Source of the DNA: Myxococcales bacterium | GTDB lineage: Bacteria; Myxococcota; Myxococcia; Myxococcales; Myxococcaceae | Direction of reading: 5' to 3' | DNA: 64,000 bases | Assembly (NCBI GenBank): GCA_030681895.1 | Contig: JAUXRI010000287.1 | Span: forward strand, 1-64,000 | In this document: piece by piece, positions 1-64,000 of the stretch | Position numbering within the stretch: position 1 is the stretch's first letter | Layout of the letters: each line of letters begins with the position of its first letter | The notes under the pieces: generated by a model | The model's input: the letters and a program-made list of their open reading frames with translations, nothing else | What the model was told of the DNA's origin: nothing | Database searches by the model: none | Made by a program: the position numbers and the translations under genes

Positions 1-303
1 TCGGCCGCGGGCGGCTCCGCAGGTGGCTCGGCAGCAGGTGGCTCGGCAGCTGGTGGCTCTGCAGCAGGTGGCTCGGCAGCCGGTGGCTCCGCAGCAGGTG
101 GTTCTGCAGCAGGTGGCTCGGCGGCAGGTGGCTCGGCGGCAGGTGGTTCGGCGGCGGGCGGTTCGGCCGCGGGCGGTTCGGCGGCGGGTGGTTCGGCAGC
201 CGGCGGCTCGGCAGCGGGCGGCTCGGCGGCAGGCGGCTCAGCGGCAGGCGGCTCGGCGGCAGGCGGCTCAGCGGCAGGCGGCTCGGCGGCAGGCGGTTCG
301 GCG
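1..303 (+). repeat. 15-bp coding minisatellite encoding GGSAA pentapeptides
   Basis: About 20 tandem 15-bp units run in frame. The units differ only at synonymous positions. Between about 225 and 300 a 30-bp higher-order unit (alternating tca and tcg serine codons) is repeated almost exactly, which points to recent slippage or unequal exchange. The array is cut by the window edge, so its full length is unknown. Confidence 0.9.
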
Positions 304-828
304 GGGCTCTGCACTCCCGGCGCATACGACGCGGGTCGACCGGGCGGAGACCTCTTCCCAGACGGAGGCTTCGAGCCACTCGGCATGTTGGCGCGCTCCG
401 ACGCTGGCGTGACGGCCGTCGCCACCAGCACCTACCCCGGCTACCCTGCTTCGTCCGTCCTCGACCTGGACGTGGATACGAGTTGGTACATCGGGTCCGT
501 CTGCGTTGCGTCGTCGTCCTTGTATTGCTGTGAGGCGCAGTCCATTCGTGTCGACCTGCCGTCGACGCGAAGCCTGAGCGCGGTGGTGATGCGGGGCAAC
601 CAGGGCAGCTTCTCGAGCGGCTACGACTTCCTCACTGGACGACTCGACTTCCTCACCGCCAACGGCGGCCTGATCAGCTCCCGCAACGTCGTCTTCAACC
701 GCCCGAACGGAGACTGGGCCATCGAGTTGACCCCGCCAGTCGCGAACGTGCGCGCGGTGCGGTTGGTCCCCGGCTGGGCGGAGTCGAACGCGCCAGGCGT
801 CGCCGAGATTCAGCTCTACGGCCAGTGA
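1..828 (+). CDS. Repeat-linker surface protein with C-terminal discoidin-like domain (5' end outside window)
   Basis: Frame 1 is open from the first base to the TGA at 826-828, so the N-terminus, probably a lipoprotein signal, lies upstream of the window. Residues 1 to about 101 are an uninterrupted run of GGSAA pentapeptides. After a short linker rich in G, D and P, residues about 128-275 form a compact domain that opens like a discoidin (F5/8 type C) fold, with a DTSW motif and a terminal IQLYGQ strand. Such folds usually bind carbohydrate or surface ligands. The linker-plus-domain design is typical of exported myxobacterial lipoproteins. The surface location and ligand binding are inferred. 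Confidence 0.8.
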   Translation, partial: SAAGGSAGGSAAGGSAAGGSAAGGSAAGGSAAGGSAAGGSAAGGSAAGGSAAGGSAAGGSAAGGSAAGGSAAGGSAAGGSAAGGSAAGGSAAGGSAAGGSAGLCTPGAYDAGRPGGDLFPDGGFEPLGMLARSDAGVTAVATSTYPGYPASSVLDLDVDTSWYIGSVCVASSSLYCCEAQSIRVDLPSTRSLSAVVMRGNQGSFSSGYDFLTGRLDFLTANGGLISSRNVVFNRPNGDWAIELTPPVANVRAVRLVPGWAESNAPGVAEIQLYGQ

Positions 829-844
829 GCGAACGAAAGACCGC

Positions 845-1297
845 GTGACGACATCGGCTCACCGCGACGAGGTCGCACGCATTCTCGCGCTGACGAAGGG
901 CGACCCCGAGCACGCCTTCAACCTGGTCGAGCGCCAGCTCTCGGTGCTCGTGCTGCGCACGCAGGTGATGCTCTCGCTCTCGGGCATCGTCATCACCGTC
1001 ACCGGCTTCTCGGGCCGCGCGATCGCGCAGACCAACGAGCTGGCGCGCCTGCTCGTCTCTGCCGGCATCGTCATCGTGCTCGCCGCGGCGGTGACGGCCA
1101 TCGGCGGAGTCCTCCGGCTGCGGTGGCTGACTCAGGAACTGCGCGACGACATCTCCGACACGCTCAGCCGAATGCTCGAGATCCGCGACACGAAGTCCCG
1201 GTTCCTGTCCGTCGCCCTCGTCCTCTTCATCGTCGGCTTCAGCTGCTACTGCATCGCCATCGGGCAGATGTTGATGAACGTCGAGCTGGCGGGCTGA
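845..1297 (+). CDS. Small membrane protein of unknown function
   Basis: GTG start 16 bases after the previous stop, preceded by a GAAAG purine stretch; 150 aa. An acidic and basic N-terminal helix (1-35) is followed by hydrophobic segments at about 36-55, 67-90 and 118-145. A charged helix lies between the second and third. The pattern is that of a two- to three-pass inner-membrane protein with a cytosolic helical head, similar in outline to the DUF2721 group, but I do not recognise the family with certainty. It may be cotranscribed with the surface protein upstream. Confidence 0.6.
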   Translation: MTTSAHRDEVARILALTKGDPEHAFNLVERQLSVLVLRTQVMLSLSGIVITVTGFSGRAIAQTNELARLLVSAGIVIVLAAAVTAIGGVLRLRWLTQELRDDISDTLSRMLEIRDTKSRFLSVALVLFIVGFSCYCIAIGQMLMNVELAG

Positions 1298-1318
1298 GCT
1301 TGAAAACTGAACAATGAC

Positions 1319-1355
1319 AGCGGGTTGAACCCGCTTTGCGGCGTTCGTACGAACG
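1319..1355. promoter_or_regulatory. Two adjacent palindromes upstream of the toxin-antitoxin pair
   Basis: Positions 1319-1335 hold an 8+1+8 inverted repeat (AGCGGGTT g AACCCGCT). Positions 1342-1355 hold a perfect 14-bp palindrome (CGTTCGTACGAACG). Both lie within 55 bases of the antitoxin ATG at 1372. AbrB/MazE-type antitoxins usually bind palindromes in their own promoter, so these are the likely autoregulatory operators. Neither has a T-tract, which argues against a terminator. Confidence 0.6.
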
Positions 1356-1371
1356 TCATAACCTCTCGTTC

Positions 1372-1596
1372 ATGACTGCGCTGAAACTGACTCAGATTGG
1401 AAACTCGGTGGGAGTCATTCTGCCCAAAGAGCTCCTCACCAGGCTTCGGGTCGAGAAGGGCGACAGCCTTTTCGTGACCGAGTCACCTGATGGCCTCACG
1501 CTCACTCCCTACGATCCATCGCTGACCGAAGAGGTCGAGCGCGGGCGTGAGTTCATGCGCGAGTTCCGCGACACGTTTCACGAGCTCGCGAAGTGA
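1372..1596 (+). CDS. AbrB/MazE-type antitoxin
   Basis: 74 aa. The N-terminal half carries the swapped-hairpin AbrB/SpoVT DNA-binding signature (IGNSVGVILPKELL at about residues 8-21), and the C-terminal half is acidic and helical, as in antitoxins that wrap a toxin. The ATG at 1372 is preferred over an upstream in-frame TTG at 1336, because 1372 puts the palindromic operators outside the coding region and starts directly at the fold. Its stop overlaps the downstream doc-like start by four bases (GTGA), a hallmark of a coupled antitoxin-toxin operon. The expected role is to neutralise the Doc partner and repress the operon. Confidence 0.85.
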   Translation: MTALKLTQIGNSVGVILPKELLTRLRVEKGDSLFVTESPDGLTLTPYDPSLTEEVERGREFMREFRDTFHELAK

Positions 1597-1976
1597 GCTG
1601 GCGGTGGGTCGACCGTCGGGCGCTGCTGCTGTTGCACGACGAGAGCCTGGCCGAACACGGTGGTGGCTCCGGGCTTCGTGACGCGGGCCTCTTCGACTCG
1701 GCGCTCGCGCGGCCCGTCAATCTCGCGGCGTATGGCTCACCCGATGTGGCGGCCCTCGCCGCGTCGTACGGCTTCGGGCTCGCGAAGAACCACGCCTTTG
1801 TCGACGGCAACAAACGCGTCGCCTTTCTCGCGCTCGGCCTGTTCCTGTCGAACAACGCCTTCCGACTGGTGACGACTCAGGCCGACGCGACGGTCACGAT
1901 GCTCGGCGTCGCGAGCGGAGACCTCTCTGAGGAGCGCCTGGCCCACTGGCTGCGCGAACGACTTCAGCCGAGATGA
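1593..1976 (+). CDS. doc: Death-on-curing (Doc/Fic) family toxin
   Basis: 127 aa with the Fic/Doc catalytic loop HAFVDGNKR at residues 67-75. Phage P1 Doc phosphorylates EF-Tu and so stops translation, and this protein has the same length and the motif in the same place. GTG start overlapping the antitoxin stop. The partner is AbrB/MazE-like rather than the Phd type of the P1 system. Downstream lies a tail-to-tail junction with the porin gene only a few bases away. The target and toxicity are inferred from the family. Confidence 0.88.
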   Translation: MSWRWVDRRALLLLHDESLAEHGGGSGLRDAGLFDSALARPVNLAAYGSPDVAALAASYGFGLAKNHAFVDGNKRVAFLALGLFLSNNAFRLVTTQADATVTMLGVASGDLSEERLAHWLRERLQPR

Positions 1977-1980
1977 AGCC

Positions 1981-3252
1981 TCACAGCTTGAACTTGAGCC
2001 GCATGCCCGCGATCAGCGCATCACGCCCATCGCCACCCGGCGTCCGGTAGTACTGAACGTCGGGCTGCAGGCTGAAGAACTTCGTCAGGCGCAGCTTGTA
2101 GAACACCTCGACGAAGACCTCCCCGCCCGGCCCCGACGCGCCATTCACCTGCCGCGAGACGGTGAAGTACCCACCGCCCACGCCGACCGTGTCGTCCTGC
2201 CGAAACCCGAGCCCGTGGTAGACGAGCGACGCGTTGACGAAGAGCGGAATGAGCGCGCGGTCAGGCTGCGCCCACCCCACACGCGTGATGAACGTGAAGC
2301 AGCGCGGATCATCTTCAGCCATCGGGTTCAGATAGAGGCGGTCGTCGTTCTGCACGAAGAACCCGTACGACTCGCTGAACGTGCGTGGGTTCGGGTCCTC
2401 GGTGAACTCCTCGAAGCTCCCACTCTGTCGGTAGCCGCCGATGCTGGTGTTGCCGACGTTCTTCGAGCCCTTCACGAACGGGTGGTGCACGGTGACGCCA
2501 CCGATGAGGAAGTGGCCGGCTCCGGGGACGAACGCGGTGTCGAAGCCCACGCTGTTCAGCTTCGGAGTGCCCTCGAAGATGGCGGCCTTGATGGCGAGCC
2601 ACTCCACCGGCGTCACCACGGCCACCGCCGCCAGCCCGTTGGTCGGATACGACGGGAGCGGTGACGACGGCAGCATGCCGAAGTTGTTGTTGATGAAATT
2701 CCCTCCGAAGCGCGGCGTGCCGAACTCGCGGTTGGCGTCCTGTTTCCCCAGCCGCAAGAGCACCTTCCCGAGGATCGACTGCTCGTAGAAGAACTCACCG
2801 AGCTGCGTGTACGGCTTCGCCTCGATGTTGCTGATCTCGGTCACCGAGCCGACGAACTCGTTGATGCCCTGCCCGTGGTTGTTCTGGGCGTTGACCACGA
2901 ACTTGCCGCCAGGCCACAGCCCGAGCTGCTCGACGTCGAGCGTCACCGTCACGTCGAGGTGCCCGATGAGCGAGACGCCTGCAGGCCGGCTCGAGGTGTT
3001 GACGAAGAGCTCCGGCGCGTAGACGACGTCGAAGGTGAGCCCGTGCTCCGCGAGCCACGTGCGCGCGCCGCCCCACTCGCCCGTGAGGTGGTCGCCGTGA
3101 AGCCAGTCGGGAGGCGCTTCAGGTTCGGCCTCGACGCCGGCGTCGGCAGGAGCCTCCTGTGCGCCGCCATCCACCGCCGCCTCGGCCACCCCGGCATCGA
3201 GCGGCTCGGCCGTCTGCGCGAGCGCCAGCAACACCAGCGTGAGCGCCGTCAT
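1981..3252 (-). CDS. OprB-type carbohydrate-selective porin
   Basis: 423 aa outer-membrane protein. A short signal peptide (about 1-14) is followed by an acidic Ala/Glu/Asp/Pro linker to about residue 48. Next comes the OprB hallmark around residues 50-70 (LTGEWGGART, then a LAEHGLTF stretch) and many alternating beta strands ending in an aromatic-poor LKFKL terminus. OprB porins let sugars and other small solutes through the outer membrane. Its ATG overlaps the stop of the upstream channel gene by one base (TGATG), so the two are almost certainly translated from one message. The transported solute cannot be told from the sequence. Confidence 0.85.
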   Translation of the reverse strand: MTALTLVLLALAQTAEPLDAGVAEAAVDGGAQEAPADAGVEAEPEAPPDWLHGDHLTGEWGGARTWLAEHGLTFDVVYAPELFVNTSSRPAGVSLIGHLDVTVTLDVEQLGLWPGGKFVVNAQNNHGQGINEFVGSVTEISNIEAKPYTQLGEFFYEQSILGKVLLRLGKQDANREFGTPRFGGNFINNNFGMLPSSPLPSYPTNGLAAVAVVTPVEWLAIKAAIFEGTPKLNSVGFDTAFVPGAGHFLIGGVTVHHPFVKGSKNVGNTSIGGYRQSGSFEEFTEDPNPRTFSESYGFFVQNDDRLYLNPMAEDDPRCFTFITRVGWAQPDRALIPLFVNASLVYHGLGFRQDDTVGVGGGYFTVSRQVNGASGPGGEVFVEVFYKLRLTKFFSLQPDVQYYRTPGGDGRDALIAGMRLKFKL

Positions 3253-4271
3253 CAGACGCCCTGGAGGAAGAAGGCGAAGATGCCCGCGACGAGCAGCGGA
3301 AACGCCACGCGCGAGAGCTTGTCGATGCGCAGAGCGAGCTCAGGCCGCCCATTCGAGTCGACGATGAAGGTGATGAACGTCTGCGCCAGGGTCAGCAGCA
3401 ACAGCACGTAGGTGGAGATGAAGAACTTGTCCGAGAGCACGAGGTAGCCGATCTCCGGCATGTTCTGACTGACGGCCACGTTGTACGCCATGCACGAGAG
3501 CAGCGCCGTCATCGCCACCGACGCCGCCGTATCGAGCTGCGCCGCGGGCAGGAAGAACACCAGGTACGCCATCGCGAGGATGATCAGCAGCGGGATGAGG
3601 ATCTTGAACGCGTAGCTCCAATACTCGCGCTCGAAGAACACCCGCAGCGAGAAGCGCGAGTAGCGCGTGCCAGCCTTGTCCTTCTCGGGGTCACCGAAGT
3701 TCGTCGGGTAGTCGGACTGCGAGACGACGCGCTCCACCTTTCGCAGCTGGTAGTCGGGAATCGCCAGACGCGGGCTCAGGCCCCACCGCACCTCGGGCGT
3801 CCCAGCGCGCTCGTAACTCTTCACGTCGTCGATGAAGACGAGGTCGTCGAGTTCGAGCGTCGCGTTCTCGACGGTGAGGCTCAAGACCTGCGTATCAAAA
3901 GGATACTTCTTGAGGTCGGGCACGAAGAAGAACGAGCCCGTGACGCGGTAGCAGACATAGCGCTCCTCACCGACCACCTTGTCGTCCACCGGGTCTTTCG
4001 TCTCGAACTTTCCGTTCACCGGCTCGAGTCGCTCGATGATCTGCGTGAGGCGCTCGTCCGAGAGCCCGCCGTTCTTGAACCGCAGCCACAGATAGAAGTC
4101 GGCGTAGAAGCTCTCGGTGCGGGTGTCGACGGTGCGCATCTCGACGACGTGCATGCCAATGAAGACCTGGGTCGGTGCGGCCTGCGAGACCGTCGCGAAC
4201 AGGAGCGCTGTCAGGAGCGCGAAGCGGTGGATCACGACGAGGAGCCCACACCAGCTCCCGAGGGCCTGCAA
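3252..4271 (-). CDS. Pentameric ligand-gated ion channel homologue (GLIC/ELIC type)
   Basis: 339 aa. A signal peptide ends near residue 31. An extracellular beta-sandwich follows (about 35-215) with the invariant pro-loop motif YPFDTQ at 123-128. Four membrane helices lie at about 220-241, 247-268, 282-304 and 322-337. The M2-M3 stretch (AYNVAVSQNMP) closely recalls that of GLIC. As in other bacterial members, the Cys-loop disulfide is absent. The TTG start at 4271 is chosen because GGAGGG lies six bases upstream; a GTG at 4235 would leave a shorter signal. These channels form homopentamers in the inner membrane and gate on protons, amines or other ligands; the ligand here is unknown. Confidence 0.9.
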   Translation of the reverse strand: MQALGSWCGLLVVIHRFALLTALLFATVSQAAPTQVFIGMHVVEMRTVDTRTESFYADFYLWLRFKNGGLSDERLTQIIERLEPVNGKFETKDPVDDKVVGEERYVCYRVTGSFFFVPDLKKYPFDTQVLSLTVENATLELDDLVFIDDVKSYERAGTPEVRWGLSPRLAIPDYQLRKVERVVSQSDYPTNFGDPEKDKAGTRYSRFSLRVFFEREYWSYAFKILIPLLIILAMAYLVFFLPAAQLDTAASVAMTALLSCMAYNVAVSQNMPEIGYLVLSDKFFISTYVLLLLTLAQTFITFIVDSNGRPELALRIDKLSRVAFPLLVAGIFAFFLQGV

Positions 4272-4366
4272 AGAAAACCCTCCTCAGAACGCGGCGGGTC
4301 GGTAATGAAAGCGCCCCCGGCTGCCACCGTGCACTGCCGGGTTTCGAGAACCGCTCTGGGGGCATC

Positions 4367-5269
4367 GTGGCTGATCAACGAATCGTCGACGTCGTGCAGG
4401 TCATCGCAGGGAAGCTGACGGCCGCGCAGGTGGCCGAGCGTCACCAGGTCAACACCGCCGACGTCGAGCTGTGGGCGCAGACCTACCTGGCGGGCCTCGA
4501 GGGCGCCGTGGCCGGGAGCCGGTCGCTCCGCAAGCAGCGTTGGCCCGCGGTCCTCGTCGGCTGCCTCGTGGTGGCGGGCCTCGCGTCGCGGGTGTCCTTC
4601 GCGAGCGGCTCCTCGTGTGGAGAGACGCTGCCGGGCACGCTGCAGCCGTTCTGCCCTGACGAGCCCGCGCGGTCGGCAGACATCAACCAGAACTACCGGG
4701 CGCTCATCAGCCTCTTCGAGGCGAAGCTGGGGCTCCTGAGCTCCCCCGACGTCACGCTCACCGCCGGCGGCGTCTCGGCCACGCGCGCGACGTTCGCCGC
4801 GACGGCCTTCGATGGCGGCTCGCCGTCGCCCGTCATCGTCAACGACACCGTCTCGCAGGCCCTGCTCCTCGTCGGCCAGGGCACGGCGCCCAACCGCCGC
4901 GTCACCGTGCGCGACGACCTCGTCGTCACCAGCGACCTGAGCGTCAACGGCACCACGGCCATCTCCGGCAACACCTCAGTGGGCGGGAACCTCACCGTCA
5001 TCGGCAGCCTCTCGGGCGGCAACGTCGCGGGCACCATCTCGGGCGGCGGCACGCTCAGCTGCCAACTGGGGGCCGGCAACGTGGTGCTCGGCTGCTCCGG
5101 CCTCTTCGGTGCGACCTGCCCTCCCACCGGCACCTCATCCTGCAGCACCGGCACGCGCATCGTCTGTCCGGCCGGCTCCACGCCGCGCGACATCAATCGG
5201 GACTGCACCAACCCCGGCGGCGGCCTGCCCTACGTCTGCGTCACCCAGAGCTTCTGCGTTCGCGACTGA
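4367..5269 (+). CDS. HTH-membrane anchor-repeat stalk protein
   Basis: 300 aa from a GTG preceded by a G-rich SD. Residues 1-50 look like a transposase-type helix-turn-helix (KLTAAQVAERHQV). A basic stretch and one membrane helix follow (about 58-82). The rest is exported: a conserved-looking NQNYRALI segment, then short strands full of V, T, G and N (SVNGTTAISGNTSVGGN) like trimeric tail-fibre or adhesin stalks, and finally a Cys-rich tip with about eight cysteines. The design would link a cytosolic HTH to an extracytoplasmic stalk. The function is unknown. It is divergent from the channel gene, sharing a 95-base control region. Confidence 0.7.
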   Translation: MADQRIVDVVQVIAGKLTAAQVAERHQVNTADVELWAQTYLAGLEGAVAGSRSLRKQRWPAVLVGCLVVAGLASRVSFASGSSCGETLPGTLQPFCPDEPARSADINQNYRALISLFEAKLGLLSSPDVTLTAGGVSATRATFAATAFDGGSPSPVIVNDTVSQALLLVGQGTAPNRRVTVRDDLVVTSDLSVNGTTAISGNTSVGGNLTVIGSLSGGNVAGTISGGGTLSCQLGAGNVVLGCSGLFGATCPPTGTSSCSTGTRIVCPAGSTPRDINRDCTNPGGGLPYVCVTQSFCVRD

Positions 5270-5331
5270 ACGTCTCAGCCGGGTACCTCTTCACTGTCGT
5301 TCGCCTGGCGCCGGCGCGACACTCCCGAGCC

Positions 5332-5883
5332 ATGGCCACCCTCACCAAGACGACCTGGTCCCAGCTCGAGCCGACGCTGCGCAGCGAGCTCGACGCCGTG
5401 ATGCGCACGCCAAACGACGCGTGGCACTCGCAGTACCACGACGCCATGGCCTGGTGGCTGCTCCTCATGCTCGCCTCGGTGGGTGGCTTCATTGGCCTCG
5501 CCGTCGCGTTCGGCAGCGAAGTCGCCGAGACGGTGAGCCTCGTCTCGAGTGAGCCGTCGCTGCTCCCCAGCCTGTTGTTCCAGCCGCACTGGCTGGGCCT
5601 CGTGGTGTGCCTCGTCGTCGCCCCGCTCACGGCCGTCACCTGGGCGCGCAACCACAACCGCCGCGGCCTCGCGCTCACCCGCACCGCCATCGTCGTCGTG
5701 CGCGGCGCCACGCTGAAGCTGCTGCCGCTGTCGGACATCACGAACGTTCAGTCGCGCACCATCGGCGCCGTAGGGAAGCGGTTCAGCGTGTTGACGGTGC
5801 AGACGAAGGGCGGCGAGAAGGTCGAGTTCACCACCGATGGCCGGTGGGTCACCGCGGTCGCGGCCGCCGTCGGCAAGACCTGA
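5332..5883 (+). CDS. Membrane protein with C-terminal bacterial PH-like domain
   Basis: 183 aa. The N-terminal 35 residues are helical and soluble. Two membrane helices lie at about 43-62 and 86-104, and are followed by RNHNRRG at the membrane face. The last 75 residues (TAIVVVRGATLKLLPLSDI and the strands after it) match the pattern of bacterial PH (bPH/YdbT-like) domains: strands, a PLSDI turn and a terminal helix. The role is unknown. It converges with the kinase gene (12-base gap). Confidence 0.6.
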   Translation: MATLTKTTWSQLEPTLRSELDAVMRTPNDAWHSQYHDAMAWWLLLMLASVGGFIGLAVAFGSEVAETVSLVSSEPSLLPSLLFQPHWLGLVVCLVVAPLTAVTWARNHNRRGLALTRTAIVVVRGATLKLLPLSDITNVQSRTIGAVGKRFSVLTVQTKGGEKVEFTTDGRWVTAVAAAVGKT

Positions 5884-5894
5884 CGCCACCACCG

Positions 5895-7211
5895 TCAGTG
5901 GAGCGCGAACCACCCCAGCGTCAGCGCTCCGGCGAGCAGCACCAGCACCACCACCCACTTCGTGCCGCTCGACTTCGGCGTCGCGTCGGCCTCGACCTTC
6001 ATGCGGTCGACCATCTGCCGGTCGATGGCCGTCGCAGCCACCTCGTGCATCACCGGCGCGGGGCGCGCGGGGTTGCTCTTCACCTTCGGGAGCGGGCGGG
6101 TCGCGTCGTCCAGGTCAGGCGGACGGCCCGGGTTCGAGGCGCGCCCTGGCACCTGCGGCGCGAAGGCCGGCTCCGTGAGCTGCCCCGCCTCGTGCATGTC
6201 GAACTTCGGCTTGTGGACCTTCGACTGGCTCGTCGCGCGGTCATCGACGCCGGGCACGGGCCCTCTGCGCTGCGGCTCGACGGCGACCGGCACCTCACCG
6301 CGCGTCGGCGTCGAGCCCTGCGCCTCGAGCTTCGTCTGGAGCGCGCGCACCTGGTCGAGCGCGTCTCTCGCCGACGCCGGGCGGCCCGCGGGGTCACGAG
6401 ACAACAACCTCGCCACCAGCGCGTCGAGCTCGGGCGGCACGTCGGGCTTCACCGATGACGCTCGCGGCGCGTCTTCGTGGAGCGCCTTGATCAACATCTG
6501 CCCGATGTTGTTGCCGGTGAAGATGGGCCTTCCGGTGAGCAGCTCGAACAACACCGCGCCGGTGGCGAAGAGGTCGGTGCGCGGCGTCACCGGCTCGGAG
6601 TTGATCTGCTCCGGCGCCATGTACCCGGGCGTGCCGAGAATCGCGCTGCCCGTCAGTTGTTGCCGAATCTCGGGCGTCATCGACTTGGCGATGCCGAAGT
6701 CGAGCACGCGCAGTCGAAGGCCGTTGGGCGCCTGCTCGACGAAGAGGTTCTGCGGCTTGAGGTCTCGATGCACCACGCCCGCGGCGTGCGCCTTCTCGAG
6801 CACCTCGAGCAGCTGCACGACGAGCCCCAGCGCCACGCCCATCGGCAGCGCGCCCTCGGTGTTCACGAGGTCGGCGACGGAGCGCCCTTTGAGGAACTCC
6901 ATCACGAAGTAGTGCAGGCCATCGGGCGTCTGCCCGAACGAGAAGATGTCGACGACGGCGGGGTGGCCGATGGCGTTGACGACGCGGGCTTCGTTGATGA
7001 AGCGCTCGATGGCCTTCGGGTCCGACGCGAACGCAGGGTGCAGCACCTTCACCGCGACGCGTTTGCCGATGACGGGGTGCTTCGCCTCGAAGACGGCACC
7101 CATGCCGCCGGTCCCAATCCGGGAGATGACCTCGTAGTCACCAACGCGCTGCCCGATGAGGGACCCGGCCACGGCGACAGTGTCACCCACAACGGGCTCC
7201 AAACGAAGCAC
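5895..7211 (-). CDS. Eukaryotic-type Ser/Thr protein kinase with C-terminal membrane anchor
   Basis: 438 aa. The kinase domain spans about 26-290: glycine loop GTGGMGAVFE, catalytic Lys in AVKVL (K55), HRDLKPQN catalytic loop, DFGIAK, and APE in GYMAPEQ. A Pro/Arg-rich linker of about 120 residues leads to a single membrane helix at the extreme C-terminus (WVVVLVLLAGALTLGWFAL), with nothing exported beyond it. It can therefore only sense the cytosolic or membrane side. GTG start, three bases after the stop of the FHA-like gene, so the two are an operon and the FHA protein may read this kinase's phosphothreonines. Confidence 0.92.
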   Translation of the reverse strand: MLRLEPVVGDTVAVAGSLIGQRVGDYEVISRIGTGGMGAVFEAKHPVIGKRVAVKVLHPAFASDPKAIERFINEARVVNAIGHPAVVDIFSFGQTPDGLHYFVMEFLKGRSVADLVNTEGALPMGVALGLVVQLLEVLEKAHAAGVVHRDLKPQNLFVEQAPNGLRLRVLDFGIAKSMTPEIRQQLTGSAILGTPGYMAPEQINSEPVTPRTDLFATGAVLFELLTGRPIFTGNNIGQMLIKALHEDAPRASSVKPDVPPELDALVARLLSRDPAGRPASARDALDQVRALQTKLEAQGSTPTRGEVPVAVEPQRRGPVPGVDDRATSQSKVHKPKFDMHEAGQLTEPAFAPQVPGRASNPGRPPDLDDATRPLPKVKSNPARPAPVMHEVAATAIDRQMVDRMKVEADATPKSSGTKWVVVLVLLAGALTLGWFALH

Positions 7212-7214
7212 GCG

Positions 7215-8333
7215 TCACCGAGCGGGCCGAAGCCGGCACCGCAAGCCGGGGATCAGCTCGAACACCTCGTCGAGGCCGACGCCCCGCTTCCCGAACAGCG
7301 GCTCGCCGCTCCACGAGGGTTGCAGGTTCTTCGGCACCGACGGCTGCACCTGCAAGACCCAGTCGTCGCGTCGCAACAGGGACACGGGAGCGCTGGCGTC
7401 GAAGGCACTGAGCACGCCGCCATCATCGAGAGGAACGAGGCTGGTATCGGCCTCGAGCACGAGCCAGCGCTGGCGCGTCAACGGCTCCACGGGCGTCCAC
7501 CCATCCCACTCGACCACCTCGAGCATGACGGGGCGCGCGGGACCTTCACGGGGGCTCGAGAGCGTGGCGACCCGGCGTGTGGCGGCCTCCAGCACATCGG
7601 CGTCGCGAAAGTCGGCGAGCGTCCACGCGCCGCGGTGGCCCGCCTCGAGGGAGATCAGGCCAACCAGCGCCGGCGCGCGCGCGAGGAGCAACGCCAGTTG
7701 TGCTCCATCGTCATTCGAGAGGCCGACCGTGCGCACGACGTGGAGGTGCGGCGTTCCCGGCGCGCAGCGACTGAGCGCATCGACGAAGCCGGTCAGCTCG
7801 AGGTCGGGGTCTCTGACGACGACGCGACGAACGAAGGGCCCGGCGAAGTGCGCGTCGATGACGCCGGACGCGACCTGCCGGGCGAGCGCGAAGAGGTGGC
7901 GGGCCTGCTCCGCGCGCGGCACGGGCCGGCGCAACGCTTCGGCGATGGGAGCGCCGTGCTCGAGCGCCCAATCCCGGTACACGAGCGCCAGGGAGTCGTC
8001 CTCCGCCGACGCGAGCGTCTGCGCGTCGAGGCGCGCGAGTCGTGCGCCCGGCCACTCGGCGTCGACGAAGCGCAGCACCTGTTGGCCACCATCGAGCACG
8101 TCACCCGTCTGCAGCGCCCCGCCGCCCGTCACGCGCCCGTTGAGGCGCACCTCGAAGCCACTCGACACGTGCAGCCGCCACGCGCCGTCCTGCTCGTAGA
8201 CGGCCCAGAGCATGTCCTTGAGCGTGTGGAGCGACGCGAACGGCTCGAGCTGCTCACCCTCGAGCGTGCAGCCGAAGCCAGGCGCGCCGAAGGTGCTGGC
8301 GGTACCAGCCGAGAGGTCGACGAGCCGGGGCAT
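7215..8333 (-). CDS. FHA-like signalling protein
   Basis: 372 aa. The first 100 residues have the strand order of a divergent FHA domain (RLNGRVTGGGALQTGDVL, which matches the NG and GD turns of FHA folds), although the canonical GR and SxxH are not clear. The remainder is a mixed alpha/beta region of unknown fold, with a long helical LALLLARAPALVGLISLEAG segment. It lies directly upstream of the Ser/Thr kinase with a three-base gap. A role as phosphoprotein reader or kinase partner is inferred from this arrangement. Confidence 0.65.
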   Translation of the reverse strand: MPRLVDLSAGTASTFGAPGFGCTLEGEQLEPFASLHTLKDMLWAVYEQDGAWRLHVSSGFEVRLNGRVTGGGALQTGDVLDGGQQVLRFVDAEWPGARLARLDAQTLASAEDDSLALVYRDWALEHGAPIAEALRRPVPRAEQARHLFALARQVASGVIDAHFAGPFVRRVVVRDPDLELTGFVDALSRCAPGTPHLHVVRTVGLSNDDGAQLALLLARAPALVGLISLEAGHRGAWTLADFRDADVLEAATRRVATLSSPREGPARPVMLEVVEWDGWTPVEPLTRQRWLVLEADTSLVPLDDGGVLSAFDASAPVSLLRRDDWVLQVQPSVPKNLQPSWSGEPLFGKRGVGLDEVFELIPGLRCRLRPAR

Positions 8334-8405
8334 CAGCGCACGAACTCACCACATCGCGACTCGACTCACTCGACCGCAAGATGCTGTAGGGAGCCTCACC
8401 GCACG

Positions 8406-9590
8406 ATGACCGACGCCCCTGCCCTTCGTCCTCCGTGGCTCCGCTTCGACCGGCACGAGCTGGCGGGCGCCTTCGGTGACATCGGCACGGACCTGCCGCT
8501 CCTCATCGCGCTGGTGTCGACGTGTGGCCTCGACGCAGCCAGCGTGTGCATCGTCTTCGGGCTGATGCAGGTGTTGACCGGCCTCGTCTACGGCATGCCG
8601 ATGCCCGTCCAGCCGCTGAAGGCGATGGCGGCCATCATGCTGACGCAGAAGTTGTCGGCGGGAACGCTCGCGGGCGGAGGCCTGGTCATCGGCGTCGCGA
8701 TGCTGCTGCTGACGGTGACGGGCCTGCTCGACCTGCTCGCGCGCGTGGTGCCGAAAGAAGTCGTTCGAGGCATGCAGCTGGGCCTGGGCATCACGCTGGC
8801 CTCGCTCGCGCTCAAGGACTACGCGGGCGCCGACGGGGTGCCGGGCTACGTGCTGGCGGGCGTGTCGGTGGTGCTGCTCCTCGTGCTGCGACGGCAACAC
8901 CGGGTTCCTGCGCCGCTCGCGGTGATGGGGCTGGGGCTGCTCTACGCCGTCGTGGTGAAGCTCGACCTCTCGACGCTCACCGGCGCGTTCGGCGTTCACC
9001 TGCCGACGTTCATCACGCCGACGCGCGAAGAGCTGCTGAGCGGAGCGCTGTTGCTCGCCTCGCCGCAGCTCCCGTTGTCTCTGGGCAACTCCGTCATCGC
9101 GACGAGCCAGGCGTCAGCCGACCTGTTCCCTGGCCGCGGCGTGCCGGTTCGGAAGATTGGCTTCACCTACGCGCTGATGAACCTGGTGGCGCCGTGGTTC
9201 GGTGGCGTGCCTGTCTGTCACGGGTGCGGAGGCCTGGTCGGCTTCCACGGCTTCGGCGCGCGCACGGGCGGCGCTCCGGTGCTCTACGGCTCGATGTACC
9301 TCGTGCTCGGACTGTTCTTCTCGGCCGGCTTCGCGAACGTGGTGCACGTGTTCCCGATGCCGGTGCTGGGCGTGGTGCTGCTGTTCGAAGCCATCGCGTT
9401 GATGACGCTGGTGGCCGACGTCACGAACGAGCCGCGCGCGTGGTGGGTCGCGCTGGCGGTCGCGGCCGCAGTGGTGGGCCTTCCCTACGGCTACGTGGTG
9501 GGCCTCATCGGCGGCTCGCTGCTGGTGTTCGGACTTCGGCGCGGGTTGGTGACGACGCCGAACACGCCTCGGAACGACGCAGCGCCCTGA
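8406..9590 (+). CDS. MOT1-like molybdate/sulfate transporter (SulP-related)
   Basis: 394 aa with about ten membrane helices. The two MOT1 signatures are present: GAFGDIGTDLPLLIAL near residue 20 and HGCGGLVGFHGFGARTGG near 275. These motifs define the putative sulfate/molybdate transporters related to plant MOT1 and the SulP family. The ATG at 8406 follows GTAGGGAG at about 12 bases. A longer open frame continues far upstream but is only the antisense of the kinase and FHA genes. It is divergent from the FHA gene, with 72 bases between. The substrate is inferred from the family. Confidence 0.88.
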   Translation: MTDAPALRPPWLRFDRHELAGAFGDIGTDLPLLIALVSTCGLDAASVCIVFGLMQVLTGLVYGMPMPVQPLKAMAAIMLTQKLSAGTLAGGGLVIGVAMLLLTVTGLLDLLARVVPKEVVRGMQLGLGITLASLALKDYAGADGVPGYVLAGVSVVLLLVLRRQHRVPAPLAVMGLGLLYAVVVKLDLSTLTGAFGVHLPTFITPTREELLSGALLLASPQLPLSLGNSVIATSQASADLFPGRGVPVRKIGFTYALMNLVAPWFGGVPVCHGCGGLVGFHGFGARTGGAPVLYGSMYLVLGLFFSAGFANVVHVFPMPVLGVVLLFEAIALMTLVADVTNEPRAWWVALAVAAAVVGLPYGYVVGLIGGSLLVFGLRRGLVTTPNTPRNDAAP

Positions 9591-9597
9591 CGGCGGT

Positions 9598-10059
9598 TCA
9601 GAACGACGCGACGACGACCTTCTCGTCGGGCTCGCCGGTTCCCGTCTCGATGAGCTGCTTGAGGCTCTTCGTCACGTACGTGCCCCAGGCGCCCGAGCAC
9701 GCGTCGAAACACTCGAACGCCGGCACGAGCCCACGGTGCGTGAACACCACCTCGGTCTTCGCGCCCTTCTTCGCGATGTCGAAGATGATCTCGGTGTCGC
9801 TCCACTCGTGCTGGTCCTTCACGAACGAGAGCGTGGCCGAGAGCACCTTCCACACCATCTTCTTCCCCGGAATCACCTCGGTGAGCTTCTGCCGGCTCAC
9901 GTGCATCTTCGGGTAGCGGTAGGTGAACTCGTCTCCGAGCTCGGCCGTCTTGCCTTCGACGGTCTGCGACCACCAGCCGCGCACGTTCTGAATCGCCGCG
10001 AAGACGGCCTCGGGGCTCTGCGTGACGGTGAAGCGGGTGCTGAAGCTCTGGTCGGTCAT
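9598..10059 (-). CDS. AHSA1/SRPBCC-domain protein
   Basis: 153 aa covering one START-like (Bet v 1 / AHSA1) domain: an N-terminal strand (FSTRFTVTQSPEAVFAAIQNVRGWW), central strands around FTYRYPKM, and a long C-terminal helix (YVTKSLKQLIETG). Such domains bind small hydrophobic ligands or assist Hsp90-like chaperones. The ATG overlaps the stop of the ECF sigma gene by four bases, so it is the third gene of a tight operon. The ligand is unknown. Confidence 0.85.
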   Translation of the reverse strand: MTDQSFSTRFTVTQSPEAVFAAIQNVRGWWSQTVEGKTAELGDEFTYRYPKMHVSRQKLTEVIPGKKMVWKVLSATLSFVKDQHEWSDTEIIFDIAKKGAKTEVVFTHRGLVPAFECFDACSGAWGTYVTKSLKQLIETGTGEPDEKVVVASF

Positions 10060-10910
10060 GGCGTGCTCGTGAAGGTCGCCTCGAGGGCGATGGTGGGGAC
10101 GTGGCGGTAGTCGCGCACGAGGGTGACGTGGTGCGTGCCGAACTCGAGCGTGACGAAGTAGGCCGGCCGCGCACTGCTCGAGGGGCGGAACATGGCGATG
10201 ACGGGCCTGCCTTCGACGAAGCCGGCCTCGGCGCGCAGGTCTTCTTTCGGAGCCGCGTCGGCGTAGCGCGTGAAGTACTCGGCAGCGCCGCGCCCACGCC
10301 GTTGGTGTCGCGAGACCAGGTCGAGCCGCGTCTCTTCGTCCCAGTTCCGCTCGTTGAAGAGGTGCGCGTACGTTCGCAGCCGGTCGAGGTCGATGGGAGC
10401 TCCTGCCTGATTCGCCGCCGTCGTCGCCACCTTCGCGCGGGCACGCACGAGCGCGGCCTTCACCGCCAGCACGCTCACGCTCATGTTCTCGGCGGTCTGC
10501 TCGAGCGACAACCCGAGCACGTCTTTGAACGCGAGCGCGCTGCGCTGAAGCGGAGGCAACGAGGCGAACACCTGCAGCGCGGCTTCGACGCGCGCACCGT
10601 CCGGTTCCACCGTGTCGGTCATGGGCACCTCGAGCAGGTCGACGTCGGAGACGTGCGTTCCGGCCCGTCGCAGGAAATCGAGCGCGGTGTTGTGCGCGAT
10701 GCGGAAGAGCCACGGGCGCAGCGGCGGCGCCGACTCCATCTCGGCGAGCGCGTAGAAGGCCTTCGCGAGCGTGTCCTGCACGACGTCTTCGCCGTCGAAC
10801 ACCGAGCCCGTCATGCGCGTGCAGTAGCGGTGCAGCTCGGGGCGCACGTCGGCTACCAGCTCCATGAAACGAAGGCGCGCCTCGGCCATGTCGTGAACGA
10901 GGTCGCTCAT
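10056..10910 (-). CDS. ECF-type sigma-70 factor with SnoaL-like C-terminal extension
   Basis: 284 aa. Region 2 spans about 20-95 (GEDVVQDTLAKAFYAL and RPWLFRIAHNTALDFLRR). Region 4 spans about 115-165 (LPPLQRSALAFKDVLGLSLEQTAENM, cut here by its helix turn). The remaining about 115 residues form a SnoaL/NTF2-like domain, as in ECF41/SigJ-type factors, where the extension controls activity in place of a separate anti-sigma factor. No anti-sigma gene lies nearby, which fits. It overlaps both neighbours by four bases, so the operon order is SDR, sigma factor, AHSA1. Confidence 0.9.
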   Translation of the reverse strand: MSDLVHDMAEARLRFMELVADVRPELHRYCTRMTGSVFDGEDVVQDTLAKAFYALAEMESAPPLRPWLFRIAHNTALDFLRRAGTHVSDVDLLEVPMTDTVEPDGARVEAALQVFASLPPLQRSALAFKDVLGLSLEQTAENMSVSVLAVKAALVRARAKVATTAANQAGAPIDLDRLRTYAHLFNERNWDEETRLDLVSRHQRRGRGAAEYFTRYADAAPKEDLRAEAGFVEGRPVIAMFRPSSSARPAYFVTLEFGTHHVTLVRDYRHVPTIALEATFTSTP

Positions 10911-11602
10911 GGCAGCGCTCTGGAACCGGTGCCTTTGACGGCGACGGATGACGTCTCTCCCTCGAGCGCTTTCACGATGGCGGAAGCCACCATGTCGACG
11001 TCGAGCTGCACTTCGTAGCGCTGCATGAAGGCCTCCGCGGTCGCGCCAGCCATCGCACCGTAGGCGGTCGCCGCTGTCCTGCCGATGGTGGTGCCGCTGA
11101 CGAGCTGGTCGGGCACGACGGTCGAGAAGCGCACGCCCAGGTTGCGCTCGTTCGAGACGCGCTGGGCGTAGTCGGCGAGCCACCACTGCATGCGTTTGGC
11201 GCCCGCGTAGCCGCCCGAGAAGGGAGAGCCGTTGAGCGCTGCGCCACTCGAGACGACAACCACCGCCGAGCCGCGCGGCATGGTCAGCGCCTGTTTCAGG
11301 AAGTAAAACGTCGCCTGCAGGTCGGTGTTCCACGCTTCGGAGAAGGTGGCCCAGTCGAGCTCGTCGAAGCGGCCCATGGTCGGCGTGACACCGGCCGAGA
11401 GCACGAGCAGGTCGGGCTTCACCTCGTGCATCACCTTCGCGGCAACCTCCGGCGAAGTGACGTCGCCTCGAAAAGTGGCTCCTTCTCTGCGCGAGACGAC
11501 CGTGACCTGTGCGCCCTTCGCCAGCAGGGCTTTCACCGTTGCGTTGCCGATGCCCGAACTTCCGCCCGTGACGACGGCCCGCTTGCCTCGAAATGGACTC
11601 AT
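10907..11602 (-). CDS. Short-chain dehydrogenase/reductase (SDR)
   Basis: 231 aa classical SDR. The cofactor loop is TGGSSGIG at residues 13-20, with LSAGV replacing the usual NAG, and the catalytic triad is S (VVVSSGAA), then YAGAK. The SRR after the second strand suggests NADP preference. The length is slightly below the usual 250 aa. First gene of the operon with an ECF sigma factor and an AHSA1 protein. The operon layout resembles ECF41-type systems, where oxidoreductases sit beside the sigma gene. The substrate is unknown. Confidence 0.88.
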   Translation of the reverse strand: MSPFRGKRAVVTGGSSGIGNATVKALLAKGAQVTVVSRREGATFRGDVTSPEVAAKVMHEVKPDLLVLSAGVTPTMGRFDELDWATFSEAWNTDLQATFYFLKQALTMPRGSAVVVVSSGAALNGSPFSGGYAGAKRMQWWLADYAQRVSNERNLGVRFSTVVPDQLVSGTTIGRTAATAYGAMAGATAEAFMQRYEVQLDVDMVASAIVKALEGETSSVAVKGTGSRALP

Positions 11603-11809
11603 GCCGCGAGAACGATTCAGGCCGGCGAAAAGATGCGATGCCTCGTCGATTTCTCAGCCGACCGAGACGACGGTGACGAAAGCGGTGCTTCTTTTCGGCC
11701 GGCTTCGCGAACGTGGTGCACGTCTGGCACTTCATGCACCGCTGCTTCTCCATCGTTGGGAGTAGTGCGCCCTTGACCGCCAGTCGCCACAAGCGTTCAG
11801 TCCGCAGCC
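11603..11809. other. Intergenic region holding a copied fragment of the transporter gene
   Basis: This gap between the divergent SDR and lipocalin-prenyl synthase genes has no convincing gene. Positions 11695-11723 are identical over 29 bases to 9321-9349 inside the MOT1-like gene, and the match extends to 34 of 35 bases (11689-11723 against 9315-9349). Read in the matching frame it encodes FFSAGFANVVHV, as in the transporter. Both copies are in the same orientation and 2.37 kb apart. Homology stops sharply on both sides. Confidence 0.85.
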
Positions 11810-14149
11810 GTGACGGCTTTGACTCTCTTGAACCGGCCAGCCGACTGGCCCCCCGTCTCCTCGCCACCTCACGACACGGAGCCCCGGCATTCGACCCAGC
11901 GCAACGCGGGCGCTGACATCGACCTCGCGCGGCATGATCCGCCGCACCGTTCGGCCCTCACCGAATGGTGGTACATCAACGCGCATCTCGGCACCACGGA
12001 CGGGCGGACGCTCTCGCTCTTCGCGGCCTTCTTCCGCATCGCCAGAGGGCAAGACGAAACAACCAGGGAGACCCTCTATGCGCACTCGCTCACATGGGCC
12101 CTTTCGGACGTCAACGGCCGCCGCTACCTGAGCGACACCCTCGTCGACAAAGAGGCTCCGCGGCTGGGGCTCGAGCGACTGGCGCGCGCCGAGGCCAGTG
12201 GCAACAAGGGCGCTGCCAAGGATCCACGCGTTCGCCGGGCGCTCCGCGAGATGTTGGAGCGCGGTCAGGTGCCGTACCCCGACCACCTGTTCGAGACAGA
12301 GCCTTTCGTCGCGCAGCATCGCCTCGCGCTCGACTACGACGGCAATCGCCTCGAGAAGCTCGACAGTGGCGAGTACGCGCTGGCGCTCTGGCATCGGTAC
12401 CATGAGGTCGGCGTCGAGCTCGTGCTGACGCCCCAGAAGGCTCCGGTTCGTCACGGCGACGACGGCGTGGTGCGCGGGCCAGACGGCGCCGACATGTTCT
12501 ACTACTTCATCCCGCGGCTCGCGGTGCGTGGTCACGTCACGATGAACGGCGCCACGCTCCCGGTCTCCAGCGGCTCGGCCTGGTACGACCACGAGTTCGG
12601 CGGCCGCGTGGAACCTCACGATGCTCAGGCGCGGGCCGATGCCGGCGTGTCGGCAGCTGATCAGGTCGCCTGGTCCTGGGCCGCGGTCCAGCTCGACGAC
12701 TCGACCGAGTTGACCGTCTACGACATGGTCGATGTCTCGACCGGCGAGCGTCTGGGCAACCGCCTCGTCCACGTCGATGCGCAAGGCCATCGCCGCGAAT
12801 GGCTCGATTCCGAGTTGGTCCCCCTCGACGAGTGGCGCAGCACGCGCAGCTTCAACAGCTATCCCACGCGCTGGAGGCTCGCTTCACGCGAGGCAGGGCT
12901 CGACCTCGAACTCAGCGCCGCGTTTCCTGATCAAGAGCTGGTGACGCTCATCTCGAAGCCCGCCTTCTGGGAAGGTCGCGTGGCTGCGGCGGGGCACTTC
13001 GCGGGGAAGCCGGTTCGCGGCACGGGCTACGTCGAGCGCAGCGGCCACCTCGCGGTCGAAGATCTCGATGGCTTCTTCAAGGCCGTCGGCGTCGAGGTCC
13101 GGAAGTCAGTGGCGACGTTGCTCCCGACTGAGCCCACCTTCGAGCAGGTGCGCGACCTCATCGCGAGTGAGGCGCGCGGCCACTACATGGAAGGCGTCGA
13201 CCTCAAGCAGTTCGTCAAGACCGGTGTCGTTCCTGTGCGGGAGATCACCGATCGCGGCGGCAAGGGTTGGCGCAGCTATGCGGCGCTGGCGTGCTGCGAC
13301 GTGGTGGGTGGCGACAGCCGCGACTTCGTGCACTGGCTCGCCATGCCCGAGTTGATGCATGTGGGCTCGCTGATCGTCGACGACGTGCAGGATCGCTCGT
13401 CGGTTCGTCGCGGCGGCCCGGCCTGCCACGTCAGTCATGGCGATGCGCTGGCCATCAACGCCGGCACCTCGTGCTACTTCATGGGTCAGCACCTGTTGCG
13501 CAGCACGAAGGTCTCGAACGCGCAGAAGCTCGAGCTGTACGATCTGTATTTCGAGGCGCTGCGCGCCGGGCACGCGGGCCAGGCCGCCGACATCGAGGGC
13601 CTGTGGAGCTACCTGCCGCGCGCCATCGAGACCGGTGACATCAGCGAGCTCGAGTCGCGAGTCCTGGCGATTCATCGGTTGAAGACGGCGGCCCCTGCTG
13701 GCGCGCTCGCACGCATGGGCGCGCTCATCGGAGGAGGCTCGCGTGCTCAGATCGAAGGTCTCGGTCGCTACTTCGAGTCGCTCGGGCTGGCCTTCCAGAT
13801 GGTTGATGACGTGCTGAACCTCAGCGGCTTCGCGGGAGAGCTCAAGATGCGCGGAGAGGATCTCGCGCACGGCAAGGTCACCCTTCCAGTGGTGAAGGCG
13901 CTTGGTCGGCTTGGGCCCGCTCAGCGTCGGCACCTCGCCGAGGCCATTCAGCAGAAGCCCCGGTCACAGCCTGAGGTCGACGCGCTGATCGCCATCATCG
14001 AGTCTACCGGCGGGCTCGATGCCACCTCGAAGCAGGCACGCGAACTCGTCGAGTCTGCCTGGATCGCAGTCGAGGTTCTGCTCGAGCCCAGCATCGTCAA
14101 GCTGATGTTGCGCTCGTTCGGTTGGTTCGTTCTCGAGCGACACTACTGA
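11810..14149 (+). CDS. Fusion: AttH/CrtC-like lipocalin domain plus polyprenyl synthetase
   Basis: 779 aa. Residues about 45-425 match the AttH / carotenoid 1,2-hydratase (CrtC) two-lipocalin fold, with EWWYINAHL at 52-60, WYDHEFGG at 258-265 and a terminal GYVERSGH. Residues about 430-779 are an all-helical trans-prenyltransferase: first Asp-rich motif DDVQD (524-528) followed by RRGGPACH, and second motif QMVDDVLN (663-670), in which the last Asp is Asn, then GEDLAHGKVTLP. The enzyme likely makes a prenyl diphosphate that the N-terminal domain hydrates, cyclises or binds. GTG start without a strong SD; the start could lie slightly downstream. No carotenoid genes are adjacent. Confidence 0.88.
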   Translation: MTALTLLNRPADWPPVSSPPHDTEPRHSTQRNAGADIDLARHDPPHRSALTEWWYINAHLGTTDGRTLSLFAAFFRIARGQDETTRETLYAHSLTWALSDVNGRRYLSDTLVDKEAPRLGLERLARAEASGNKGAAKDPRVRRALREMLERGQVPYPDHLFETEPFVAQHRLALDYDGNRLEKLDSGEYALALWHRYHEVGVELVLTPQKAPVRHGDDGVVRGPDGADMFYYFIPRLAVRGHVTMNGATLPVSSGSAWYDHEFGGRVEPHDAQARADAGVSAADQVAWSWAAVQLDDSTELTVYDMVDVSTGERLGNRLVHVDAQGHRREWLDSELVPLDEWRSTRSFNSYPTRWRLASREAGLDLELSAAFPDQELVTLISKPAFWEGRVAAAGHFAGKPVRGTGYVERSGHLAVEDLDGFFKAVGVEVRKSVATLLPTEPTFEQVRDLIASEARGHYMEGVDLKQFVKTGVVPVREITDRGGKGWRSYAALACCDVVGGDSRDFVHWLAMPELMHVGSLIVDDVQDRSSVRRGGPACHVSHGDALAINAGTSCYFMGQHLLRSTKVSNAQKLELYDLYFEALRAGHAGQAADIEGLWSYLPRAIETGDISELESRVLAIHRLKTAAPAGALARMGALIGGGSRAQIEGLGRYFESLGLAFQMVDDVLNLSGFAGELKMRGEDLAHGKVTLPVVKALGRLGPAQRRHLAEAIQQKPRSQPEVDALIAIIESTGGLDATSKQARELVESAWIAVEVLLEPSIVKLMLRSFGWFVLERHY

Positions 14150-14161
14150 GGTGCGCGGCAC

Positions 14162-14791
14162 GTGGGCTCCTCCGACCTGGCGATTCTTCAAACGCTGGCA
14201 GCGCGGCCCGCGTGGCCGCTGGAAGACGTGCTGTCGTTGCCAGGCCACTGCCGCGGCTCGCTCCTGAAGGACTGGGCGAGACACGTGCGTCGTCGCTTCG
14301 GTGCGAGCGAACCAGACGTGTTGAGGCAGACGCTCGGCGTCGACGCGCAGACCCTGCCCGACGCGCCGAATCAGTACGCGTGGCTGCGTGTGGCCCATCA
14401 CCTGGCGCTGACACGACAGATCGTGGAACGGCAGCTTGGCGGCGATCTGCTCGCGCTCGAAGCGCTGGTGAGGGAAGACGCTCTCAGCAACTCCGATCGC
14501 TGGGTCGACCGTGTCGTACGGCTCGCGCTGGCTCCGCGTCGCGTTCTCGGTGAGACGAAGCGCATTCACTCAGCGCTCTACGATGCTGGTGAGGCCGAGG
14601 CAGCGGTGGGGAAGAACGACGCCTTGCTCAGCTGGCATGGAGCCGCGTTCTTCGGCGAGCCGACGTGGCGGGTGCTCCAGGTCTTCGCGGTGCGTGGGCT
14701 CTTCCACACCCTCGGTGGGTCGGTGCGCGTCGTGCGGGCCGAGGGCGGCGAGCGCACGAGTGAGTTCTCGTTGGTGATCGGCTGGGACTGA
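14162..14791 (+). CDS. Unrecognised soluble protein downstream of the prenyl synthase fusion
   Basis: 209 aa from a GTG with GAGGTG upstream, 12 bases after the fusion gene stop, so probably cotranscribed. The N-terminal 60 residues are helical and basic. The middle is helical with two Arg-rich turns. The C-terminal third (LLSWHGAAFFGEPTWRVLQVF) resembles small-molecule-binding myxobacterial proteins of the V4R or DUF2378 type, but not closely enough to assign. It may support the fused enzyme. Low certainty on function, good certainty that it is a gene. Confidence 0.65.
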   Translation: MGSSDLAILQTLAARPAWPLEDVLSLPGHCRGSLLKDWARHVRRRFGASEPDVLRQTLGVDAQTLPDAPNQYAWLRVAHHLALTRQIVERQLGGDLLALEALVREDALSNSDRWVDRVVRLALAPRRVLGETKRIHSALYDAGEAEAAVGKNDALLSWHGAAFFGEPTWRVLQVFAVRGLFHTLGGSVRVVRAEGGERTSEFSLVIGWD

Positions 14792-14793
14792 GG

Positions 14794-15181
14794 CGCCGGC
14801 TCGGACACGTCCTGTCGAGACACGCCTGGTTCGCCCGGCGTGTGTGAAGCGCCGACCGGCCCAGGAACACCGTGTTCGCCAATCGCTTCGAACTGCCGCT
14901 TCGAGCTCTCCTGTGATTCCTCCGCCGCTCCGGCGACGTGCAGCGCGAAGAGAGCCTCAGGGCAGCCGTGCAGCGCCGACACCCAGTGCACCGATGGCCT
15001 CTGTGACCGGACGACGCGGCGCTGCTCCCTTCCCTGCTCCACCACCTTCGACAACGAAGGCGCGAGCTGCCGGGCCGGTTGCCCGACCGGACTTCGGGAC
15101 GGCTCCGGGTTTCTGCTCTTCGCGATGGTGTTGGGTCAGCGGTCTCGCCGACGACGAGACACGCGACCACGAGCCGACTGA
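14794..15181 (+). pseudogene. Remnant of a Cys-rich exported protein with a CTERM-like tail
   Basis: An open stretch in frame 2 follows the previous stop directly. It encodes 12 cysteines in about 95 residues in a regular pattern (for example GQPCSADTQCTDGLC and SLPCSTTFDNEG), which is very like myxobacterial disulfide-rich surface proteins. It ends in a hydrophobic segment and arginines (GFLLFAMVLGQRSRRRR), like a sorting tail. No signal peptide or plausible start precedes it; the first GTG, at 14840, falls inside the Cys-rich module. I read it as the 3' end of a gene whose front was lost. A short expressed ORF from 14840 is the alternative. Confidence 0.5.
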
Positions 15182-15188
15182 CGGCATC

Positions 15189-15977
15189 TCAGAACGAGGC
15201 CACGACGCCGAGCGAGGCGCCCTGGCTCAGCGCGGTGTTGAACTCGAAGACGCGGGTCGAGTTCGTCGAAGAACGAATGCTGTTCGTCATGCCCATCATC
15301 GTCACCTCGGTGCTGGTGGCGGCCGACTGGGTGTTCACCACGGTGATGTTGAGCGCGTACTCGGCGAACAGCGAGAAGTTCGGGTGCACGCGCCAGCTCA
15401 CGCCCAGCAGGCCTCGCAAGCCCAGGCCGAACGTCGAGGTCAGGTCGTTCACCGCGGTCACCGAGTTCATGTCGGTGTCGTCGCGGAACACGCGCGCCTG
15501 GGACGCATAGCTGACGAAGAGGCCGCCACCGACGTAGGGCGACAGGATGCCGTCCAGAATCCGGTAGAGCAGGTCGCCGCTGAGCGTGAGCCCGAAGGTC
15601 GACGTCGGCCCGACCGGCCGGTTGAAGGAGCGCGTCGTCGTCGTCATGCCGTTCGCCACCACCACCGTCTCGGACGCGACGGGCACGTTCGAGGAGCGGC
15701 TCAGCGACACCGTCGGCCGCAGCGAGAGCCGCTCGTTCAGCGCGAACTGGGCGCCGATGCCGCCGTTGAAGCCCGCCAGCACCCCGGCGTTCTGGAAGAT
15801 GTTCTGCAGGCTGAAGACGAGGCCGAACTTCGCGCTGGGCGTCATCGCCACGGGCGCAGGTGAGGAGGCCGGCTCGGGCTTCGGCTCGGCAGGCTTGTCG
15901 GCGGGAAACGGCTCGAACTGCGCGAAGGCGGAGAGTGAGACGTTCACGACGAAGACGAAGCAGAGTCGACGCACCAT
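15189..15977 (-). CDS. Outer-membrane beta-barrel protein
   Basis: 262 aa. A signal peptide with an AFA cleavage site (about 1-19) is followed by a Pro/Glu/Ala/Lys linker to about 45. Alternating amphipathic strands fill the rest (for example FGLVFSLQNIFQNAG and LSPYVGGGLFVSYA) and the protein ends in a strand with terminal Phe (LGVVASF), the usual recognition signal for outer-membrane assembly. GGAGG lies five bases before the ATG. It resembles OmpW/OmpA-barrel type proteins of myxobacteria; the function is unknown. Confidence 0.75.
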   Translation of the reverse strand: MVRRLCFVFVVNVSLSAFAQFEPFPADKPAEPKPEPASSPAPVAMTPSAKFGLVFSLQNIFQNAGVLAGFNGGIGAQFALNERLSLRPTVSLSRSSNVPVASETVVVANGMTTTTRSFNRPVGPTSTFGLTLSGDLLYRILDGILSPYVGGGLFVSYASQARVFRDDTDMNSVTAVNDLTSTFGLGLRGLLGVSWRVHPNFSLFAEYALNITVVNTQSAATSTEVTMMGMTNSIRSSTNSTRVFEFNTALSQGASLGVVASF

Positions 15978-16025
15978 GAGTACCTCCGGGAGGAGCGGAG
16001 GACTCGACCATGCAGCGACGCACCG

Positions 16026-16778
16026 TCAAGGAAGCGGGCCGACGACATCCTTCCGGCGGAGCGTGAGGTGCGCCCAGTAGCGCTCGGGCGGTGCGTCATC
16101 GGTGCCGCTCGCCGTGGGCCATGCTGAAGACGTCACGTTGGTCCCGAAGAGCGAGTCGACCCAGGGGAAGAGGCCGGCGTAGTTCCCTCGTGCGTCGCGG
16201 GCGTGATGCCAGTGATGAAACGCCGGCGTCGCGATGACGCGCTCGAGCACGCCGAACCGGAAGCGCACGTTCGCGTGCAGGAAGATGGCCCACAGCCCGA
16301 GCAGCACCGACGCGCCCGCGAAGAGAGTCACCGGAAAACCCAGCAGCGTGAGCACCAGAAACTGCGCCGAGCGCGTCAGGGTCTGGTCGAGCGGGTGCAC
16401 TCGGAGCGACGCCAGCCAGTCGAGGTGCTCACTCGAGTGATGCACCGCGTGAATGCGCCACAGCGTAGGCACTGCGTGAAACGCCCGATGCATGCCGTAG
16501 CCGATGAACTCGAGGAGCAGCAGCGCCTCGAGCCACTGGAGCACCATGGGCTGGCGCTGCACCACGCTCGCGGCGAACGGGTCGACCACCGAGACGATGA
16601 CGCCGATGGCGATGACGAGCGCGAGTTGTTGCAGCGGGTGCGAACAGAAGAAATGCGCGACGTCGGTCTTCCAACCCCGCCGGAGCAACGGCGTCTTGTG
16701 CAGCGGCCACAGGCGCTCGAGTGGCACGAACAGCGCGGCCAGCAGCAGCAGCCCCAGCGGGTTTCTGATCAGCTCCAT
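16026..16778 (-). CDS. Fatty acid hydroxylase / sterol desaturase family protein
   Basis: 250 aa integral membrane di-iron oxygenase. The His clusters are in place: HRAFH (97-101), HAVHH (110-114), and HHWHH (188-192), with an additional His at 168. Four or so membrane helices surround them. The ATG at 16778 starts the first hydrophobic helix; a longer frame begins at 16877 but would overlap the divergent start. Members hydroxylate or desaturate fatty acids, sterols or carotenoids. The substrate is unknown; the prenyl synthase fusion at 11.8 kb is close but not adjacent. Confidence 0.88.
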   Translation of the reverse strand: MELIRNPLGLLLLAALFVPLERLWPLHKTPLLRRGWKTDVAHFFCSHPLQQLALVIAIGVIVSVVDPFAASVVQRQPMVLQWLEALLLLEFIGYGMHRAFHAVPTLWRIHAVHHSSEHLDWLASLRVHPLDQTLTRSAQFLVLTLLGFPVTLFAGASVLLGLWAIFLHANVRFRFGVLERVIATPAFHHWHHARDARGNYAGLFPWVDSLFGTNVTSSAWPTASGTDDAPPERYWAHLTLRRKDVVGPLP

Positions 16779-16887
16779 GATGACGAGACACCACAGCCAG
16801 CCGAAAGAAGACCCGGTGGCACCTCGACCCACGACAACCCACACCGATTTGGAATCCAGCTCTGGAATGCTGGACACTCACGTTCTG

Positions 16888-17823
16888 ATGTCAGCCAAAG
16901 CCGTGTGTACTGCGTTGGTCCTCCTCTCGACGGCCGGGTGGGCCGGCGGTCCACGGCGGGTGACGATTCAGCGCGGCGTCAGCGGCACCGTTCGTGACTG
17001 TTACATCTGGCAGGAAGCGCCGGCTGCGAACGGCAACTCCGGCACCCTCTACAGCGGGCTCGTGGGCGTGACGGACAAGCGGACCTTCCTCTTCTTCGAC
17101 CTCTCGAGCATCGACCCGGCCAGCGTCGTGCAGGACGCACGCATCGTGCTCGAGAATACCGGCACCAGCGGGGTCGAGATTCGACTGCACGAGGTGAACG
17201 TGCCGTGGATGGAGACCGAGCCGACGTGGGCGACGTTCGGCGACGCGCAGCTCCCCGACGTGGTTGGCCGATTCACCCCGGTCGCTGGCCGGAACTTCAT
17301 CGACGTCACGTTCATCGTTCAGAAGTGGCTCTCAGGCCGGCAGAACAACGGCGTCGTGTTGATTCAAGACACGCTCACTGGCTCGTCGACGTTCAACTCG
17401 AGCGACGTCGCCACCGTCTCGATTCGGCCCGCGCTCGAGGTGATCATCGCGCCACCCCCGCCGGCTCCCGGAGCGCTCGTCACCTCGCAGGTGCCAGCCC
17501 TCGAGGCCGCCTGTTCCGTCGACTTCACCTACCCGCTCAAGGCCCACGCGCCTGACGCGCGAACGTTCACCACCACCGGCGCTCCCGAAGGCCTCACGCT
17601 CGACGAGGCGACGGGCGTCATCACGTGGACCCCGACGCCAGCCGCGCGCGGCGAGCACGCCTTCACCGTCACCGCGTCGGACTCGAGCCGAACCGAAGAC
17701 CTGCCGATCACGCTCTCGGTCGACTGCCGCGGCCCACTCAAGGTCGGCTTCGGGTGCGCAGCGGCACCGCCGGGAGCGCTGGCCGTGCTGGCGTTGCTGC
17801 TCTTCGCGCGAAGACGCCGGTGA
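16888..17823 (+). CDS. DNRLRE/Ig-domain surface protein with MYXO-CTERM-like tail
   Basis: 311 aa from the ATG at 16888, which begins a clean signal peptide; an upstream ATG at 16867 is possible. Residues about 20-185 match a DNRLRE-type beta-sandwich (RTFLFFDLSSI, then VNVPWMETEPTWATF and FIVQKWLSG). Residues about 190-285 are a putative Ig-like (cadherin-like) domain with GLTLDEATGVITWTPT. The C-terminus has a GC motif, one membrane helix and a terminal Arg cluster (GFGCAAAP then LLLFARRRR), as in MYXO-CTERM sorting signals. It is probably displayed on the cell surface. Confidence 0.82.
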   Translation: MSAKAVCTALVLLSTAGWAGGPRRVTIQRGVSGTVRDCYIWQEAPAANGNSGTLYSGLVGVTDKRTFLFFDLSSIDPASVVQDARIVLENTGTSGVEIRLHEVNVPWMETEPTWATFGDAQLPDVVGRFTPVAGRNFIDVTFIVQKWLSGRQNNGVVLIQDTLTGSSTFNSSDVATVSIRPALEVIIAPPPPAPGALVTSQVPALEAACSVDFTYPLKAHAPDARTFTTTGAPEGLTLDEATGVITWTPTPAARGEHAFTVTASDSSRTEDLPITLSVDCRGPLKVGFGCAAAPPGALAVLALLLFARRRR

Positions 17824-17848
17824 ACGGCCCGAGGCGGAGCTCAGCGCG

Positions 17849-18670
17849 TCACATGATCTCCACCGGCACGAAGCAGTCGATGGTCGTCTCGATGCGGAAG
17901 TTCGACTCGGTGGTGTGGCGCTCCGCGTGGAAGACGTCGAGCGGGTAGCTCTGGCCGCGCGTGAGGCCGAGCGCCTGCGCCTGCGCGTCGAAGTCGATGG
18001 TGCCTGACTCGGCGCCGTGCACTCCGCCCAGGTCGAGCCCGAGCCGTCCATTGACGAACACGAAGACGTCGTCGTCGCCGCGAAAGGTGAAGACCTCTCC
18101 GCCGCGGTACACGAAGCGCCCGTGAATCTCGGTGGTGAAGTGGAAGTTGTGCGGGTTGCCTTCGTTGCCGAAGCCGCGCCCATCGAGCGGGAAGAAGTTC
18201 GAGTTGTCGTAGACGAAGCGGCCGGGCTGCGCCTGCGTCAGCGGCAACGTCTCGCGGAACGTCTGGTTGATGTTCGGCACGTCGCGGTACCACTGGTCGA
18301 AGTTGGCAGCGCCAGAGGTGACGACGGGGTTGCCTGAAGGAGGGCCGTAGACGGGCTTCGAGCCCATGCTGAGCTGTCGCTGCACGATGCCCTTCTTCGA
18401 GCCGAGGAAGTCTTCGAAGTCGGGGTGCGCCTCGCGGAAGTCGCGCAGCGTCGCGACGATGGCTGGCACGCACACGCCTGCGTCGGAGCCGTCACCACCG
18501 CCCGTCCCCTGCCCTCCGGCCGAGCCGCCGGCGCTCCCACCTCCACCACTTCCACCCGTGCCACCGTCGCCCGTCACGCCGCCGTCGCGACCGGGCGTTC
18601 CGGGAAGGGGTCCGCCACAGTTGCAGCTGCTGATCACCAGGACGAGGGCCATTCCGCTGAGGCTTCGCAT
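17849..18670 (-). CDS. Fibro-slime domain lipoprotein
   Basis: 273 aa from the ATG at 18670, which gives a lipoprotein signal with lipobox VISSC. A Gly/Ser/Asp-rich linker (about 25-60) leads to the fibro-slime domain (about 85-272), with landmarks FDQWYRDVPNINQTF, NFHFTTEIHGRFVY, FTFRGDDDVFVFVNG and LDVFHAERHTTESNF. This domain is shared with Dictyostelium and bacterial extracellular matrix proteins and is related to PA14. It likely takes part in surface or matrix binding. A longer upstream frame in the same strand lacks a signal and is rejected as start. Confidence 0.87.
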   Translation of the reverse strand: MRSLSGMALVLVISSCNCGGPLPGTPGRDGGVTGDGGTGGSGGGGSAGGSAGGQGTGGGDGSDAGVCVPAIVATLRDFREAHPDFEDFLGSKKGIVQRQLSMGSKPVYGPPSGNPVVTSGAANFDQWYRDVPNINQTFRETLPLTQAQPGRFVYDNSNFFPLDGRGFGNEGNPHNFHFTTEIHGRFVYRGGEVFTFRGDDDVFVFVNGRLGLDLGGVHGAESGTIDFDAQAQALGLTRGQSYPLDVFHAERHTTESNFRIETTIDCFVPVEIM

Positions 18671-18693
18671 GCGCGACAGCCTACTGCCTTCAG

Positions 18694-18738
18694 CGAGTCC
18701 GAAAGGAGGCACATGGAATGTCGAAAGTTTCAGACTCG
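18694..18738. promoter_or_regulatory. Imperfect inverted repeat between divergent genes
   Basis: CGAGTCCGAAA (18694-18704) and TTTCAGACTCG (18728-18738) pair at ten of eleven positions across a 23-base spacer. It sits between the fibro-slime lipoprotein (start 18670) and the protease (start 18902), 24 bases before the former. It could be an operator or a structured leader. There is nothing else recognisable in this 231-base gap. Confidence 0.35.
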
Positions 18739-18901
18739 ATGTGAGGGCACACCGTGAACAAGCGACTTCGTGGCCGCTCGGCGGCGCGTGGCTCACCACG
18801 AAGCGCTGCACGTGCGGCACGCCATACGCCGCGCCCGTCCCTCGCGATCGCTGTGGCACTGATTGCCGCGGGCCGATGGTTCGCGCTATCGCGGCTCCCT
18901 G

Positions 18902-20806
18902 ATGCGCTTGGTTCTCTTCGCCGCCGTCATTTCGAGTGCCTGCGCTCCACCGAGCATCACGTTCTTCACCGCCGAGCCCGCCACGATTGCGCCCGGGAAC
19001 ACCAGCCAGCTCAGCTGGAACACCACGGGCACCACGACGTGCCGGCTCGAGCCGCTCGGGATGGACGTCGGCGTCGCCGGCGCGCTCGCGGTCACTCCGG
19101 TCGCCACCACCGACTACACGCTCACCTGCGACAAGGCCGTCGCGACAGTCCGCGTCAAGGTGGTGGCTGCGATTGCGAGCTTCACCGCGACTCCGACAAC
19201 CGTGAACGAAGGCGACCTCGTCACGCTGCGCTGGGAGTCACAGTCGACCGGCTGCCGCCTCACGCCGCCCGGAGAAGACGTCCCAGCCTCGGGCCAACGC
19301 GCCGTTCGTCCCTCGCAAGACCAGACGTACACCCTCACCTGCGGCGCCAGCTCGAAGACCGTCACCGTGTCGGTCGCCGCCGTCGTGACCGACCCGTTCT
19401 TCTCTGCCCAGTGGCACCTCGTGAACACCGGCCAGGCCGGTGGCACCCGAGGCCAGGACCTCTCGGTCGAGACGGTGTGGAGCGAGTTTCGGGGAGAAGG
19501 CGTGCGCGTCTCGGTGGTCGATGACGGCGTCGACCTGCAGCACGAAGACCTGCAAGCCAACGCCAGCGTCGCCGACAGCCACGACTACCTCGGCAACGCG
19601 ACGGTCGACCTCGCGGAGCATGGCACCGCAGTGGCCGGGCTCGTCGCCGCGCGTGACCTCAACGGCGTCGGAGGCCGGGGCGTCGCGCCGCGCGTCAGCC
19701 TCGTCTCGTACAACTTCCTGCAGGACTCGACGTCAGCCAACGAGCTCGACGCGATGGTGCGTGGGCTCGCGACCAACACCATCAGCAGCAACAGCTGGGG
19801 CGACGCCGACGACGGCACCGGCCAGCTCACGACCTCGGACGCGCTGTGGTTGATGGGCGTCGAGCAGGGCACGCGTGACGGGCGCGCCGGCAAGGGCCTC
19901 GTCTACGTCTTCCCCTCGGGCAACGGCGCCAACGACCGCTTCCCCGACGACTCGAACTTCGATGGGCAGGCGAACAGCCGCTATGTGCTGGCCATCGGCG
20001 GCGTGGGTGATGATGGCAAGCGGGCCGGGTACTCCGAGCCGGGCGCGAACGTGCTCGCGGTGGCTCCCTCGGGAGACCGCGCGACGCATTACCTCACCAC
20101 CACCGACATCACCGGAGCGCCTGGCTACAACTCGGGCCGAACGGCAGGAGAGCCCTCCAACGCGAACTACACACAGACGTTCGATGGCACCTCGGCGTCG
20201 ACCCCTGTCGCGGCCGGCGTGGTGGCGCTGGTGCTGCAAGCCAACCCTTCGCTGACCTGGCGTGACGTACGGCGCGTGCTGGCGCTCTCGGCGCGGCGCA
20301 CCGACACGCGGCACCCCGACTGGACGATGAACGGCGCTGGGCACGCGGTGAACCACGACTACGGCTTTGGCGTGCTCGACGCCGCGGCGGCCACCCGGGT
20401 GGCGAAGACGTACGACGCCGGTGTTCCCGAGGTGTCGTTCACGAGCCCGCTCATGCAGGTCGGCGCGATGATTCCCGACGTGAGCCCGACTGGCGTTTCG
20501 AGCCCCATCACCGTCACCGGCAGCGGCGTGCGGCAGGTCGACTTCGTCGAGGTGACCGTCACCATCACGCACACCAACACCGGCGACCTCGATGTTCGGC
20601 TCGTTCACACCGGCGGCGTCTCGTCGCGGCTGCACCCGAACCACTCGTGTTCACCCTGTAGCGCCATCGACGCCTTCACCTTCTCGAGCGTGCGGCACCT
20701 CGACGAGCCCGGTGACGGCACGTGGACGCTCGAGGTGCGGGACGCGGCGGCCCAGGACGTGGGACGCTTGGTGTCGTGGAAGCTCGCGCTGTACGGGAGG
20801 CCGTGA
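18902..20806 (+). CDS. Kexin-like subtilase lipoprotein with two Ig-like domains and a P-domain
   Basis: 634 aa. Lipobox at SSAC (residue 14), then two Ig-like domains (about 18-88 and 92-160). The S8 domain starts directly at DPFFSAQWHLVNTGQ: catalytic Asp in VVDDGVD (D207), His in EHGTAVAG (H240), oxyanion Asn in PSGNGAN (N341), Ser in DGTSASTP (S431). The C-terminal about 130 residues form a proprotein convertase P-domain. No propeptide is present; the usual prodomain position is taken by the Ig-like domains. The next gene starts one base after its stop and may supply that function. Confidence 0.92.
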   Translation: MRLVLFAAVISSACAPPSITFFTAEPATIAPGNTSQLSWNTTGTTTCRLEPLGMDVGVAGALAVTPVATTDYTLTCDKAVATVRVKVVAAIASFTATPTTVNEGDLVTLRWESQSTGCRLTPPGEDVPASGQRAVRPSQDQTYTLTCGASSKTVTVSVAAVVTDPFFSAQWHLVNTGQAGGTRGQDLSVETVWSEFRGEGVRVSVVDDGVDLQHEDLQANASVADSHDYLGNATVDLAEHGTAVAGLVAARDLNGVGGRGVAPRVSLVSYNFLQDSTSANELDAMVRGLATNTISSNSWGDADDGTGQLTTSDALWLMGVEQGTRDGRAGKGLVYVFPSGNGANDRFPDDSNFDGQANSRYVLAIGGVGDDGKRAGYSEPGANVLAVAPSGDRATHYLTTTDITGAPGYNSGRTAGEPSNANYTQTFDGTSASTPVAAGVVALVLQANPSLTWRDVRRVLALSARRTDTRHPDWTMNGAGHAVNHDYGFGVLDAAAATRVAKTYDAGVPEVSFTSPLMQVGAMIPDVSPTGVSSPITVTGSGVRQVDFVEVTVTITHTNTGDLDVRLVHTGGVSSRLHPNHSCSPCSAIDAFTFSSVRHLDEPGDGTWTLEVRDAAAQDVGRLVSWKLALYGRP

Positions 20807-20807
20807 G

Positions 20808-21344
20808 GTGATCAGCGCTTTGGTGGCCGTGGTGGTGTCGCAGGTCGTGACGCCCGTCGCGCCGACGACGCCCGTGGAGTTCGCCGGCACGTGGCCGACC
20901 GTCGTGCAGTGGAGAGACGGCGCCGTCGAGCGCTCCGTGCACCTCGACGAGTCGCTGGTGGCCGAGCGCGATGGAGACGAACACACCGGCGCGGCGCTGC
21001 GGTCGGCCGGCGCGATGGTGAGCTTCAAGAAGGGGCGCATGCGGCTGTGGCGCGTGGAGCGTGCGTCGGTGGTGCTCCAGTCGGAGCCGAAGCTGCTGCC
21101 CGTCTATCGCGACGAAGGCTCGACGAAGATGCGCGTGCCCATCGGCGGCGTGCTGGTGGTGCCGGCGAAGGGCGTGGCGCCGTCGAAGCTCAGCGCCGAC
21201 GTCAACGGCACCGTCGTGGCGAACGGCGTCGTGCGCGTGCCGTGTGCACCGACGAAGGTGTTCGAATTGGCGCGCTCGCTCTCGAGCGTCACGGGCGTGT
21301 CGTGGGTGCAGCCCGACTGGTGGCTCGGCGCGCAGCCGAAGTGA
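20808..21344 (+). CDS. Exported partner protein of the kexin-like protease, propeptide-like C-terminus
   Basis: 178 aa from a GTG one base after the protease stop (TGAGGTG), so translation is coupled. A hydrophobic N-terminal signal (about 1-15) leads to a beta-rich domain. The C-terminal 32 residues ([19 protein letters not shown], then PDWW) match the end of the prodomains of calcium-dependent and kexin-like subtilases, where a helix and a GVxxxxPDW strand lead straight into the catalytic domain. I infer an intramolecular-chaperone-like or inhibitor role in trans. This is the main alternative to calling it a plain hypothetical protein. Confidence 0.7.
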
Positions 21345-21357
21345 GCTGAGCTCGCGG

Positions 21358-21567
21358 CTACGACTTGCCGTTCTTCTGCGCGGCCACGGCTCGAGCACGG
21401 TTGCCGATGAGTATCGCACCGACGACGCCGACCGCTGCGCCCACGCCAGCGCCGGGGTTGAGGCCCATGGTCTCGTTCAAGAGCCCCAGCGTCATGCCTG
21501 TGACGACCGCGGTGACGACCAGCGCGATGATGATGACGCCCCAGCTCGTCGGTTTCGGATCAGCCAT
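21358..21567 (-). CDS. Small two-helix membrane protein
   Basis: 69 aa with ATG start. Two hydrophobic segments (about 10-30 and 38-56) are joined by a short polar loop, the second rich in Gly and Ala ([17 protein letters not shown]). It ends in a basic tail. The GxxxG-type spacing suggests tight helix packing or oligomerisation. No family recognised. It lies between the protease partner and the divergent collagen-like gene. Confidence 0.55.
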
Positions 21568-21642
21568 CAGCCGAGTGTACCTGAACGCAACGGAGCCTGT
21601 GGTTCGCGTGCACTCGGAGGTCGACGTGGGTGTCTTGCAGTC

Positions 21643-23292
21643 GTGAGCTCACGTCCCCTCGTCGCCGCCGTCGTCGCCATCTTCTTCAGCGCATGTCCTT
21701 CCGTCAGCGGGCCTGGGGGAGAGACCGGGCCCATCGGGCCACAAGGTCCAGTCGGCCCTGCTGGTGCGCCGGGCGCGAAGGGTGACCCGGGCGCGGCCGG
21801 CGCGATGGGAACTCCGGGTGCCACGGGCCCGATGGGTACTCCAGGAACAGCAGGGGTCGCAGGGCCAGCAGGGCCTTCAGGAGCGCCAGGTGCGCAGGGC
21901 CCCGCAGGTCCGCAAGGCATTCAAGGCCCCGCCGGCGCGGTGCTGGTGCTCGACGGTGGCGTCGTCGTCGGCCCCGCTGGTTCATCGGTGGTGGTGACGC
22001 CGGTGACGGCAGGCGGAGCCCCATGCCAGTTCGGCGGCCTTCGCGTGACGCAGGTCTCTGACGGCGGCATCAGCCACGTGTGCAACGGCGCTCCGGGTGC
22101 CATGGGCGCGCAAGGCCCGGCTGGCGTCGCGGGCCCCGCTGGCCCCATCGGTGGTTCGGTGACGGCGTCAGTGCTGCCTCCGTTGAGCCCGGCGTGCATG
22201 ACGGGCGGCGTTCAGGTCGCGTTCCCCGATGGCGGCTCGGTCGCCATCTGCAACGGCGCAGCGGGGCCACAAGGCGTCGCAGGGCCGATGGGTGTCGCAG
22301 GTCCGCAAGGAGCGCTGGGGCCAGTTGGGCCGATGGGCGCGCAAGGCGTCGCGGGGCCGATGGGCGTCGCGGGTCCGCAGGGAAACCTGGGCCCGGTTGG
22401 CCCTGCCGGCGCGGTGGGTCCCGCTGGCGCCGCAGGTCCCACGGGCGCACCGGGGCCGCAGGGTCCTCCTGGCCTCTTGCTGCTGCCCGATGGCGGCGTG
22501 CCGGGCGGCTTGTTCGGCTCGGAGCTCGGCGTCTTCGTCGGCTTCACCTCGATGACGTCGACCGGCAACCTCGGCGGCCGCGTCGGCGCGCACGCGATGT
22601 GTCAGGCGCAGTTCGGCGCCAACGCGTGGTTCTGTCACGGCACGGAGTACGTGAACTCGGCAGCGCAGGGAGCTCCGGTGGGCAGCGCGTGGATTGATTG
22701 GAGCGCCTCGGAGAACGGCGCAGCAGTCACCACCGGCGGGCTCAGCGCAGGCCGCTCGGGCACGCCCAACGGCAGTTGCACCTCGTGGACGTCGAACAGC
22801 CCGGCGCCCGGCAACCTCACCGTCACCGTCTTCGGCGAGCTCCTCTCGAATGCTTCGGGGGTGGATTGTTCGCAGCAGCGCCCCGTTGCCTGTTGTGCCG
22901 GCGCGCGGCCGACGCGGGTTCGTGGGCCGACGACGGCGACGTACACCGGCAACCTCGGTGGGCGCGTTGGCGCGAACGTGAAGTGCCAGCTCGAGTTCGG
23001 ACCGGCGGCGCACTTCTGCCACGCGTCGGAGTACCTGCGCGCAGCCTCGTCGCTCCAGATGCCAGTCAGCGGAGCGTGGATTGACTGGTCTGCCTCACCC
23101 GTCGACGGCAGCGCCATCGTCGCCGGAGTGGTGAGAGCCAGCCGCTCGGCCACTCCCAACGGCTCGTGTACTTCGTGGACGTCGAATAGCCCGGCGCCCG
23201 GCAACCTCACGGTCACCAGCGCCGGAGAGATTCTCAGCAACCGCGCCGGCGTCGATTGCAGCCAGGCCCGGCCCATCGCCTGCTGCGAGTGA
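21643..23292 (+). CDS. Collagen-like lipoprotein with two C-terminal DUF1554-like domains
   Basis: 549 aa from a GTG that begins a lipoprotein signal (lipobox FSAC, Cys18). Residues about 22-290 hold three blocks of Gly-X-Y triplets, rich in GPAGP and GPMG, split by two short non-collagen modules (each with DGG and one or two Cys). Two homologous domains follow, about 295-419 and 431-549, each with [10 protein letters not shown], an FCH-x-x-EY element, [25 protein letters not shown] and a CC near its end. This pattern matches DUF1554, known from Leptospira and Myxococcota. A collagen-like triple helix implies a trimeric surface stalk presenting the tandem domains. The large frame upstream of 21643 is not coding. 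Confidence 0.85.
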
Positions 23293-23296
23293 CGCG

Positions 23297-23617
23297 CTAC
23301 GCAGTCGACGTCAGCTTCAGCCCGAGAATCGACACCACCAGCAACACCACGAAGACGGCGCGGAGCGGTGGCATCGGCTCTCCGAAGAGCACGACGCCGC
23401 CGATGGTGGCGCCGAGCACGCCGATGCTGACCCACACCGGGTACGCCGTTCCAATCGGCAGGGTGCGGGCCGCCTGCGCGAGCAAGCCGAGGCTCGCGAC
23501 GATGGCCACGCCGGTGATGACGGACGGCAGCGCGCGCGTGAAGCCGTGCGTGTATTTCAGGCCGAGCGACCAGACGACTTCGAGCACACCCGCGAGCACC
23601 AGGACGAACCAGGCCAT
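23297..23617 (-). CDS. sugE: SMR-family exporter, SugE/Gdx (guanidinium) type
   Basis: 106 aa with four membrane helices and the SMR landmarks: the essential Glu in the first helix (AGVLEVVWSLGLKYT), the TRALPS turn, and the LPIGTAYPVWVSIG signature. The W-S-x-G-L-K-Y-T-x-G context after that Glu is typical of the Gdx subtype that exports guanidinium, rather than QacE/EmrE drug pumps. The ATG at 23617 has GGAGG seven bases upstream. A longer frame to 23686 is read through the riboswitch and rejected. Regulation by guanidine is supported by the RNA motif next to it. Confidence 0.92.
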   Translation of the reverse strand: MAWFVLVLAGVLEVVWSLGLKYTHGFTRALPSVITGVAIVASLGLLAQAARTLPIGTAYPVWVSIGVLGATIGGVVLFGEPMPPLRAVFVVLLVVSILGLKLTSTA

Positions 23618-23630
23618 GTGGAAACCTCCA

Positions 23631-23672
23631 CGGCCCGTCGTTCCTGCCTGGTACGGGTCGGCCTCGTCAGGG
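23631..23672 (-). promoter_or_regulatory. Guanidine-III-like riboswitch (ykkC-III) in front of sugE
   Basis: Read 5' to 3' from 23672 to 23631. The element has the conserved core CUGACGAGG, then a CCCGUACC segment and CAGGAACGACGGG. P1 forms by CCUG with CAGG. A pseudoknotted P2 forms by CCCGU with ACGGG, extended by CG with CG past one mismatch. This matches the published class III guanidine aptamer nearly position by position, with one base fewer in the last loop. It ends one base before the GGAGG of sugE, so control of ribosome access is likely. Confidence 0.82.
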
Positions 23673-23719
23673 CTCAGCGTGAGCACGCACTCGATAGCAA
23701 CGAAGGAGCGCCACGCCCA

Positions 23720-24883
23720 TCAGTTCGGCCGCAGCCCCTCGAGCGCCTGCGCAACCGCCGCGCTCTCGTTGATGGTGCGCTGGCTCATCGCCGAGTCACG
23801 CCCGAGGTAGCCGAACGCACGCAACGCCTTCGGGTCATCCTTCACCGCGTCGATGCGCGACAGGTCGAACCCCGGCGCCGTGAACAAGTCAGCGTGCCCG
23901 GTCGAGTCGACGCGATGAAACGTCTCGGCGTTCCGGCGCGCGCGGCTGGCGACGTGGCAGCTCGCGCAGTCGATGGTCTTCGGTGACGAGCGCTCCGGGT
24001 GCTCGATGCGCAGGGCCGACGTCAGCGCCTTGTTGAGCGTGCGCGGGTCGAGCAGCCGCATCGACGTCTCAGAGAGCAGCGTGTCGAGCGTGTCGTTCGG
24101 CGCGCCGGGAATGAGCGCGCCGTTGCGGAACGACTCGGTGCCGAACTCCTGAACGGCCTGCACCTTGAGCGTCGGCAGGCGGGGAATCAGGTCGTCGACG
24201 AACGCTCCACCGACGACGTTGAACGCGCCGAAGCGCCACTGCCGGCCCTGCTCGTCGACGCTCATGAAGGCCACGCGCGAGAGCGTCGCGAAGCCACACG
24301 CCTCGAGAATCATCGCCTTCACACGCCCATGGTACGGCCCGTCGAGCCCCTGCCGCCGCATCACCGGGTGCACGTCGAGCGCGCCGTCGGTCATCGTGCC
24401 GGCTGATGCATCGAGCGCGAAGAGGTGCTGCACCACGCCTGCGAAAGCCGCGGCGTCGAGCGAATAGAAGAGGTGCACCGTCGCGTCGCGCGTGGTGAGG
24501 GCGCCGTCCTTCACGAAGACGGGCTGGGCGACGAGGCGCACCTGCTTCACGCACGTGGGCGCTGCGGGAGGTGCCGAGCCGGGGAAACACGGGTCGACGC
24601 GCGCCGAGATGACGCGCAGCTCGCGGTAGAGCCCGTCGCCGGTCTGCTTCTCCACCAGCAACGGCAGCCCGTCGTAGAGCCGCCTCGGCAACAGCGGCCC
24701 CATCATGCCGTCGTCGGCCATCGAGAGGAGCGAGGCCTCCTTCCCAGCGACCGGCAGCGGCATCAGGAATGAGACGTCATTCAGGTCGAGCCGCGGACCG
24801 GTGGGGGGCCCCTTGCCGGGGAGGACGGGCGCGGCTCCGCAAGCAAGCAGGACGGCAGACAGGGCGGCGACGACGAGACGCAT
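23720..24883 (-). CDS. Mono-heme c-type lipoprotein
   Basis: 387 aa. Lipoprotein signal with lipobox VLLAC; the ATG at 24883 is chosen over one 60 bases upstream because it starts the signal directly. One heme-c motif, CASCH, lies near residue 303, followed by conserved-looking HRVDSTGHADLF. The N-terminal 290 residues are beta-rich with a DPCFPGSAPP-type Cys pair and are not recognised. Likely a periplasmic electron-transfer or sensor protein specific to myxobacteria. The axial sixth ligand cannot be chosen from sequence. Confidence 0.75.
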   Translation of the reverse strand: MRLVVAALSAVLLACGAAPVLPGKGPPTGPRLDLNDVSFLMPLPVAGKEASLLSMADDGMMGPLLPRRLYDGLPLLVEKQTGDGLYRELRVISARVDPCFPGSAPPAAPTCVKQVRLVAQPVFVKDGALTTRDATVHLFYSLDAAAFAGVVQHLFALDASAGTMTDGALDVHPVMRRQGLDGPYHGRVKAMILEACGFATLSRVAFMSVDEQGRQWRFGAFNVVGGAFVDDLIPRLPTLKVQAVQEFGTESFRNGALIPGAPNDTLDTLLSETSMRLLDPRTLNKALTSALRIEHPERSSPKTIDCASCHVASRARRNAETFHRVDSTGHADLFTAPGFDLSRIDAVKDDPKALRAFGYLGRDSAMSQRTINESAAVAQALEGLRPN

Positions 24884-25066
24884 GACGGCCCGAAAGGCAA
24901 ACCCGGGACCAGCGAAGGACCCCAGCGGCTTCGAGGACTTCAACGGTCGCGCTGACCCGTTCCCCTCAGATTTTCAACGGCCTGATGCTGCAAGAACCAC
25001 CGTTTCACGCCAGAGCAGACGGTCGCCACCGGAGCGCCGGTGAGGCGCGAGGACAGCCTCTTCAGC

Positions 25067-25621
25067 TCACTTCCACGACAGGTTGAACACGACACCCTCG
25101 GTCGCTGACACCGAGCCGACCTCGACCTTCACCTCTGCCGCGCCGCCGAACTCGAGCCCGGCCTCGAGCAACCCGCGGAAGTAGTGCGGGAAGGCCACCT
25201 TGTTCACCCACAGCTCGTAGCGGTTCGGCCCCACGTCGGTCAGCCGCGTCTCGGAGTAGTTGTTGGTGGTGCGCAGGTTGCGCGACATGCGGTCGAGCGC
25301 GCGCTTCGGACCCAGCACCTTGACGAGCGCCATCAGCGCCTTGCCCATCACGGTCTGCCCGTACGACTCGAAGATGGCGCGGCCCATTCGGTAGGTCGCG
25401 ACGTCACGCGTGACGCCCGGCCACAACAGGTCCATCGCCATCACCAGCGCCTCGACCCAGAGCTCGTACGGGTACGCCGGGTTCGGCTTGAAGAGGTCGA
25501 TGCCGAGCGCGAGGAACTTCTGGCGCGCCTCCTCGTCGAGCGCCGGGCCCAGCACGCGCACCAGCGACTCGACCGAGTTGCCGAAGACGACGGGCGCGTC
25601 AGCCACGGGGCACCTCGACAC
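25067..25621 (-). CDS. DUF2378 (TIGR02265) family protein
   Basis: 184 aa, full length for the family. Landmarks are VFGNSVESLVRVLGP, NPAYPYELWVEAL, GRAIFESYGQTVMGKAL, and the strongly conserved RNLRTTNNYSETRLTDVG followed by RYELWVN. The family is essentially restricted to Myxococcota, where it is found in many copies. Its fold resembles small-ligand-binding domains and its role is not known. The GTG at 25621 is given; a GTG at 25606 with AGGTG upstream is equally possible. Confidence 0.88.
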   Translation of the reverse strand: MSRCPVADAPVVFGNSVESLVRVLGPALDEEARQKFLALGIDLFKPNPAYPYELWVEALVMAMDLLWPGVTRDVATYRMGRAIFESYGQTVMGKALMALVKVLGPKRALDRMSRNLRTTNNYSETRLTDVGPNRYELWVNKVAFPHYFRGLLEAGLEFGGAAEVKVEVGSVSATEGVVFNLSWK

Positions 25622-25714
25622 TGGCCTTGCCTGACGACGTCACGGTGGCACTCTTATCGAAGGTCTCCCGCAAGGAGTGTGACTTCGAGCGAGAGCCCAC
25701 CCTGGAAGGACTTC

Positions 25715-26827
25715 ATGCTCGACCTCATCCTTGGATGTCAGGACCTCACCGCGGCCCGCGCGGCGCTGCTCGCCTCGGCGCGGAAGGGCGACCGCTCGGT
25801 GGTGAGCACAGTGGAGGCGGCCGTCGCTGCCAACCCCTCGAAGGCGATTGCGTTCGACGCGGCCGGCTTCGCGACCGTGACGGGTGCAGGCCGCACCTGG
25901 GCAGGAGGCCGGTTCGAGGTGGTGATGGTGGGAGAGCTGAGGAGACGGCTCAAGGCGCTCACGCGCAACGGCCCGCCTCGAGTGCCGCGCCTCTCGGTTT
26001 TGTCGGGCGTCGACGCGCTCACCGACATCGGCGCGCTCCAGGCGACTGACGACGGCGACACGGTCTTTCAGGTGGCCTCGCAGTTCAACTGCCTCGAGGC
26101 GCCGGGCCCGCACCTGACGAGCGTCGCGAGCTACTTCACCGACCCGACCCAGGGGCCGCGCGCGTCGATTTCGGCGTTCCCGGGGACGATGGTGCGCCAC
26201 TACGCAGCGCCCGGGCGCAACGGCGAGCGCTTCGTGCAGACCGACGCCTCGCAGCTCGACCTGCTCGAGCACGTGTGTCCAGCGAACGTGGCGAAGGTGA
26301 AGAGCGGCTACCTCAGCTCGCAGAACATCGCGAACCCACGCGCCTTCGCGGCGGCGCTCGAGGCGAACTTCGAGAAGGTGCAGGTGGGCGTGCACGAGGG
26401 CGTCGAAGTCGTCCTCGGCGCCAACTGGGACGGCCTCGTGACACCGCTGGGAAGTCGCCGCGTCTCACAGGTCTTCACCTCGACCTTTGCAGGTGGGGGC
26501 TACAGCGCGGGCGGCGACCTCGACGGCATGAAGGACGTCATCTGCGGGCACCTGCTGCGCGCCGCGTACACGGGAACGCTCCTGGCGGCCGCTTCGCTCG
26601 GGAAGCGGCGGGTGCTGCTCACGTTGATTGGCGGTGGTGTCTTCTCCAATCCGCACCCCCTCATCTGGCAGGCGATTTTGTCGGCGTTGACGGAGCTCGA
26701 AGCGGTCGCGCCTGAGACGATGGACGTCGTCGTCAACGCCCGGGAAGGAATCGGAGACGCCCACGACGAGGTGCTCGCGCGCATCGAGGCGAGTGGCGGT
26801 GTCTTCTGCGTGCCTGGGAAGGCGTAG
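25715..26827 (+). CDS. Macro-domain-like protein of unknown function
   Basis: 370 aa, ATG with GGAAGGA at the right distance. The central motifs FQVASQFNCLE and DPTQGPRASISAFPGT, and the C-terminal LLTLIGGGVFSNPHPLIWQAI, mark a family found in bacteria and some eukaryotes whose core resembles a macro (ADP-ribose-binding) fold. In this family the FNCLE and TQGP elements are nearly invariant. ADP-ribose or nucleotide binding is plausible but unproved. It is divergent from the DUF2378 gene. Confidence 0.72.
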   Translation: MLDLILGCQDLTAARAALLASARKGDRSVVSTVEAAVAANPSKAIAFDAAGFATVTGAGRTWAGGRFEVVMVGELRRRLKALTRNGPPRVPRLSVLSGVDALTDIGALQATDDGDTVFQVASQFNCLEAPGPHLTSVASYFTDPTQGPRASISAFPGTMVRHYAAPGRNGERFVQTDASQLDLLEHVCPANVAKVKSGYLSSQNIANPRAFAAALEANFEKVQVGVHEGVEVVLGANWDGLVTPLGSRRVSQVFTSTFAGGGYSAGGDLDGMKDVICGHLLRAAYTGTLLAAASLGKRRVLLTLIGGGVFSNPHPLIWQAILSALTELEAVAPETMDVVVNAREGIGDAHDEVLARIEASGGVFCVPGKA

Positions 26828-26916
26828 GCCCGGGCGAATGGCGTCGTGAAGTTCCGAACGGCCGGGTGCGGTGGGCCGTCCAGACGGCGCTCCCACCTGC
26901 GTGAGAAGGTGCTCCC

Positions 26917-27318
26917 GTGAAGAACACGCGCCCCACTCCGGTTCGAGTTGGCATCATGGAACGCCGACGTCCTGAGCTCGTCTCCACGCTGGCCGTGCGT
27001 CACCTCAACGTGCTCGAGCGCCTGTGGCGCGCGGCGAAACGCAGCGGCGTGGTGATGGGCGTGGTGTTGCTCCTGGGGAACGTCTCGCTGGTGTTCTTCC
27101 CCATTCCGCACATCCACCTCTGCCTCTTCCCGCTCGCGTTCGTCCTCGGGCCCATCATCGCCTTCGTGTCCTGGAGAGACCGCGTTTTGCTGCCGCAGAC
27201 CGACCTCCCGTGCCCACGGTGCAATGAGAACGTCACCATTCCGGAAGGCCTCGGCGGCTGGCCCGCGCGCGCGAACTGCAACGCCTGCGCTGCGATGGTC
27301 GAGCTCAATGGAGCCTGA
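26917..27318 (+). CDS. Membrane protein with C-terminal zinc ribbon
   Basis: 133 aa from a GTG. A basic cytosolic N-terminus (about 1-42) is followed by two hydrophobic helices (about 43-63 and 67-85) and a cytosolic zinc-ribbon-like end with paired cysteines CPRC and CNAC spaced by 19 residues. Such ribbons in small membrane proteins often mediate protein or RNA contact. No partner is evident. An internal ATG at 26956 would shorten it by 13 residues. Confidence 0.65.
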   Translation: MKNTRPTPVRVGIMERRRPELVSTLAVRHLNVLERLWRAAKRSGVVMGVVLLLGNVSLVFFPIPHIHLCLFPLAFVLGPIIAFVSWRDRVLLPQTDLPCPRCNENVTIPEGLGGWPARANCNACAAMVELNGA

Positions 27319-27485
27319 AGGCCGGCGCCGTCAGCGCTGCAGCACCGCGACGCGAAGCGGCCGGCCGTCGTGTCCCAACTTGAAACACATCGAAACACCA
27401 GCGCTTCACCCCGCCAGAAGCCCGTCGAGGGTGCGGCGCTATGTCGCATCGCGAAGCGCATCCTCCAGGTGCACCGTGCGACGCG

Positions 27486-28409
27486 ATGATGCACCGCGCA
27501 CTCAGGGCCGTTCTCCTCCTCACCATCGCGCTGTCGTCGGCTGAGGCCCGGGCCGCGGCCTGCTGTGTCTCGGCGACTGCCTTCGGGGTCGGGCGCCTGC
27601 TCGTGTGGGAGGACTTCGCGGTCGGCGTGCAGCTCGGGCACACGCGCGTGCTGGGCCAGTGGAACGCGCAGCGCTCGCTGCGTCTGTTCCAACCTGGTGA
27701 GTTCAGCGACGGCCTCACGCGCGTCGAGCCGTGGGTCATCGTCAGGCTCGGCGAACGGGTGCAGGCGCAAGCGCGCGTGCCGGTGGTGGTGAACGACCGC
27801 GCAGCCGCGGGCCTCGCGCAGGTGGCGGGCGGGCTGGGCGATGTCGGCGCTGCCGTGCGCCTCGAGGCCATCTCGCTCGGCGAGTTCGAGCGGCTCCCCT
27901 CGCTCGGCTTCACGCTCGGCGTCCTCGGGCCCACCGGGCGGCGCGCGGAGCAGGTCGCTCCACCGCTCGGCGCGGGCGTCACGGGGCGCGGCGCGTGGGG
28001 TGGCGCGGTCGCGCTCGAGAGCGAGTACACGTGGCTGCCCTGGTACGTGCGGCTCGACGCCGGCTTCACCGTCTACGCGCCGTTCCGCCGCGCCGACACC
28101 AACGCCTCGCAGTGGTACGGCCCCGTGGTGCAGGCCGCGCTCTCGAGCGGCCGCGAGGTGGTGCCGGACAAGCTCGTGCTCGCCCTCTCGGCGCAGGTGG
28201 AGTGGGAGGCCCCGCACTCGCTCGACGGAGAGCTCATCGAGACCTCGCGTGGGTTTCTGCCGTCACTCGTCGCCTCGCTCTCATGGCGGGCGGCGCCGCA
28301 CTGGACGCTCGTCACCAGCCTCTCGGGCAGCGTGTGGCCCTCGGGCTTCGCGCAGAACCGCGACGCCCGTGTGGGGCTCGTCATCGGAGGCCGTTATGGG
28401 CACTTCTAG
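27486..28409 (+). CDS. Outer-membrane barrel protein, first gene of a redox/YtkA operon
   Basis: 307 aa from tandem ATGs at 27486/27489. A signal peptide ends at about residue 23 and exposes an unusual Cys-Cys pair (ACCVSA). Repeated amphipathic strands fill the rest (VEPWVIVRLGERVQAQARVPVVVN, cut by turns) and the protein ends RYGHF, a terminal Phe signal for barrel assembly. The stop overlaps the next start by 14 bases. It resembles the transporter-like barrels found beside metal or redox lipoproteins in Myxococcota. Metal handling is suggested only by the Cys-Cys start and the neighbours. Confidence 0.72.
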   Translation: MMHRALRAVLLLTIALSSAEARAAACCVSATAFGVGRLLVWEDFAVGVQLGHTRVLGQWNAQRSLRLFQPGEFSDGLTRVEPWVIVRLGERVQAQARVPVVVNDRAAAGLAQVAGGLGDVGAAVRLEAISLGEFERLPSLGFTLGVLGPTGRRAEQVAPPLGAGVTGRGAWGGAVALESEYTWLPWYVRLDAGFTVYAPFRRADTNASQWYGPVVQAALSSGREVVPDKLVLALSAQVEWEAPHSLDGELIETSRGFLPSLVASLSWRAAPHWTLVTSLSGSVWPSGFAQNRDARVGLVIGGRYGHF

Positions 28410-29004
28410 AGTCGTGGCGCTGTGCGCGGTGATGTCGGCCTGCGGACACGTTGGATCCGCGGCGCACTCGAAGGAGCCCTCACCCACGCTGCGCTCCGCG
28501 ACCGGCGACACGGCCACGCTCGCGGCGCTCACCGCCAGCCACGACGCCACCGTGCTCGTCTTCTGGAGCAGCGGCTGCCCCTGCGTGCGGCGCTACCAGG
28601 CCCGCGTCGACGCGCTCGCCGAGCGTTTCAGCGCTCGCGGCGTGCAGGTGCTCGCCGTGTCGAGCAACGCTGGAGAGAACTACGACGAAGCGCTCTCGAT
28701 CGCACGGGAGCGCGGCGTGAAGGTGCCGCTGTGGCGAGACGAGGGTGGCGCGGTAGCGGGCCTGGTGGGCGCGCGCAGCACGCCGACCGCTGCCGTCCTC
28801 GACCGCACCGGCGCGCTTCGGTTCATCGGCTGGGTCGACAACGAGCGCGAGCCCGGCGCCGAAGACCGCGAGCCGTGGCTCGAGCAGGCCATCGAGGGCG
28901 TGCTGACGCCTGGCCCGTTCACGAAGCGCACCCCGACGTGGGGCTGCACCATCACGCGGTCTCTGTCGCCCATCGAACCCCGTCACTGCGTCGCAGCACA
29001 GTGA
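28396..29004 (+). CDS. Thioredoxin-like (AhpC/TSA-TlpA type) lipoprotein with a CPC motif
   Basis: 202 aa overlapping the barrel gene. Lipobox MSAC at about residue 16. The thioredoxin fold runs from about 35 to 165: strand VLVFWSSGCPCVRRY with a Cys-Pro-Cys active site instead of CxxC, QVLAVSSNAGENYDEAL, then the cis-Pro region RSTPTAAVLDRTG. A last conserved-looking TWGCTITR adds a third Cys. It probably acts in the periplasm as a thiol reductant, redox sensor or metal chaperone. The CPC site makes ordinary disulfide exchange uncertain. Confidence 0.85.
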   Translation: MGTSRVVALCAVMSACGHVGSAAHSKEPSPTLRSATGDTATLAALTASHDATVLVFWSSGCPCVRRYQARVDALAERFSARGVQVLAVSSNAGENYDEALSIARERGVKVPLWRDEGGAVAGLVGARSTPTAAVLDRTGALRFIGWVDNEREPGAEDREPWLEQAIEGVLTPGPFTKRTPTWGCTITRSLSPIEPRHCVAAQ

Positions 29005-29024
29005 CACTCCCAGGAGCACCACCC

Positions 29025-29807
29025 ATGCGTCGTCTCTCGCCCCTCCTCACCGCTCTCTTCCTCGCCGCGTGTGGCCCCGCCATCGAGGTGCCCGTGACTC
29101 CGAGCCGCACCACGCTCTCGACCGCCACCGTCGACACGCTCAGCGGCGAGCTCTCGTCCACCGCGGCGCTCACCACGGGGCTCACCACCGTCTGGCTGAA
29201 GCTCTCCGAGAACGGCGCGCCCATCACCGACGCGACGCTCACGCTGCTGCCGGTGATGACGATGCCCACGAAGGCGCACGCGTGCCCGGTGGTGGGCGAA
29301 GTGGTGCACGAAGGTGACGGCGTCTATCGCGGCCAGCTCGTCTTCCAGATGGCCAGCGCCGACATGGGCACCTGGAGCCTCGGCGCGAAGGTGGTGCGCG
29401 GTGGCGTCGAGAAGAAGCTCTCGTTCGACGTGGTGGTGGGCGACGGCGGCCTGGTGCACGCCTTCACCGTCGCCGACCCGATGAACCCGGCGATGCTGAA
29501 GAAGTACGTGCTGAGCGTCTCGTTCCCCAACGGCACGAAGGTGGGCATGAACCCGGTGCTCGTCACGCTCCACCGCATGCAGGACATGATGACGTTCCCG
29601 GCCTTCGACGAGGCGGCGTTCGAGATGGTGCCCGAGATGCCTGCGCACGGACACGGCTCGTCGAACAACGTCAGCCCCACGCTCGTCGCGCCGGGACGCT
29701 ACGAGGGCCAGGTGAACTTCACGATGCCGGGCGAGTGGAAGACGACCTTCACCGCGAAGGCGGCTGGGGAGCTGATGACGACGAAGGCCTTCGACACGAC
29801 GCTGTGA
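29025..29807 (+). CDS. Lipoprotein with YtkA/FixH-like domains
   Basis: 260 aa, ATG with AGGAG upstream, third gene of the barrel / thioredoxin-like operon. Lipobox FLAAC. The sequence holds two YtkA-like beta-sandwiches: residues about 50-135 (LPVMTMPTKAHACPV, then GVYRGQLVFQMADMG-like strands) and about 150-258 (a Met- and His-rich HRMQDMMTFP and MPAHGHGSS, then YEGQVNFTMPGEWKT). YtkA/FixH modules occur with copper and cytochrome oxidase genes. The clustered Met and His residues would suit copper, but this is inference. Confidence 0.8.
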   Translation: MRRLSPLLTALFLAACGPAIEVPVTPSRTTLSTATVDTLSGELSSTAALTTGLTTVWLKLSENGAPITDATLTLLPVMTMPTKAHACPVVGEVVHEGDGVYRGQLVFQMASADMGTWSLGAKVVRGGVEKKLSFDVVVGDGGLVHAFTVADPMNPAMLKKYVLSVSFPNGTKVGMNPVLVTLHRMQDMMTFPAFDEAAFEMVPEMPAHGHGSSNNVSPTLVAPGRYEGQVNFTMPGEWKTTFTAKAAGELMTTKAFDTTL

Positions 29808-29811
29808 ACCG

Positions 29812-31923
29812 TCAGAACTGCAGCACGAAGCCCAGCACCAGCGACGCGAAGCGGTCGGCCGTCGAGAGCGCCGAGAGCAGGTCGGCCTGCGCGAGGTAGC
29901 GCAGCCGCGCCATCAGGAAGAACGTCTCGCTCAGGCCGAAGCCGATGATGGCGTCGGCTCGCGTGGCGATGGGGCTGCGGCCGTTGAGTTGGTGAAGACG
30001 CAAGGCCATCGCGTCGACCAACACGGGGCCGAGGTGGAGCGCGAGGTGCGCGCCGTAGCCGAGGTAGCCCAGGGCGGTGAAGCGGCCCTCGTCGTCGGGG
30101 TTGAGCGACACCTGCTCGAGAGCGATGCGTCCGCCTCCACTACCGACTGCGCTCACGTCGACGGGACCCAGCCGCACGCCCACCTCGGGCCGGGCCGAGA
30201 GGTCTGCCTGAAAGTAGGTGGTGCCGAACAACTGCAGGTCGCCCTCGACTCTCGCGATGAGCGCCGAGACGGCGGCGAACTCGGGCACGTAGCCGAGCTG
30301 CAGCTCGAACGAGAACGCGCCCGACGCTTTCCCATCAGGCGTCGGCAGCAGCCCCACGCCCAGGCCGACCAGCGCGTCGCGGTTCTCCGAGGCCCGCACC
30401 GTCACCTGACGCTCCTCGAGCTTCTCGTACCGGCGCGCGAGCGAGGCCGAGGGTGCTGGCAGCGGGAGGTCTGCGCCCGGCAACCCAGCGCCGACGACGA
30501 CGGGAGCGCCTGCGATGAGCGCCGCCAGCTTCGTGCCGGTGACGTTCACGTTGATGAGCGCCGCCGCGTCGGTCGCCAGCCCCGGGTGCAGCGCGACGGC
30601 CTCGATGGCCAGCCTGCGCGCCTCGGGAGCGCCCTGCTTCGCCTGCGCCAATCGCGCCTGCCCGCGCCGATGGTTCCACTCGGTCAGCGCGCGCCGAACC
30701 AGCTCGCGAACCGGCGTGCGGAGGCCGTCCTGCATCGACGCTTCGATGCCCGAGCGGAACGAGCGCGATGGGCCGTGCTGCCGTGAGAACGCCTCGTCGT
30801 GTTCGCTGGCGGTGGTGCGGTCGTTCAGGCTCACCGATTGGCCGTCGCCGGTGACGCTCACGCGCACGTCGAGCGCGACGTCGTAGTCAGCGGTGTCGGC
30901 GAGGAACGACTCGAGGCGAAACTCGTCGGCGAGGTACTTCACCAGGCGGGTGCGCGGCTGCTCTTCGTACCGGCTGACCGGGTTCTGCGACGTCACCGTC
31001 CTGCACTCGGTGACGGTGATGTAGTTCTTGGGTCCGGTCGTCGCGATGTTCTTGGTGACCTGGTCGCAGACCTGCCGGGAGCTGGTCTGCATCGAGGTGA
31101 CCTCGACGCGCTCCGTGTACTGCTCCTCACGCACGCGCTCGACCTTCACCGGGTAGCTGGCCTCGCGACGCACACCGCTCTGACGTCGCACCACGACGTC
31201 ACACCCGCCAAGCGTCACCTGCACCGTGGCGGGAGTCCCTGTCGATGACGAGGCGAGCTCGAGGCGCTGGGCCGGAGCACAGGCGGTCGTCGCGAAGCTC
31301 AGGTCGACGTTCGCAGACACCACGGCGTCGACCTGCCGCGCGTCGTCGGTCGTCGGTGGCGCTTCGCCGAGCCAGCCCTTCATGCGCTGAAAGAGAAACC
31401 GCTCGGCGCCGGGGCGAGCCTGACCTTCGGCGCGAGTGATGGCGTCTCCCACGCGCCGGTTGACGGCCTGGCGGACCTGCTGCGCCGGGCTCGAGCTCCG
31501 GGAGCCGGCGAACCACGACTGGAGCTGCTCGAGCGCCTGGAGCCACTGGCCTGCGTCAATCATCGGCGTCAGCTCGACGGCGCGGCGCTCGAGGAGCGTG
31601 GCCTCGTGCACCTCGGCTTCCTGCGCGACCGTGCCCCGGCCGCGCCGCGCCGCTTCGGTCACGATGCGCTGCAGCTTCGAGAGGCTCGCGTCAGTCACGT
31701 CGTCGCCGAGCGCGCGAAGCTCGCCACGGAGCCACGCGTCTTCAGCGTCGTGCAGCTCGAGCTTCAGCCGCGTGCGCGCGTCGTCGCCCATGTCGAGCTC
31801 GCTGCCCACTTCACGGTCGAGGTCTGCCACCCGCTGCGCGGCATCGAGCCTGCCCGCGCCGCTTCCGCTGACAGTGGCACACCCGACCAGCCCCACACCC
31901 AACACCAACACCACGATGCGCAT
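29812..31923 (-). CDS. Large lipoprotein with barrel-like C-terminus, function unknown
   Basis: 703 aa. Lipobox GLVGC at residues 11-15. Residues about 25-200 are helical with long charged helices. A beta-rich middle (about 205-370) has repeated VxxVREEQYTERVEV-type strands and two Cys. About 400-470 is helical again, and the last 200 residues read as amphipathic strands ending in LVLGFVLQF, typical of an outer-membrane barrel. It may span from a periplasmic helical head to an outer-membrane barrel. No known family recognised. Converges on the YtkA operon four bases away. Confidence 0.68.
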   Translation of the reverse strand: MRIVVLVLGVGLVGCATVSGSGAGRLDAAQRVADLDREVGSELDMGDDARTRLKLELHDAEDAWLRGELRALGDDVTDASLSKLQRIVTEAARRGRGTVAQEAEVHEATLLERRAVELTPMIDAGQWLQALEQLQSWFAGSRSSSPAQQVRQAVNRRVGDAITRAEGQARPGAERFLFQRMKGWLGEAPPTTDDARQVDAVVSANVDLSFATTACAPAQRLELASSSTGTPATVQVTLGGCDVVVRRQSGVRREASYPVKVERVREEQYTERVEVTSMQTSSRQVCDQVTKNIATTGPKNYITVTECRTVTSQNPVSRYEEQPRTRLVKYLADEFRLESFLADTADYDVALDVRVSVTGDGQSVSLNDRTTASEHDEAFSRQHGPSRSFRSGIEASMQDGLRTPVRELVRRALTEWNHRRGQARLAQAKQGAPEARRLAIEAVALHPGLATDAAALINVNVTGTKLAALIAGAPVVVGAGLPGADLPLPAPSASLARRYEKLEERQVTVRASENRDALVGLGVGLLPTPDGKASGAFSFELQLGYVPEFAAVSALIARVEGDLQLFGTTYFQADLSARPEVGVRLGPVDVSAVGSGGGRIALEQVSLNPDDEGRFTALGYLGYGAHLALHLGPVLVDAMALRLHQLNGRSPIATRADAIIGFGLSETFFLMARLRYLAQADLLSALSTADRFASLVLGFVLQF

Positions 31924-31979
31924 CGCGGCTTTTCTACACGGGCCCGGCGCTCAGCGCCGACGAATCGGCGCCGGCCGGC

Positions 31980-32792
31980 TCAACGCAACGTCTCGAGCTG
32001 CGCGAGGCGCGTCAGCACCTGCGCTGGTGAGCGTGACCGGCGCAGGTCCAACGCAAGTCCCCGGCTCGCAAGCCTGGCGACGTGCGCCAGCGCGATGCGC
32101 CGCTCGGCAGAGTCCCGCGGGCCAACGAAGGCGACGACGACCTCGAGCGGCGCGCCGTCGGGCGTGGGAGCGCGGAGGCCCGGCGAGAGCACCACCAGCG
32201 CCGCGGAGAGCTTCACGCCAGGCACGTAGGCGCACGGTATGGCGACGCCACTGCCGATGGCGCTCGACACCTCGCCTTCGCGACCGCGCAACGCCGCGGC
32301 CACCTTCGACGCGCCCCCGGGCACCTCGCGGCCCAACCTGCCGGCGGCGACATCGAGCGCATCATCGAGGCTCGAACACGCGAGCCCCACCACGACTCGC
32401 TCCGGGGTGAGCAGGTCAGCGAGACCCTCGAAGGCGCTGGCAGCGCGGCGCCTCACGGGGAAGCGGGACTCGACGAACGCCTGCACCTCGGCGAGCTGTT
32501 CCGCGTCGAGCTCGCGATGCGCCAACTGAAGGAACAAGGAGCCCGCCTCTGGCACCGACTCGACGTAGTCCATCACCAGCGGGCTGACGCGCTGGGCGAG
32601 GTCCATCAGCAGCGTCGAAGGCACGCGCAGCTCACGCGCCATCGCCTCGAGCCGGGTCGGCGTCGGCGCAGCGTCGAGCCCGTTCTCGACCCGGCTCAAG
32701 TAGGCGCTCGACACGCCGAGCCGGCCCGCAAGTTCGCGCAAGCCGAGGCCCGACTCGAGTCTCATCAGTCGCAACGTCGCGCCGAAGTGCAT
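31980..32792 (-). CDS. XRE-family regulator fused to a PTS EIIA-like domain lacking the active His
   Basis: 270 aa. An XRE helix-turn-helix occupies about 1-62 (LRELAGRLGVSSAYLSRVENG). A linker leads to a PTS EIIA type-2 (fructose/Ntr) domain at about 115-260. In place of the catalytic IPH motif it reads GSGVAIPCAYVPGV, so the phosphorylated His is Cys and phosphotransfer by the normal route is not possible. It probably senses by binding. It starts one base after the antiporter stop (TGACATG), so both are one operon, and it likely controls that operon. Confidence 0.85.
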   Translation of the reverse strand: MHFGATLRLMRLESGLGLRELAGRLGVSSAYLSRVENGLDAAPTPTRLEAMARELRVPSTLLMDLAQRVSPLVMDYVESVPEAGSLFLQLAHRELDAEQLAEVQAFVESRFPVRRRAASAFEGLADLLTPERVVVGLACSSLDDALDVAAGRLGREVPGGASKVAAALRGREGEVSSAIGSGVAIPCAYVPGVKLSAALVVLSPGLRAPTPDGAPLEVVVAFVGPRDSAERRIALAHVARLASRGLALDLRRSRSPAQVLTRLAQLETLR

Positions 32793-32793
32793 G

Positions 32794-34980
32794 TCAGTGG
32801 CTCTCCGTCAGCGCGGCCTGTCGGGGTGCCGCGTCGACGACAAACGAGGGGGCGCCCAGCGGGGGGTGCACGACGAGAATCGACACCGTCGTCTCGGCGA
32901 GCACACGGCGACGACGAATGCTGATCAGGCCCTCGTCGAGCCCCCAGCCCGGGTTCATGCCGAGCACGAGCAGGTCGTACCCCTCGCGCGCCTCGGCCAG
33001 CACGACCTCGGCGGGCGACTCGTGCTCCACGACCTTGAGCTGCAGCGTTCGCGCGTCGAGCTCGGGGTTGGCGAGCACCTCGTCGGCGACGACCTGGGCC
33101 ACCTGCGCACGACCGCGCCCGGGCTGCTGGCCCTGGCCGGGTGGCACGACGTGCAGCATCGTCAACGAGACGCCCGGTGAACGCCCGATACGACGAGCCA
33201 GCTCGAGCGCGGCGCGGTCTTCAGGCCCGCCCGCGTAGGCGACGAGCACACGCTTGAGCTGCGTGAGCCCGCGATCGACCAGCACCGCGACCGGCCGCTG
33301 CGAGGTGGTGACGACCTCGGTCACCGTGCCACCCAGTCTGCCTTCGAGCCAGAGCGGCTTGTGCGCGCCGAGCAACACCACCGAGGCCTGCTTCACGTCG
33401 GCAGTGTCGCAGATGTCCTTCGCGGGGTCGGCCGAGATGAACGCCAGCGGGCGGACCTCGAGCGAGAGCTCCTTCGAGCGCTCCAGCAGTGGCCCGAGCG
33501 GGCCCTCTTCGAGGCGCTCTTCACCGCGACGGAGGTCGACCGAGGGCCGGTCGCCGGGTCTCCACAGATGCAGAGCCAGCAGCCTCGAGGGCTCTTCGCG
33601 GCGACCCAGCAGCGCGGCGCTCACGGTCGCCAGGCCCGGACCGACGGCGGCGTCCGAGACGCACATCATCACCGTGAAGGGCTGCGCCAGCGCAGGCACG
33701 TTCGGCACGGGCGCGGGTGAGTCTCCGACGAGCCGGTCTCTGGCCAGCTCCGAATCCGGGTACACGAGGCTCAGCACGGGCGTGGTCGCGAACGTGGTGA
33801 CCAGCGCCATCAGCACCAGCATCGTGAAGACCGTCGGAGAGATGACGCCGAGGTCGAGCCCGATGTTGAGCACGATGAGCTCCATCAGCCCGCGCGTGTT
33901 CATCAAGATGCCGACCGCGCTCGCTTCACGCCAGCGCAGCCCCGTGAGCCTCGCCGCGACCGCGCTGCCCCCGAACTTCCCGAGCGTGGCCAGGCCGATG
34001 ATGGCGCCCGTCACCAGCCAGTCTGTCGGCGCGTTCACCAGACCCAGCTGCGTTCGAAGGCCCGAGTACGCGAAGAACAGGGGCAGGAGCAGACCGACGG
34101 CAACCGTCTCGAGGCGCTCGGCGAGGGCCTCTGCCAGCCGACCTTCCTTCGGCAGCACGGCACCGAACAGGAACGCGCCGAACAACGCGTGAATGCCGAT
34201 GAGCTCGGTCGTCGCGCTCGAGACCAACAGCAACAGCAGCACCACCGCGGTGACGGTCGGCGTCATGCCCGAGCGGTCAGCGACGCGGCGCCCGAGGCGC
34301 GCGAGGAAGGGGCGCACCACGAAGAGCATCAGCGCGATGAAGGCCAACGCCATGACGGTCGTCCACAACGCTGCGCCCAGGCCGGTGGCACGCGCGACGG
34401 CGACGACGAAGGCGAGAATGCACCACGCCGTCACGTCGTCGACGGCCGCGCACGCGATGGTGATGGCGCCGACGCGTGAGGTGAGGAGCTGGCGCTCCGA
34501 GAGGATACGAGCCAGCACGGGGAAGGCGGTGACGCTCATCGCGACGCCGAGAAACAGCGCGAACGAAAGGAACGAGACGTCAGGCGACGAGTAGCGGTCC
34601 GCGAGCCAGAACGCCGCGCCGCCGCCGAGCAGGAACGGCACGATGATGCTGGTGTGACTGATGGCCACCGACGCGTGCGTGCGCCCCTTGAGCAGCTTCG
34701 GGTCGAGCTCGAGCCCCACGAGGAACATGAACAGCACCAGGCCGACCTGGCTGAGCATCTTCAACACCGGCATCGAGGAGCCAGGGAAGAGCATCGCCAT
34801 GCCTCCGGGCCACACCCAGCCGAGCAGCGAAGGCCCGAGCACGATGCCCGCCACCACCTCTGCGATGACCAACGGCTGGCCGAGCCACTTCGCGACCACG
34901 CCCAGCAGGCGGGACACGAGCAGCACGACAGCCATCTGAACCAGGAGCAGCGTCAGGGCACTGAACTCGAAGTGAGGCAT
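32794..34980 (-). CDS. CPA2 cation/proton antiporter with C-terminal universal stress domain
   Basis: 728 aa. Residues about 1-400 give 11-12 membrane helices of the KefB/NapA (CPA2) fold, with the helix-5 region AITIACAAVDDVTAWCIL carrying the two adjacent Asp needed for ion/proton exchange, and SVTAFPVLARIL before it. After about residue 430 a soluble region holds two USP-like modules; the last (about 570-710) shows the LVLGMNPG and VLAETTVSILVVHPP elements. Nucleotide binding by the USP part may gate the antiporter. Cotranscribed with the XRE-EIIA regulator. Confidence 0.92.
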   Translation of the reverse strand: MPHFEFSALTLLLVQMAVVLLVSRLLGVVAKWLGQPLVIAEVVAGIVLGPSLLGWVWPGGMAMLFPGSSMPVLKMLSQVGLVLFMFLVGLELDPKLLKGRTHASVAISHTSIIVPFLLGGGAAFWLADRYSSPDVSFLSFALFLGVAMSVTAFPVLARILSERQLLTSRVGAITIACAAVDDVTAWCILAFVVAVARATGLGAALWTTVMALAFIALMLFVVRPFLARLGRRVADRSGMTPTVTAVVLLLLLVSSATTELIGIHALFGAFLFGAVLPKEGRLAEALAERLETVAVGLLLPLFFAYSGLRTQLGLVNAPTDWLVTGAIIGLATLGKFGGSAVAARLTGLRWREASAVGILMNTRGLMELIVLNIGLDLGVISPTVFTMLVLMALVTTFATTPVLSLVYPDSELARDRLVGDSPAPVPNVPALAQPFTVMMCVSDAAVGPGLATVSAALLGRREEPSRLLALHLWRPGDRPSVDLRRGEERLEEGPLGPLLERSKELSLEVRPLAFISADPAKDICDTADVKQASVVLLGAHKPLWLEGRLGGTVTEVVTTSQRPVAVLVDRGLTQLKRVLVAYAGGPEDRAALELARRIGRSPGVSLTMLHVVPPGQGQQPGRGRAQVAQVVADEVLANPELDARTLQLKVVEHESPAEVVLAEAREGYDLLVLGMNPGWGLDEGLISIRRRRVLAETTVSILVVHPPLGAPSFVVDAAPRQAALTESH

Positions 34981-35052
34981 GAGGACTCCCTGTGGCCCGA
35001 AGGCGTTGGAGCCGTCACCCGCAGCCCTCGACGAGGCCTGCGGCCGAGGCTG

Positions 35053-35068
35053 TTAAGCCCGGGCTTAA
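35053..35068. promoter_or_regulatory. Perfect 16-bp palindrome upstream of the antiporter operon
   Basis: TTAAGCCCGGGCTTAA is a perfect self-complementary 16-mer, 73 bases before the antiporter start. It is followed by no T-run in either direction, so a dimeric operator is likelier than a terminator. The XRE-EIIA regulator of the same operon is the first candidate to bind it. The surrounding 152-base gap also contains the end of the phosphatase gene transcript. Confidence 0.6.
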
Positions 35069-35132
35069 TGACACGTCGCTCGAGTGTCAACCCGTCACTT
35101 AACAGCGACGGACACGTTGACCCGTCGGAGCG

Positions 35133-36560
35133 TCACACCCGGTACGTCTTCTCGAACAGCACGGCGCCCTGCCCATCGTGGAACACCACGCGCACCTCGC
35201 CAGTCATCGGCTGGCAGTGGAGCGCGACGTAGTTGTTGTCGCCGCTCGCGTAGTCCCACCGTGGCTTGTTGAGCACGCGGAAGAGCGGGTTCGCCGACTG
35301 GGCGCCCGGGCCTGCGAGCACCTCGACGGCGCGGGAGCCGGGGCCGCTCATCGACACCGTGCCGGCGCTCGCGAAGTGATGGTCGCCCGACACCCAGAGC
35401 ACGCCGGTGATGTTCTCGTCTTCGATGAAGCGCAGCACCTCGAGCCGTTGCTTCTGGTACGCGCGCCACGCGTCGGTGTTGAAGGCCGAGAAGCCGAAGT
35501 CGGTGATAGGCACCGAGTTCATCACCAGCTTGATGCGCGCGGTGCTGGCCTTGAGCGCGTTCTGGAACCAGAGCTGCTGCGCCTGGGAAATCATCTCGTG
35601 GTTGCCGTTGAGCAGGCTCGACGGCTTGCGCTCACCACGGGTGTCGAGCGCGAAGACCTCGACGGCGTCGCCCCACACGAACGAGCGCCACAGCCGGCTC
35701 GGCGCCATCTCATGCCGGCGAATCGGGAGCGCTTCGAAGAAGGCCTGGCGCGCGACGAGCATCTTCGCGTCGGAGATGGTCTCGGGGTTGAAGTTGTTCG
35801 TCACCTCGTGGTCGTCCCAGGTGGCGATCACCGACGTGCTGGCGCGTAAGGAACGGTAGGCCTCACGCGAGAGGCTCTCGTTCCACTTCGTGCGGTACTC
35901 GGAGAGCGTGTCGGCGCCGTCGTTGTACGAGGTGTCGCCGAGCAGGAAGAACGCAGCGAGGTCGGTGCGGCCACCCGCGTGCCGCAGCGGGTTCGCCGGG
36001 CCTGAAGACGTACAGGAGCACGCGCCGAAGACGAGCGGCTCCATCGCACCAGCAGGGAGCGCCGCGCGGAACCGGCCCAACACGCTGCGCACGGGGCCAC
36101 TGCTCGTCTCCTCCACGAAGGCGTAGCGATAGCTCGCGCCCGGAGTGAGCTGCTGCACGTCGAGCAACACGAAGCCGCCATCACCCGGCGTCACCGGCAC
36201 GTCGGCGGCGAGCTGCGCGTACGTGTCCTGCTCCATGCGCCACACCTTGAGCCGCAAGGGCGCGCTGCCGTCGTAGCGCGTGGAGAGGATGACGCGCTCG
36301 GAGGTGGCGTCACCCGACGAGATGCCGAAGCCGAACTGCATCGACGTCGCCCACGCCTCGGGGCTCTCGACGGGGATTCCCGCGTCGACGCCATTCATCG
36401 CGCCAGCGTCGGCAGCGCCTGCGTCTTCGCCCCGCATGCCACCGTCGACGCCATCGAGCGGCTCGTCCATCGCGACGTTCATGAGCGCTGGCACCTGGCC
36501 ACAGCCCGCCCACGCGCCGCCGACCGCCACCACCCGGAGGAATTGCCGTCGCGTCGTCAT
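35133..36560 (-). CDS. PhoD-like phosphatase/phosphodiesterase (exported by Tat)
   Basis: 475 aa. The ATG at 36560 gives a twin-arginine signal (TTRRQFLRVVAVG) ending in a lipobox-like AGC. A low-complexity Asp/Gly/Ala linker follows to about 60. The PhoD layout then appears: an N-terminal Fn3-like module (about 75-170), FGACSC, GDTSYND, TWDDHEVTNNF, and SGDHHFA with metal-binding Asp, Asn and His residues. These enzymes cleave phosphomonoesters and diesters outside the cytoplasm using Ca and Fe. The linker is longer than usual. Confidence 0.88.
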   Translation of the reverse strand: MTTRRQFLRVVAVGGAWAGCGQVPALMNVAMDEPLDGVDGGMRGEDAGAADAGAMNGVDAGIPVESPEAWATSMQFGFGISSGDATSERVILSTRYDGSAPLRLKVWRMEQDTYAQLAADVPVTPGDGGFVLLDVQQLTPGASYRYAFVEETSSGPVRSVLGRFRAALPAGAMEPLVFGACSCTSSGPANPLRHAGGRTDLAAFFLLGDTSYNDGADTLSEYRTKWNESLSREAYRSLRASTSVIATWDDHEVTNNFNPETISDAKMLVARQAFFEALPIRRHEMAPSRLWRSFVWGDAVEVFALDTRGERKPSSLLNGNHEMISQAQQLWFQNALKASTARIKLVMNSVPITDFGFSAFNTDAWRAYQKQRLEVLRFIEDENITGVLWVSGDHHFASAGTVSMSGPGSRAVEVLAGPGAQSANPLFRVLNKPRWDYASGDNNYVALHCQPMTGEVRVVFHDGQGAVLFEKTYRV

Positions 36561-36600
36561 GGACAGCGCGCGTAGCAAAAGAGAAACCGTTCGGTCAGGT

Positions 36601-36629
36601 CATCTGCGGACTCCATTCTCACGCAGATG
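36601..36629. promoter_or_regulatory. 8-bp inverted repeat between divergent genes
   Basis: CATCTGCG (36601-36608) and CGCAGATG (36622-36629) are perfect inverted repeats with a 13-base spacer, midway between the PhoD-like gene (start 36560) and the LRR gene (start 36660). The symmetry and position suit a shared operator. Confidence 0.45.
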
Positions 36630-36659
36630 CTTCGACCGAGCGCTGTACGGTCGGCGTCC

Positions 36660-38108
36660 ATGAGCGTCTTGAAGCGCATCTGCGCCGAGCCGGCGAACCT
36701 CGAGCTGCGGCTCGTCTACGCGGATCAGCTCAGCGAGCGTGGCGACCCGCGCGGCACCTTCATCGCGCAGCAGTGCCAGCTGAGCCGCACCGACCGGCTC
36801 GACGAGGCCTATGCACCGCTCTTCGCCAGCACCCGGCGGCTCGAGGCGAAACACGCAGCGACCTGGCTGGGCGACCTCACGCCGCCGGAGCCCGGCGACT
36901 TCTCGCGCCTCGGGGTGAGCTCGACGTTCAACGCCGTCTTCAAGAACGGCTTTCTGTACCGCATCGCGACGACCGAAGAGGACCTGGCCTCGCGGTGGAA
37001 GACGCTGAGTGAGCGTGAGCCCATCGCGGGCGTCGAGCTGCTGGTCGGCGAGTCCGTCGACGCGGTGGAGCGGCCCGAGGCGGCCGGCTTTCGCGCGCTG
37101 AAGCTCTCTCCAGACCGCTGGTTCACCGCGAACTCCGTGGGCACCGCACTCGCGTGGGGCATGCCGCTGCTGGAAGACCTCGACCTGTCTGGCTGCGACC
37201 TGGGTCCGACTGGCGCGCGGCTGCTCGTCAACCTCGAGACCGACCTCGGCGACTCGTTCGACGGGTGGAAAGCGCCGCCTCCGTTTCGGAACGGCCAGCT
37301 GAAGCACCTCGTCTTGCACGGGTCCGGGCTCCACGACGAAGGCGCGCTGCTGCTCTTCGGCGCCGAGTCACTCGTGGGGCTGCGCACGCTCACCCTCTCG
37401 CAGTGTCGGCTGACGCAGGCCGCGACGCTCGACGCGCTGAAACGTTCGCCTCACCTCATGGGGCTGATCAGCGTCTCGCTCTCTGGGAACAAGGAGCTCG
37501 GCGGCCACTTCACGCAGCTCGCAGGGTGGGACGCGCTCCCGAAGCTCGAGCGGCTGGCGTTGCCGCAGACCGTGACGGCGAGCGACGTGCGCGCGCTGTT
37601 TCCAACGCCGTCGAAGGCGCTCCGCGAGTTCGACCTCACCAGCGCGAAGGCGTTGCTGACGGCACCCGCTGCGGTGCTCGCGCTCGCAGAGGCCTTCACC
37701 TCCCTCGACCTCGGGCTCACGGCTGTCGGTGATGACGGCTGGGCGGAGCTAATGCCGGCGCCAGCGCTCCGTCGGCTGGTGGAGCTGCACGCGAACGGGT
37801 GCTCGCTCTCTGACGACGCCATCGAGGTGCTGACGACGAAGGGCCCCAGCCGCCTCGTCACGCTCGACCTCTCGAGCAACAAGCTGACCGACGCTGGCGT
37901 GACGATGCTCGCCGAGTGGCCGGGTCTCGAGCACGTCACGCACCTGCGCCTGGGCAACAACCGCAAGGTGACGGCGGCGGGCTATCGCGCGCTGATGAAA
38001 GCTGAGTCCTTCACGCCCGCGATGCTCGACGTCGGGAAGGTGAGCGACGCGAAGCTCCTCGCTGCGCTGAAGGAGCGCTTCGGGCCGACGGCGGTCATCG
38101 CCGGCTGA
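36660..38108 (+). CDS. TIGR02996-domain protein with leucine-rich (RNI-like) repeats
   Basis: 482 aa. The ATG at 36660 starts the TIGR02996 repeat-companion motif at once (ICAEPANLELRLVYADQLSE, then RGDPRGTFI). The rest consists of about ten LRR-like units with LxxLxLxxN/C patterns (LEDLDLSGCDLG, LRTLTLSQCRLT, LVTLDLSSNKLTDAG), as in ribonuclease-inhibitor-like folds. These proteins are common in Myxococcota and Planctomycetota and are thought to bind proteins. There is no signal peptide, so it is cytosolic. Confidence 0.85.
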   Translation: MSVLKRICAEPANLELRLVYADQLSERGDPRGTFIAQQCQLSRTDRLDEAYAPLFASTRRLEAKHAATWLGDLTPPEPGDFSRLGVSSTFNAVFKNGFLYRIATTEEDLASRWKTLSEREPIAGVELLVGESVDAVERPEAAGFRALKLSPDRWFTANSVGTALAWGMPLLEDLDLSGCDLGPTGARLLVNLETDLGDSFDGWKAPPPFRNGQLKHLVLHGSGLHDEGALLLFGAESLVGLRTLTLSQCRLTQAATLDALKRSPHLMGLISVSLSGNKELGGHFTQLAGWDALPKLERLALPQTVTASDVRALFPTPSKALREFDLTSAKALLTAPAAVLALAEAFTSLDLGLTAVGDDGWAELMPAPALRRLVELHANGCSLSDDAIEVLTTKGPSRLVTLDLSSNKLTDAGVTMLAEWPGLEHVTHLRLGNNRKVTAAGYRALMKAESFTPAMLDVGKVSDAKLLAALKERFGPTAVIAG

Positions 38109-38114
38109 ACGTCG

Positions 38115-39311
38115 TCACTTCACGACAGACACCTCGACGCGCCGGTTGAGCGAGCGCCCCTGCGCGGTGGCGTTCTCGGCCACCGGCTTCGCCTTGCCGA
38201 ACCCCTTCGACGACAGCCGGCCCGCGTCGACGCCCTGCTTCGTCAGCCAGCCCACCACGGCCTTCGCGCGACGCTCCGAGAGTTCGACGTTGTACGCGTC
38301 GGTGTTGGTGGAGTCGGTGTGGCCCTCGATGAGCACCTTCGTCGAGGGGCTGGCCTTCAGCGCGGCGGCGAGCTCCTCGAGCGTGGGCGTCGACTCGGGC
38401 AGCGGCACGTCGCTGTTGGTGGCGAAGCGGATTCCGTAGAGCACCACGCGCCCGCTCGTCTGCAGGGAGCGGCCGACCCGTCCCGTCTTCCTCGGCGTGC
38501 AGTCAGGCGGCGAGGTGCTCTTCTCGGCCTCCCAGGCACCCGAGAGCTCGCCGTTCAGGAACCAGATGCCCCAGAGGTTGCCGCCCTCTTTCGCAGCGAA
38601 CGTCACCGCGCCTTCTCGATTGACGGCGCCTTCTTCGTCCTCTTCGAGCCACGTCAGCCGCGCGGTGGGGCCGCTCACGGTGCCGAAGAGGTACGCGCGT
38701 TGGCCGTAGCAGCCGTACAGCGCGTCGCCGTCCTGCTCGAGCTTCATCACGCCGTAGCTCGAGTCGTAGAGGCCCGCGAAGCGCTTGTTCGCAGACGGCG
38801 TCGTGCGCGCGCCGAGCAGGTCGACCTCGGCGAGCTCGGTGTACTGCTCGTGGCCCCAGTTGCCCGTCACCACCAGCTTCACCTGCTTCGCCAGCACGCC
38901 CTTGAGCGGGAACGTCGCCTTCTTCCCCTTCGGCACGGTGTACGAGCCGACCTTCGTGAAGGCGCCGCCTTCGGGCTTGAGCCACAGCTCGACCCCCTTC
39001 GAGGAGATGCCCGGGTAGCTCTCCTCCTCGTTGCTCTCGTTCGACAGCACCAGCGTGTCGAGGCGCCAGGTGGCGTCGAGCTGCCAGACGAAGGTGCCGG
39101 TCAGCGTGCCGTTGGGTGAACACCACCCAACCGTCGGGTCACCATCGGCGAGCCGCCACGCGCTCCACGAGCCGACCCCGGTGCCGAAGCTGCCCGAGTC
39201 TTCGCTGAGCACCGTGCCGTTGTCGAAGTCGAGCGCGTCGACGAGCGGCTCCTTCGGCGCCGCCTTCGGAGCCGCTGCCATCACTGCCATCACCGCGAGC
39301 CAGGTCGTCAT
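38115..39311 (-). CDS. OmpA-family protein with discoidin-like N-terminal domain
   Basis: 398 aa. The ATG at 39311 gives a short signal (TTWLAVMAVMAAAPKA). Residues about 25-150 form a discoidin-like (NPCBM-like) beta-sandwich: WSAWRLADGDPTVGWC and LDTLVLSNESN. A middle beta domain spans about 155-270. The C-terminal OmpA peptidoglycan-binding domain spans about 275-398, with EGHTDSTNTDAYN, LSERRAKAV and GRSLNRRVEVSVVK. It likely ties a ligand-binding surface domain to peptidoglycan. Confidence 0.85.
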   Translation of the reverse strand: MTTWLAVMAVMAAAPKAAPKEPLVDALDFDNGTVLSEDSGSFGTGVGSWSAWRLADGDPTVGWCSPNGTLTGTFVWQLDATWRLDTLVLSNESNEEESYPGISSKGVELWLKPEGGAFTKVGSYTVPKGKKATFPLKGVLAKQVKLVVTGNWGHEQYTELAEVDLLGARTTPSANKRFAGLYDSSYGVMKLEQDGDALYGCYGQRAYLFGTVSGPTARLTWLEEDEEGAVNREGAVTFAAKEGGNLWGIWFLNGELSGAWEAEKSTSPPDCTPRKTGRVGRSLQTSGRVVLYGIRFATNSDVPLPESTPTLEELAAALKASPSTKVLIEGHTDSTNTDAYNVELSERRAKAVVGWLTKQGVDAGRLSSKGFGKAKPVAENATAQGRSLNRRVEVSVVK

Positions 39312-39360
39312 GGGCGTGTTCTGGCAGGAACGATGCGCGGTGGGCAGCGTCGGGCGAGTC

Positions 39361-39397
39361 ACCTGATCTGCATCAGTCGCGCGCGCGGTCATCAGGT
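39361..39397. promoter_or_regulatory. Inverted repeat before the secreted protein gene
   Basis: ACCTGAT (39361-39367) and ATCAGGT (39391-39397) form a 7-bp inverted repeat across 23 bases, 12 bases before the ATG at 39409 and 50 bases before the divergent OmpA-type gene. It may be an operator; seven base pairs is short, so chance is possible. Confidence 0.3.
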
Positions 39398-39408
39398 AGC
39401 ATTCGAAC

Positions 39409-40167
39409 ATGCTGCTCACGCTCCTCGCCGTCAGCCTCGCCACCTCGCCGGAGTTCTCGTTCGCCTTCAGCAACGGCGACGGCACGCAGCTGCTCGCGCT
39501 CGAGCCGCTCACTGCGCCTTCGGAGCTGAACAGGGTCGCCTGTGACGGGCGGGTGCTCGACGTGAAGTACGTGCGCGAGCAGCCGGCCGGCGCGAAGGAC
39601 ACCGGCCGTCAGACCGCGCGCAACTTCGCGCAGGTGAAGGGCTCGTTGTTCACGCCGGTGAAGGGCACGCTGCCCGTCGAGACGGTCTGCCTGCTGGGCA
39701 CCACGAAGGCGTTCTCGAAGCGCACGCTCGAGGCCGTCACGCCTCGGGATGACGAGCGCTGCGACGCCAGCACCGAAGCGCTCATGGTCGGCCTCGAGAA
39801 GCGCAAGCTCGCGCAGTGCAGCGCCACCGGCGCGTTGAAGGCCGGGCGGATGACGTTCGCGAAGTACGAGGTCGAGAAGGACAGCGCGCTCGCCATCGTC
39901 GTGCTCCTGCCGAACACGGGAACTCCGGCCGTTCGCCGCTTCCCGGCGAAGTGGGAGAAGGACAGCCCGAGCTGCTGGCGCGCCGACGATGGCTGCGAGT
40001 TCGACTCGACGAACTATCGCGTCGCGTTCGTGATGCGCGGGCCTGCTGGCCTCGAGCTCTTCGCGCGCTGGGCGGGTCCCGAGGGTGAGAACGTCGAGCT
40101 GCTTCGCGTCACGGGGAGCGAGCTGAAGGTCATCGCCAGCTCCAGTCGCTACTGGGCACCCGAGTAG
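39409..40167 (+). CDS. Secreted protein of unknown function
   Basis: 252 aa. A short signal peptide (about 1-12, LLTLLAVSLATS) is followed by a mixed alpha/beta domain with five cysteines that could form disulfides (VACDG, TVCLLG, DERCDAS, LAQCSA, SCWRADDGCEF). No family recognised. It is divergent from the OmpA/discoidin gene; they may be coregulated through the inverted repeat between them. Confidence 0.65.
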   Translation: MLLTLLAVSLATSPEFSFAFSNGDGTQLLALEPLTAPSELNRVACDGRVLDVKYVREQPAGAKDTGRQTARNFAQVKGSLFTPVKGTLPVETVCLLGTTKAFSKRTLEAVTPRDDERCDASTEALMVGLEKRKLAQCSATGALKAGRMTFAKYEVEKDSALAIVVLLPNTGTPAVRRFPAKWEKDSPSCWRADDGCEFDSTNYRVAFVMRGPAGLELFARWAGPEGENVELLRVTGSELKVIASSSRYWAPE

Positions 40168-40203
40168 GGAGCGCGAAAGCGCCGCGTGCCATAGAGTCGC
40201 GCC

Positions 40204-40494
40204 GTGAGCGCGCGGCCGTGGTTCTTGTGGAGCGTCGAGATGACCGAAGAGGTCTTCCGCGAACGCCTGCGCGACGACGACGCTGCCATTCGTGCGCAGT
40301 GGCAGGGGCTGTTGATGCGTGAGGCTCGCTGGCACGAGGTCTGGCAGTACCTTCGGCTGCGAGACGTGCTCGGGAACTGGGACAACATTCAGCGTCACCT
40401 CGGCCGCAAGCGAGAGTTCTGGGTGTGGTTGATCGACGGTTGGCGGAAGGATGGGTTGCTGGATGACGCCACGACTGACGCCCCTGCAACGTGA
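40204..40494 (+). CDS. Small Trp-rich protein overlapping an AbiEii-type gene (possible antitoxin)
   Basis: 96 aa from a GTG. Nine tryptophans (residues 6, 9, 33, 43, 47, 59, 73, 75, 80) in a helical, highly charged sequence with an acidic tail. It overlaps the start of the nucleotidyltransferase gene by 32 bases, so the two are coexpressed. AbiEii-type toxins normally pair with AbiEi, a winged-helix antitoxin, and this is nothing like it. I infer an antitoxin or substrate adaptor, without direct proof. Confidence 0.6.
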   Translation: MSARPWFLWSVEMTEEVFRERLRDDDAAIRAQWQGLLMREARWHEVWQYLRLRDVLGNWDNIQRHLGRKREFWVWLIDGWRKDGLLDDATTDAPAT

Positions 40495-41116
40495 GCTGCT
40501 CGACGCCTTCTTCGCCCGAACGCAGACGCTCTTCCTGACGGGCGGTGGGGTGCTGGTCGGCTTCGACTTCGGCCACCGCACCACGGACGACCTCGACCTG
40601 TTCGGTTTTCCAGAGGTCGACCTCGACGAAGCCGAACGTGTGCTCACTGATGCTGCCCTTGCCGTTGGCGCCACCACGCAGAGCATGAGCAGGCACTCCG
40701 ACTTCCGACGGTGGCTCGCGGTCAGAGGCGAAGAGCGCTGTGTCGTCGACCTGGTTCGCGACCGTGCGCCCGCCGTCGAGCGAGAGAAGCGTCGGGCCGG
40801 AGCGTTGATTCTGGACACGCGGAGAGAGATTGCCGCCAACAAAGTCGCCGCGCTCGTCGGCCGAAGCGAGCCCAGAGACCTCGTCGACCTCAAGCTGCTG
40901 CTCGAGGCCGGTGAGCCGCTGGAGCAGGCGCTGACCGACGCGATGTCGAAGGACGCAGGCGTCGATGCCGCGACGGTGGCCTGGGCGCTCGAGTCACTCA
41001 GAATCGGCCCGACCGCGCACCTTCCCGGTGGTGCCGACCCGGTCGCCATCGACTCGTTCCGCAAGGGGCTCGTGGTCAAACTCCGAGCGATGGCGCTCGC
41101 CTCCACGCCGAAGTGA
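40463..41116 (+). CDS. AbiEii/AbiGii-family nucleotidyltransferase
   Basis: 217 aa from the ATG at 40463. The polymerase-beta-like catalytic core is clear: LTGGGVLVGF (residues 25-34) followed by TTDDLDLF (40-47), giving the GG and DxD metal site. A later basic RREIAANKVAALVGR and RDLVDLKLLLE element is typical of PF08843. Family toxins add nucleotides to tRNA ends and stop growth. It follows the Trp-rich gene with a 32-base overlap. Confidence 0.87.
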   Translation: MTPRLTPLQRELLDAFFARTQTLFLTGGGVLVGFDFGHRTTDDLDLFGFPEVDLDEAERVLTDAALAVGATTQSMSRHSDFRRWLAVRGEERCVVDLVRDRAPAVEREKRRAGALILDTRREIAANKVAALVGRSEPRDLVDLKLLLEAGEPLEQALTDAMSKDAGVDAATVAWALESLRIGPTAHLPGGADPVAIDSFRKGLVVKLRAMALASTPK

Positions 41117-41122
41117 CCAGCG

Positions 41123-42700
41123 TTACGCGCTCGCGCCGAGCGACTCGACCAGCTTCTCGCGACTGACGCGCAGGAACCCGGTGTTGAAGCGCAGCATCAG
41201 CTGCGAGCCGGCAGCCAGCACCAGCGCGACGCCGCTCATCACCAGTCCGCTCCACTGCGGCACCGACTGAAACAGCGCCGACGACGCCATGAAGAGCGCG
41301 CCGCCACCACCGAACACCGTCGCCATCGTCGCCAGCACCACCACCAGCGGAGGCCGCGCGCCTCGCATCCCGCTCTTCGTCAACGGGTGCGGCTGCCAGA
41401 TGCTGACGAACTGCCCGATGGTCGACACCAGGAAGAACGAACACGCCGCGACCGCCACGCCGAGGAACAGCGCCGACAGGTCGGTGTAGCCCGACAACAC
41501 CATCAACCCGAACAGCAGCGCCGTCTGCACGCCCTGCCACGCCGCGAACGCCCACTGCTTGCCCTGGAGCACCGCGCGCTCCTCGATGGGAAGCAGGAAC
41601 AACGCCTTCACGCCATGACGGTCGAGGCCGAACTGGTTGAACAGCAGGTTGGTGCTCGACAGCCCCGCGTAGAGGAACGCCGCCGGCACCACCCACGAGC
41701 CGCGGTTGAAGAACTGCGCGAGCGGCCCACGAATGAGCACCACCGTCAGCGGCGGCATCAACAACATCATCCGTCCCGGAAGGCTGGTGGTGAGCGTCTC
41801 CCACTGCAGCCGCGCGACGCCCCACGAGGCAGACCGGAAGCTCCACAGCTTCTTCGCGGGCCCGGCCTTCGAGATGGTCGACAGCGGCTTCTCACGCGAG
41901 ACGAGCAGGTACGCGGCTACCAGCGACACCAGCGTCAGCGCCACCACGGGGACCAGCTTCACCGGCACGCCGCTCCACTCCCCGGTGTACGGCGCGCGCG
42001 CGGCCTCGAGCAGCTGCCCCACCGGCGTCACCCGGCCAATCGATTGCGACACCACGCCGACGGCCGTCTGCCGCCTCGACGTCAGCACCCGCATCACCGC
42101 CGGCGAGCCGAACGACAACAGCAGCGCCATCACCGGCAACACGATGAGCACGATGCGCGCCTGTTTCGACACGCGCTGCGCGAGCGAGGCCACCATCAGC
42201 TGAATCGACATGGTGGTGACGACGCAGCAGACGAGCGCGAGCAGCATGAACGGGGTCGCGCGCGGCGCCGCGAAGCTCACCCCACCGCAGACGCCCACCA
42301 GCGCCAACAACTCCGTCGCGGCCAGCACCTCGGTCGAGCCCGCCACCAGTTCTGCTGCGAACAGCGCGCGTGGGTGCACCGGGTAGGCCTGCAGCGACTC
42401 CCACGGCAGCTGCCGGCTCGCGCCTCCAATGCCAGCGAACGCGCCACCGAGGACCGTGAGGGCTGTCAGGAAAATCGCGATGGCCGAGAGGTTGCGCTCC
42501 ACCTCACCGTCACCCTGCAGGCTCCCACCGAGCAGGTAGCCGATGAAGCTGAGGCCCACGACGAAGGGCACGACAAAAACCGTGAAGGCGAAGAGAATCA
42601 TCAGCCAGCTGGCGACGACGCCGAGCGTGCCGAACTGCTTTCGGGCCCGGTTGAAGCTGCCCTCGAGGTGCGCGGTGATGACGGCGCGAACGGCGCTCAC
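41123..42700 (-). CDS. ABC transporter permease
   Basis: 525 aa with about 12 hydrophobic segments in two similar halves split by a basic loop near 270-300. It is larger than the usual six-helix ABC-2 permease and may therefore act without a second subunit. The GTG at 42700 overlaps the ATPase stop by four bases (GTGA); a GTG two codons earlier is also possible. No motif tells the substrate. Last gene of the DUF4132 / kinase / ATPase / permease operon. Confidence 0.82.
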   Translation of the reverse strand: MSAVRAVITAHLEGSFNRARKQFGTLGVVASWLMILFAFTVFVVPFVVGLSFIGYLLGGSLQGDGEVERNLSAIAIFLTALTVLGGAFAGIGGASRQLPWESLQAYPVHPRALFAAELVAGSTEVLAATELLALVGVCGGVSFAAPRATPFMLLALVCCVVTTMSIQLMVASLAQRVSKQARIVLIVLPVMALLLSFGSPAVMRVLTSRRQTAVGVVSQSIGRVTPVGQLLEAARAPYTGEWSGVPVKLVPVVALTLVSLVAAYLLVSREKPLSTISKAGPAKKLWSFRSASWGVARLQWETLTTSLPGRMMLLMPPLTVVLIRGPLAQFFNRGSWVVPAAFLYAGLSSTNLLFNQFGLDRHGVKALFLLPIEERAVLQGKQWAFAAWQGVQTALLFGLMVLSGYTDLSALFLGVAVAACSFFLVSTIGQFVSIWQPHPLTKSGMRGARPPLVVVLATMATVFGGGGALFMASSALFQSVPQWSGLVMSGVALVLAAGSQLMLRFNTGFLRVSREKLVESLGASA

Positions 42701-43443
42701 AGCCACGAGAGGCCGACCTTCTGTTCTCCACCGACGAGGCCGACGAAGAGCGACTCGAGCGTGCCGGTGCCGCGGCCCAGCTCGTCATGCGTGCCCCACG
42801 CCTTCAGCTTCCCCTCGTCGATGATGGCGATACGCGGGCACAGCCGCTCGACCACTTCGAGGATGTGGCTGGTGAGCACGAGGGTGACGCCGCGCTGCTG
42901 CAACGAGAGGAGGATGTCTTTGATGGTGCGGTTGGTGACGGCGTCGATGCCTTCGAACGGCTCGTCGAGGAACACCAGCCGCGGCGCGTGAATGAGGGCG
43001 GAGCACAACGCGAGCTTCTTCTTCATGCCGAACGAGTAGTCCGTCACCAGCGTGCGCGTGCCCGGCCGCAGGTCGAGCGTGTCGAAGAGCTCCTGCGCGC
43101 GGGTGTCGATGAGGCTGTCTTCGAGCCCGTACATGCGTCCGACGAAACGAAGGTACTGCGGGCCGGTCAGCAGCTCGAGCAGCGCCATGTCTTCGGGCAT
43201 CACGCCCATCAACCGCCGCGCCTCGAGGCCACGCGACGCGATGTCGAGCCCCAGCACCGAGATGGAGCCGCTCGTCACGTCGATGAGTCCCGTCGCCATC
43301 TTGATGGTGGTGGACTTGCCGGCGCCGTTGCGACCGAGCAGCCCGACGAAGTCACCTTCGTTGATGGTGAGTGAGAGGTCGTCGACGGCCACCTTCTCGC
43401 CAAAGCGCTTGGTGACGTTGCGGAGCTCGAGTGCTGCAGGCAT
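42697..43443 (-). CDS. ABC transporter ATP-binding protein
   Basis: 248 aa with complete nucleotide-binding elements: Walker A GRNGAGKST, Q-loop region GVMPEDMALLELL, signature YSFGMKKKLALC (the usual LSGGQ reads YSFGM), Walker B LVFLDEP, and the switch His in TSHILE. The SFGM signature is typical of ABC-2/drug-type importer-exporter ATPases. AAGGAAAG precedes the ATG. Partner of the permease that overlaps it. Confidence 0.92.
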   Translation of the reverse strand: MPAALELRNVTKRFGEKVAVDDLSLTINEGDFVGLLGRNGAGKSTTIKMATGLIDVTSGSISVLGLDIASRGLEARRLMGVMPEDMALLELLTGPQYLRFVGRMYGLEDSLIDTRAQELFDTLDLRPGTRTLVTDYSFGMKKKLALCSALIHAPRLVFLDEPFEGIDAVTNRTIKDILLSLQQRGVTLVLTSHILEVVERLCPRIAIIDEGKLKAWGTHDELGRGTGTLESLFVGLVGGEQKVGLSWL

Positions 43444-43459
43444 CGGGTGAGACTTTCCT

Positions 43460-44488
43460 TCAACGTTTGGGGCGGCCGGGGATGATGCGAATCGTGTTCT
43501 CGGGGTCGTCTTCGTCCTCGTCGATGGTGGCCGAGGGGCCGGGCTCGACGCGGGGCACGTGACGGGTCTCTGACTCTGGCGTGCGACGAATCGGCGGCAG
43601 CGCGATGGTGACCTCGTCGTCGTCGAGCTCCAGCTGCACGACGGTCGACTCACCCAGCTCTTCGGCGATGAGGCGCAAAGAGAGCAGCGCCTCGAACGCG
43701 TTGGGCGGGCGGCGCGCGGCGTCCTTCTGGAGCAACTTCGCGATCCACGCTTCGAGCGCAGCCGGCGTGTCACGGCGCAGCGTTCGCACCGGCGGCGGCA
43801 CGGTGAGCATGTGGTTGCGCGCGAGCTCGCCCATGGCCTTGTACGGAAACACCGGCTGGCCCGTGAGGAGCAGCCACGCGACGCAGCCCACGGCGTAGAG
43901 GTCGCTCTGCGCCGAGGCTTTCCCGTGCAGCTGCTCGGGGCCCATGAAGCCCAGGCTGCCCACCGTGACTTCGGGAGACGTCAGCCGCTCGCGGTCGGCG
44001 CTCTGCGCGATGCCGAAGTCGAGCAGCTTCACCCGCCGGCCTTCGCCCGACGAGAGCACGAAGACGTTGGTGGGCTTCAAGTCACGGTGAATGACGCCGG
44101 CCTTGTGCGCCGCCGACAGAGGCTCGAGCAGCCCATCGAGCAACGAGATGACGTTCGCGATGGTGAGGGGGTAGTTCGCCTTGAGGTAGTCCTGGAGCGA
44201 CTGGCCCTCGAGCAGCTCCATCACCAGGAACGGCCGGCCGTCGGGCATCACGTTGGCGCCGAAGATGTCGATGATGGCGGGGTGATGAATCGCGTTCACC
44301 ACGCGCGCCTCTTCGAGCAGCCGCCGCGCCTCGACGAGCGCCTCGCTGGCGGGCGTGCGCATCACCTTGATGGCGACGCGTTTGCCAATCATCGGGTGCA
44401 CCGCCTCGTACACCTCGCCCATCGCGCCTGCGCCGAGCTGGCGGACGACCTCGTATTCACCGACTGGAGTGCCTGGTGCGAGGGGCAT
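43460..44488 (-). CDS. Cytosolic Ser/Thr protein kinase
   Basis: 342 aa. Glycine loop GAGAMGEVYE, catalytic Lys in AIKVM, HRDLKPTN, DFGIAQ. The APE motif reads GPE (FMGPEQL). The C-terminal tail (about 265-342) is acidic, with strings of Asp and Glu and TRHVPR-type basic islands, and has no membrane helix. It is soluble, unlike the kinase at 5.9 kb. It lies between DUF4132 and the ABC ATPase, 14 and 16 bases away, so it probably controls the transporter by phosphorylation. Confidence 0.9.
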   Translation of the reverse strand: MPLAPGTPVGEYEVVRQLGAGAMGEVYEAVHPMIGKRVAIKVMRTPASEALVEARRLLEEARVVNAIHHPAIIDIFGANVMPDGRPFLVMELLEGQSLQDYLKANYPLTIANVISLLDGLLEPLSAAHKAGVIHRDLKPTNVFVLSSGEGRRVKLLDFGIAQSADRERLTSPEVTVGSLGFMGPEQLHGKASAQSDLYAVGCVAWLLLTGQPVFPYKAMGELARNHMLTVPPPVRTLRRDTPAALEAWIAKLLQKDAARRPPNAFEALLSLRLIAEELGESTVVQLELDDDEVTIALPPIRRTPESETRHVPRVEPGPSATIDEDEDDPENTIRIIPGRPKR

Positions 44489-44502
44489 CGAGGAGGTGGA
44501 CC

Positions 44503-46047
44503 CTAGCGTGAATTCGCCGCGGGCGACTCGGCGGCCTCGCTCCCACGGACGAGGCCATCGACCTCGAGCAACACTTCGCTCAAGACGACCGCCGGAATCG
44601 TCTTCAGCTCACGCGGCGACTGGAGCCGCAGCGCGCCGGTGTGAAGCCAGGTCGACGCTCCCGACGCCGTCGTCTCGGGTCCCTCGGCGGCCACCTCGAG
44701 CATCACGTGCAACGCGTACGGCTCGACGGCCCGCACGACGACATCGGCCATGCGGGGCTCGAGGCGGGTCGACTGCCATTGGCGGCGCCGGCAGAGCGTC
44801 TGGAGCCGTTGTTGGCGCATCCTGCGCCCCTGCCATCGTCGCGTGAGGCCACCCACGAGCTCCGCGTCATCGAGGGTGAACACCGGGCGCTCCACCTGCG
44901 CGAACGGTTGCGTGAGCTCGAGGGCCTCGAGGCGCCGGCGCCAGGCCGCGACGCTCTCTGCGGTCGCGAGCACCGGATGCCAGAGCTGCACCGTCGCAGA
45001 CTCCAGCGGCTCGAAGACCTTCCCATCGACGTCGACGAACGCGCCGTCGAACCAGAGCGCCGGGCGGTCGCCCACCGTCCACACCAGCGCGCGCGCGAGC
45101 AGCATGACGACCGGGTGGCCGAGCGAGTGCGCGTGAAAATCGGAGAGGGAGATCGTGCGCTGCGTCCAGAAGAGCCGCTCGAGCCGGTTCGTCTGCGCCT
45201 CGAGCACCTCTTCGAACTCGGCGAACGTCGCTTTGCGTGCGGCGACGGCCTCGGCGTGTTCACGCTGCAGCTCGGCAGGCACCCGGCGAACGCGCTTTCC
45301 ATCCGCGCGCACCCAGCCGAGCACCGGCGCGCCGTCTTCGAAGGTGATGGTGGGCGTCCAGGCGCCGATGGGCGCGTTCAGCTCGCTCGCGTCGGGCACC
45401 ACGCGCTCCTCGAGCTGCTCCACCGAGAGGTCTCGTCTCGTCGCGGCGCCAGCGAAGGCGCGGTCGAGGTGGTGATGCGCGTCGCGGTATTCGATGACGC
45501 CCTTGAGCCGGGTGAGCTGCACGACGCCGGCGTCTCCCTCGAGGCTGCCGAGCACGCGCAGACAGGCGTTCACCACACCGCGAGACATCGGACCTCGTCC
45601 GGCGATTTTGCGGTCGGCGCGTTCGGCGAGCGCTCCGAGCACCGGGGCCATGGCGTCGCCGTCGAGACACAGCGTGAGCCAGACCAGGCCCCTCGTGAGT
45701 GCAGGACTGAAGTCGCAGGCCGCGGCATCCATCAGACCGAGCCAGTCGGTCACCGTCGTCGCGAACTCGTTCAGACCCACGCGCTCGGCGTGCCCGACCA
45801 GCAGCGTCAGCCACCGCCTCGTCGGCGTGGCGCCCGTCACCTCGTCGAGATGAAGGAGCAGCGCACGCCATGCCTCACGCTCCGGCGCTGGCCGACTCGC
45901 CTGGAACTCCCCGAGCGCGACGAGGAGCGGCGGCAGCACCGGGTGACGGCGCCCTGACTCGTATTCCTCGAGGACGGCCGGCAGCGTCTTCGGGGCGCGG
46001 AGTTTTCCGAAGAACCGGGTGAGCCCTTCGAACATGGGCCGAGGCAT
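44503..46047 (-). CDS. DUF4132-like protein, first gene of the kinase-ABC operon
   Basis: 514 aa. The N-terminal 230 residues form HEAT-like helical pairs (LPPLLVALGEF, LLLHLDEVTGATPTRRWLTLL). The C-terminal part (about 290-490) matches DUF4132: RLFWTQRTISLSDFHAHSLG, then HPVVMLLARALVW, and a later DAELVGGLTRRWQ. DUF4132 proteins relate to the MolR group and are often with kinases in myxobacteria. The ATG at 46047 is likely; another lies at 46035. No signal peptide. Confidence 0.72.
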   Translation of the reverse strand: MPRPMFEGLTRFFGKLRAPKTLPAVLEEYESGRRHPVLPPLLVALGEFQASRPAPEREAWRALLLHLDEVTGATPTRRWLTLLVGHAERVGLNEFATTVTDWLGLMDAAACDFSPALTRGLVWLTLCLDGDAMAPVLGALAERADRKIAGRGPMSRGVVNACLRVLGSLEGDAGVVQLTRLKGVIEYRDAHHHLDRAFAGAATRRDLSVEQLEERVVPDASELNAPIGAWTPTITFEDGAPVLGWVRADGKRVRRVPAELQREHAEAVAARKATFAEFEEVLEAQTNRLERLFWTQRTISLSDFHAHSLGHPVVMLLARALVWTVGDRPALWFDGAFVDVDGKVFEPLESATVQLWHPVLATAESVAAWRRRLEALELTQPFAQVERPVFTLDDAELVGGLTRRWQGRRMRQQRLQTLCRRRQWQSTRLEPRMADVVVRAVEPYALHVMLEVAAEGPETTASGASTWLHTGALRLQSPRELKTIPAVVLSEVLLEVDGLVRGSEAAESPAANSR

Positions 46048-46140
46048 AGCCGATGCGATGTCGTGACGGCCCGGGCGAAGGGAGCAGGAGCCGGCGCGGC
46101 TGCCTTGCGAGCGCTTGCTCGAGCCGTTGCCACGTGCGGG

Positions 46141-46163
46141 TTCTGTCAGCCCGCCTGACAGAA
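46141..46163. promoter_or_regulatory. 9-bp perfect inverted repeat between divergent genes
   Basis: TTCTGTCAG (46141-46149) and CTGACAGAA (46155-46163) are perfect inverted repeats around CCCGC. It lies 94 bases before the DUF4132 operon and 80 bases before the lipoprotein start. No T-tract follows on either strand. A second short one (CGAGC GCTT GCTCG, 46108-46121) sits beside it. Likely an operator of the kinase-ABC operon. Confidence 0.55.
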
Positions 46164-46242
46164 TCACCCCTTTCCCCACCTCGCCCCACACCGAAAATGG
46201 ATCGTGTGGTTGCCCTGCGGCACCACGCCAGGGAGGTGTTCC

Positions 46243-46935
46243 GTGGAGGTTCGACTGACGGGAGCGATGCTCGGGTGCCTGGCCCTGGCGTGCGGGCCCG
46301 GCCTGTCGAGTTTCGACGGACTGGCTGCGAACGTCACCGCAGGCGAAGTCCGCGTGACGCCGTTCTTGCCGAGCTCGGTCTGCCCCACGATGGGGACCGT
46401 CGACGGGGCGGCCAACGAGGTGGCCCTGGCGGTGGAGTTCTCCGGGGGCTTCGAGTGGGTCGGCAAGGGGGCCGGGTGCTCTCCGCCGCGCCTGACTGCT
46501 CCCCTCGAAGCGGTCGAAGCCTCCGCCGTGAACGGGGGCCTTCACGTGCGCCTGTCAGATGGCGAGCGCACCATGACGCTCGACGACGAGGGGTTCTTTC
46601 GCAGCCGGCACTTCGAGGCACACGGCTTCGACCGCACGTGGAACCGGCGGGTCTTCACGTATCGCGATGACGACGTCGAGCTGCGTGACGTGTCGTGGTC
46701 GCTCTCGCCAGTTCCATTGGACGGACGCCGCTTCGTGAGTTCGAGCTCGGGGGCGGAGGGCACCGTGTTCGGGGACGGAGGCGTGCTGGTGACGCTGCCC
46801 ACCGACATGACGGGCACGTACTCGCTGGAGCTCTTCGGCCTCGCGCGCTCGAAGCGCACCCGCTGCGAAGGCGTTCCATCATGCAACTCGAACCACGACG
46901 TCTCGGCGACCTTCGAGCTTCAGTCCCCTCCCTGA
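46243..46935 (+). CDS. Lipoprotein of unknown function
   Basis: 230 aa from a GTG with GGGAGG seven bases upstream; the longer frame from 46204 has no signal. Lipobox LALAC at residues 13-17. The mature part is beta-rich, with a Cys pair near residues 46 and 78 and another in a KRTRCEGVPSCNSNHD loop. No known family. It converges on the next lipoprotein gene. Confidence 0.68.
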   Translation: MEVRLTGAMLGCLALACGPGLSSFDGLAANVTAGEVRVTPFLPSSVCPTMGTVDGAANEVALAVEFSGGFEWVGKGAGCSPPRLTAPLEAVEASAVNGGLHVRLSDGERTMTLDDEGFFRSRHFEAHGFDRTWNRRVFTYRDDDVELRDVSWSLSPVPLDGRRFVSSSSGAEGTVFGDGGVLVTLPTDMTGTYSLELFGLARSKRTRCEGVPSCNSNHDVSATFELQSPP

Positions 46936-46945
46936 CACGACCTGA

Positions 46946-47533
46946 TCAGGGCGCCGCGCTCCCACCATCCCAGTTGGCCGTGACCTTCGTGCCGTCGAGC
47001 GGCAGCCGCTTCGTCACGCGCCCGGCGGGGGTGATCAGCTGGAACTCCACGCCTCGGCCCTCGGGCAAGTAGCGCGGCTTGTCGCCGAACTCTCCGACGG
47101 CTCCGCCGAGCCAGCGAAAGCGGTTGGCCTTCGAGTCCACCTCGAGGTCGATGTCCGTCAGCTCCTCGGCGGGCTTGCCGTTCCGGTAGACCCGCACCAG
47201 CGCGAGGTTGGCAAACGTGCTCGCGCGAACGGCCTGCGGGAACAGCACGATGGCCGTCTTGCAGTCGCCGCTGACGAAGCGGAAGTCCTTCGCGTCGACC
47301 GCGCAGCCATCGATGGACCAGGCCTCGGTCTCGCCGAGGCTGCAGCTGATTCGGCACGTCGAGCTCCTTCGCGCCTCGAGCGTGGCCTTCTTGTCGAACG
47401 AGGGTGTGGTCCACACCAGCTCCATCGGCGGCGCGGCTGGAGGGGCCTCGACCGGGACGACGACGGGCGCCGGCGCGGCCTGCTTCTCACGACACCCCAC
47501 CACCACGAGCGACACCACCAGGACTCGATGCAT
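46946..47533 (-). CDS. Lipoprotein of unknown function
   Basis: 195 aa. Lipobox LVVVGC at the N-terminus after MHRVLVVS, then a Pro/Ala/Val linker (about 18-40). A beta-rich domain follows with four cysteines (TCRISC, GCAVD, DCKTA). The ATG at 47533 starts the signal; the frame continues to 47698 but overlaps the divergent protease start. Function unknown. Confidence 0.65.
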   Translation of the reverse strand: MHRVLVVSLVVVGCREKQAAPAPVVVPVEAPPAAPPMELVWTTPSFDKKATLEARRSSTCRISCSLGETEAWSIDGCAVDAKDFRFVSGDCKTAIVLFPQAVRASTFANLALVRVYRNGKPAEELTDIDLEVDSKANRFRWLGGAVGEFGDKPRYLPEGRGVEFQLITPAGRVTKRLPLDGTKVTANWDGGSAAP

Positions 47534-47623
47534 GACGGCATCCTGCACGGTGCACCTCGAAGCACGAAGCAGAAGCACAATCGAAGCAGGTCGAGCCGGC
47601 GCGCCTTGACTCGCGAACACCCG

Positions 47624-47637
47624 GCGACTGCAGTCGC
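47624..47637. promoter_or_regulatory. 14-bp palindrome at the start of the M48 gene
   Basis: GCGACTGCAGTCGC is a perfect palindrome ending six bases before the ATG at 47644, where a ribosome binding site would sit; no SD is visible. It could be a protein-binding site or an RNA hairpin that limits translation. Confidence 0.45.
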
Positions 47638-47643
47638 GCGCCC

Positions 47644-50600
47644 ATGACGACGCGTGACCTCTCCGCGGTGTTCCCTCCTTCGCCTGCGGCCGTTCCACCC
47701 GGGCTCACCGCGCCCTCGAAGTCGTACAAACGGCACGCCTGGCTCGCGATGGGGGGCCTGCTCTCGTTCGTCGGCCTGTACCTCGGCCTGACGGGCTACC
47801 TCGCGTGGGTGGTGTGGCGGCTGCTCGGCAACGCGATTCTGCACGGCGGCAACGTGGTGGGCGCCTTCTTCCTCTCGGTGCCGGCGCTCTTCTTCCTCGC
47901 GTTCCTGGTGCGCGGGCTCTTCGTCGTGAAGCACGGGGCCGACCCGTCGCTGGTGGAAATCTCACCGAAGGAGCAGCCGACGCTCTTCGCGTTCCTCCAC
48001 AAGCTCGCCGACGAGACGGGAGCGCCGCGGCCGCACAAGGTGTTCCTCTCGGGCCGGGTGAACGCGGGCGTCTTCTACGACTTGTCGTTCTGGAACCTGC
48101 TGCTCCCGTCTCGCAAGAACCTCGAGCTGGGGCTGGGCCTGGTGAACGCGCTCACGCTCGACGAGCTCAAGGCCGTCATCGCGCACGAGTTCGGTCACTT
48201 CGCGCAGCGCACGATGGCCGTGGGGCGGTGGGTCTACCTGTCGCAGCAGATCGCCGGGCACATCGTCATGTCGCGCGGCATCTTCGACCGCTTCCTCACG
48301 GGCCTCTCGCGCATCGACATTCGCATCGCGTGGATTGGGTGGATTCTGCGGCTCTTCGTCTGGTCGATTCGCGCCGTCCTCGACACCGCGTTCCGCATCG
48401 TGGTGCTGGCGCATCGCGCGCTGGGCCGTGAGATGGAGTTCAACGCCGACCGCGTGGCCGTGTCGGTGAGCGGCAGCGACAGCCTGGTGCACGCGCTCCA
48501 TCGTCTGGGGCCTGCGGACGAAGCCTGGGAAGAAGCGGTCTCGTTCTCTGCCGAAGAGCTGCACGCGGGCCGCGACGTCGAGGACCTGTTCGTGCTGCAG
48601 CGCTCGGCGCTCGAGCACCTGCGCCGCATCTTCGACGAGCCCGACTTCGGCAAGACGCCAAAGCGCCCCGAGGGAGACTCGACGTTCCGCGTCTTCACCG
48701 CCGGTCTCGCGCAGCCGCCGCGCATGTGGCTCACCCACCCGCCCAACCGCGACCGCGAAGACAGCGCCAAGGAGCTGTACCTGCCGTCACCGCTCGACGC
48801 GCGAGAGGCGTGGGCGCTGTTCGACGAGGTCGAGACCGTTCGCAAGACGGTCACCGCGAAGCTGTTCCAGAACGCGAAGGCCGAACGAGAAAAGAATTCA
48901 GCCGGCAAGCCTGCCGTTGCCGTCGAGACGACGATGGAGGAGCGGTTCGCGAAACGGTTCGGCCGCGCCGCGCTCGACCCCCGGTACCGCGGTGTGTACC
49001 TGGGCCGCTCCATCGCCGCGTATCAGGAGAAGGCCGACGGACTCATCGGCCCCGTCGAGGCGCTCGACCACCACGGCGTGCTGGCCGCGCTCGAGAGCCT
49101 GTACCCCGCGTCGCTGCGCACCGAGCTGAAGAGCTATCGCGAACGACGTGACGAAGAGCACCAGCTCGAAGGCCTCGCCGACGGTGTGCTGACGGCTCCA
49201 GGCGGGGTCATTCGCTACCGCGGGCGTGAGATTCGACGCAAAGAGCTCCGCGGCGTCATCGAGGCCGTGCGCACCGAGCGGCGCACCGTCGAGCAGCGCA
49301 TCCTCGACCACGACCGCACCTGCCGCGCCACGCACCTCGCCGCCGCCAACCTGCTCGGCCATGGGTGGAACGACCACCTTCAGGGCCTGGTGGAGCTGCT
49401 GCACTTCGTCGCGCACTCGTTGCGAAACCTCGCGGACGCGCACTCGCACCTGCACCACGTGCTCGACATCGTGCTCGCCGACGGCAACGTCTCGTCGTCG
49501 GAGCGCAAGCGCGTCTTGAACTCGGCCGACGACCTGTACCTCGTCATCACCAGGCTCTGGCAGGCGAAGCAGGACCTCGTGCTGCCCGACGACATCGACG
49601 CGCTCTACGGCAGCGCAGGCAGCTTCACGGCGCTCAGCGAAGAGCTCGGGTTGCTCGAGCCCAACGAAGGCAACCTCGGCGATTGGCTTCGCGTGATGGA
49701 GGGCTGGGCGCAAGGCGCGCTGGGTGACCTGCGGGTGCTGGCCGACGTCACGCTCGACCGGCTGCTCGAGGTGGAGGCAGAGGTGGCGGCGGCGGTGCGT
49801 GACGGCGTCGAGGTGGAGGACGCTCCCGACGCGGCCGAGGTGCCCTCGCAGTACGGCACGTGCGTCGTCGGCAAGGAGCGCGAGCGGCAGAAGAAGCTCG
49901 GCTGGTGGGACCGCTTCCAGACGGCCGACGGCGTGGTGCCGGCCACGGTGCGCGTGATGGTCGCCTCGGGGGTGCTGCTGCCGGCCCTCATCGTCGGTGG
50001 GCACATCGGCTCGTCGACGCTGCACGTGGTGAATGGGCTGAACGTGCCCGTGAAGGTCGTCATCGAAGAGAAGGCGCACGTAGTGCCGGCGCTGAGCACC
50101 GACTCGTGGGAGCTCGAGCCGTCAGGTGACGTGCAGGTGAAGACGACGACGCTCGACGGAAAGCTGGTGGAGGAGTTCGAGGTCGCGGTCGGTGGCGGCT
50201 TCTCACACTCGGTCTACAACGTGGCCAGCGCGACGGCGCTCGTGGAGTGGACGGCGGTGTACGGCGCCGGTGGCCACAGCGAGCTGCCTGAGGTGCCGAA
50301 AGGCGCTCCACGCTGGAGCGATGCACCGCAGGAGTACGTCTTCAGGCAGCCACCGACCTCCGTCTCACTCAAGCGGGGACAGACTCTGTACAAGGCCGTG
50401 CTCGACGAGACGCTGAAGGCGGCACCCGTCTCGCAACTCGGGCTGGTGACGTCACCTGACGAGAAGCGAGACCTCGTGCTCAGCCACGTGCGCTTCGACG
50501 ACGTTGGCAGCGAGGCGTTCGGCAGCTGGGCCGCCTTCGCAGACGAGTACCCCGCGGCCGCGAAGGCCCTCCTCGAGCGCGCCGACGCCTCGCCGTCGGA

Positions 50601-51528
50601 CGTCTTCCTGCAACGCGCCGTGCAAGACGCCTCGAGCGACGAGGTGCGCGCCGCCCGCTGCGTGACGACGGTGAGCGCCGCCGAGAAGGCTCCCGATGAT
50701 GGAGACCTGCAGTACCTCGCGCTGCGCTGCAAGAACGCCGGAATGGCCGATGGCTATCGACTGACGTGGGAGAAGTTTCCGAAGAACCCGTGGCTCAACT
50801 GGGCCGTCGCCGAAGACCTCGCGCGCGGCGGGCAGTGGAAGGCGGCGCTGACGGCGCTCGACACGGCGGTCTCCGCGAAGGCGTTTGCGCCGATGAGGAG
50901 CGTCGCGCTCACCGAGTACCTGCGGCTCGTTCGTGGTGCACGTGCGGCGGGCGTGCAGGCCGAGGTTCCGCGCGTCATCACCACGGCGCCGAAAGAGTCG
51001 ATGGTGGCCTTCATCACTCGCGTCGAGGGCGCCGAGCAGAAAGACGATTGGGCTTTCTTGAAGGCGTATCACGCGCTGAAGACGGGCTCGCTCGTCGAGG
51101 CGTTGAACCTGGCGAACGGGAGCACGAACGTCTCGGCCGGCGGCAAGGCGCGCATGACGTTGCTGGTCGGCGCGTCCGACGGCGCGACCGAGCGTCAGCG
51201 CGAGCAGGCCGCGAAGGTGACGCCGACGCCCGACCTCGCGTGGGTCTCCGACGCGCTTCACGTGCGCGCTGGCGAGCGTCTCGACACCATCACCTCGGTT
51301 GGCAGCGTGCGCGGCCCGATGCAGGCCTCGCTCGCAGACGCCTTGCGCGACCCGTCACTGGCGAAACACCCGGCCGCGCTGGAGGTCATCGCGAAGTCGG
51401 TGGGCCTGAGAGACCGTGCCGTGGTGCTGGCGATGGGTCTCATCGTGCTGGGTGACAAGTCGCCAGCGACGTGGCGCGCCGAAGTGAAGGACCTGTTGTT
51501 CACCATCGAGCGTCCGCACTTCCGGTGA
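47644..51528 (+). CDS. Very large M48-type membrane metalloprotease
   Basis: 1294 aa. Two N-terminal membrane helices (about 31-60 and 70-95) are followed by the protease domain: HEFGH at 181-185 and the third zinc ligand Glu in MEFNAD (E265), as in HtpX/STE24-like M48 enzymes. The usual size is 280-500 aa. Here about 800 more residues follow: a helical region to about 740, a membrane helix near 770-790, a beta-rich stretch (about 800-890) and a TPR-like helical tail. The extension may bind substrate or partners. No operon partners. Confidence 0.88.
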   Translation: MTTRDLSAVFPPSPAAVPPGLTAPSKSYKRHAWLAMGGLLSFVGLYLGLTGYLAWVVWRLLGNAILHGGNVVGAFFLSVPALFFLAFLVRGLFVVKHGADPSLVEISPKEQPTLFAFLHKLADETGAPRPHKVFLSGRVNAGVFYDLSFWNLLLPSRKNLELGLGLVNALTLDELKAVIAHEFGHFAQRTMAVGRWVYLSQQIAGHIVMSRGIFDRFLTGLSRIDIRIAWIGWILRLFVWSIRAVLDTAFRIVVLAHRALGREMEFNADRVAVSVSGSDSLVHALHRLGPADEAWEEAVSFSAEELHAGRDVEDLFVLQRSALEHLRRIFDEPDFGKTPKRPEGDSTFRVFTAGLAQPPRMWLTHPPNRDREDSAKELYLPSPLDAREAWALFDEVETVRKTVTAKLFQNAKAEREKNSAGKPAVAVETTMEERFAKRFGRAALDPRYRGVYLGRSIAAYQEKADGLIGPVEALDHHGVLAALESLYPASLRTELKSYRERRDEEHQLEGLADGVLTAPGGVIRYRGREIRRKELRGVIEAVRTERRTVEQRILDHDRTCRATHLAAANLLGHGWNDHLQGLVELLHFVAHSLRNLADAHSHLHHVLDIVLADGNVSSSERKRVLNSADDLYLVITRLWQAKQDLVLPDDIDALYGSAGSFTALSEELGLLEPNEGNLGDWLRVMEGWAQGALGDLRVLADVTLDRLLEVEAEVAAAVRDGVEVEDAPDAAEVPSQYGTCVVGKERERQKKLGWWDRFQTADGVVPATVRVMVASGVLLPALIVGGHIGSSTLHVVNGLNVPVKVVIEEKAHVVPALSTDSWELEPSGDVQVKTTTLDGKLVEEFEVAVGGGFSHSVYNVASATALVEWTAVYGAGGHSELPEVPKGAPRWSDAPQEYVFRQPPTSVSLKRGQTLYKAVLDETLKAAPVSQLGLVTSPDEKRDLVLSHVRFDDVGSEAFGSWAAFADEYPAAAKALLERADASPSDVFLQRAVQDASSDEVRAARCVTTVSAAEKAPDDGDLQYLALRCKNAGMADGYRLTWEKFPKNPWLNWAVAEDLARGGQWKAALTALDTAVSAKAFAPMRSVALTEYLRLVRGARAAGVQAEVPRVITTAPKESMVAFITRVEGAEQKDDWAFLKAYHALKTGSLVEALNLANGSTNVSAGGKARMTLLVGASDGATERQREQAAKVTPTPDLAWVSDALHVRAGERLDTITSVGSVRGPMQASLADALRDPSLAKHPAALEVIAKSVGLRDRAVVLAMGLIVLGDKSPATWRAEVKDLLFTIERPHFR

Positions 51529-51643
51529 CCCAGAAGCGAGCGGTGCCTCGGCCGCGGATGACCCGGTTCAGGCCCACGGTCGACCTGAGTGCGGCTCGGA
51601 GGCGCCTTCTGATGTTCGCTCCAGCTGAGCAGGAGAACGTGAC

Positions 51644-51967
51644 GTGACCTTCGACGAAGCCCTCGCGACGAAGAAGCTCCGCCTCTCCTGGAGCTTGCCC
51701 CAGCCGGGCGACCTGCCCACCGCCATCGTCGCGCGCGTCTTCGACCTGGTGTGCGCGCGGCAACCCGAGCGCCCGGGGCTCAGCCAGGACGAGTCGCTGA
51801 TTTTCGAGAGCGCAGCGCGGCGTGACGACGGCTGGCACCTCTCGGGCCGGTACGTCTTCGACCGCGACTATGCGAGCCAGTACGACGTGACCGAGACGTG
51901 GCGCTTCGACGCCATCGTCGGCGACGAGGCCACGCTCTCGACGTGGACGTCAGCCAACGAGCCGTAG
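51644..51967 (+). CDS. Small hypothetical protein
   Basis: 107 aa from a GTG preceded by GGAGAA. Helix then beta strands (LRLSWSLPQ, GWHLSGRYVFDRDYASQYDV, TWRFDAIV). Codon use matches the neighbours. No family recognised and no operon partner. Likely a small soluble domain. Confidence 0.5.
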   Translation: MTFDEALATKKLRLSWSLPQPGDLPTAIVARVFDLVCARQPERPGLSQDESLIFESAARRDDGWHLSGRYVFDRDYASQYDVTETWRFDAIVGDEATLSTWTSANEP

Positions 51968-52275
51968 CGCGACGCAGCTCCCGCCGGCACTGAGCGCACG
52001 ACCTCACGCATCTCGAGCGCTCGACCTTCCCGCAGCGTCGCGGGACGCCTTCCCTGTCAGCCCTGTGCAACCGCGCACGGACTGTAACTTTGCAACTTCA
52101 GAAGAACCGGCGGATCCGACCAGATTGATGCTCGAGGCGAGCGTCGCCTGAACGAAGGGCTCGTATTCGCACGCCACGCGCGCGCGGCACGAAGACTGCT
52201 GAGCAGCCCCTCAGATGGATCACCAGGAGCCCGGAAACGGGCCCTCCTGACCTTGACCACTGCGGAGACTCACCC
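51968..52275. other. Intergenic region with leader hairpin before the OmpA-type gene
   Basis: A 308-base gap without a convincing gene. It contains a relatively AT-rich patch (52080-52105), a likely promoter zone. Further down is a strong hairpin at 52224-52249: CAGGAG with CTCCTG, then CCCG with CGGG around a GAAA loop, with two bulged C. The hairpin ends 26 bases before the ATG at 52276, just upstream of the GGAG. It may be a leader element affecting translation or stability. Confidence 0.5.
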
Positions 52276-53445
52276 ATGACTCGACGAAGTTCGTCGTTGT
52301 ACCGCTCTGTCTGCACGAGCGTGTTGGCCCTCGGCCTGGCGCACGGAGTGAACGTCGCGCACGCCGCTGAAGGCGACCCGAAGCCGACGGAGGCGGGAGA
52401 CTTCTCGCTGCGCATCGAGCCCGGCATCTCGGTGCCGCTGACGGATCCACAAGCGCAGCGCTTCATGGTCGGCGGCTCGCAGACGGTGAAGGCCGCCTGG
52501 AACCTGAGCCGGTTCCTCGACCTCGGGCCCAGCGTCGGCTTCCTCGCGCTCCCGACTGCCGCGACGGGCGACAACCCGGGAACGGCGTGGCTGTTCGGCG
52601 CGAGCCTGCGGCTGAAGCGACCCCTCGACTATGCCGACAACGACACGCTCTTTGGGCTCTCACCGTGGATCGATGTCGACGCGTTGTACGCGCGCACCGG
52701 CTCACTCGATCGCCCGGCCTTCGACGTCGGCGCGGGTGTGTCGCTGGCGCTCGGCAAGGACCGCATCTTCAGGATCGGCCCGTTCGTGCGATTCCTTCAC
52801 CTGTTCTCGCTCGACCGCCCCGGCTTCGACAATCGCAGCGCCGAGATTCTCACCGTCGGCCTGAGCCTCGAGGTCGGCTCGCGCATTCAGCGTGAGGCGG
52901 TGGTGGTCGCTCCCGAGATTCGCACCATCAACACCAACACGAACACCAACACCGAAGTGATCTCGTGCCCCGACCGCGACAACGACACGATCCCCGACAC
53001 CATCGACGTCTGCCCTGACGTCGTGGGCCCGCTGGAGACCTCGGGCTGCCCTCCGTACAAGGCCGTCGTCGTCAAGCGCGACAAGCTCGAGCTGAAGCAG
53101 AAGATCCAGTTCGAGTGGAACCAGGCCGTGCTGCAGCCGAGCTCGTACCCCGCGCTCGATGAAATCGTTCAGGCGCTGAAGGACAACAAGAGCTTCCGCG
53201 TGCAGGTCGGCGGCTACGCGTCGTCCGAGGGCGACGACGACCGCAACCAGGATCTCTCGGAGAAGCGCGCCGAGGCGGTGCTCGACTACCTCGCCAACCA
53301 CGGCATCGCCCGCTCGCGGCTCACCTCGAAGGGCTTCTCCTCGTCGAACCCCAGGCAGACCAACGTCACAGAGAGCGGGCGCGAGGCCAACCGGCGCGTC
53401 GAGTTCATCCTCACCTTCATCATTCTTCCCGACGGGACCAAGTGA
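52276..53445 (+). CDS. OmpA-family barrel with TSP3-like calcium region
   Basis: 389 aa. Signal peptide to about 30 (AHA). Residues about 35-215 form a barrel-like beta region. A short Asn-Thr linker (NTNTNTNTE) is followed by a thrombospondin type-3 calcium motif (DRDNDTIPDTIDVCPD), and a C-terminal OmpA domain spans about 275-385 (GGYASSEGDDDRNQDLSEKR, REANRRVEF). It anchors the outer membrane to peptidoglycan. The next gene begins near its stop, so the three genes up to 55735 form one operon with ice-binding-like proteins. Confidence 0.9.
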   Translation: MTRRSSSLYRSVCTSVLALGLAHGVNVAHAAEGDPKPTEAGDFSLRIEPGISVPLTDPQAQRFMVGGSQTVKAAWNLSRFLDLGPSVGFLALPTAATGDNPGTAWLFGASLRLKRPLDYADNDTLFGLSPWIDVDALYARTGSLDRPAFDVGAGVSLALGKDRIFRIGPFVRFLHLFSLDRPGFDNRSAEILTVGLSLEVGSRIQREAVVVAPEIRTINTNTNTNTEVISCPDRDNDTIPDTIDVCPDVVGPLETSGCPPYKAVVVKRDKLELKQKIQFEWNQAVLQPSSYPALDEIVQALKDNKSFRVQVGGYASSEGDDDRNQDLSEKRAEAVLDYLANHGIARSRLTSKGFSSSNPRQTNVTESGREANRRVEFILTFIILPDGTK

Positions 53446-53450
53446 AACTC

Positions 53451-54905
53451 ATGAACATCCTCGAACGCGGTGCGCTGTTCTCGATGCTGGCCTTGCTGTC
53501 TGCGTGCGGACAGTCGCTGGTTGAGTTTGCCGATTCCGGCACGGCAGGCGGCAGAGCCGGCGGGAGCGCGGGTGGCCTGACCGCTGGTGGCAGAGCTGGC
53601 GGGAGCGCCGGCGGCAGCGCGGGTGGCATGAGCGCTGGTGGCACCGCAGGCGGCATGACGGCTGGCGGCACTGCGGGCGGCATGACGGCTGGTGGCACTG
53701 CGGGCGGCATGACGGCTGGTGGCACCGCGGGCGGCATGACGGCTGGTGGCACCGCAGGCGGCATGACGGCTGGTGGCTCCGCGGGCGGCATGACGGCTGG
53801 TGGCTCCGCAGGCGGCATGACGGCTGGTGGCACTGCCGGCGGCATGACGGCTGGCGGCACTGCGGGCGGCATGGTCGCCGGTGGCTCCGCAGGCGGCATG
53901 GCCATCGATGCGGGTATCGACGCCGGTGTCGACGCCGGTATCGACGCGGGTGTCTTCCTCGACGGAGGTTTCTTCGTCCTCTCGACCGTCCCCGGAAACC
54001 TGGCGATGAACGTGCCCATCACGACGCGGCCGACGGCCACGTTCACCCTGCCGGTCAATCCACTCACCATCACGCCGACGACCTTCACGCTGATGCGCGG
54101 ACTCAACCCCGTCCCCGGCGCGCTCCGAGCCGACGGTGGCATCACGGCGACCCTCGTCCCGAACGCGCTGCTCGCGTTGAACACCACCTACACGGCGACC
54201 ATCACCACCGGGGCCCTCAGCCTCGACGGGGGCCTCCCACTCGCGAATGACTACGTCTGGTCGTTCACCACGTCGGCGTGCGGCATTGCTCCGGTCGTCC
54301 TCGGGTCGGCCGCGAACTTCGCAGTGCTCGCCGGCTCGACCGTGACCAGCGTCGGACCGACCTCGGTCATTGGCGACCTGGGCGTCAGCCCCGGCACCGC
54401 GGTCACCGGCTTCCCGCCTGGCACCGTCGTCGGAGCGCAGCACTCGGGCACGCCGACCTCTGCGCAGGGCATCGCCGACCTGACCACCGCGTACAACGAA
54501 GCGGCTGGCCGCACGCTCTGTCCCGTCACCGTTTCGGGCAATCTCGGCGGGCAGACGCTGACGCCGGGGCTCTACAAGTCGACCTCGTCGCTCTCCATCT
54601 CGTCGGGAGACCTGACCCTCGACGCGCAGGGAGACTCGACCGCGGTGTTCATCTTCCAGATGGCCTCGACGCTCACCACGACGGCCGGCAGGCAGATCAT
54701 CCTCAGCGGCGGTGCGAAGGCGACCAACATCTTCTGGCAGGTCGGCACGTCGGCGACGCTCGGCACGACGACGGTCTTCAAGGGCACCATCATGGCTGAT
54801 CAATCCATCACGCTGAACACGGGCGCGACCCTCGAAGGCCGGGCGCTGGCTCGCATCGGCGGCGTCTCACTCGCGTCGAACTCCATCGTGGTGCCGACCC
54901 CGTGA
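53451..54905 (+). CDS. Ice-binding-like (DUF3494) lipoprotein with repeat linker and Ig-like domain
   Basis: 484 aa from the ATG at 53451; a GTG at 53442 overlaps the OmpA stop and is also possible. Lipobox LSAC. Residues about 27-150 are a Gly/Thr/Ala/Met repeat linker. Residues about 160-270 are a Big_5-like Ig domain. The C-terminal about 210 residues match DUF3494/ice-binding beta-helix proteins: ANFAVLAGSTVTSVG, VIGDLGVSPGT, GNLGGQTLTPGLYKS, FIFQMASTLTT, IFWQVGTSATLG. Such domains bind ice in polar microbes, but many are adhesins; the function here is open. Confidence 0.87.
   Translation: MNILERGALFSMLALLSACGQSLVEFADSGTAGGRAGGSAGGLTAGGRAGGSAGGSAGGMSAGGTAGGMTAGGTAGGMTAGGTAGGMTAGGTAGGMTAGGTAGGMTAGGSAGGMTAGGSAGGMTAGGTAGGMTAGGTAGGMVAGGSAGGMAIDAGIDAGVDAGIDAGVFLDGGFFVLSTVPGNLAMNVPITTRPTATFTLPVNPLTITPTTFTLMRGLNPVPGALRADGGITATLVPNALLALNTTYTATITTGALSLDGGLPLANDYVWSFTTSACGIAPVVLGSAANFAVLAGSTVTSVGPTSVIGDLGVSPGTAVTGFPPGTVVGAQHSGTPTSAQGIADLTTAYNEAAGRTLCPVTVSGNLGGQTLTPGLYKSTSSLSISSGDLTLDAQGDSTAVFIFQMASTLTTTAGRQIILSGGAKATNIFWQVGTSATLGTTTVFKGTIMADQSITLNTGATLEGRALARIGGVSLASNSIVVPTP
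53538..53902 (+). repeat. 27-bp coding repeat array (GGMTAGGTA units)
   Basis: About a dozen 27-bp units encode nine-residue repeats of the GGMTAGGTA type inside the lipoprotein. Copies differ mainly by Ser/Thr swaps and synonymous changes. Composition and design parallel the GGSAA array at positions 1-303, but the unit length differs. Confidence 0.85.
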
Positions 54906-54934
54906 GCCCCTCCCACCTCCAGGAACCATCACCA

Positions 54935-55735
54935 ATGACGCATCGCCTCGTGAAGCTCGCAGTGTCGTGCACCCTCCTCGCCGCGGCCGCCTGTGGTGGC
55001 CCGGTGGTGGGCGGTGATGCCGGTGTCGTCGTCGTCTCCGACGCCGGCGTGGTGATGAACCCGGGAACGCCAGCGCAGCCGGTGGCGCTCGGGGGAGCCG
55101 GCACCTTCGTCGTGCTCGCGAAGAGCGGCATCTCGACGGTGCCGCCCTCGGTCATCACGGGCGACCTCGGCGTGAGCCCCGCGGCCGCGTCCTTCGTGAC
55201 GGGCTTCTCGCTCACCGCCGACGCGACGAACGTGTTCGCGACCTCGGTGCAGGTGACCGGGAGGATCTACTCCTCTGATGACGCGCCGCCCACGCCTGCC
55301 AACCTGACGGCCGCCGTCTCCGACATGGAGCTGGCCTTCACCAACGCCGCCGGTCGCGCGGCTGGCGTCACCGAGCTCGGGGCCGGCAACCTCGGCACCC
55401 GCACCCTCGGGCCAGGCGTCTACAAGTGGGGCACGGGGCTGCTGCTCCCGACGACCGTCACGCTCACTGGCACGGCCACCGACGTGTGGATCTTCCAGAT
55501 TGCCCAGGACCTGACGATGAGCAGCGGCGCGAGAATCGTCCTCGCGGGTGGAGCGCTGCCGAAGAACGTCTTCTGGCAGGTCGCGGGCAAGGTCGACCTC
55601 GGCACCACCGCGCACCTCGAGGGTGTCGTGCTGTGCGAGACGGCGATTACGCTGCGCACCGGCGCTTCCATCAATGGCCGGCTGCTGGCGCAGACTGCGG
55701 TGAGCCTCGACGGGAACAGGGTCGTCCAGCCGTAA
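54935..55735 (+). CDS. Second ice-binding-like (DUF3494) lipoprotein
   Basis: 266 aa from the ATG at 54935, with AGGA upstream. Lipobox LAAAAC. After a short linker, residues about 50-265 repeat the DUF3494 landmarks: GTFVVLAKSGISTVP, VITGDLGVSP, GNLGTRTLGPGVYK, WIFQIAQDLTM, FWQVAGKVDLGTTAHLEG. It lacks the long repeat linker and Ig domain of its upstream paralogue. The pair probably came from a duplication and has since diverged well. Confidence 0.88.
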   Translation: MTHRLVKLAVSCTLLAAAACGGPVVGGDAGVVVVSDAGVVMNPGTPAQPVALGGAGTFVVLAKSGISTVPPSVITGDLGVSPAAASFVTGFSLTADATNVFATSVQVTGRIYSSDDAPPTPANLTAAVSDMELAFTNAAGRAAGVTELGAGNLGTRTLGPGVYKWGTGLLLPTTVTLTGTATDVWIFQIAQDLTMSSGARIVLAGGALPKNVFWQVAGKVDLGTTAHLEGVVLCETAITLRTGASINGRLLAQTAVSLDGNRVVQP

Positions 55736-55758
55736 GCCTCACGTGGGCTCGGGCGCCG

Positions 55759-57141
<1,383 letters not shown>

Positions 57142-57292
57142 GTCAGAGCCCGTAGAACACGAGACTGTGCGGCTTTGCCACACTGAGACGCGTTGGTGGC
57201 CCCTGAGGGCCTGTATTGCGTGTGCCGCGAGGTGGCACAGCCCGTGAAACGGGTGGGTTCGTCGTTTTCCACTCTTTTCAAAGGCCCCCGCC
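57142..57292. promoter_or_regulatory. Shared control region of two divergent enhancer-binding proteins
   Basis: Two inverted repeats lie here: GGCCC CTGA GGGCC (57198-57211) and TGTGCC then GGCACA (57221-57239) across seven bases. Dyad elements of this kind are typical binding sites for enhancer-binding proteins. A TGGCAC at 57233-57238 hints at a -24 element, but no good -12 GC follows at the right spacing, so I do not call a sigma-54 promoter. Confidence 0.35.
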
Positions 57293-58360
57293 ATGTCAGT
57301 CACCGCAGCGCCGACCACCGAGTCCCTGCTCAGTCGTAGTCCCGCGATGAAAGAGGTGGCTGCGCTCGCCCGGCGGCTCTCGAACGTCGACTCGACCGTG
57401 TTGATCACGGGCGAGAGCGGCAGCGGCAAGGAGCGCATCGCGAAGTTTCTCCATGACGAATCCGCGCGTGCGGCCGGCCCCTTCATCGCCATCAACTGCG
57501 GAGCGTTGACCGAGACGTTGCTGGAGTCAGAGCTGTTCGGCCACGCGAAGGGCGCCTTCACGGGCGCCGCGCAGGACCGGCCGGGCCTCTTCGAAGCGGC
57601 CACCGGCGGCTCGTTGTTGCTGGACGAGGTGGGCGAGGTGTCGCCGGCCATGCAGGTGAAGCTCCTTCGTGCGCTGCAGGCCCGAGAGGTTCGGCGCGTC
57701 GGCGAGAACAAGAGCCGCACGTTCGACGTGCGCCTCATCGCGGCGACCAACCGCAACCTGGCGCAGGCGGTGGCAGAAGGAACGTTCCGGCAAGACCTGT
57801 ACTACCGCCTCAAGGTCATCGAGCTGCGGGTGCCGGCGCTGCGAGAACGCCGGGAAGACGTGCTGCCGCTCGCGAGGTTGCTGCTGAGCGCGGCGGCCGA
57901 GCGCATGGGCCGCCCCGTCATCGGCTTCACGCCAGCCGTCGCCGAGGTGTTGATGCGGTACGAATGGCCGGGCAACGTGCGAGAGCTCGAGAGCGCGATG
58001 GAGCGCGGCGTCGCGCTGGCGCGGGGCCAGGAGATTCAGCTCGAGGACCTGCCCGCCGACGTGTGCGGCCCGGTGGCGAGGCTGCCCGCGAGCAGGCCAG
58101 CGGCGGGCCGGAGTCTGGCGGACATCGAGCGCGAGTACATCATCGCGACGCTCGAGCAGAACGGCGGGAATCAGACGCGGACGGCGCACGTGCTGCAGAT
58201 CGGCATCGCGACGCTGTACCGCAAGCTCCGGAGCTACGGCCTGATTGCGCGGCCTCGTGGAGGCCCGCAGGCCGAGCCGCTCAGCCTCGTGGGAGCACCC
58301 AGGCGCGTGTCGCGGCCTGAGGTCGAGCCGACGTCGTCGAACGAAGCGCGCGGCGGCTGA
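57293..58360 (+). CDS. Sigma-54 enhancer-binding protein without sensory domain
   Basis: 355 aa. It starts almost directly with the AAA+ domain (about 10-245): Walker A GESGSGKE, intact GAFTGA, Walker B LLLDEVGE. A Fis-type HTH lies near 285-320 (NGGNQTRTAHVLQIGIATLYR). There is no receiver, GAF or PAS domain. After the HTH an unusual 35-residue tail rich in P, R and S follows. Such PspF-like proteins are controlled by a partner protein. It is divergent from the NtrC-type gene and may be its regulatory opposite, as its own contact motif is normal. Confidence 0.9.
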   Translation: MSVTAAPTTESLLSRSPAMKEVAALARRLSNVDSTVLITGESGSGKERIAKFLHDESARAAGPFIAINCGALTETLLESELFGHAKGAFTGAAQDRPGLFEAATGGSLLLDEVGEVSPAMQVKLLRALQAREVRRVGENKSRTFDVRLIAATNRNLAQAVAEGTFRQDLYYRLKVIELRVPALRERREDVLPLARLLLSAAAERMGRPVIGFTPAVAEVLMRYEWPGNVRELESAMERGVALARGQEIQLEDLPADVCGPVARLPASRPAAGRSLADIEREYIIATLEQNGGNQTRTAHVLQIGIATLYRKLRSYGLIARPRGGPQAEPLSLVGAPRRVSRPEVEPTSSNEARGG

Positions 58361-58412
58361 GCGAGCACGTTCGCCGAGCACGCATGCCGCCCTCGCCATC
58401 GGCTCGCGTTGA

Positions 58413-59483
58413 TCAGCCCTTCAGCGGCAACGCGAACGAGACGGTGGCGCCGCCCTCCGCGCCATTCGACGCCCAGATGCGCCCGCCGTGGCCCTGCACG
58501 ATGCACCGCGAGATGTACAAGCCCAGGCCGACGCCGCGCCGGTCGCCGGAGCGCACCTGCAGGTAGCGGTCGAAGATGGCCTCGAGCTTGTCGGCTGGAA
58601 TACCCGGGCCGGTGTCGCTGACCGAGAAGCGCAGCTCGCGGTCGACGGCCTCGACGCGCACCTCCACCGTGCCGTTGCGCGGGGTGAACTTCAGCGCGTT
58701 GCTGAGCAGGTTGATCAACACCTGCAGAAGGCGCGCAGGGTCGAACGTCGCGACGGTCGGCGGCGGCACCAGCGTGGTGACGAGCGTGACGCCGCGCGCG
58801 GCGGCCTGTGCCTGGAACATCTCGACGGCCTCGTGCACCACGGGCGACGCCGACTGCTCGCGGCGCGCGACGGCCAGCGTGCCCGCGTGAATGCTGGCCA
58901 CGTCGACGAGGTCACCGATGAGCCGGTTCATTCGCGCGCCAGAGCGTTGAATGCGCTGCGCGTCGCTGATGACCTTCGTGTTGTGCCCCTCGCGCGCGGC
59001 CTCTTTCGCGATGAGCCCCGCGAAGCCCAGCACCGTGTTCAAGAGGTTGCGCAGGTCGTGGCTGACGATGGCGAGGAACTCGTCGCGCGTCGCCAGCGCG
59101 TCGTCGGCGCGTTCGCGCTCCTGCACCAGGTCTTTGTCGGTGACGCTGCGCTCGGTCGCGAGCTGGACGACCTGCTCGCTGCGCTCCTCGCGCACGACGT
59201 CATCGGCGGCCGCGCGCTCGTGCTCGAGCACCTGGTCGGCCTTCGCGCGCGCGCGCAGCAGCGGCAACGGCGTCTGCTCTCCGTGGGAGTCATCGACCTT
59301 GGCCCGGGCCGCCGCGAGCACCGCGTCGGCGCGTTGACGCGCCAGCGTGACGACCGAGTCCGCCACCTCCTCGAAGTCCTCGAGGCTCTCGACGATGGCG
59401 AGGTCGGCCTTCTCGCGCTCCGCCCGCAAGCTCTCGTCGGTCTGCTGGCGCTCGGTGCTGGCGGGTTGGTCGGGAGTCGTCAT
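58413..59483 (-). CDS. Soluble coiled-coil histidine kinase
   Basis: 356 aa. No membrane helix. Residues 1-130 are a highly charged coiled coil (RAEREKADLAIVESLEDF-type heptads). The HisKA box is FLAIVSHDLRN (H142), and the HATPase domain shows NLLSNALKF (N-box), SDTGPGIP (G1) and GVGLGLYIS (G2). A nearby receiver partner is the NtrC-type regulator at 55759-57141, separated by the orphan enhancer-binding protein. Input is probably through protein contact with the coiled coil. Confidence 0.9.
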   Translation of the reverse strand: MTTPDQPASTERQQTDESLRAEREKADLAIVESLEDFEEVADSVVTLARQRADAVLAAARAKVDDSHGEQTPLPLLRARAKADQVLEHERAAADDVVREERSEQVVQLATERSVTDKDLVQERERADDALATRDEFLAIVSHDLRNLLNTVLGFAGLIAKEAAREGHNTKVISDAQRIQRSGARMNRLIGDLVDVASIHAGTLAVARREQSASPVVHEAVEMFQAQAAARGVTLVTTLVPPPTVATFDPARLLQVLINLLSNALKFTPRNGTVEVRVEAVDRELRFSVSDTGPGIPADKLEAIFDRYLQVRSGDRRGVGLGLYISRCIVQGHGGRIWASNGAEGGATVSFALPLKG

Positions 59484-59667
59484 CGGCTCTGGCGCGTAGC
59501 ACGTGCGGCCCCGGGTGACGGGCAAGATGGACGCAGGGCCCAACGGCGTCGAGGGGCGAGGGCGGCTCGGCGTGTCTCGGGAGTGCTGACAGCGACGAAT
59601 CCCCACTCGAGTGGCGTCTCCCGAAAGGACCCTTCCGTCGCGGCCTCGGTGACGACTGATCAGCGCG

Positions 59668-60099
59668 TCATGGATCCCCAGCTGCCGGCCCGACGACGAC
59701 CTTCGGGAAGCCAGCGCCGATGCACACGTCGGCGACGGCAACGAGCAGCTCCACCTGCACGTCGTCGTCCACCTGGAGCTCGATGCTCTTCAGCTCGGGA
59801 AAGGCCTGCCGGACCCGCGCGAGCTCTTGTCGCAGTGGCCAGAGGTCGGGCCGGTGGCGGCGGTCGAAGGTCAGGCCGAACCGCACGAGCGGCGCGTCCT
59901 CGAGACGAAGCGCCACGACGGTGGGAGAGAAGCCAAGCTTCAACTCGATGGGGTGAGGGTCCTCGCAGACGGCTCCGCAGCCCGAGCCCTGCAGGTGGAG
60001 CCCCTGAATGCTGGCGGGCGGGAAGCCGGGCAGCAGCGCCATCACGAAGACGCCGAGGAGGTCAGCCAGCGGGCTGAGATGAAGCGAGGGGCGCGGCAC
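59668..60099 (-). CDS. ExbD/TolR-like protein
   Basis: 143 aa from a GTG. A short cytosolic N-terminus leads to one membrane helix with an Asp near its start (LADLLGVFVMALL), as in ExbD and TolR. A periplasmic domain follows that ends with a strand-helix-strand (SIELQVDDDVQVELLVAVADV, cut here) typical of ExbD. There is no ExbB partner adjacent. Cysteines at about residues 41 and 45 are unusual. Probably a proton-motive-force-coupled motor component acting with an ExbB encoded elsewhere. Confidence 0.65.
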   Translation of the reverse strand: MPRPSLHLSPLADLLGVFVMALLPGFPPASIQGLHLQGSGCGAVCEDPHPIELKLGFSPTVVALRLEDAPLVRFGLTFDRRHRPDLWPLRQELARVRQAFPELKSIELQVDDDVQVELLVAVADVCIGAGFPKVVVGPAAGDP

Positions 60100-60195
60100 G
60101 TCGACGAGACACCCGCGTTGCGCTTCGGTTCCGCGCTCGAGCGTTCCCGTCGAAGTGCGAGCGTCGCGAGCGCCTTCCAGCGCGTGAGTGCCTTA

Positions 60196-60396
60196 CAGAG
60201 CGCTCGTCTGCGCAGGTGCGCCTGTCAGCGCAACGAGAGGAACGAACGGCTTCGCGAACACCTTGTTCTGCGCGTACGCGAACAGCGCAGGCCAGAGCGC
60301 AATGGCCCAGTTGAAAACGACCAGCGGCGTAGAGCCGCGAGGTTGGCGGGTGGCCTCGCTCGGCAGGTGAACCAGACCAGGTCGGCGACGATTGCT
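60196..60396 (-). pseudogene. Open membrane-protein-like fragment without a start codon
   Basis: Between stops at 60399-60397 and 60195-60193 the minus strand has 67 open codons and no ATG, GTG or TTG. The last 45 residues look like real protein (FNWAIALWPALFAYAQNK, then VFAKPFVPLVAL), with a membrane helix and few rare codons. The rest of the 396-base gap (60100-60495) before argG shows no gene. I read it as a decayed gene end, at low confidence. Confidence 0.3.
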
Positions 60397-60495
60397 TCAG
60401 CAGGTGCACCTTCAGCGCGGCGGCGTTTGAGGAGTTCGGCGGCCGCGCGAATCGGCTTGCAGCGCGCAGCCCAACGCCACTAGTCGCTTCCCACC

Positions 60496-61830
60496 ATGAG
60501 CCGCATCTACCGCCAGCTTCCGTCTGCAGGGACCCGCATCGGCCTCGCCTTCTCCGGAGGCCTCGACACGCGCGCCGCCGTCGCGTGGATGACGAAGAAG
60601 GGCCTCGACGTCTACGCGTACACCGCCGACCTCGCGCAGCCCGACGAGAAGAACACCTCTGACATTCCGCCCATCGCGACGAAGCACGGCGCGAAGGCGG
60701 CCCGCCTCATCGACTGCCGCGCCTCGCTCGCCCACGAAGGCCTCACCGCGATTCAGTGCGGCGCGTTCCACCTCTCGGTCGGCGGCCGCAAGTACTTCAA
60801 CACCACGCCGTTGGGCCGCGCCGTCACCGCCACCGCCATCGTGCGCGCGATGAAGCAGGACGGCGTGCACGTGTTCGGAGACGGGTCGACCCACCGCGGC
60901 AACGACATTCAGCGCTTCTACCGGTACGGCATCCTCGTCGACCCCGACCTGCGCATCTACAAGCCGTGGCTCGACCAGCAGTTCGTCAACGAGCTCGGCG
61001 GCCGCACCGAGATGTCGAAGTTCCTCGAGGCCGAAGGCCTGCCGTACTCGATGAGCACCGAGAAGGCGTACTCCACCGACTCGAACATGCTCGGGGCCAC
61101 CCACGAGGCGAAGGCGCTCGAGCACCTCGACAGCTCGATGCACCTCGTGCAGCCCATCATGGGCGTGGCGCACTGGAAGCCCGAGACGCGCGTCGACGCC
61201 GAGACCGTCACCGTCACGTGGGAGATGGGCGTGCCCGTCGCCATCAACGGCAAGCGGCAGCCCGACCTCGTGAAGCTCTTCCTCGAGGCCAACGCCATCG
61301 GCGGCCGTCACGGCTTCGGCATGTCTGATCAGATCGAGAACCGCGTCATCGACGCCAAGAGCCGCGGCATCTACGAGGCGCCCGCGATGGCGCTGCTGCA
61401 CCTGACCTACGAGCGCCTGCTGTCGTCGGTGCACAACGAGAACACGACGGACCTGTACCTGACGCTCGGCCGCCGCCTCGGCCGGCTGCTCTACGAAGGC
61501 AAGTGGTTCGACCCCGAGGCGATGATGCTGAAGGAGTCGCTGTCACGCTGGGTCGGCACCGCCATCACCGGAGAGGTGAAGCTCGAGCTGCGGCGCGGCG
61601 ACGACTACACGATTCTCTCCACCAACGCGGCGCAGTCGGCCTACGCGCCCGAGAAGCTGTCGATGGAGAAGACGGTCGGCGCCTTCACGCCGGAAGACCG
61701 CATCGGCGCGCTCGAGCTGCAGAACCTGTCGGTGGGTGACAACCGCGCGCTGCTGCTCCACTACGCGCAGACGCTGGCCCTGCCGACCGGCTCGAAGGAC
61801 GAGCTGAAAGAGCTCATCGGCGGCGACTGA
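60496..61830 (+). CDS. argG: Argininosuccinate synthase
   Basis: 444 aa, the length of the longer (E. coli-type) ArgG class. ATP pyrophosphatase P-loop AFSGGLDT at residues 18-25; EKAYSTDSN and [13 protein letters not shown] further on are the family signatures for citrulline and aspartate binding. It joins citrulline and aspartate with ATP use, the next to last step of arginine synthesis. No other arg gene is adjacent. ATG start without a strong SD. Confidence 0.97.
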
Positions 61831-61907
61831 GCTCGCGGTCCGCGCGACGCACCTGCACCGCGGCATGGGCGCTGGCGAACCCCAGCAGGGGGTGGTTGGG
61901 TCGCCAC

Positions 61908-63314
61908 ATGCGCCTGCTGATCGCCGCAGCTCTCCTCACCTCGCACCTGGGCTTCGCCGCCACCGTCGATGACGTGCTCGCAGCCGCAGAGCGCGTCGCC
62001 GCAGCGTCTCCGACCGGCACCATCGACGACCCCCTCACGAGACACCTGCGCACCCTCGAGAAGAAGCTCGGCGTCACGCTGCCCATCGACCCCGCCGCCG
62101 TTCGGAAAGGCGAGCCGAAGGCGGGCTCGGCGAGATGGGGCAACGCTTCGTTCTCTGATCAGGGCCCGCGGCGGCCGCACCTCATCGGCGGAACGCTCGC
62201 CCTGCCCCGCTCCGGAGCGCTGGCTGGCGTCGGCGGCAGCCTCGTCGTGGTGCACGGCAACGTCAGCCTCGGCTTCGTGGTGGACAGCATCGTCATCGCA
62301 ACCGGAGACGTCAGCATCGCGAACCTCACCAACAGCGTCGTCGTCGCTGGAGGCCACGCGTCCATCTCGCACCTCGACGGCAGCGCCGTGCTCGCCCAAC
62401 GAATCGAGAACTCATCGCTTCAGCAGAAGGCCTCGAAGCTGCCGTGCGTGCTCGGTGCGTCGGTTGGCGTTCGGCTGCAGTGGCTGGGGGCGTCTTGCAC
62501 GCTGCTCAACACGCCGGCCTGGTGGGTGCGTGGCGCGAGCGAGGGAATGACGTTGACGGCGAAAGCCGACCCCTCGGTGAGCACGGCCCGGCCCTTCGAG
62601 ACCTCGAAGACGCTCCTGACCGCGGCCCCGGCGTGTCGCGCGGCGCTGGCCCAGGGCGCGAAGGCCGGCGACGTCTCGGTCGGAGTCACCTCGGTGCCGT
62701 GGCGCGCCCAGCGCGGCGCCGTGCCCGCGGACCTCGAGTCCACCCGCGTGCTCGACGTCTACGACTCGGCGATTGCCCTCGAGCGCGGCGGCGCGGTGAG
62801 CCTCGTGAAGGCCGCTCCATCGCCGGCCGACGCACCGGCGTTGCGCCAGGCAGAGCTGCTCGAGCTCGGCGGTGAGTTCGAGCTCCACGGCATCGGCTTC
62901 TCGCAGCCTGGGCAGCTCGAGCCGACTCAGGTGAAAGTCATGGGCGCGAAGCCCATCGTGCTGGTGCTGGCGTCGGGCGAGGGCGCGCGCTGGCAGGTCG
63001 ACGTCGAGCCAGAGGCGACGCTGCGCGCGGTGGTGCTCCTCGGCGGAGCGGGCCAGCAACTGCGCTTCGGAAAGACGAGCGCGCCAGTCGTCCTGGACCT
63101 CAACGGGTGGCCCTGCGTCCAGGGGAAGGCCGGGACCCGATGGGACCCACTCGAGGGACAGGCGGAGGAGCCGAAGGTCATCGCCACGGTGCTCTCGTTG
63201 CTGGGCCGCCGCCCGCCGCTCGCGTTCACCTCGGTGCAACGGGGCACGAAGGCCGTGACCGGCAGCATGGGCGAGCCGTCGTACGTCGTGGGAGCGCCGC
63301 CGCCAAAGCCGTGA
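61908..63314 (+). CDS. Secreted beta-repeat protein of unknown function
   Basis: 468 aa from the ATG at 61908, which begins a signal peptide (LLIAAALLTSHLGFA). After a helical segment (about 20-65), a run of short strands (GNVSLGFVVDSIVIATGD and VSIANLTNSVVVAGG) reads like a right-handed beta-helix with about 20-residue rungs. The second half is mixed with four cysteines. Possibly a polymer-forming or surface protein; the family is not recognised. Follows argG by 77 bases. Confidence 0.65.
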   Translation: MRLLIAAALLTSHLGFAATVDDVLAAAERVAAASPTGTIDDPLTRHLRTLEKKLGVTLPIDPAAVRKGEPKAGSARWGNASFSDQGPRRPHLIGGTLALPRSGALAGVGGSLVVVHGNVSLGFVVDSIVIATGDVSIANLTNSVVVAGGHASISHLDGSAVLAQRIENSSLQQKASKLPCVLGASVGVRLQWLGASCTLLNTPAWWVRGASEGMTLTAKADPSVSTARPFETSKTLLTAAPACRAALAQGAKAGDVSVGVTSVPWRAQRGAVPADLESTRVLDVYDSAIALERGGAVSLVKAAPSPADAPALRQAELLELGGEFELHGIGFSQPGQLEPTQVKVMGAKPIVLVLASGEGARWQVDVEPEATLRAVVLLGGAGQQLRFGKTSAPVVLDLNGWPCVQGKAGTRWDPLEGQAEEPKVIATVLSLLGRRPPLAFTSVQRGTKAVTGSMGEPSYVVGAPPPKP

Positions 63315-63329
63315 GCCCGGCGCCTGTCG

Positions 63330-63638
63330 TCAGCCCAGCTTCAGGTGCGCCGAGAACAACGCGTCGCACTCGCCCGCCAGCCGTGAGTCGAGCGCGGTGA
63401 CCCGATTGCCCGCGTCGTGCGTCACGAAGCGCAGCGTCACCTTGCGCCAGCGAATGTCGATGTCGGGGTGGTGGTCGGCGGCCTCGCAAAGCCGGCCCAC
63501 GTGCTCGACGAACGTGATGGCCTCGGGAAAGCTCGGGGCCTCGTAAGTGCGCACCAGCATGCCGGCTTGAACGCTCCACTCGGCGTGCGTCGCGAGGAAG
63601 GCTTCGAGTTCGGTCTGGGTCAGCGGCTCGTGGTGCAT
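63330..63638 (-). CDS. phhB: Pterin-4a-carbinolamine dehydratase
   Basis: 102 aa, the full family length. The signature EAADHHPDIDIRWRKVTLRF carries the His-His-Pro active site and the later THDAG element. It dehydrates 4a-hydroxytetrahydrobiopterin, recycling the pterin cofactor used by aromatic amino acid hydroxylases. The ATG at 63638 is preferred over frames reaching 63965 because it starts the fold. No hydroxylase gene is within the window. Confidence 0.95.
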   Translation of the reverse strand: MHHEPLTQTELEAFLATHAEWSVQAGMLVRTYEAPSFPEAITFVEHVGRLCEAADHHPDIDIRWRKVTLRFVTHDAGNRVTALDSRLAGECDALFSAHLKLG

Positions 63639-63750
63639 GAGATGATTTCGCGCCCGATAGTGGCCCGAGTCAAAGCGAAACGGGCGGGCCGGTGATCCAC
63701 GTCTTCCCCTCGGGAACCCGTGGGCGCACGTGGTACGCTGCACGACTTCA

Positions 63751-64000
63751 ATGGCTGCGCTCGAGTTCGCCTTGCCAGGAGCCCCCGGGTCTCCCGGCTT
63801 CCCCTTTCCGGCTGCGCGGTTCACCATCGGCTCGGCCCCCGAGGCAGGCCTGCGCTTCGACGCCCGGCTCGTCTTGCCGCTCCACGCCGAGGTGGCCCTC
63901 GACCCGAACGGCGTGCCGTGGATTCGCGACCTCTCGAACGGGCAGCTCGCGCTCAACGGCGCCACGGTGCAGAAGGCGCGGCTCCAGCCAGGCGCGAAGG
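63751..64000 (+). CDS. FHA-domain protein (3' end outside window)
   Basis: An ATG at 63751 opens a frame that reaches the window edge with 83 codons and no stop. The sequence has the FHA order: RFTIGSAPEAG (IGR-type turn), LPLHAEVAL (the SxxH region, His kept), WIRDLSNGQLALNG (DxxSxNG-type loop). The Ser-Arg of a typical phosphothreonine site is not obvious. Related in type to the FHA-like gene at 7215-8333. Divergent from phhB. Confidence 0.72.
   Translation, partial: MAALEFALPGAPGSPGFPFPAARFTIGSAPEAGLRFDARLVLPLHAEVALDPNGVPWIRDLSNGQLALNGATVQKARLQPGAK

Follow-up and report, generated by a model that had tools for sequence, protein, structure and literature searches.

A divergent guanidine-III-type riboswitch candidate in front of a Gdx-type SMR exporter gene of a Myxococcales bacterium

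What controls a short SMR exporter gene in a Myxococcales bacterium, and does the RNA in front of it belong to a known class of switches? The question arises from a window of 64,000 nucleotides, the whole stretch of DNA analysed here, in which an SMR-family gene of the Gdx type (106 aa, ATG start) lies on the minus strand at 23297..23617. The original prediction was a guanidine-III-type riboswitch directly controlling this gene, and sequence, structure, gene context and recurrence before SMR genes all argue for such a putative control. We describe here a 41-nt variant guanidine-III aptamer with the topology of an H-type pseudoknot at 23631..23671 (minus strand), recognized by a sub-threshold match to the Rfam family RF01763 and by a model (R2) from which the window copy was left out. 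Read from 23671 to 23631, the minus strand is CCUGACGAGGCCGACCCGUACCAGGCAGGAACGACGGGCCG; then follow UGGAGGUUUCCAC and the ATG at 23617, which places the end of the aptamer 13 nt before the start codon. The conserved blocks ACGAGG, CCGTACC, CAGGA and ACGGG, on which the first assignment was based, are all found here in this order. We consider it probable that the leader is a divergent guanidine-III riboswitch that serves as a translational ON switch of the exporter gene.

Rfam applied at gathering thresholds gives no match in the 64-kb window. With a lowered threshold and 23580-23760 scanned, RF01763 matches on the correct strand with 23.9 bits (cut-off 36); the match extends from 23689 to 23629 on the minus strand, covers the full model length and has an E value of 0.0023 for 181 bases and 4227 families. 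The Infernal check that had been suggested thus returns the expected site and strand, but stays under the curated threshold. Taken alone, the 23.9-bit match is suggestive, and SMR relatives were therefore collected for comparison. An SMR search of 60 genomes, including that of the window, gave a match at E 1e-10 or better in 24 of them, and the named SMR loci, taken from one genome scan, represent 80 of 283 relatives. A pattern scan of the SMR loci revealed two types of element upstream of the genes, ordinary guanidine-III and the type found in the window, here termed the variant. Eight complete copies of the variant occur in seven of 195 Myxococcota genomes, namely that of the window (G000), G009, G012, G037 (twice), G069, G086 and G093. 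All eight aptamers precede an SMR gene, which is intact in seven cases and truncated in one. With the lowered threshold RF01763 matches every one of the eight at the right place and on the right strand with 19.0-26.6 bits, a range that chance matches to other families also attain in the same scan, and none of them reaches the gathering threshold of 36 bits. Hence, the variant is consistently detected and consistently below the cut-off. The match stays sub-threshold because the element is a divergent variant, with a changed linker, an extra nucleotide in P2 and a U-A pair in P1. Ordinary copies behave differently: in one set of 20 loci RF01763 accepts nine (39.5-60.2 bits), every one of the ordinary type, and in a further 20 it accepts five with 37.7-56.8 bits, one of them from Streptomyces. 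Altogether 13 ordinary Myxococcota copies pass, 11 of these at 50.5-60.2 bits. Among the first 20 loci, L016, L018 and L020 also fail RF01763. A scan of the window's own genome with RF01763 listed 16 matches of at most 18.9 bits, the window site not being among them; this is not counted against the element, because 150 of 4166 candidates were scored.

That the site exceeds chance becomes clear with models of the variant itself. A 34-position pattern (three free positions, up to three mismatches), derived from the window copy and its relatives, has a single match in the window and none in any of 100 shuffles. The covariance model R2, built from the seven copies at other places, scores the window site at 79.3 bits, and its next best match in the 9.8-Mb assembly has 22.1 bits. 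A second model, R1, built from all eight copies, gives these copies 70.7-85.4 bits by construction; the next match among those listed for the 195 genomes is a ninth copy in G009 (G009:C328) with 36.2 bits, which is ended by its contig. R1 matches at E 0.1 or better are found in at least 123 of the 195 genomes, nearly all of them weak, with 28 candidates scored per genome. Matches of 27-30 bits in G071, G005 (twice) and G011 were taken as chance, as parts of the core are missing in their alignments. The exact pattern was absent from viral contigs. Among plasmids, an E limit of 10 gave 32 records, and coverage of the 81-nt query stayed under 80% in all of them; of the 20 listed, the one with the lowest E value (0.01) is a match inside an annotated Streptomyces gene.

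The anatomy of the element (all coordinates on the minus strand) begins with a hairpin, P0 (GCUCA/UGAGC, 23672..23684), immediately 5' of the aptamer. P0 is predicted in all eight variant copies, with the stem GCUC/GAGC in six, GGUC/GACC in G093 and three pairs (-1.1 kcal/mol) in G009, and the RF01763 model likewise has a 5' stem at this position. The P1 5' strand CCUG (23668..23671) pairs with the 3' strand CAGG (23647..23650). Judged by pairing potential, all four P1 pairs are standard in all eight variants, the third pair being U-A in seven copies and C-G in G093, compared with G-C in the 14 ordinary copies parsed; these 14, used for the anatomy, were selected with a 10-nt linker. The conserved ACGAGG (23662..23667) takes the part of the third strand in a comparison with the T. 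fusca RNA, whose residue roles are known from PMC5696562, and in this comparison the equivalents of the ligand contacts are 23666 for C6, 23665 for G7 and 23654 for G17. These three and the equivalents of the core residues A5, A19, C20 and G29 carry the same letter in all eight variants, where the equivalence of G29 depends on the alignment of the shortened linker. The ligand of the aptamer is very probably guanidine. P2 is formed by the 5' strand CGACCCGU (23653..23660) and the 3' strand ACGGGCCG (23631..23638); pairing and folding indicate that the latter is common to the predicted OFF hairpin discussed below, which makes it the candidate switching strand. In the window P2 has seven standard pairs and one A.C mismatch. 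Both stems and the pseudoknot had been claimed to match the known class, which holds throughout for P1 but for P2 at seven of eight positions. The same proportion is seen in each of the eight variants: the A.C mismatch sits at the sixth position in seven copies, while G093 has A-U there and A.C at the eighth. Twelve ordinary copies (L013, L014, L015, L017, L022, L034, L039, L125, L136, L139, L141 and L147) have a C.A mismatch in P2, at a position where L119 and L121, from another family of the order, have U-A and where the T. fusca RNA has the pair C15-G38 (PMC5696562).

The second linker, CAGGAACG (23639..23646), is 8 nt long, compared with 10 nt in T. fusca (residues 25-34). The length of 8 nt is kept in all eight variants, with the sequence nAnGAACG in seven and CAGGCACG, ending GCACG, in G093. 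None of them has the 10-nt second linker with GACAAG before ACG; this GACAAG linker, written in capitals in the Rfam consensus, is shortened in the variant. L021, a copy that passes RF01763, has a 9-nt linker ending CACG and looks intermediate between the ordinary and the variant linker. The MAFFT alignment A2, in which the linker is misaligned between variants and ordinary copies, was left out of the counts.

Conservation could also have another cause, namely a recently transferred leader without RNA function, or an N-terminal coding extension. An in-frame GTG at 23686, 23 codons 5' of the ATG at 23617, is indeed present and would give an ORF of 129 aa. The caution in the original prediction, that an annotation might set the start too early by 23 codons, is justified as such, and the extension (23618..23686, minus strand) is most likely untranslated, its frame being unconserved in relatives. 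The distance from ACGAGG to the ATG in the eight copies is 49-53 nt and all three frames are used; hence, the upstream extension is not a conserved coding region. Moreover, the PDB relatives of the exporter begin at the corresponding Met. What would suit a leader without RNA function is the small number and similarity of the complete copies, the frame that is open upstream in the window, and the weak covariation within the eight, with one pair changed on both sides and 60 of 500 shuffles scoring as high. Against it stands the pattern of divergence. Between the window and the five other typical intact copies, the aptamers are 93-100% identical, the proteins 73-81% and the fourfold-degenerate sites 54-67%, and the aptamer identity is in part a product of selection because the search pattern fixed 17 of the 41 positions; at the 24 positions not fixed, at most three differ from the window in any of the five copies. 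Among the typical copies, without the near-identical pair from G009 and G012, the fourfold-degenerate sites are 46-74% identical, compared with 93-100% for the aptamers. For the window and G093 the values are 83% for the aptamer, 68% for the protein and 55% for the fourfold-degenerate sites. A leader without RNA function is therefore very improbable and already largely refuted, and selection on a variant aptamer is the reading we follow.

The distribution of the variant fits a small accessory cassette whose parts come and go together. Of seven genomes of the genus (completeness 85-100%), one has a PF00893 gene. The sibling genome G001 has both flanking genes in unchanged order and lacks the cassette; between these genes, at the colinear locus (L176, 1190-1499), 54-bp units are repeated in tandem 4.9 times (1220-1470). 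Some copies show particular features. L148 (G086:C1:13676500-13678200) is an intact variant aptamer before a shortened SMR gene, whose frame leaves the family sequence at about residue 52, and the same genome also holds an ordinary guanidine-III element with its SMR gene (L125). The ninth copy, L171 (G009:C328:3076-3126), stops at a contig end and has small differences from the other G009 copy; it is either a second copy or an assembly fork. In the window, a collagen-repeat protein (PF01391; 21061-23292, plus strand) is encoded in convergent orientation to the SMR gene, the two ORFs lying 4 bases apart, and by eye its C-terminal part resembles one domain repeated twice.

The proteins under putative control of the variant were compared as well. 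A tree of SMR proteins was calculated from 41 of 46 ids (L028, L035, L036 and L105, in which no motif was found, and the dropped L032 were left out; the truncated L148 stood outside the 46). Seven variant-controlled proteins fall inside one well-supported set of 11, which also holds SugE of E. coli and Bordetella and the myxococcal L029 and L030, and the SMR proteins under ordinary copies lie outside this set. On this tree 2 changes suffice for the variant label, whereas shuffled labels require 6.6 on average. A single clade of variant-controlled proteins is not rejected (p-AU 0.263), and the SugE proteins of E. coli and Bordetella fall among them. This association raises the question whether the ligand of this guanidine-III descendant has changed, in step with the separate SMR lineage, to a substituted guanidine such as methylguanidine or some other small guanidino compound. 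Such a shift would agree with the changed geometry of linker and P2, with the tracking of an own SMR lineage and with G012 and G086, which carry variant and ordinary elements together. In addition, methyl- and aminoguanidine already fit into the binding pocket of ordinary guanidine-III RNAs (PMC5696562), and a guanidine-IV variant with evidence of a different specificity is known (PMC9788692). That variant, however, differed in a binding nucleotide and in the associated gene (PMC9788692), whereas the C6, G7 and G17 equivalents remain unchanged in all eight copies considered here and the controlled gene family is the same. We therefore regard a shifted ligand as unlikely. Likewise unlikely is a broader proposal in which the variant, sub-threshold in Rfam, forms a separate compact guanidine-III subclass. 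Its rebuilt linker would alter affinity or ligand preference, the latter for example in favour of a substituted guanidine, and it would travel as a switch-plus-exporter cassette of about 400 bp together with an SMR lineage of its own, accompanied in some genomes by an ordinary guanidine-III cassette. Guanidine itself remains our preferred ligand.

The gene downstream has the signature of a guanidinium exporter, with one peculiarity. It matches PF00893 with 88.1 bits (cut-off 23.7, E 5.8e-25); the best NCBIfam family is the SugE equivalog NF008512 with 123.9 bits, just under its cut-off of 126, and among PDB relatives Gdx-Clo ranks best, with an E value of about 1e-33 and an alignment that begins at residue 1. 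Like Gdx-Clo and SugE, with which it aligns end to end, the window protein has all five of E13, W16, S42, Y59 and W62, the roles of which, as well as the GxxxAxxxG motif, are taken from PMC7695847; W16 is described there as conserved in Gdx and replaced by Gly or Ala in the Qac subtype. The exporter features claimed for the gene are thus present in these residues, but the first TM3 GxxxAxxxG motif (PMC7695847), placed by us at 56/60/64, is altered. The window reads G56-P60-S64 instead of the usual A60 and G64; among the 42 proteins compared, including that of the window, A60/G64 occurs in 35 and G64 in 41. P60 and S64 being unusual, we infer exporter activity from the family and the key residues, and transport may be altered by these two substitutions.

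How could the aptamer act on the gene? The best clue to the mechanism, absent from the original prediction, is that the P2 3' strand is shared with a hairpin at the start codon. The leader carries a Shine-Dalgarno sequence, GGAGG (23625..23629, minus strand), and folding predicts an OFF hairpin, CGGGCCGUGGA-GGUU-UCCAC-AU-GGCCUG (23610..23637, minus strand), around this site and the start codon, with A and U of the AUG in a bulge and the G paired. The segment from the P2 3' strand through codon 4 folds with -17.2 kcal/mol (z -3.7), and none of 300 dinucleotide shuffles is as stable. In seven of the eight variants a corresponding, unusually stable hairpin is predicted (z -1.9 to -5.0). G093, the most diverged copy, has a weaker hairpin of unremarkable stability (z +0.2), and the stability in 14 ordinary copies is unremarkable too (z -1.2 to +0.9). 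When the window leader was folded at five lengths, the outer six pairs had a probability of 0.84-1.00 and the inner five of about 0.41-0.51. Since the outer stem takes the P2 3' strand, hairpin and pseudoknot are mutually exclusive. Blocking the aptamer bases in the folding leaves A and U of the AUG 94-100% unpaired, compared with 43-49% otherwise, and raises the unpaired fraction of the G from 0% to 21-97% depending on length, with 21-22% at the two shortest leaders. The Shine-Dalgarno is not freed in these foldings: at least one of its bases is at most 7% unpaired at every leader length, and in the three longest leaders its first three positions are unpaired to 1-15%, compared with 0-59% when nothing is blocked. 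The five inner pairs retain -4.9 kcal/mol as a hairpin of their own. No terminator-like site was found in 23200-23900, and control by transcription termination was dropped. Because the AUG is freed in the folding and no terminator-like site is present, we propose a translational ON switch that would act mainly via the start codon. With -15.6 kcal/mol the OFF hairpin exceeds P2 alone (-8.5 kcal/mol) in stability, and switching would therefore need co-transcriptional folding together with the ligand. A consensus scan found no promoter; read by eye, a weak possible extended -10, TGC-TATCGA (23691..23696, minus strand), lies 15 nt before GAGCCC, a spacing as for a -10-like hexamer in G012.

In the proposed cycle, CGGGCC of the P2 3' strand would pair, without guanidine, with GGCCUG, made up of the final G of the AUG and the codons that follow. 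The closed hairpin around Shine-Dalgarno and start codon would keep translation of the exporter poor. Guanidine, once accumulated, would bind the pseudoknot at the C6, G7 and G17 equivalents and keep the P2 strand tied up in the triplex; with its outer half thereby opened, the hairpin would release the start codon. The exporter would then be made and guanidine pumped out. Switching and transport we infer, the homology and conservation of the aptamer, the exporter family and the two exclusive helices being read from the sequence. An ON direction via the start-codon hairpin appears likely to us. The hairpin might also be a bystander, with guanidine bound and control exerted by other competing structures or by the proximity of the pseudoknot to the ribosome-binding site. 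This would account for a hairpin that is statistically ordinary in G093 and in the ordinary copies and for a Shine-Dalgarno that stays paired in the folding model, and it would be in line with the T. fusca RNA, where the relevant passages of the source describe a general propensity for secondary structure and no such hairpin (PMC5696562). Seven variants, however, keep the hairpin despite substitutions, insertions and deletions between Shine-Dalgarno and AUG, and we hold control without it to be possible, yet clearly the less probable course. The start-codon hairpin as the switch remains our preferred mechanism. The predicted exclusion between P2 and this hairpin offers a concrete, testable switching model for guanidine-III RNAs.

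Where does the element stand among known systems? RNAs of the ykkC-III type are on record for Actinobacteria and delta-Proteobacteria, where they precede emrE and speB genes (PMC2864571), and a myxobacterial example is therefore expected in kind. A described variant of the guanidine-III class was not found in the open-licence literature, as judged by titles and the openings of abstracts. Automatic annotation overlooks the lineage, since all eight copies lie under the Rfam cut-off. If guanidine is bound, a riboswitch class that ranks among the smallest would tolerate a shorter linker and a longer P2 strand around an unchanged pocket. With the ordinary myxococcal copies (L013, L014, L015, L017, L019, L021, L022, L034, L039 and others) the variant shares gene type, position and core; in contrast to it, these copies pass Rfam and control SMR proteins of other branches, outside the set of 11. 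Compared with guanidine-III itself (ykkC-III, RF01763; T. fusca, PDB 5NWQ, PMC5696562), the H-type pseudoknot, the P1 of 4 bp, ACGAGG and CGUACC, the seven core residue equivalents, the 5' hairpin and the position shortly before the ribosome-binding site of an SMR gene are the same. Different are the second linker (8 instead of 10 nt), the P2 5' strand, which is one nucleotide longer, the third P1 pair (U-A or C-G), the A.C mismatch in P2 and, in seven of eight variants, the start-codon hairpin sharing the P2 3' strand. For T. fusca, ON control via exposure of the ribosome-binding site has been called probable (PMC5696562). Formal membership in RF01763 is thus denied to the element by the Rfam cut-off and the linker, whereas its core residues, topology and gene context make it a divergent guanidine-III branch that would most likely work in the same way. 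It extends a known class of switches and is not a new kind.
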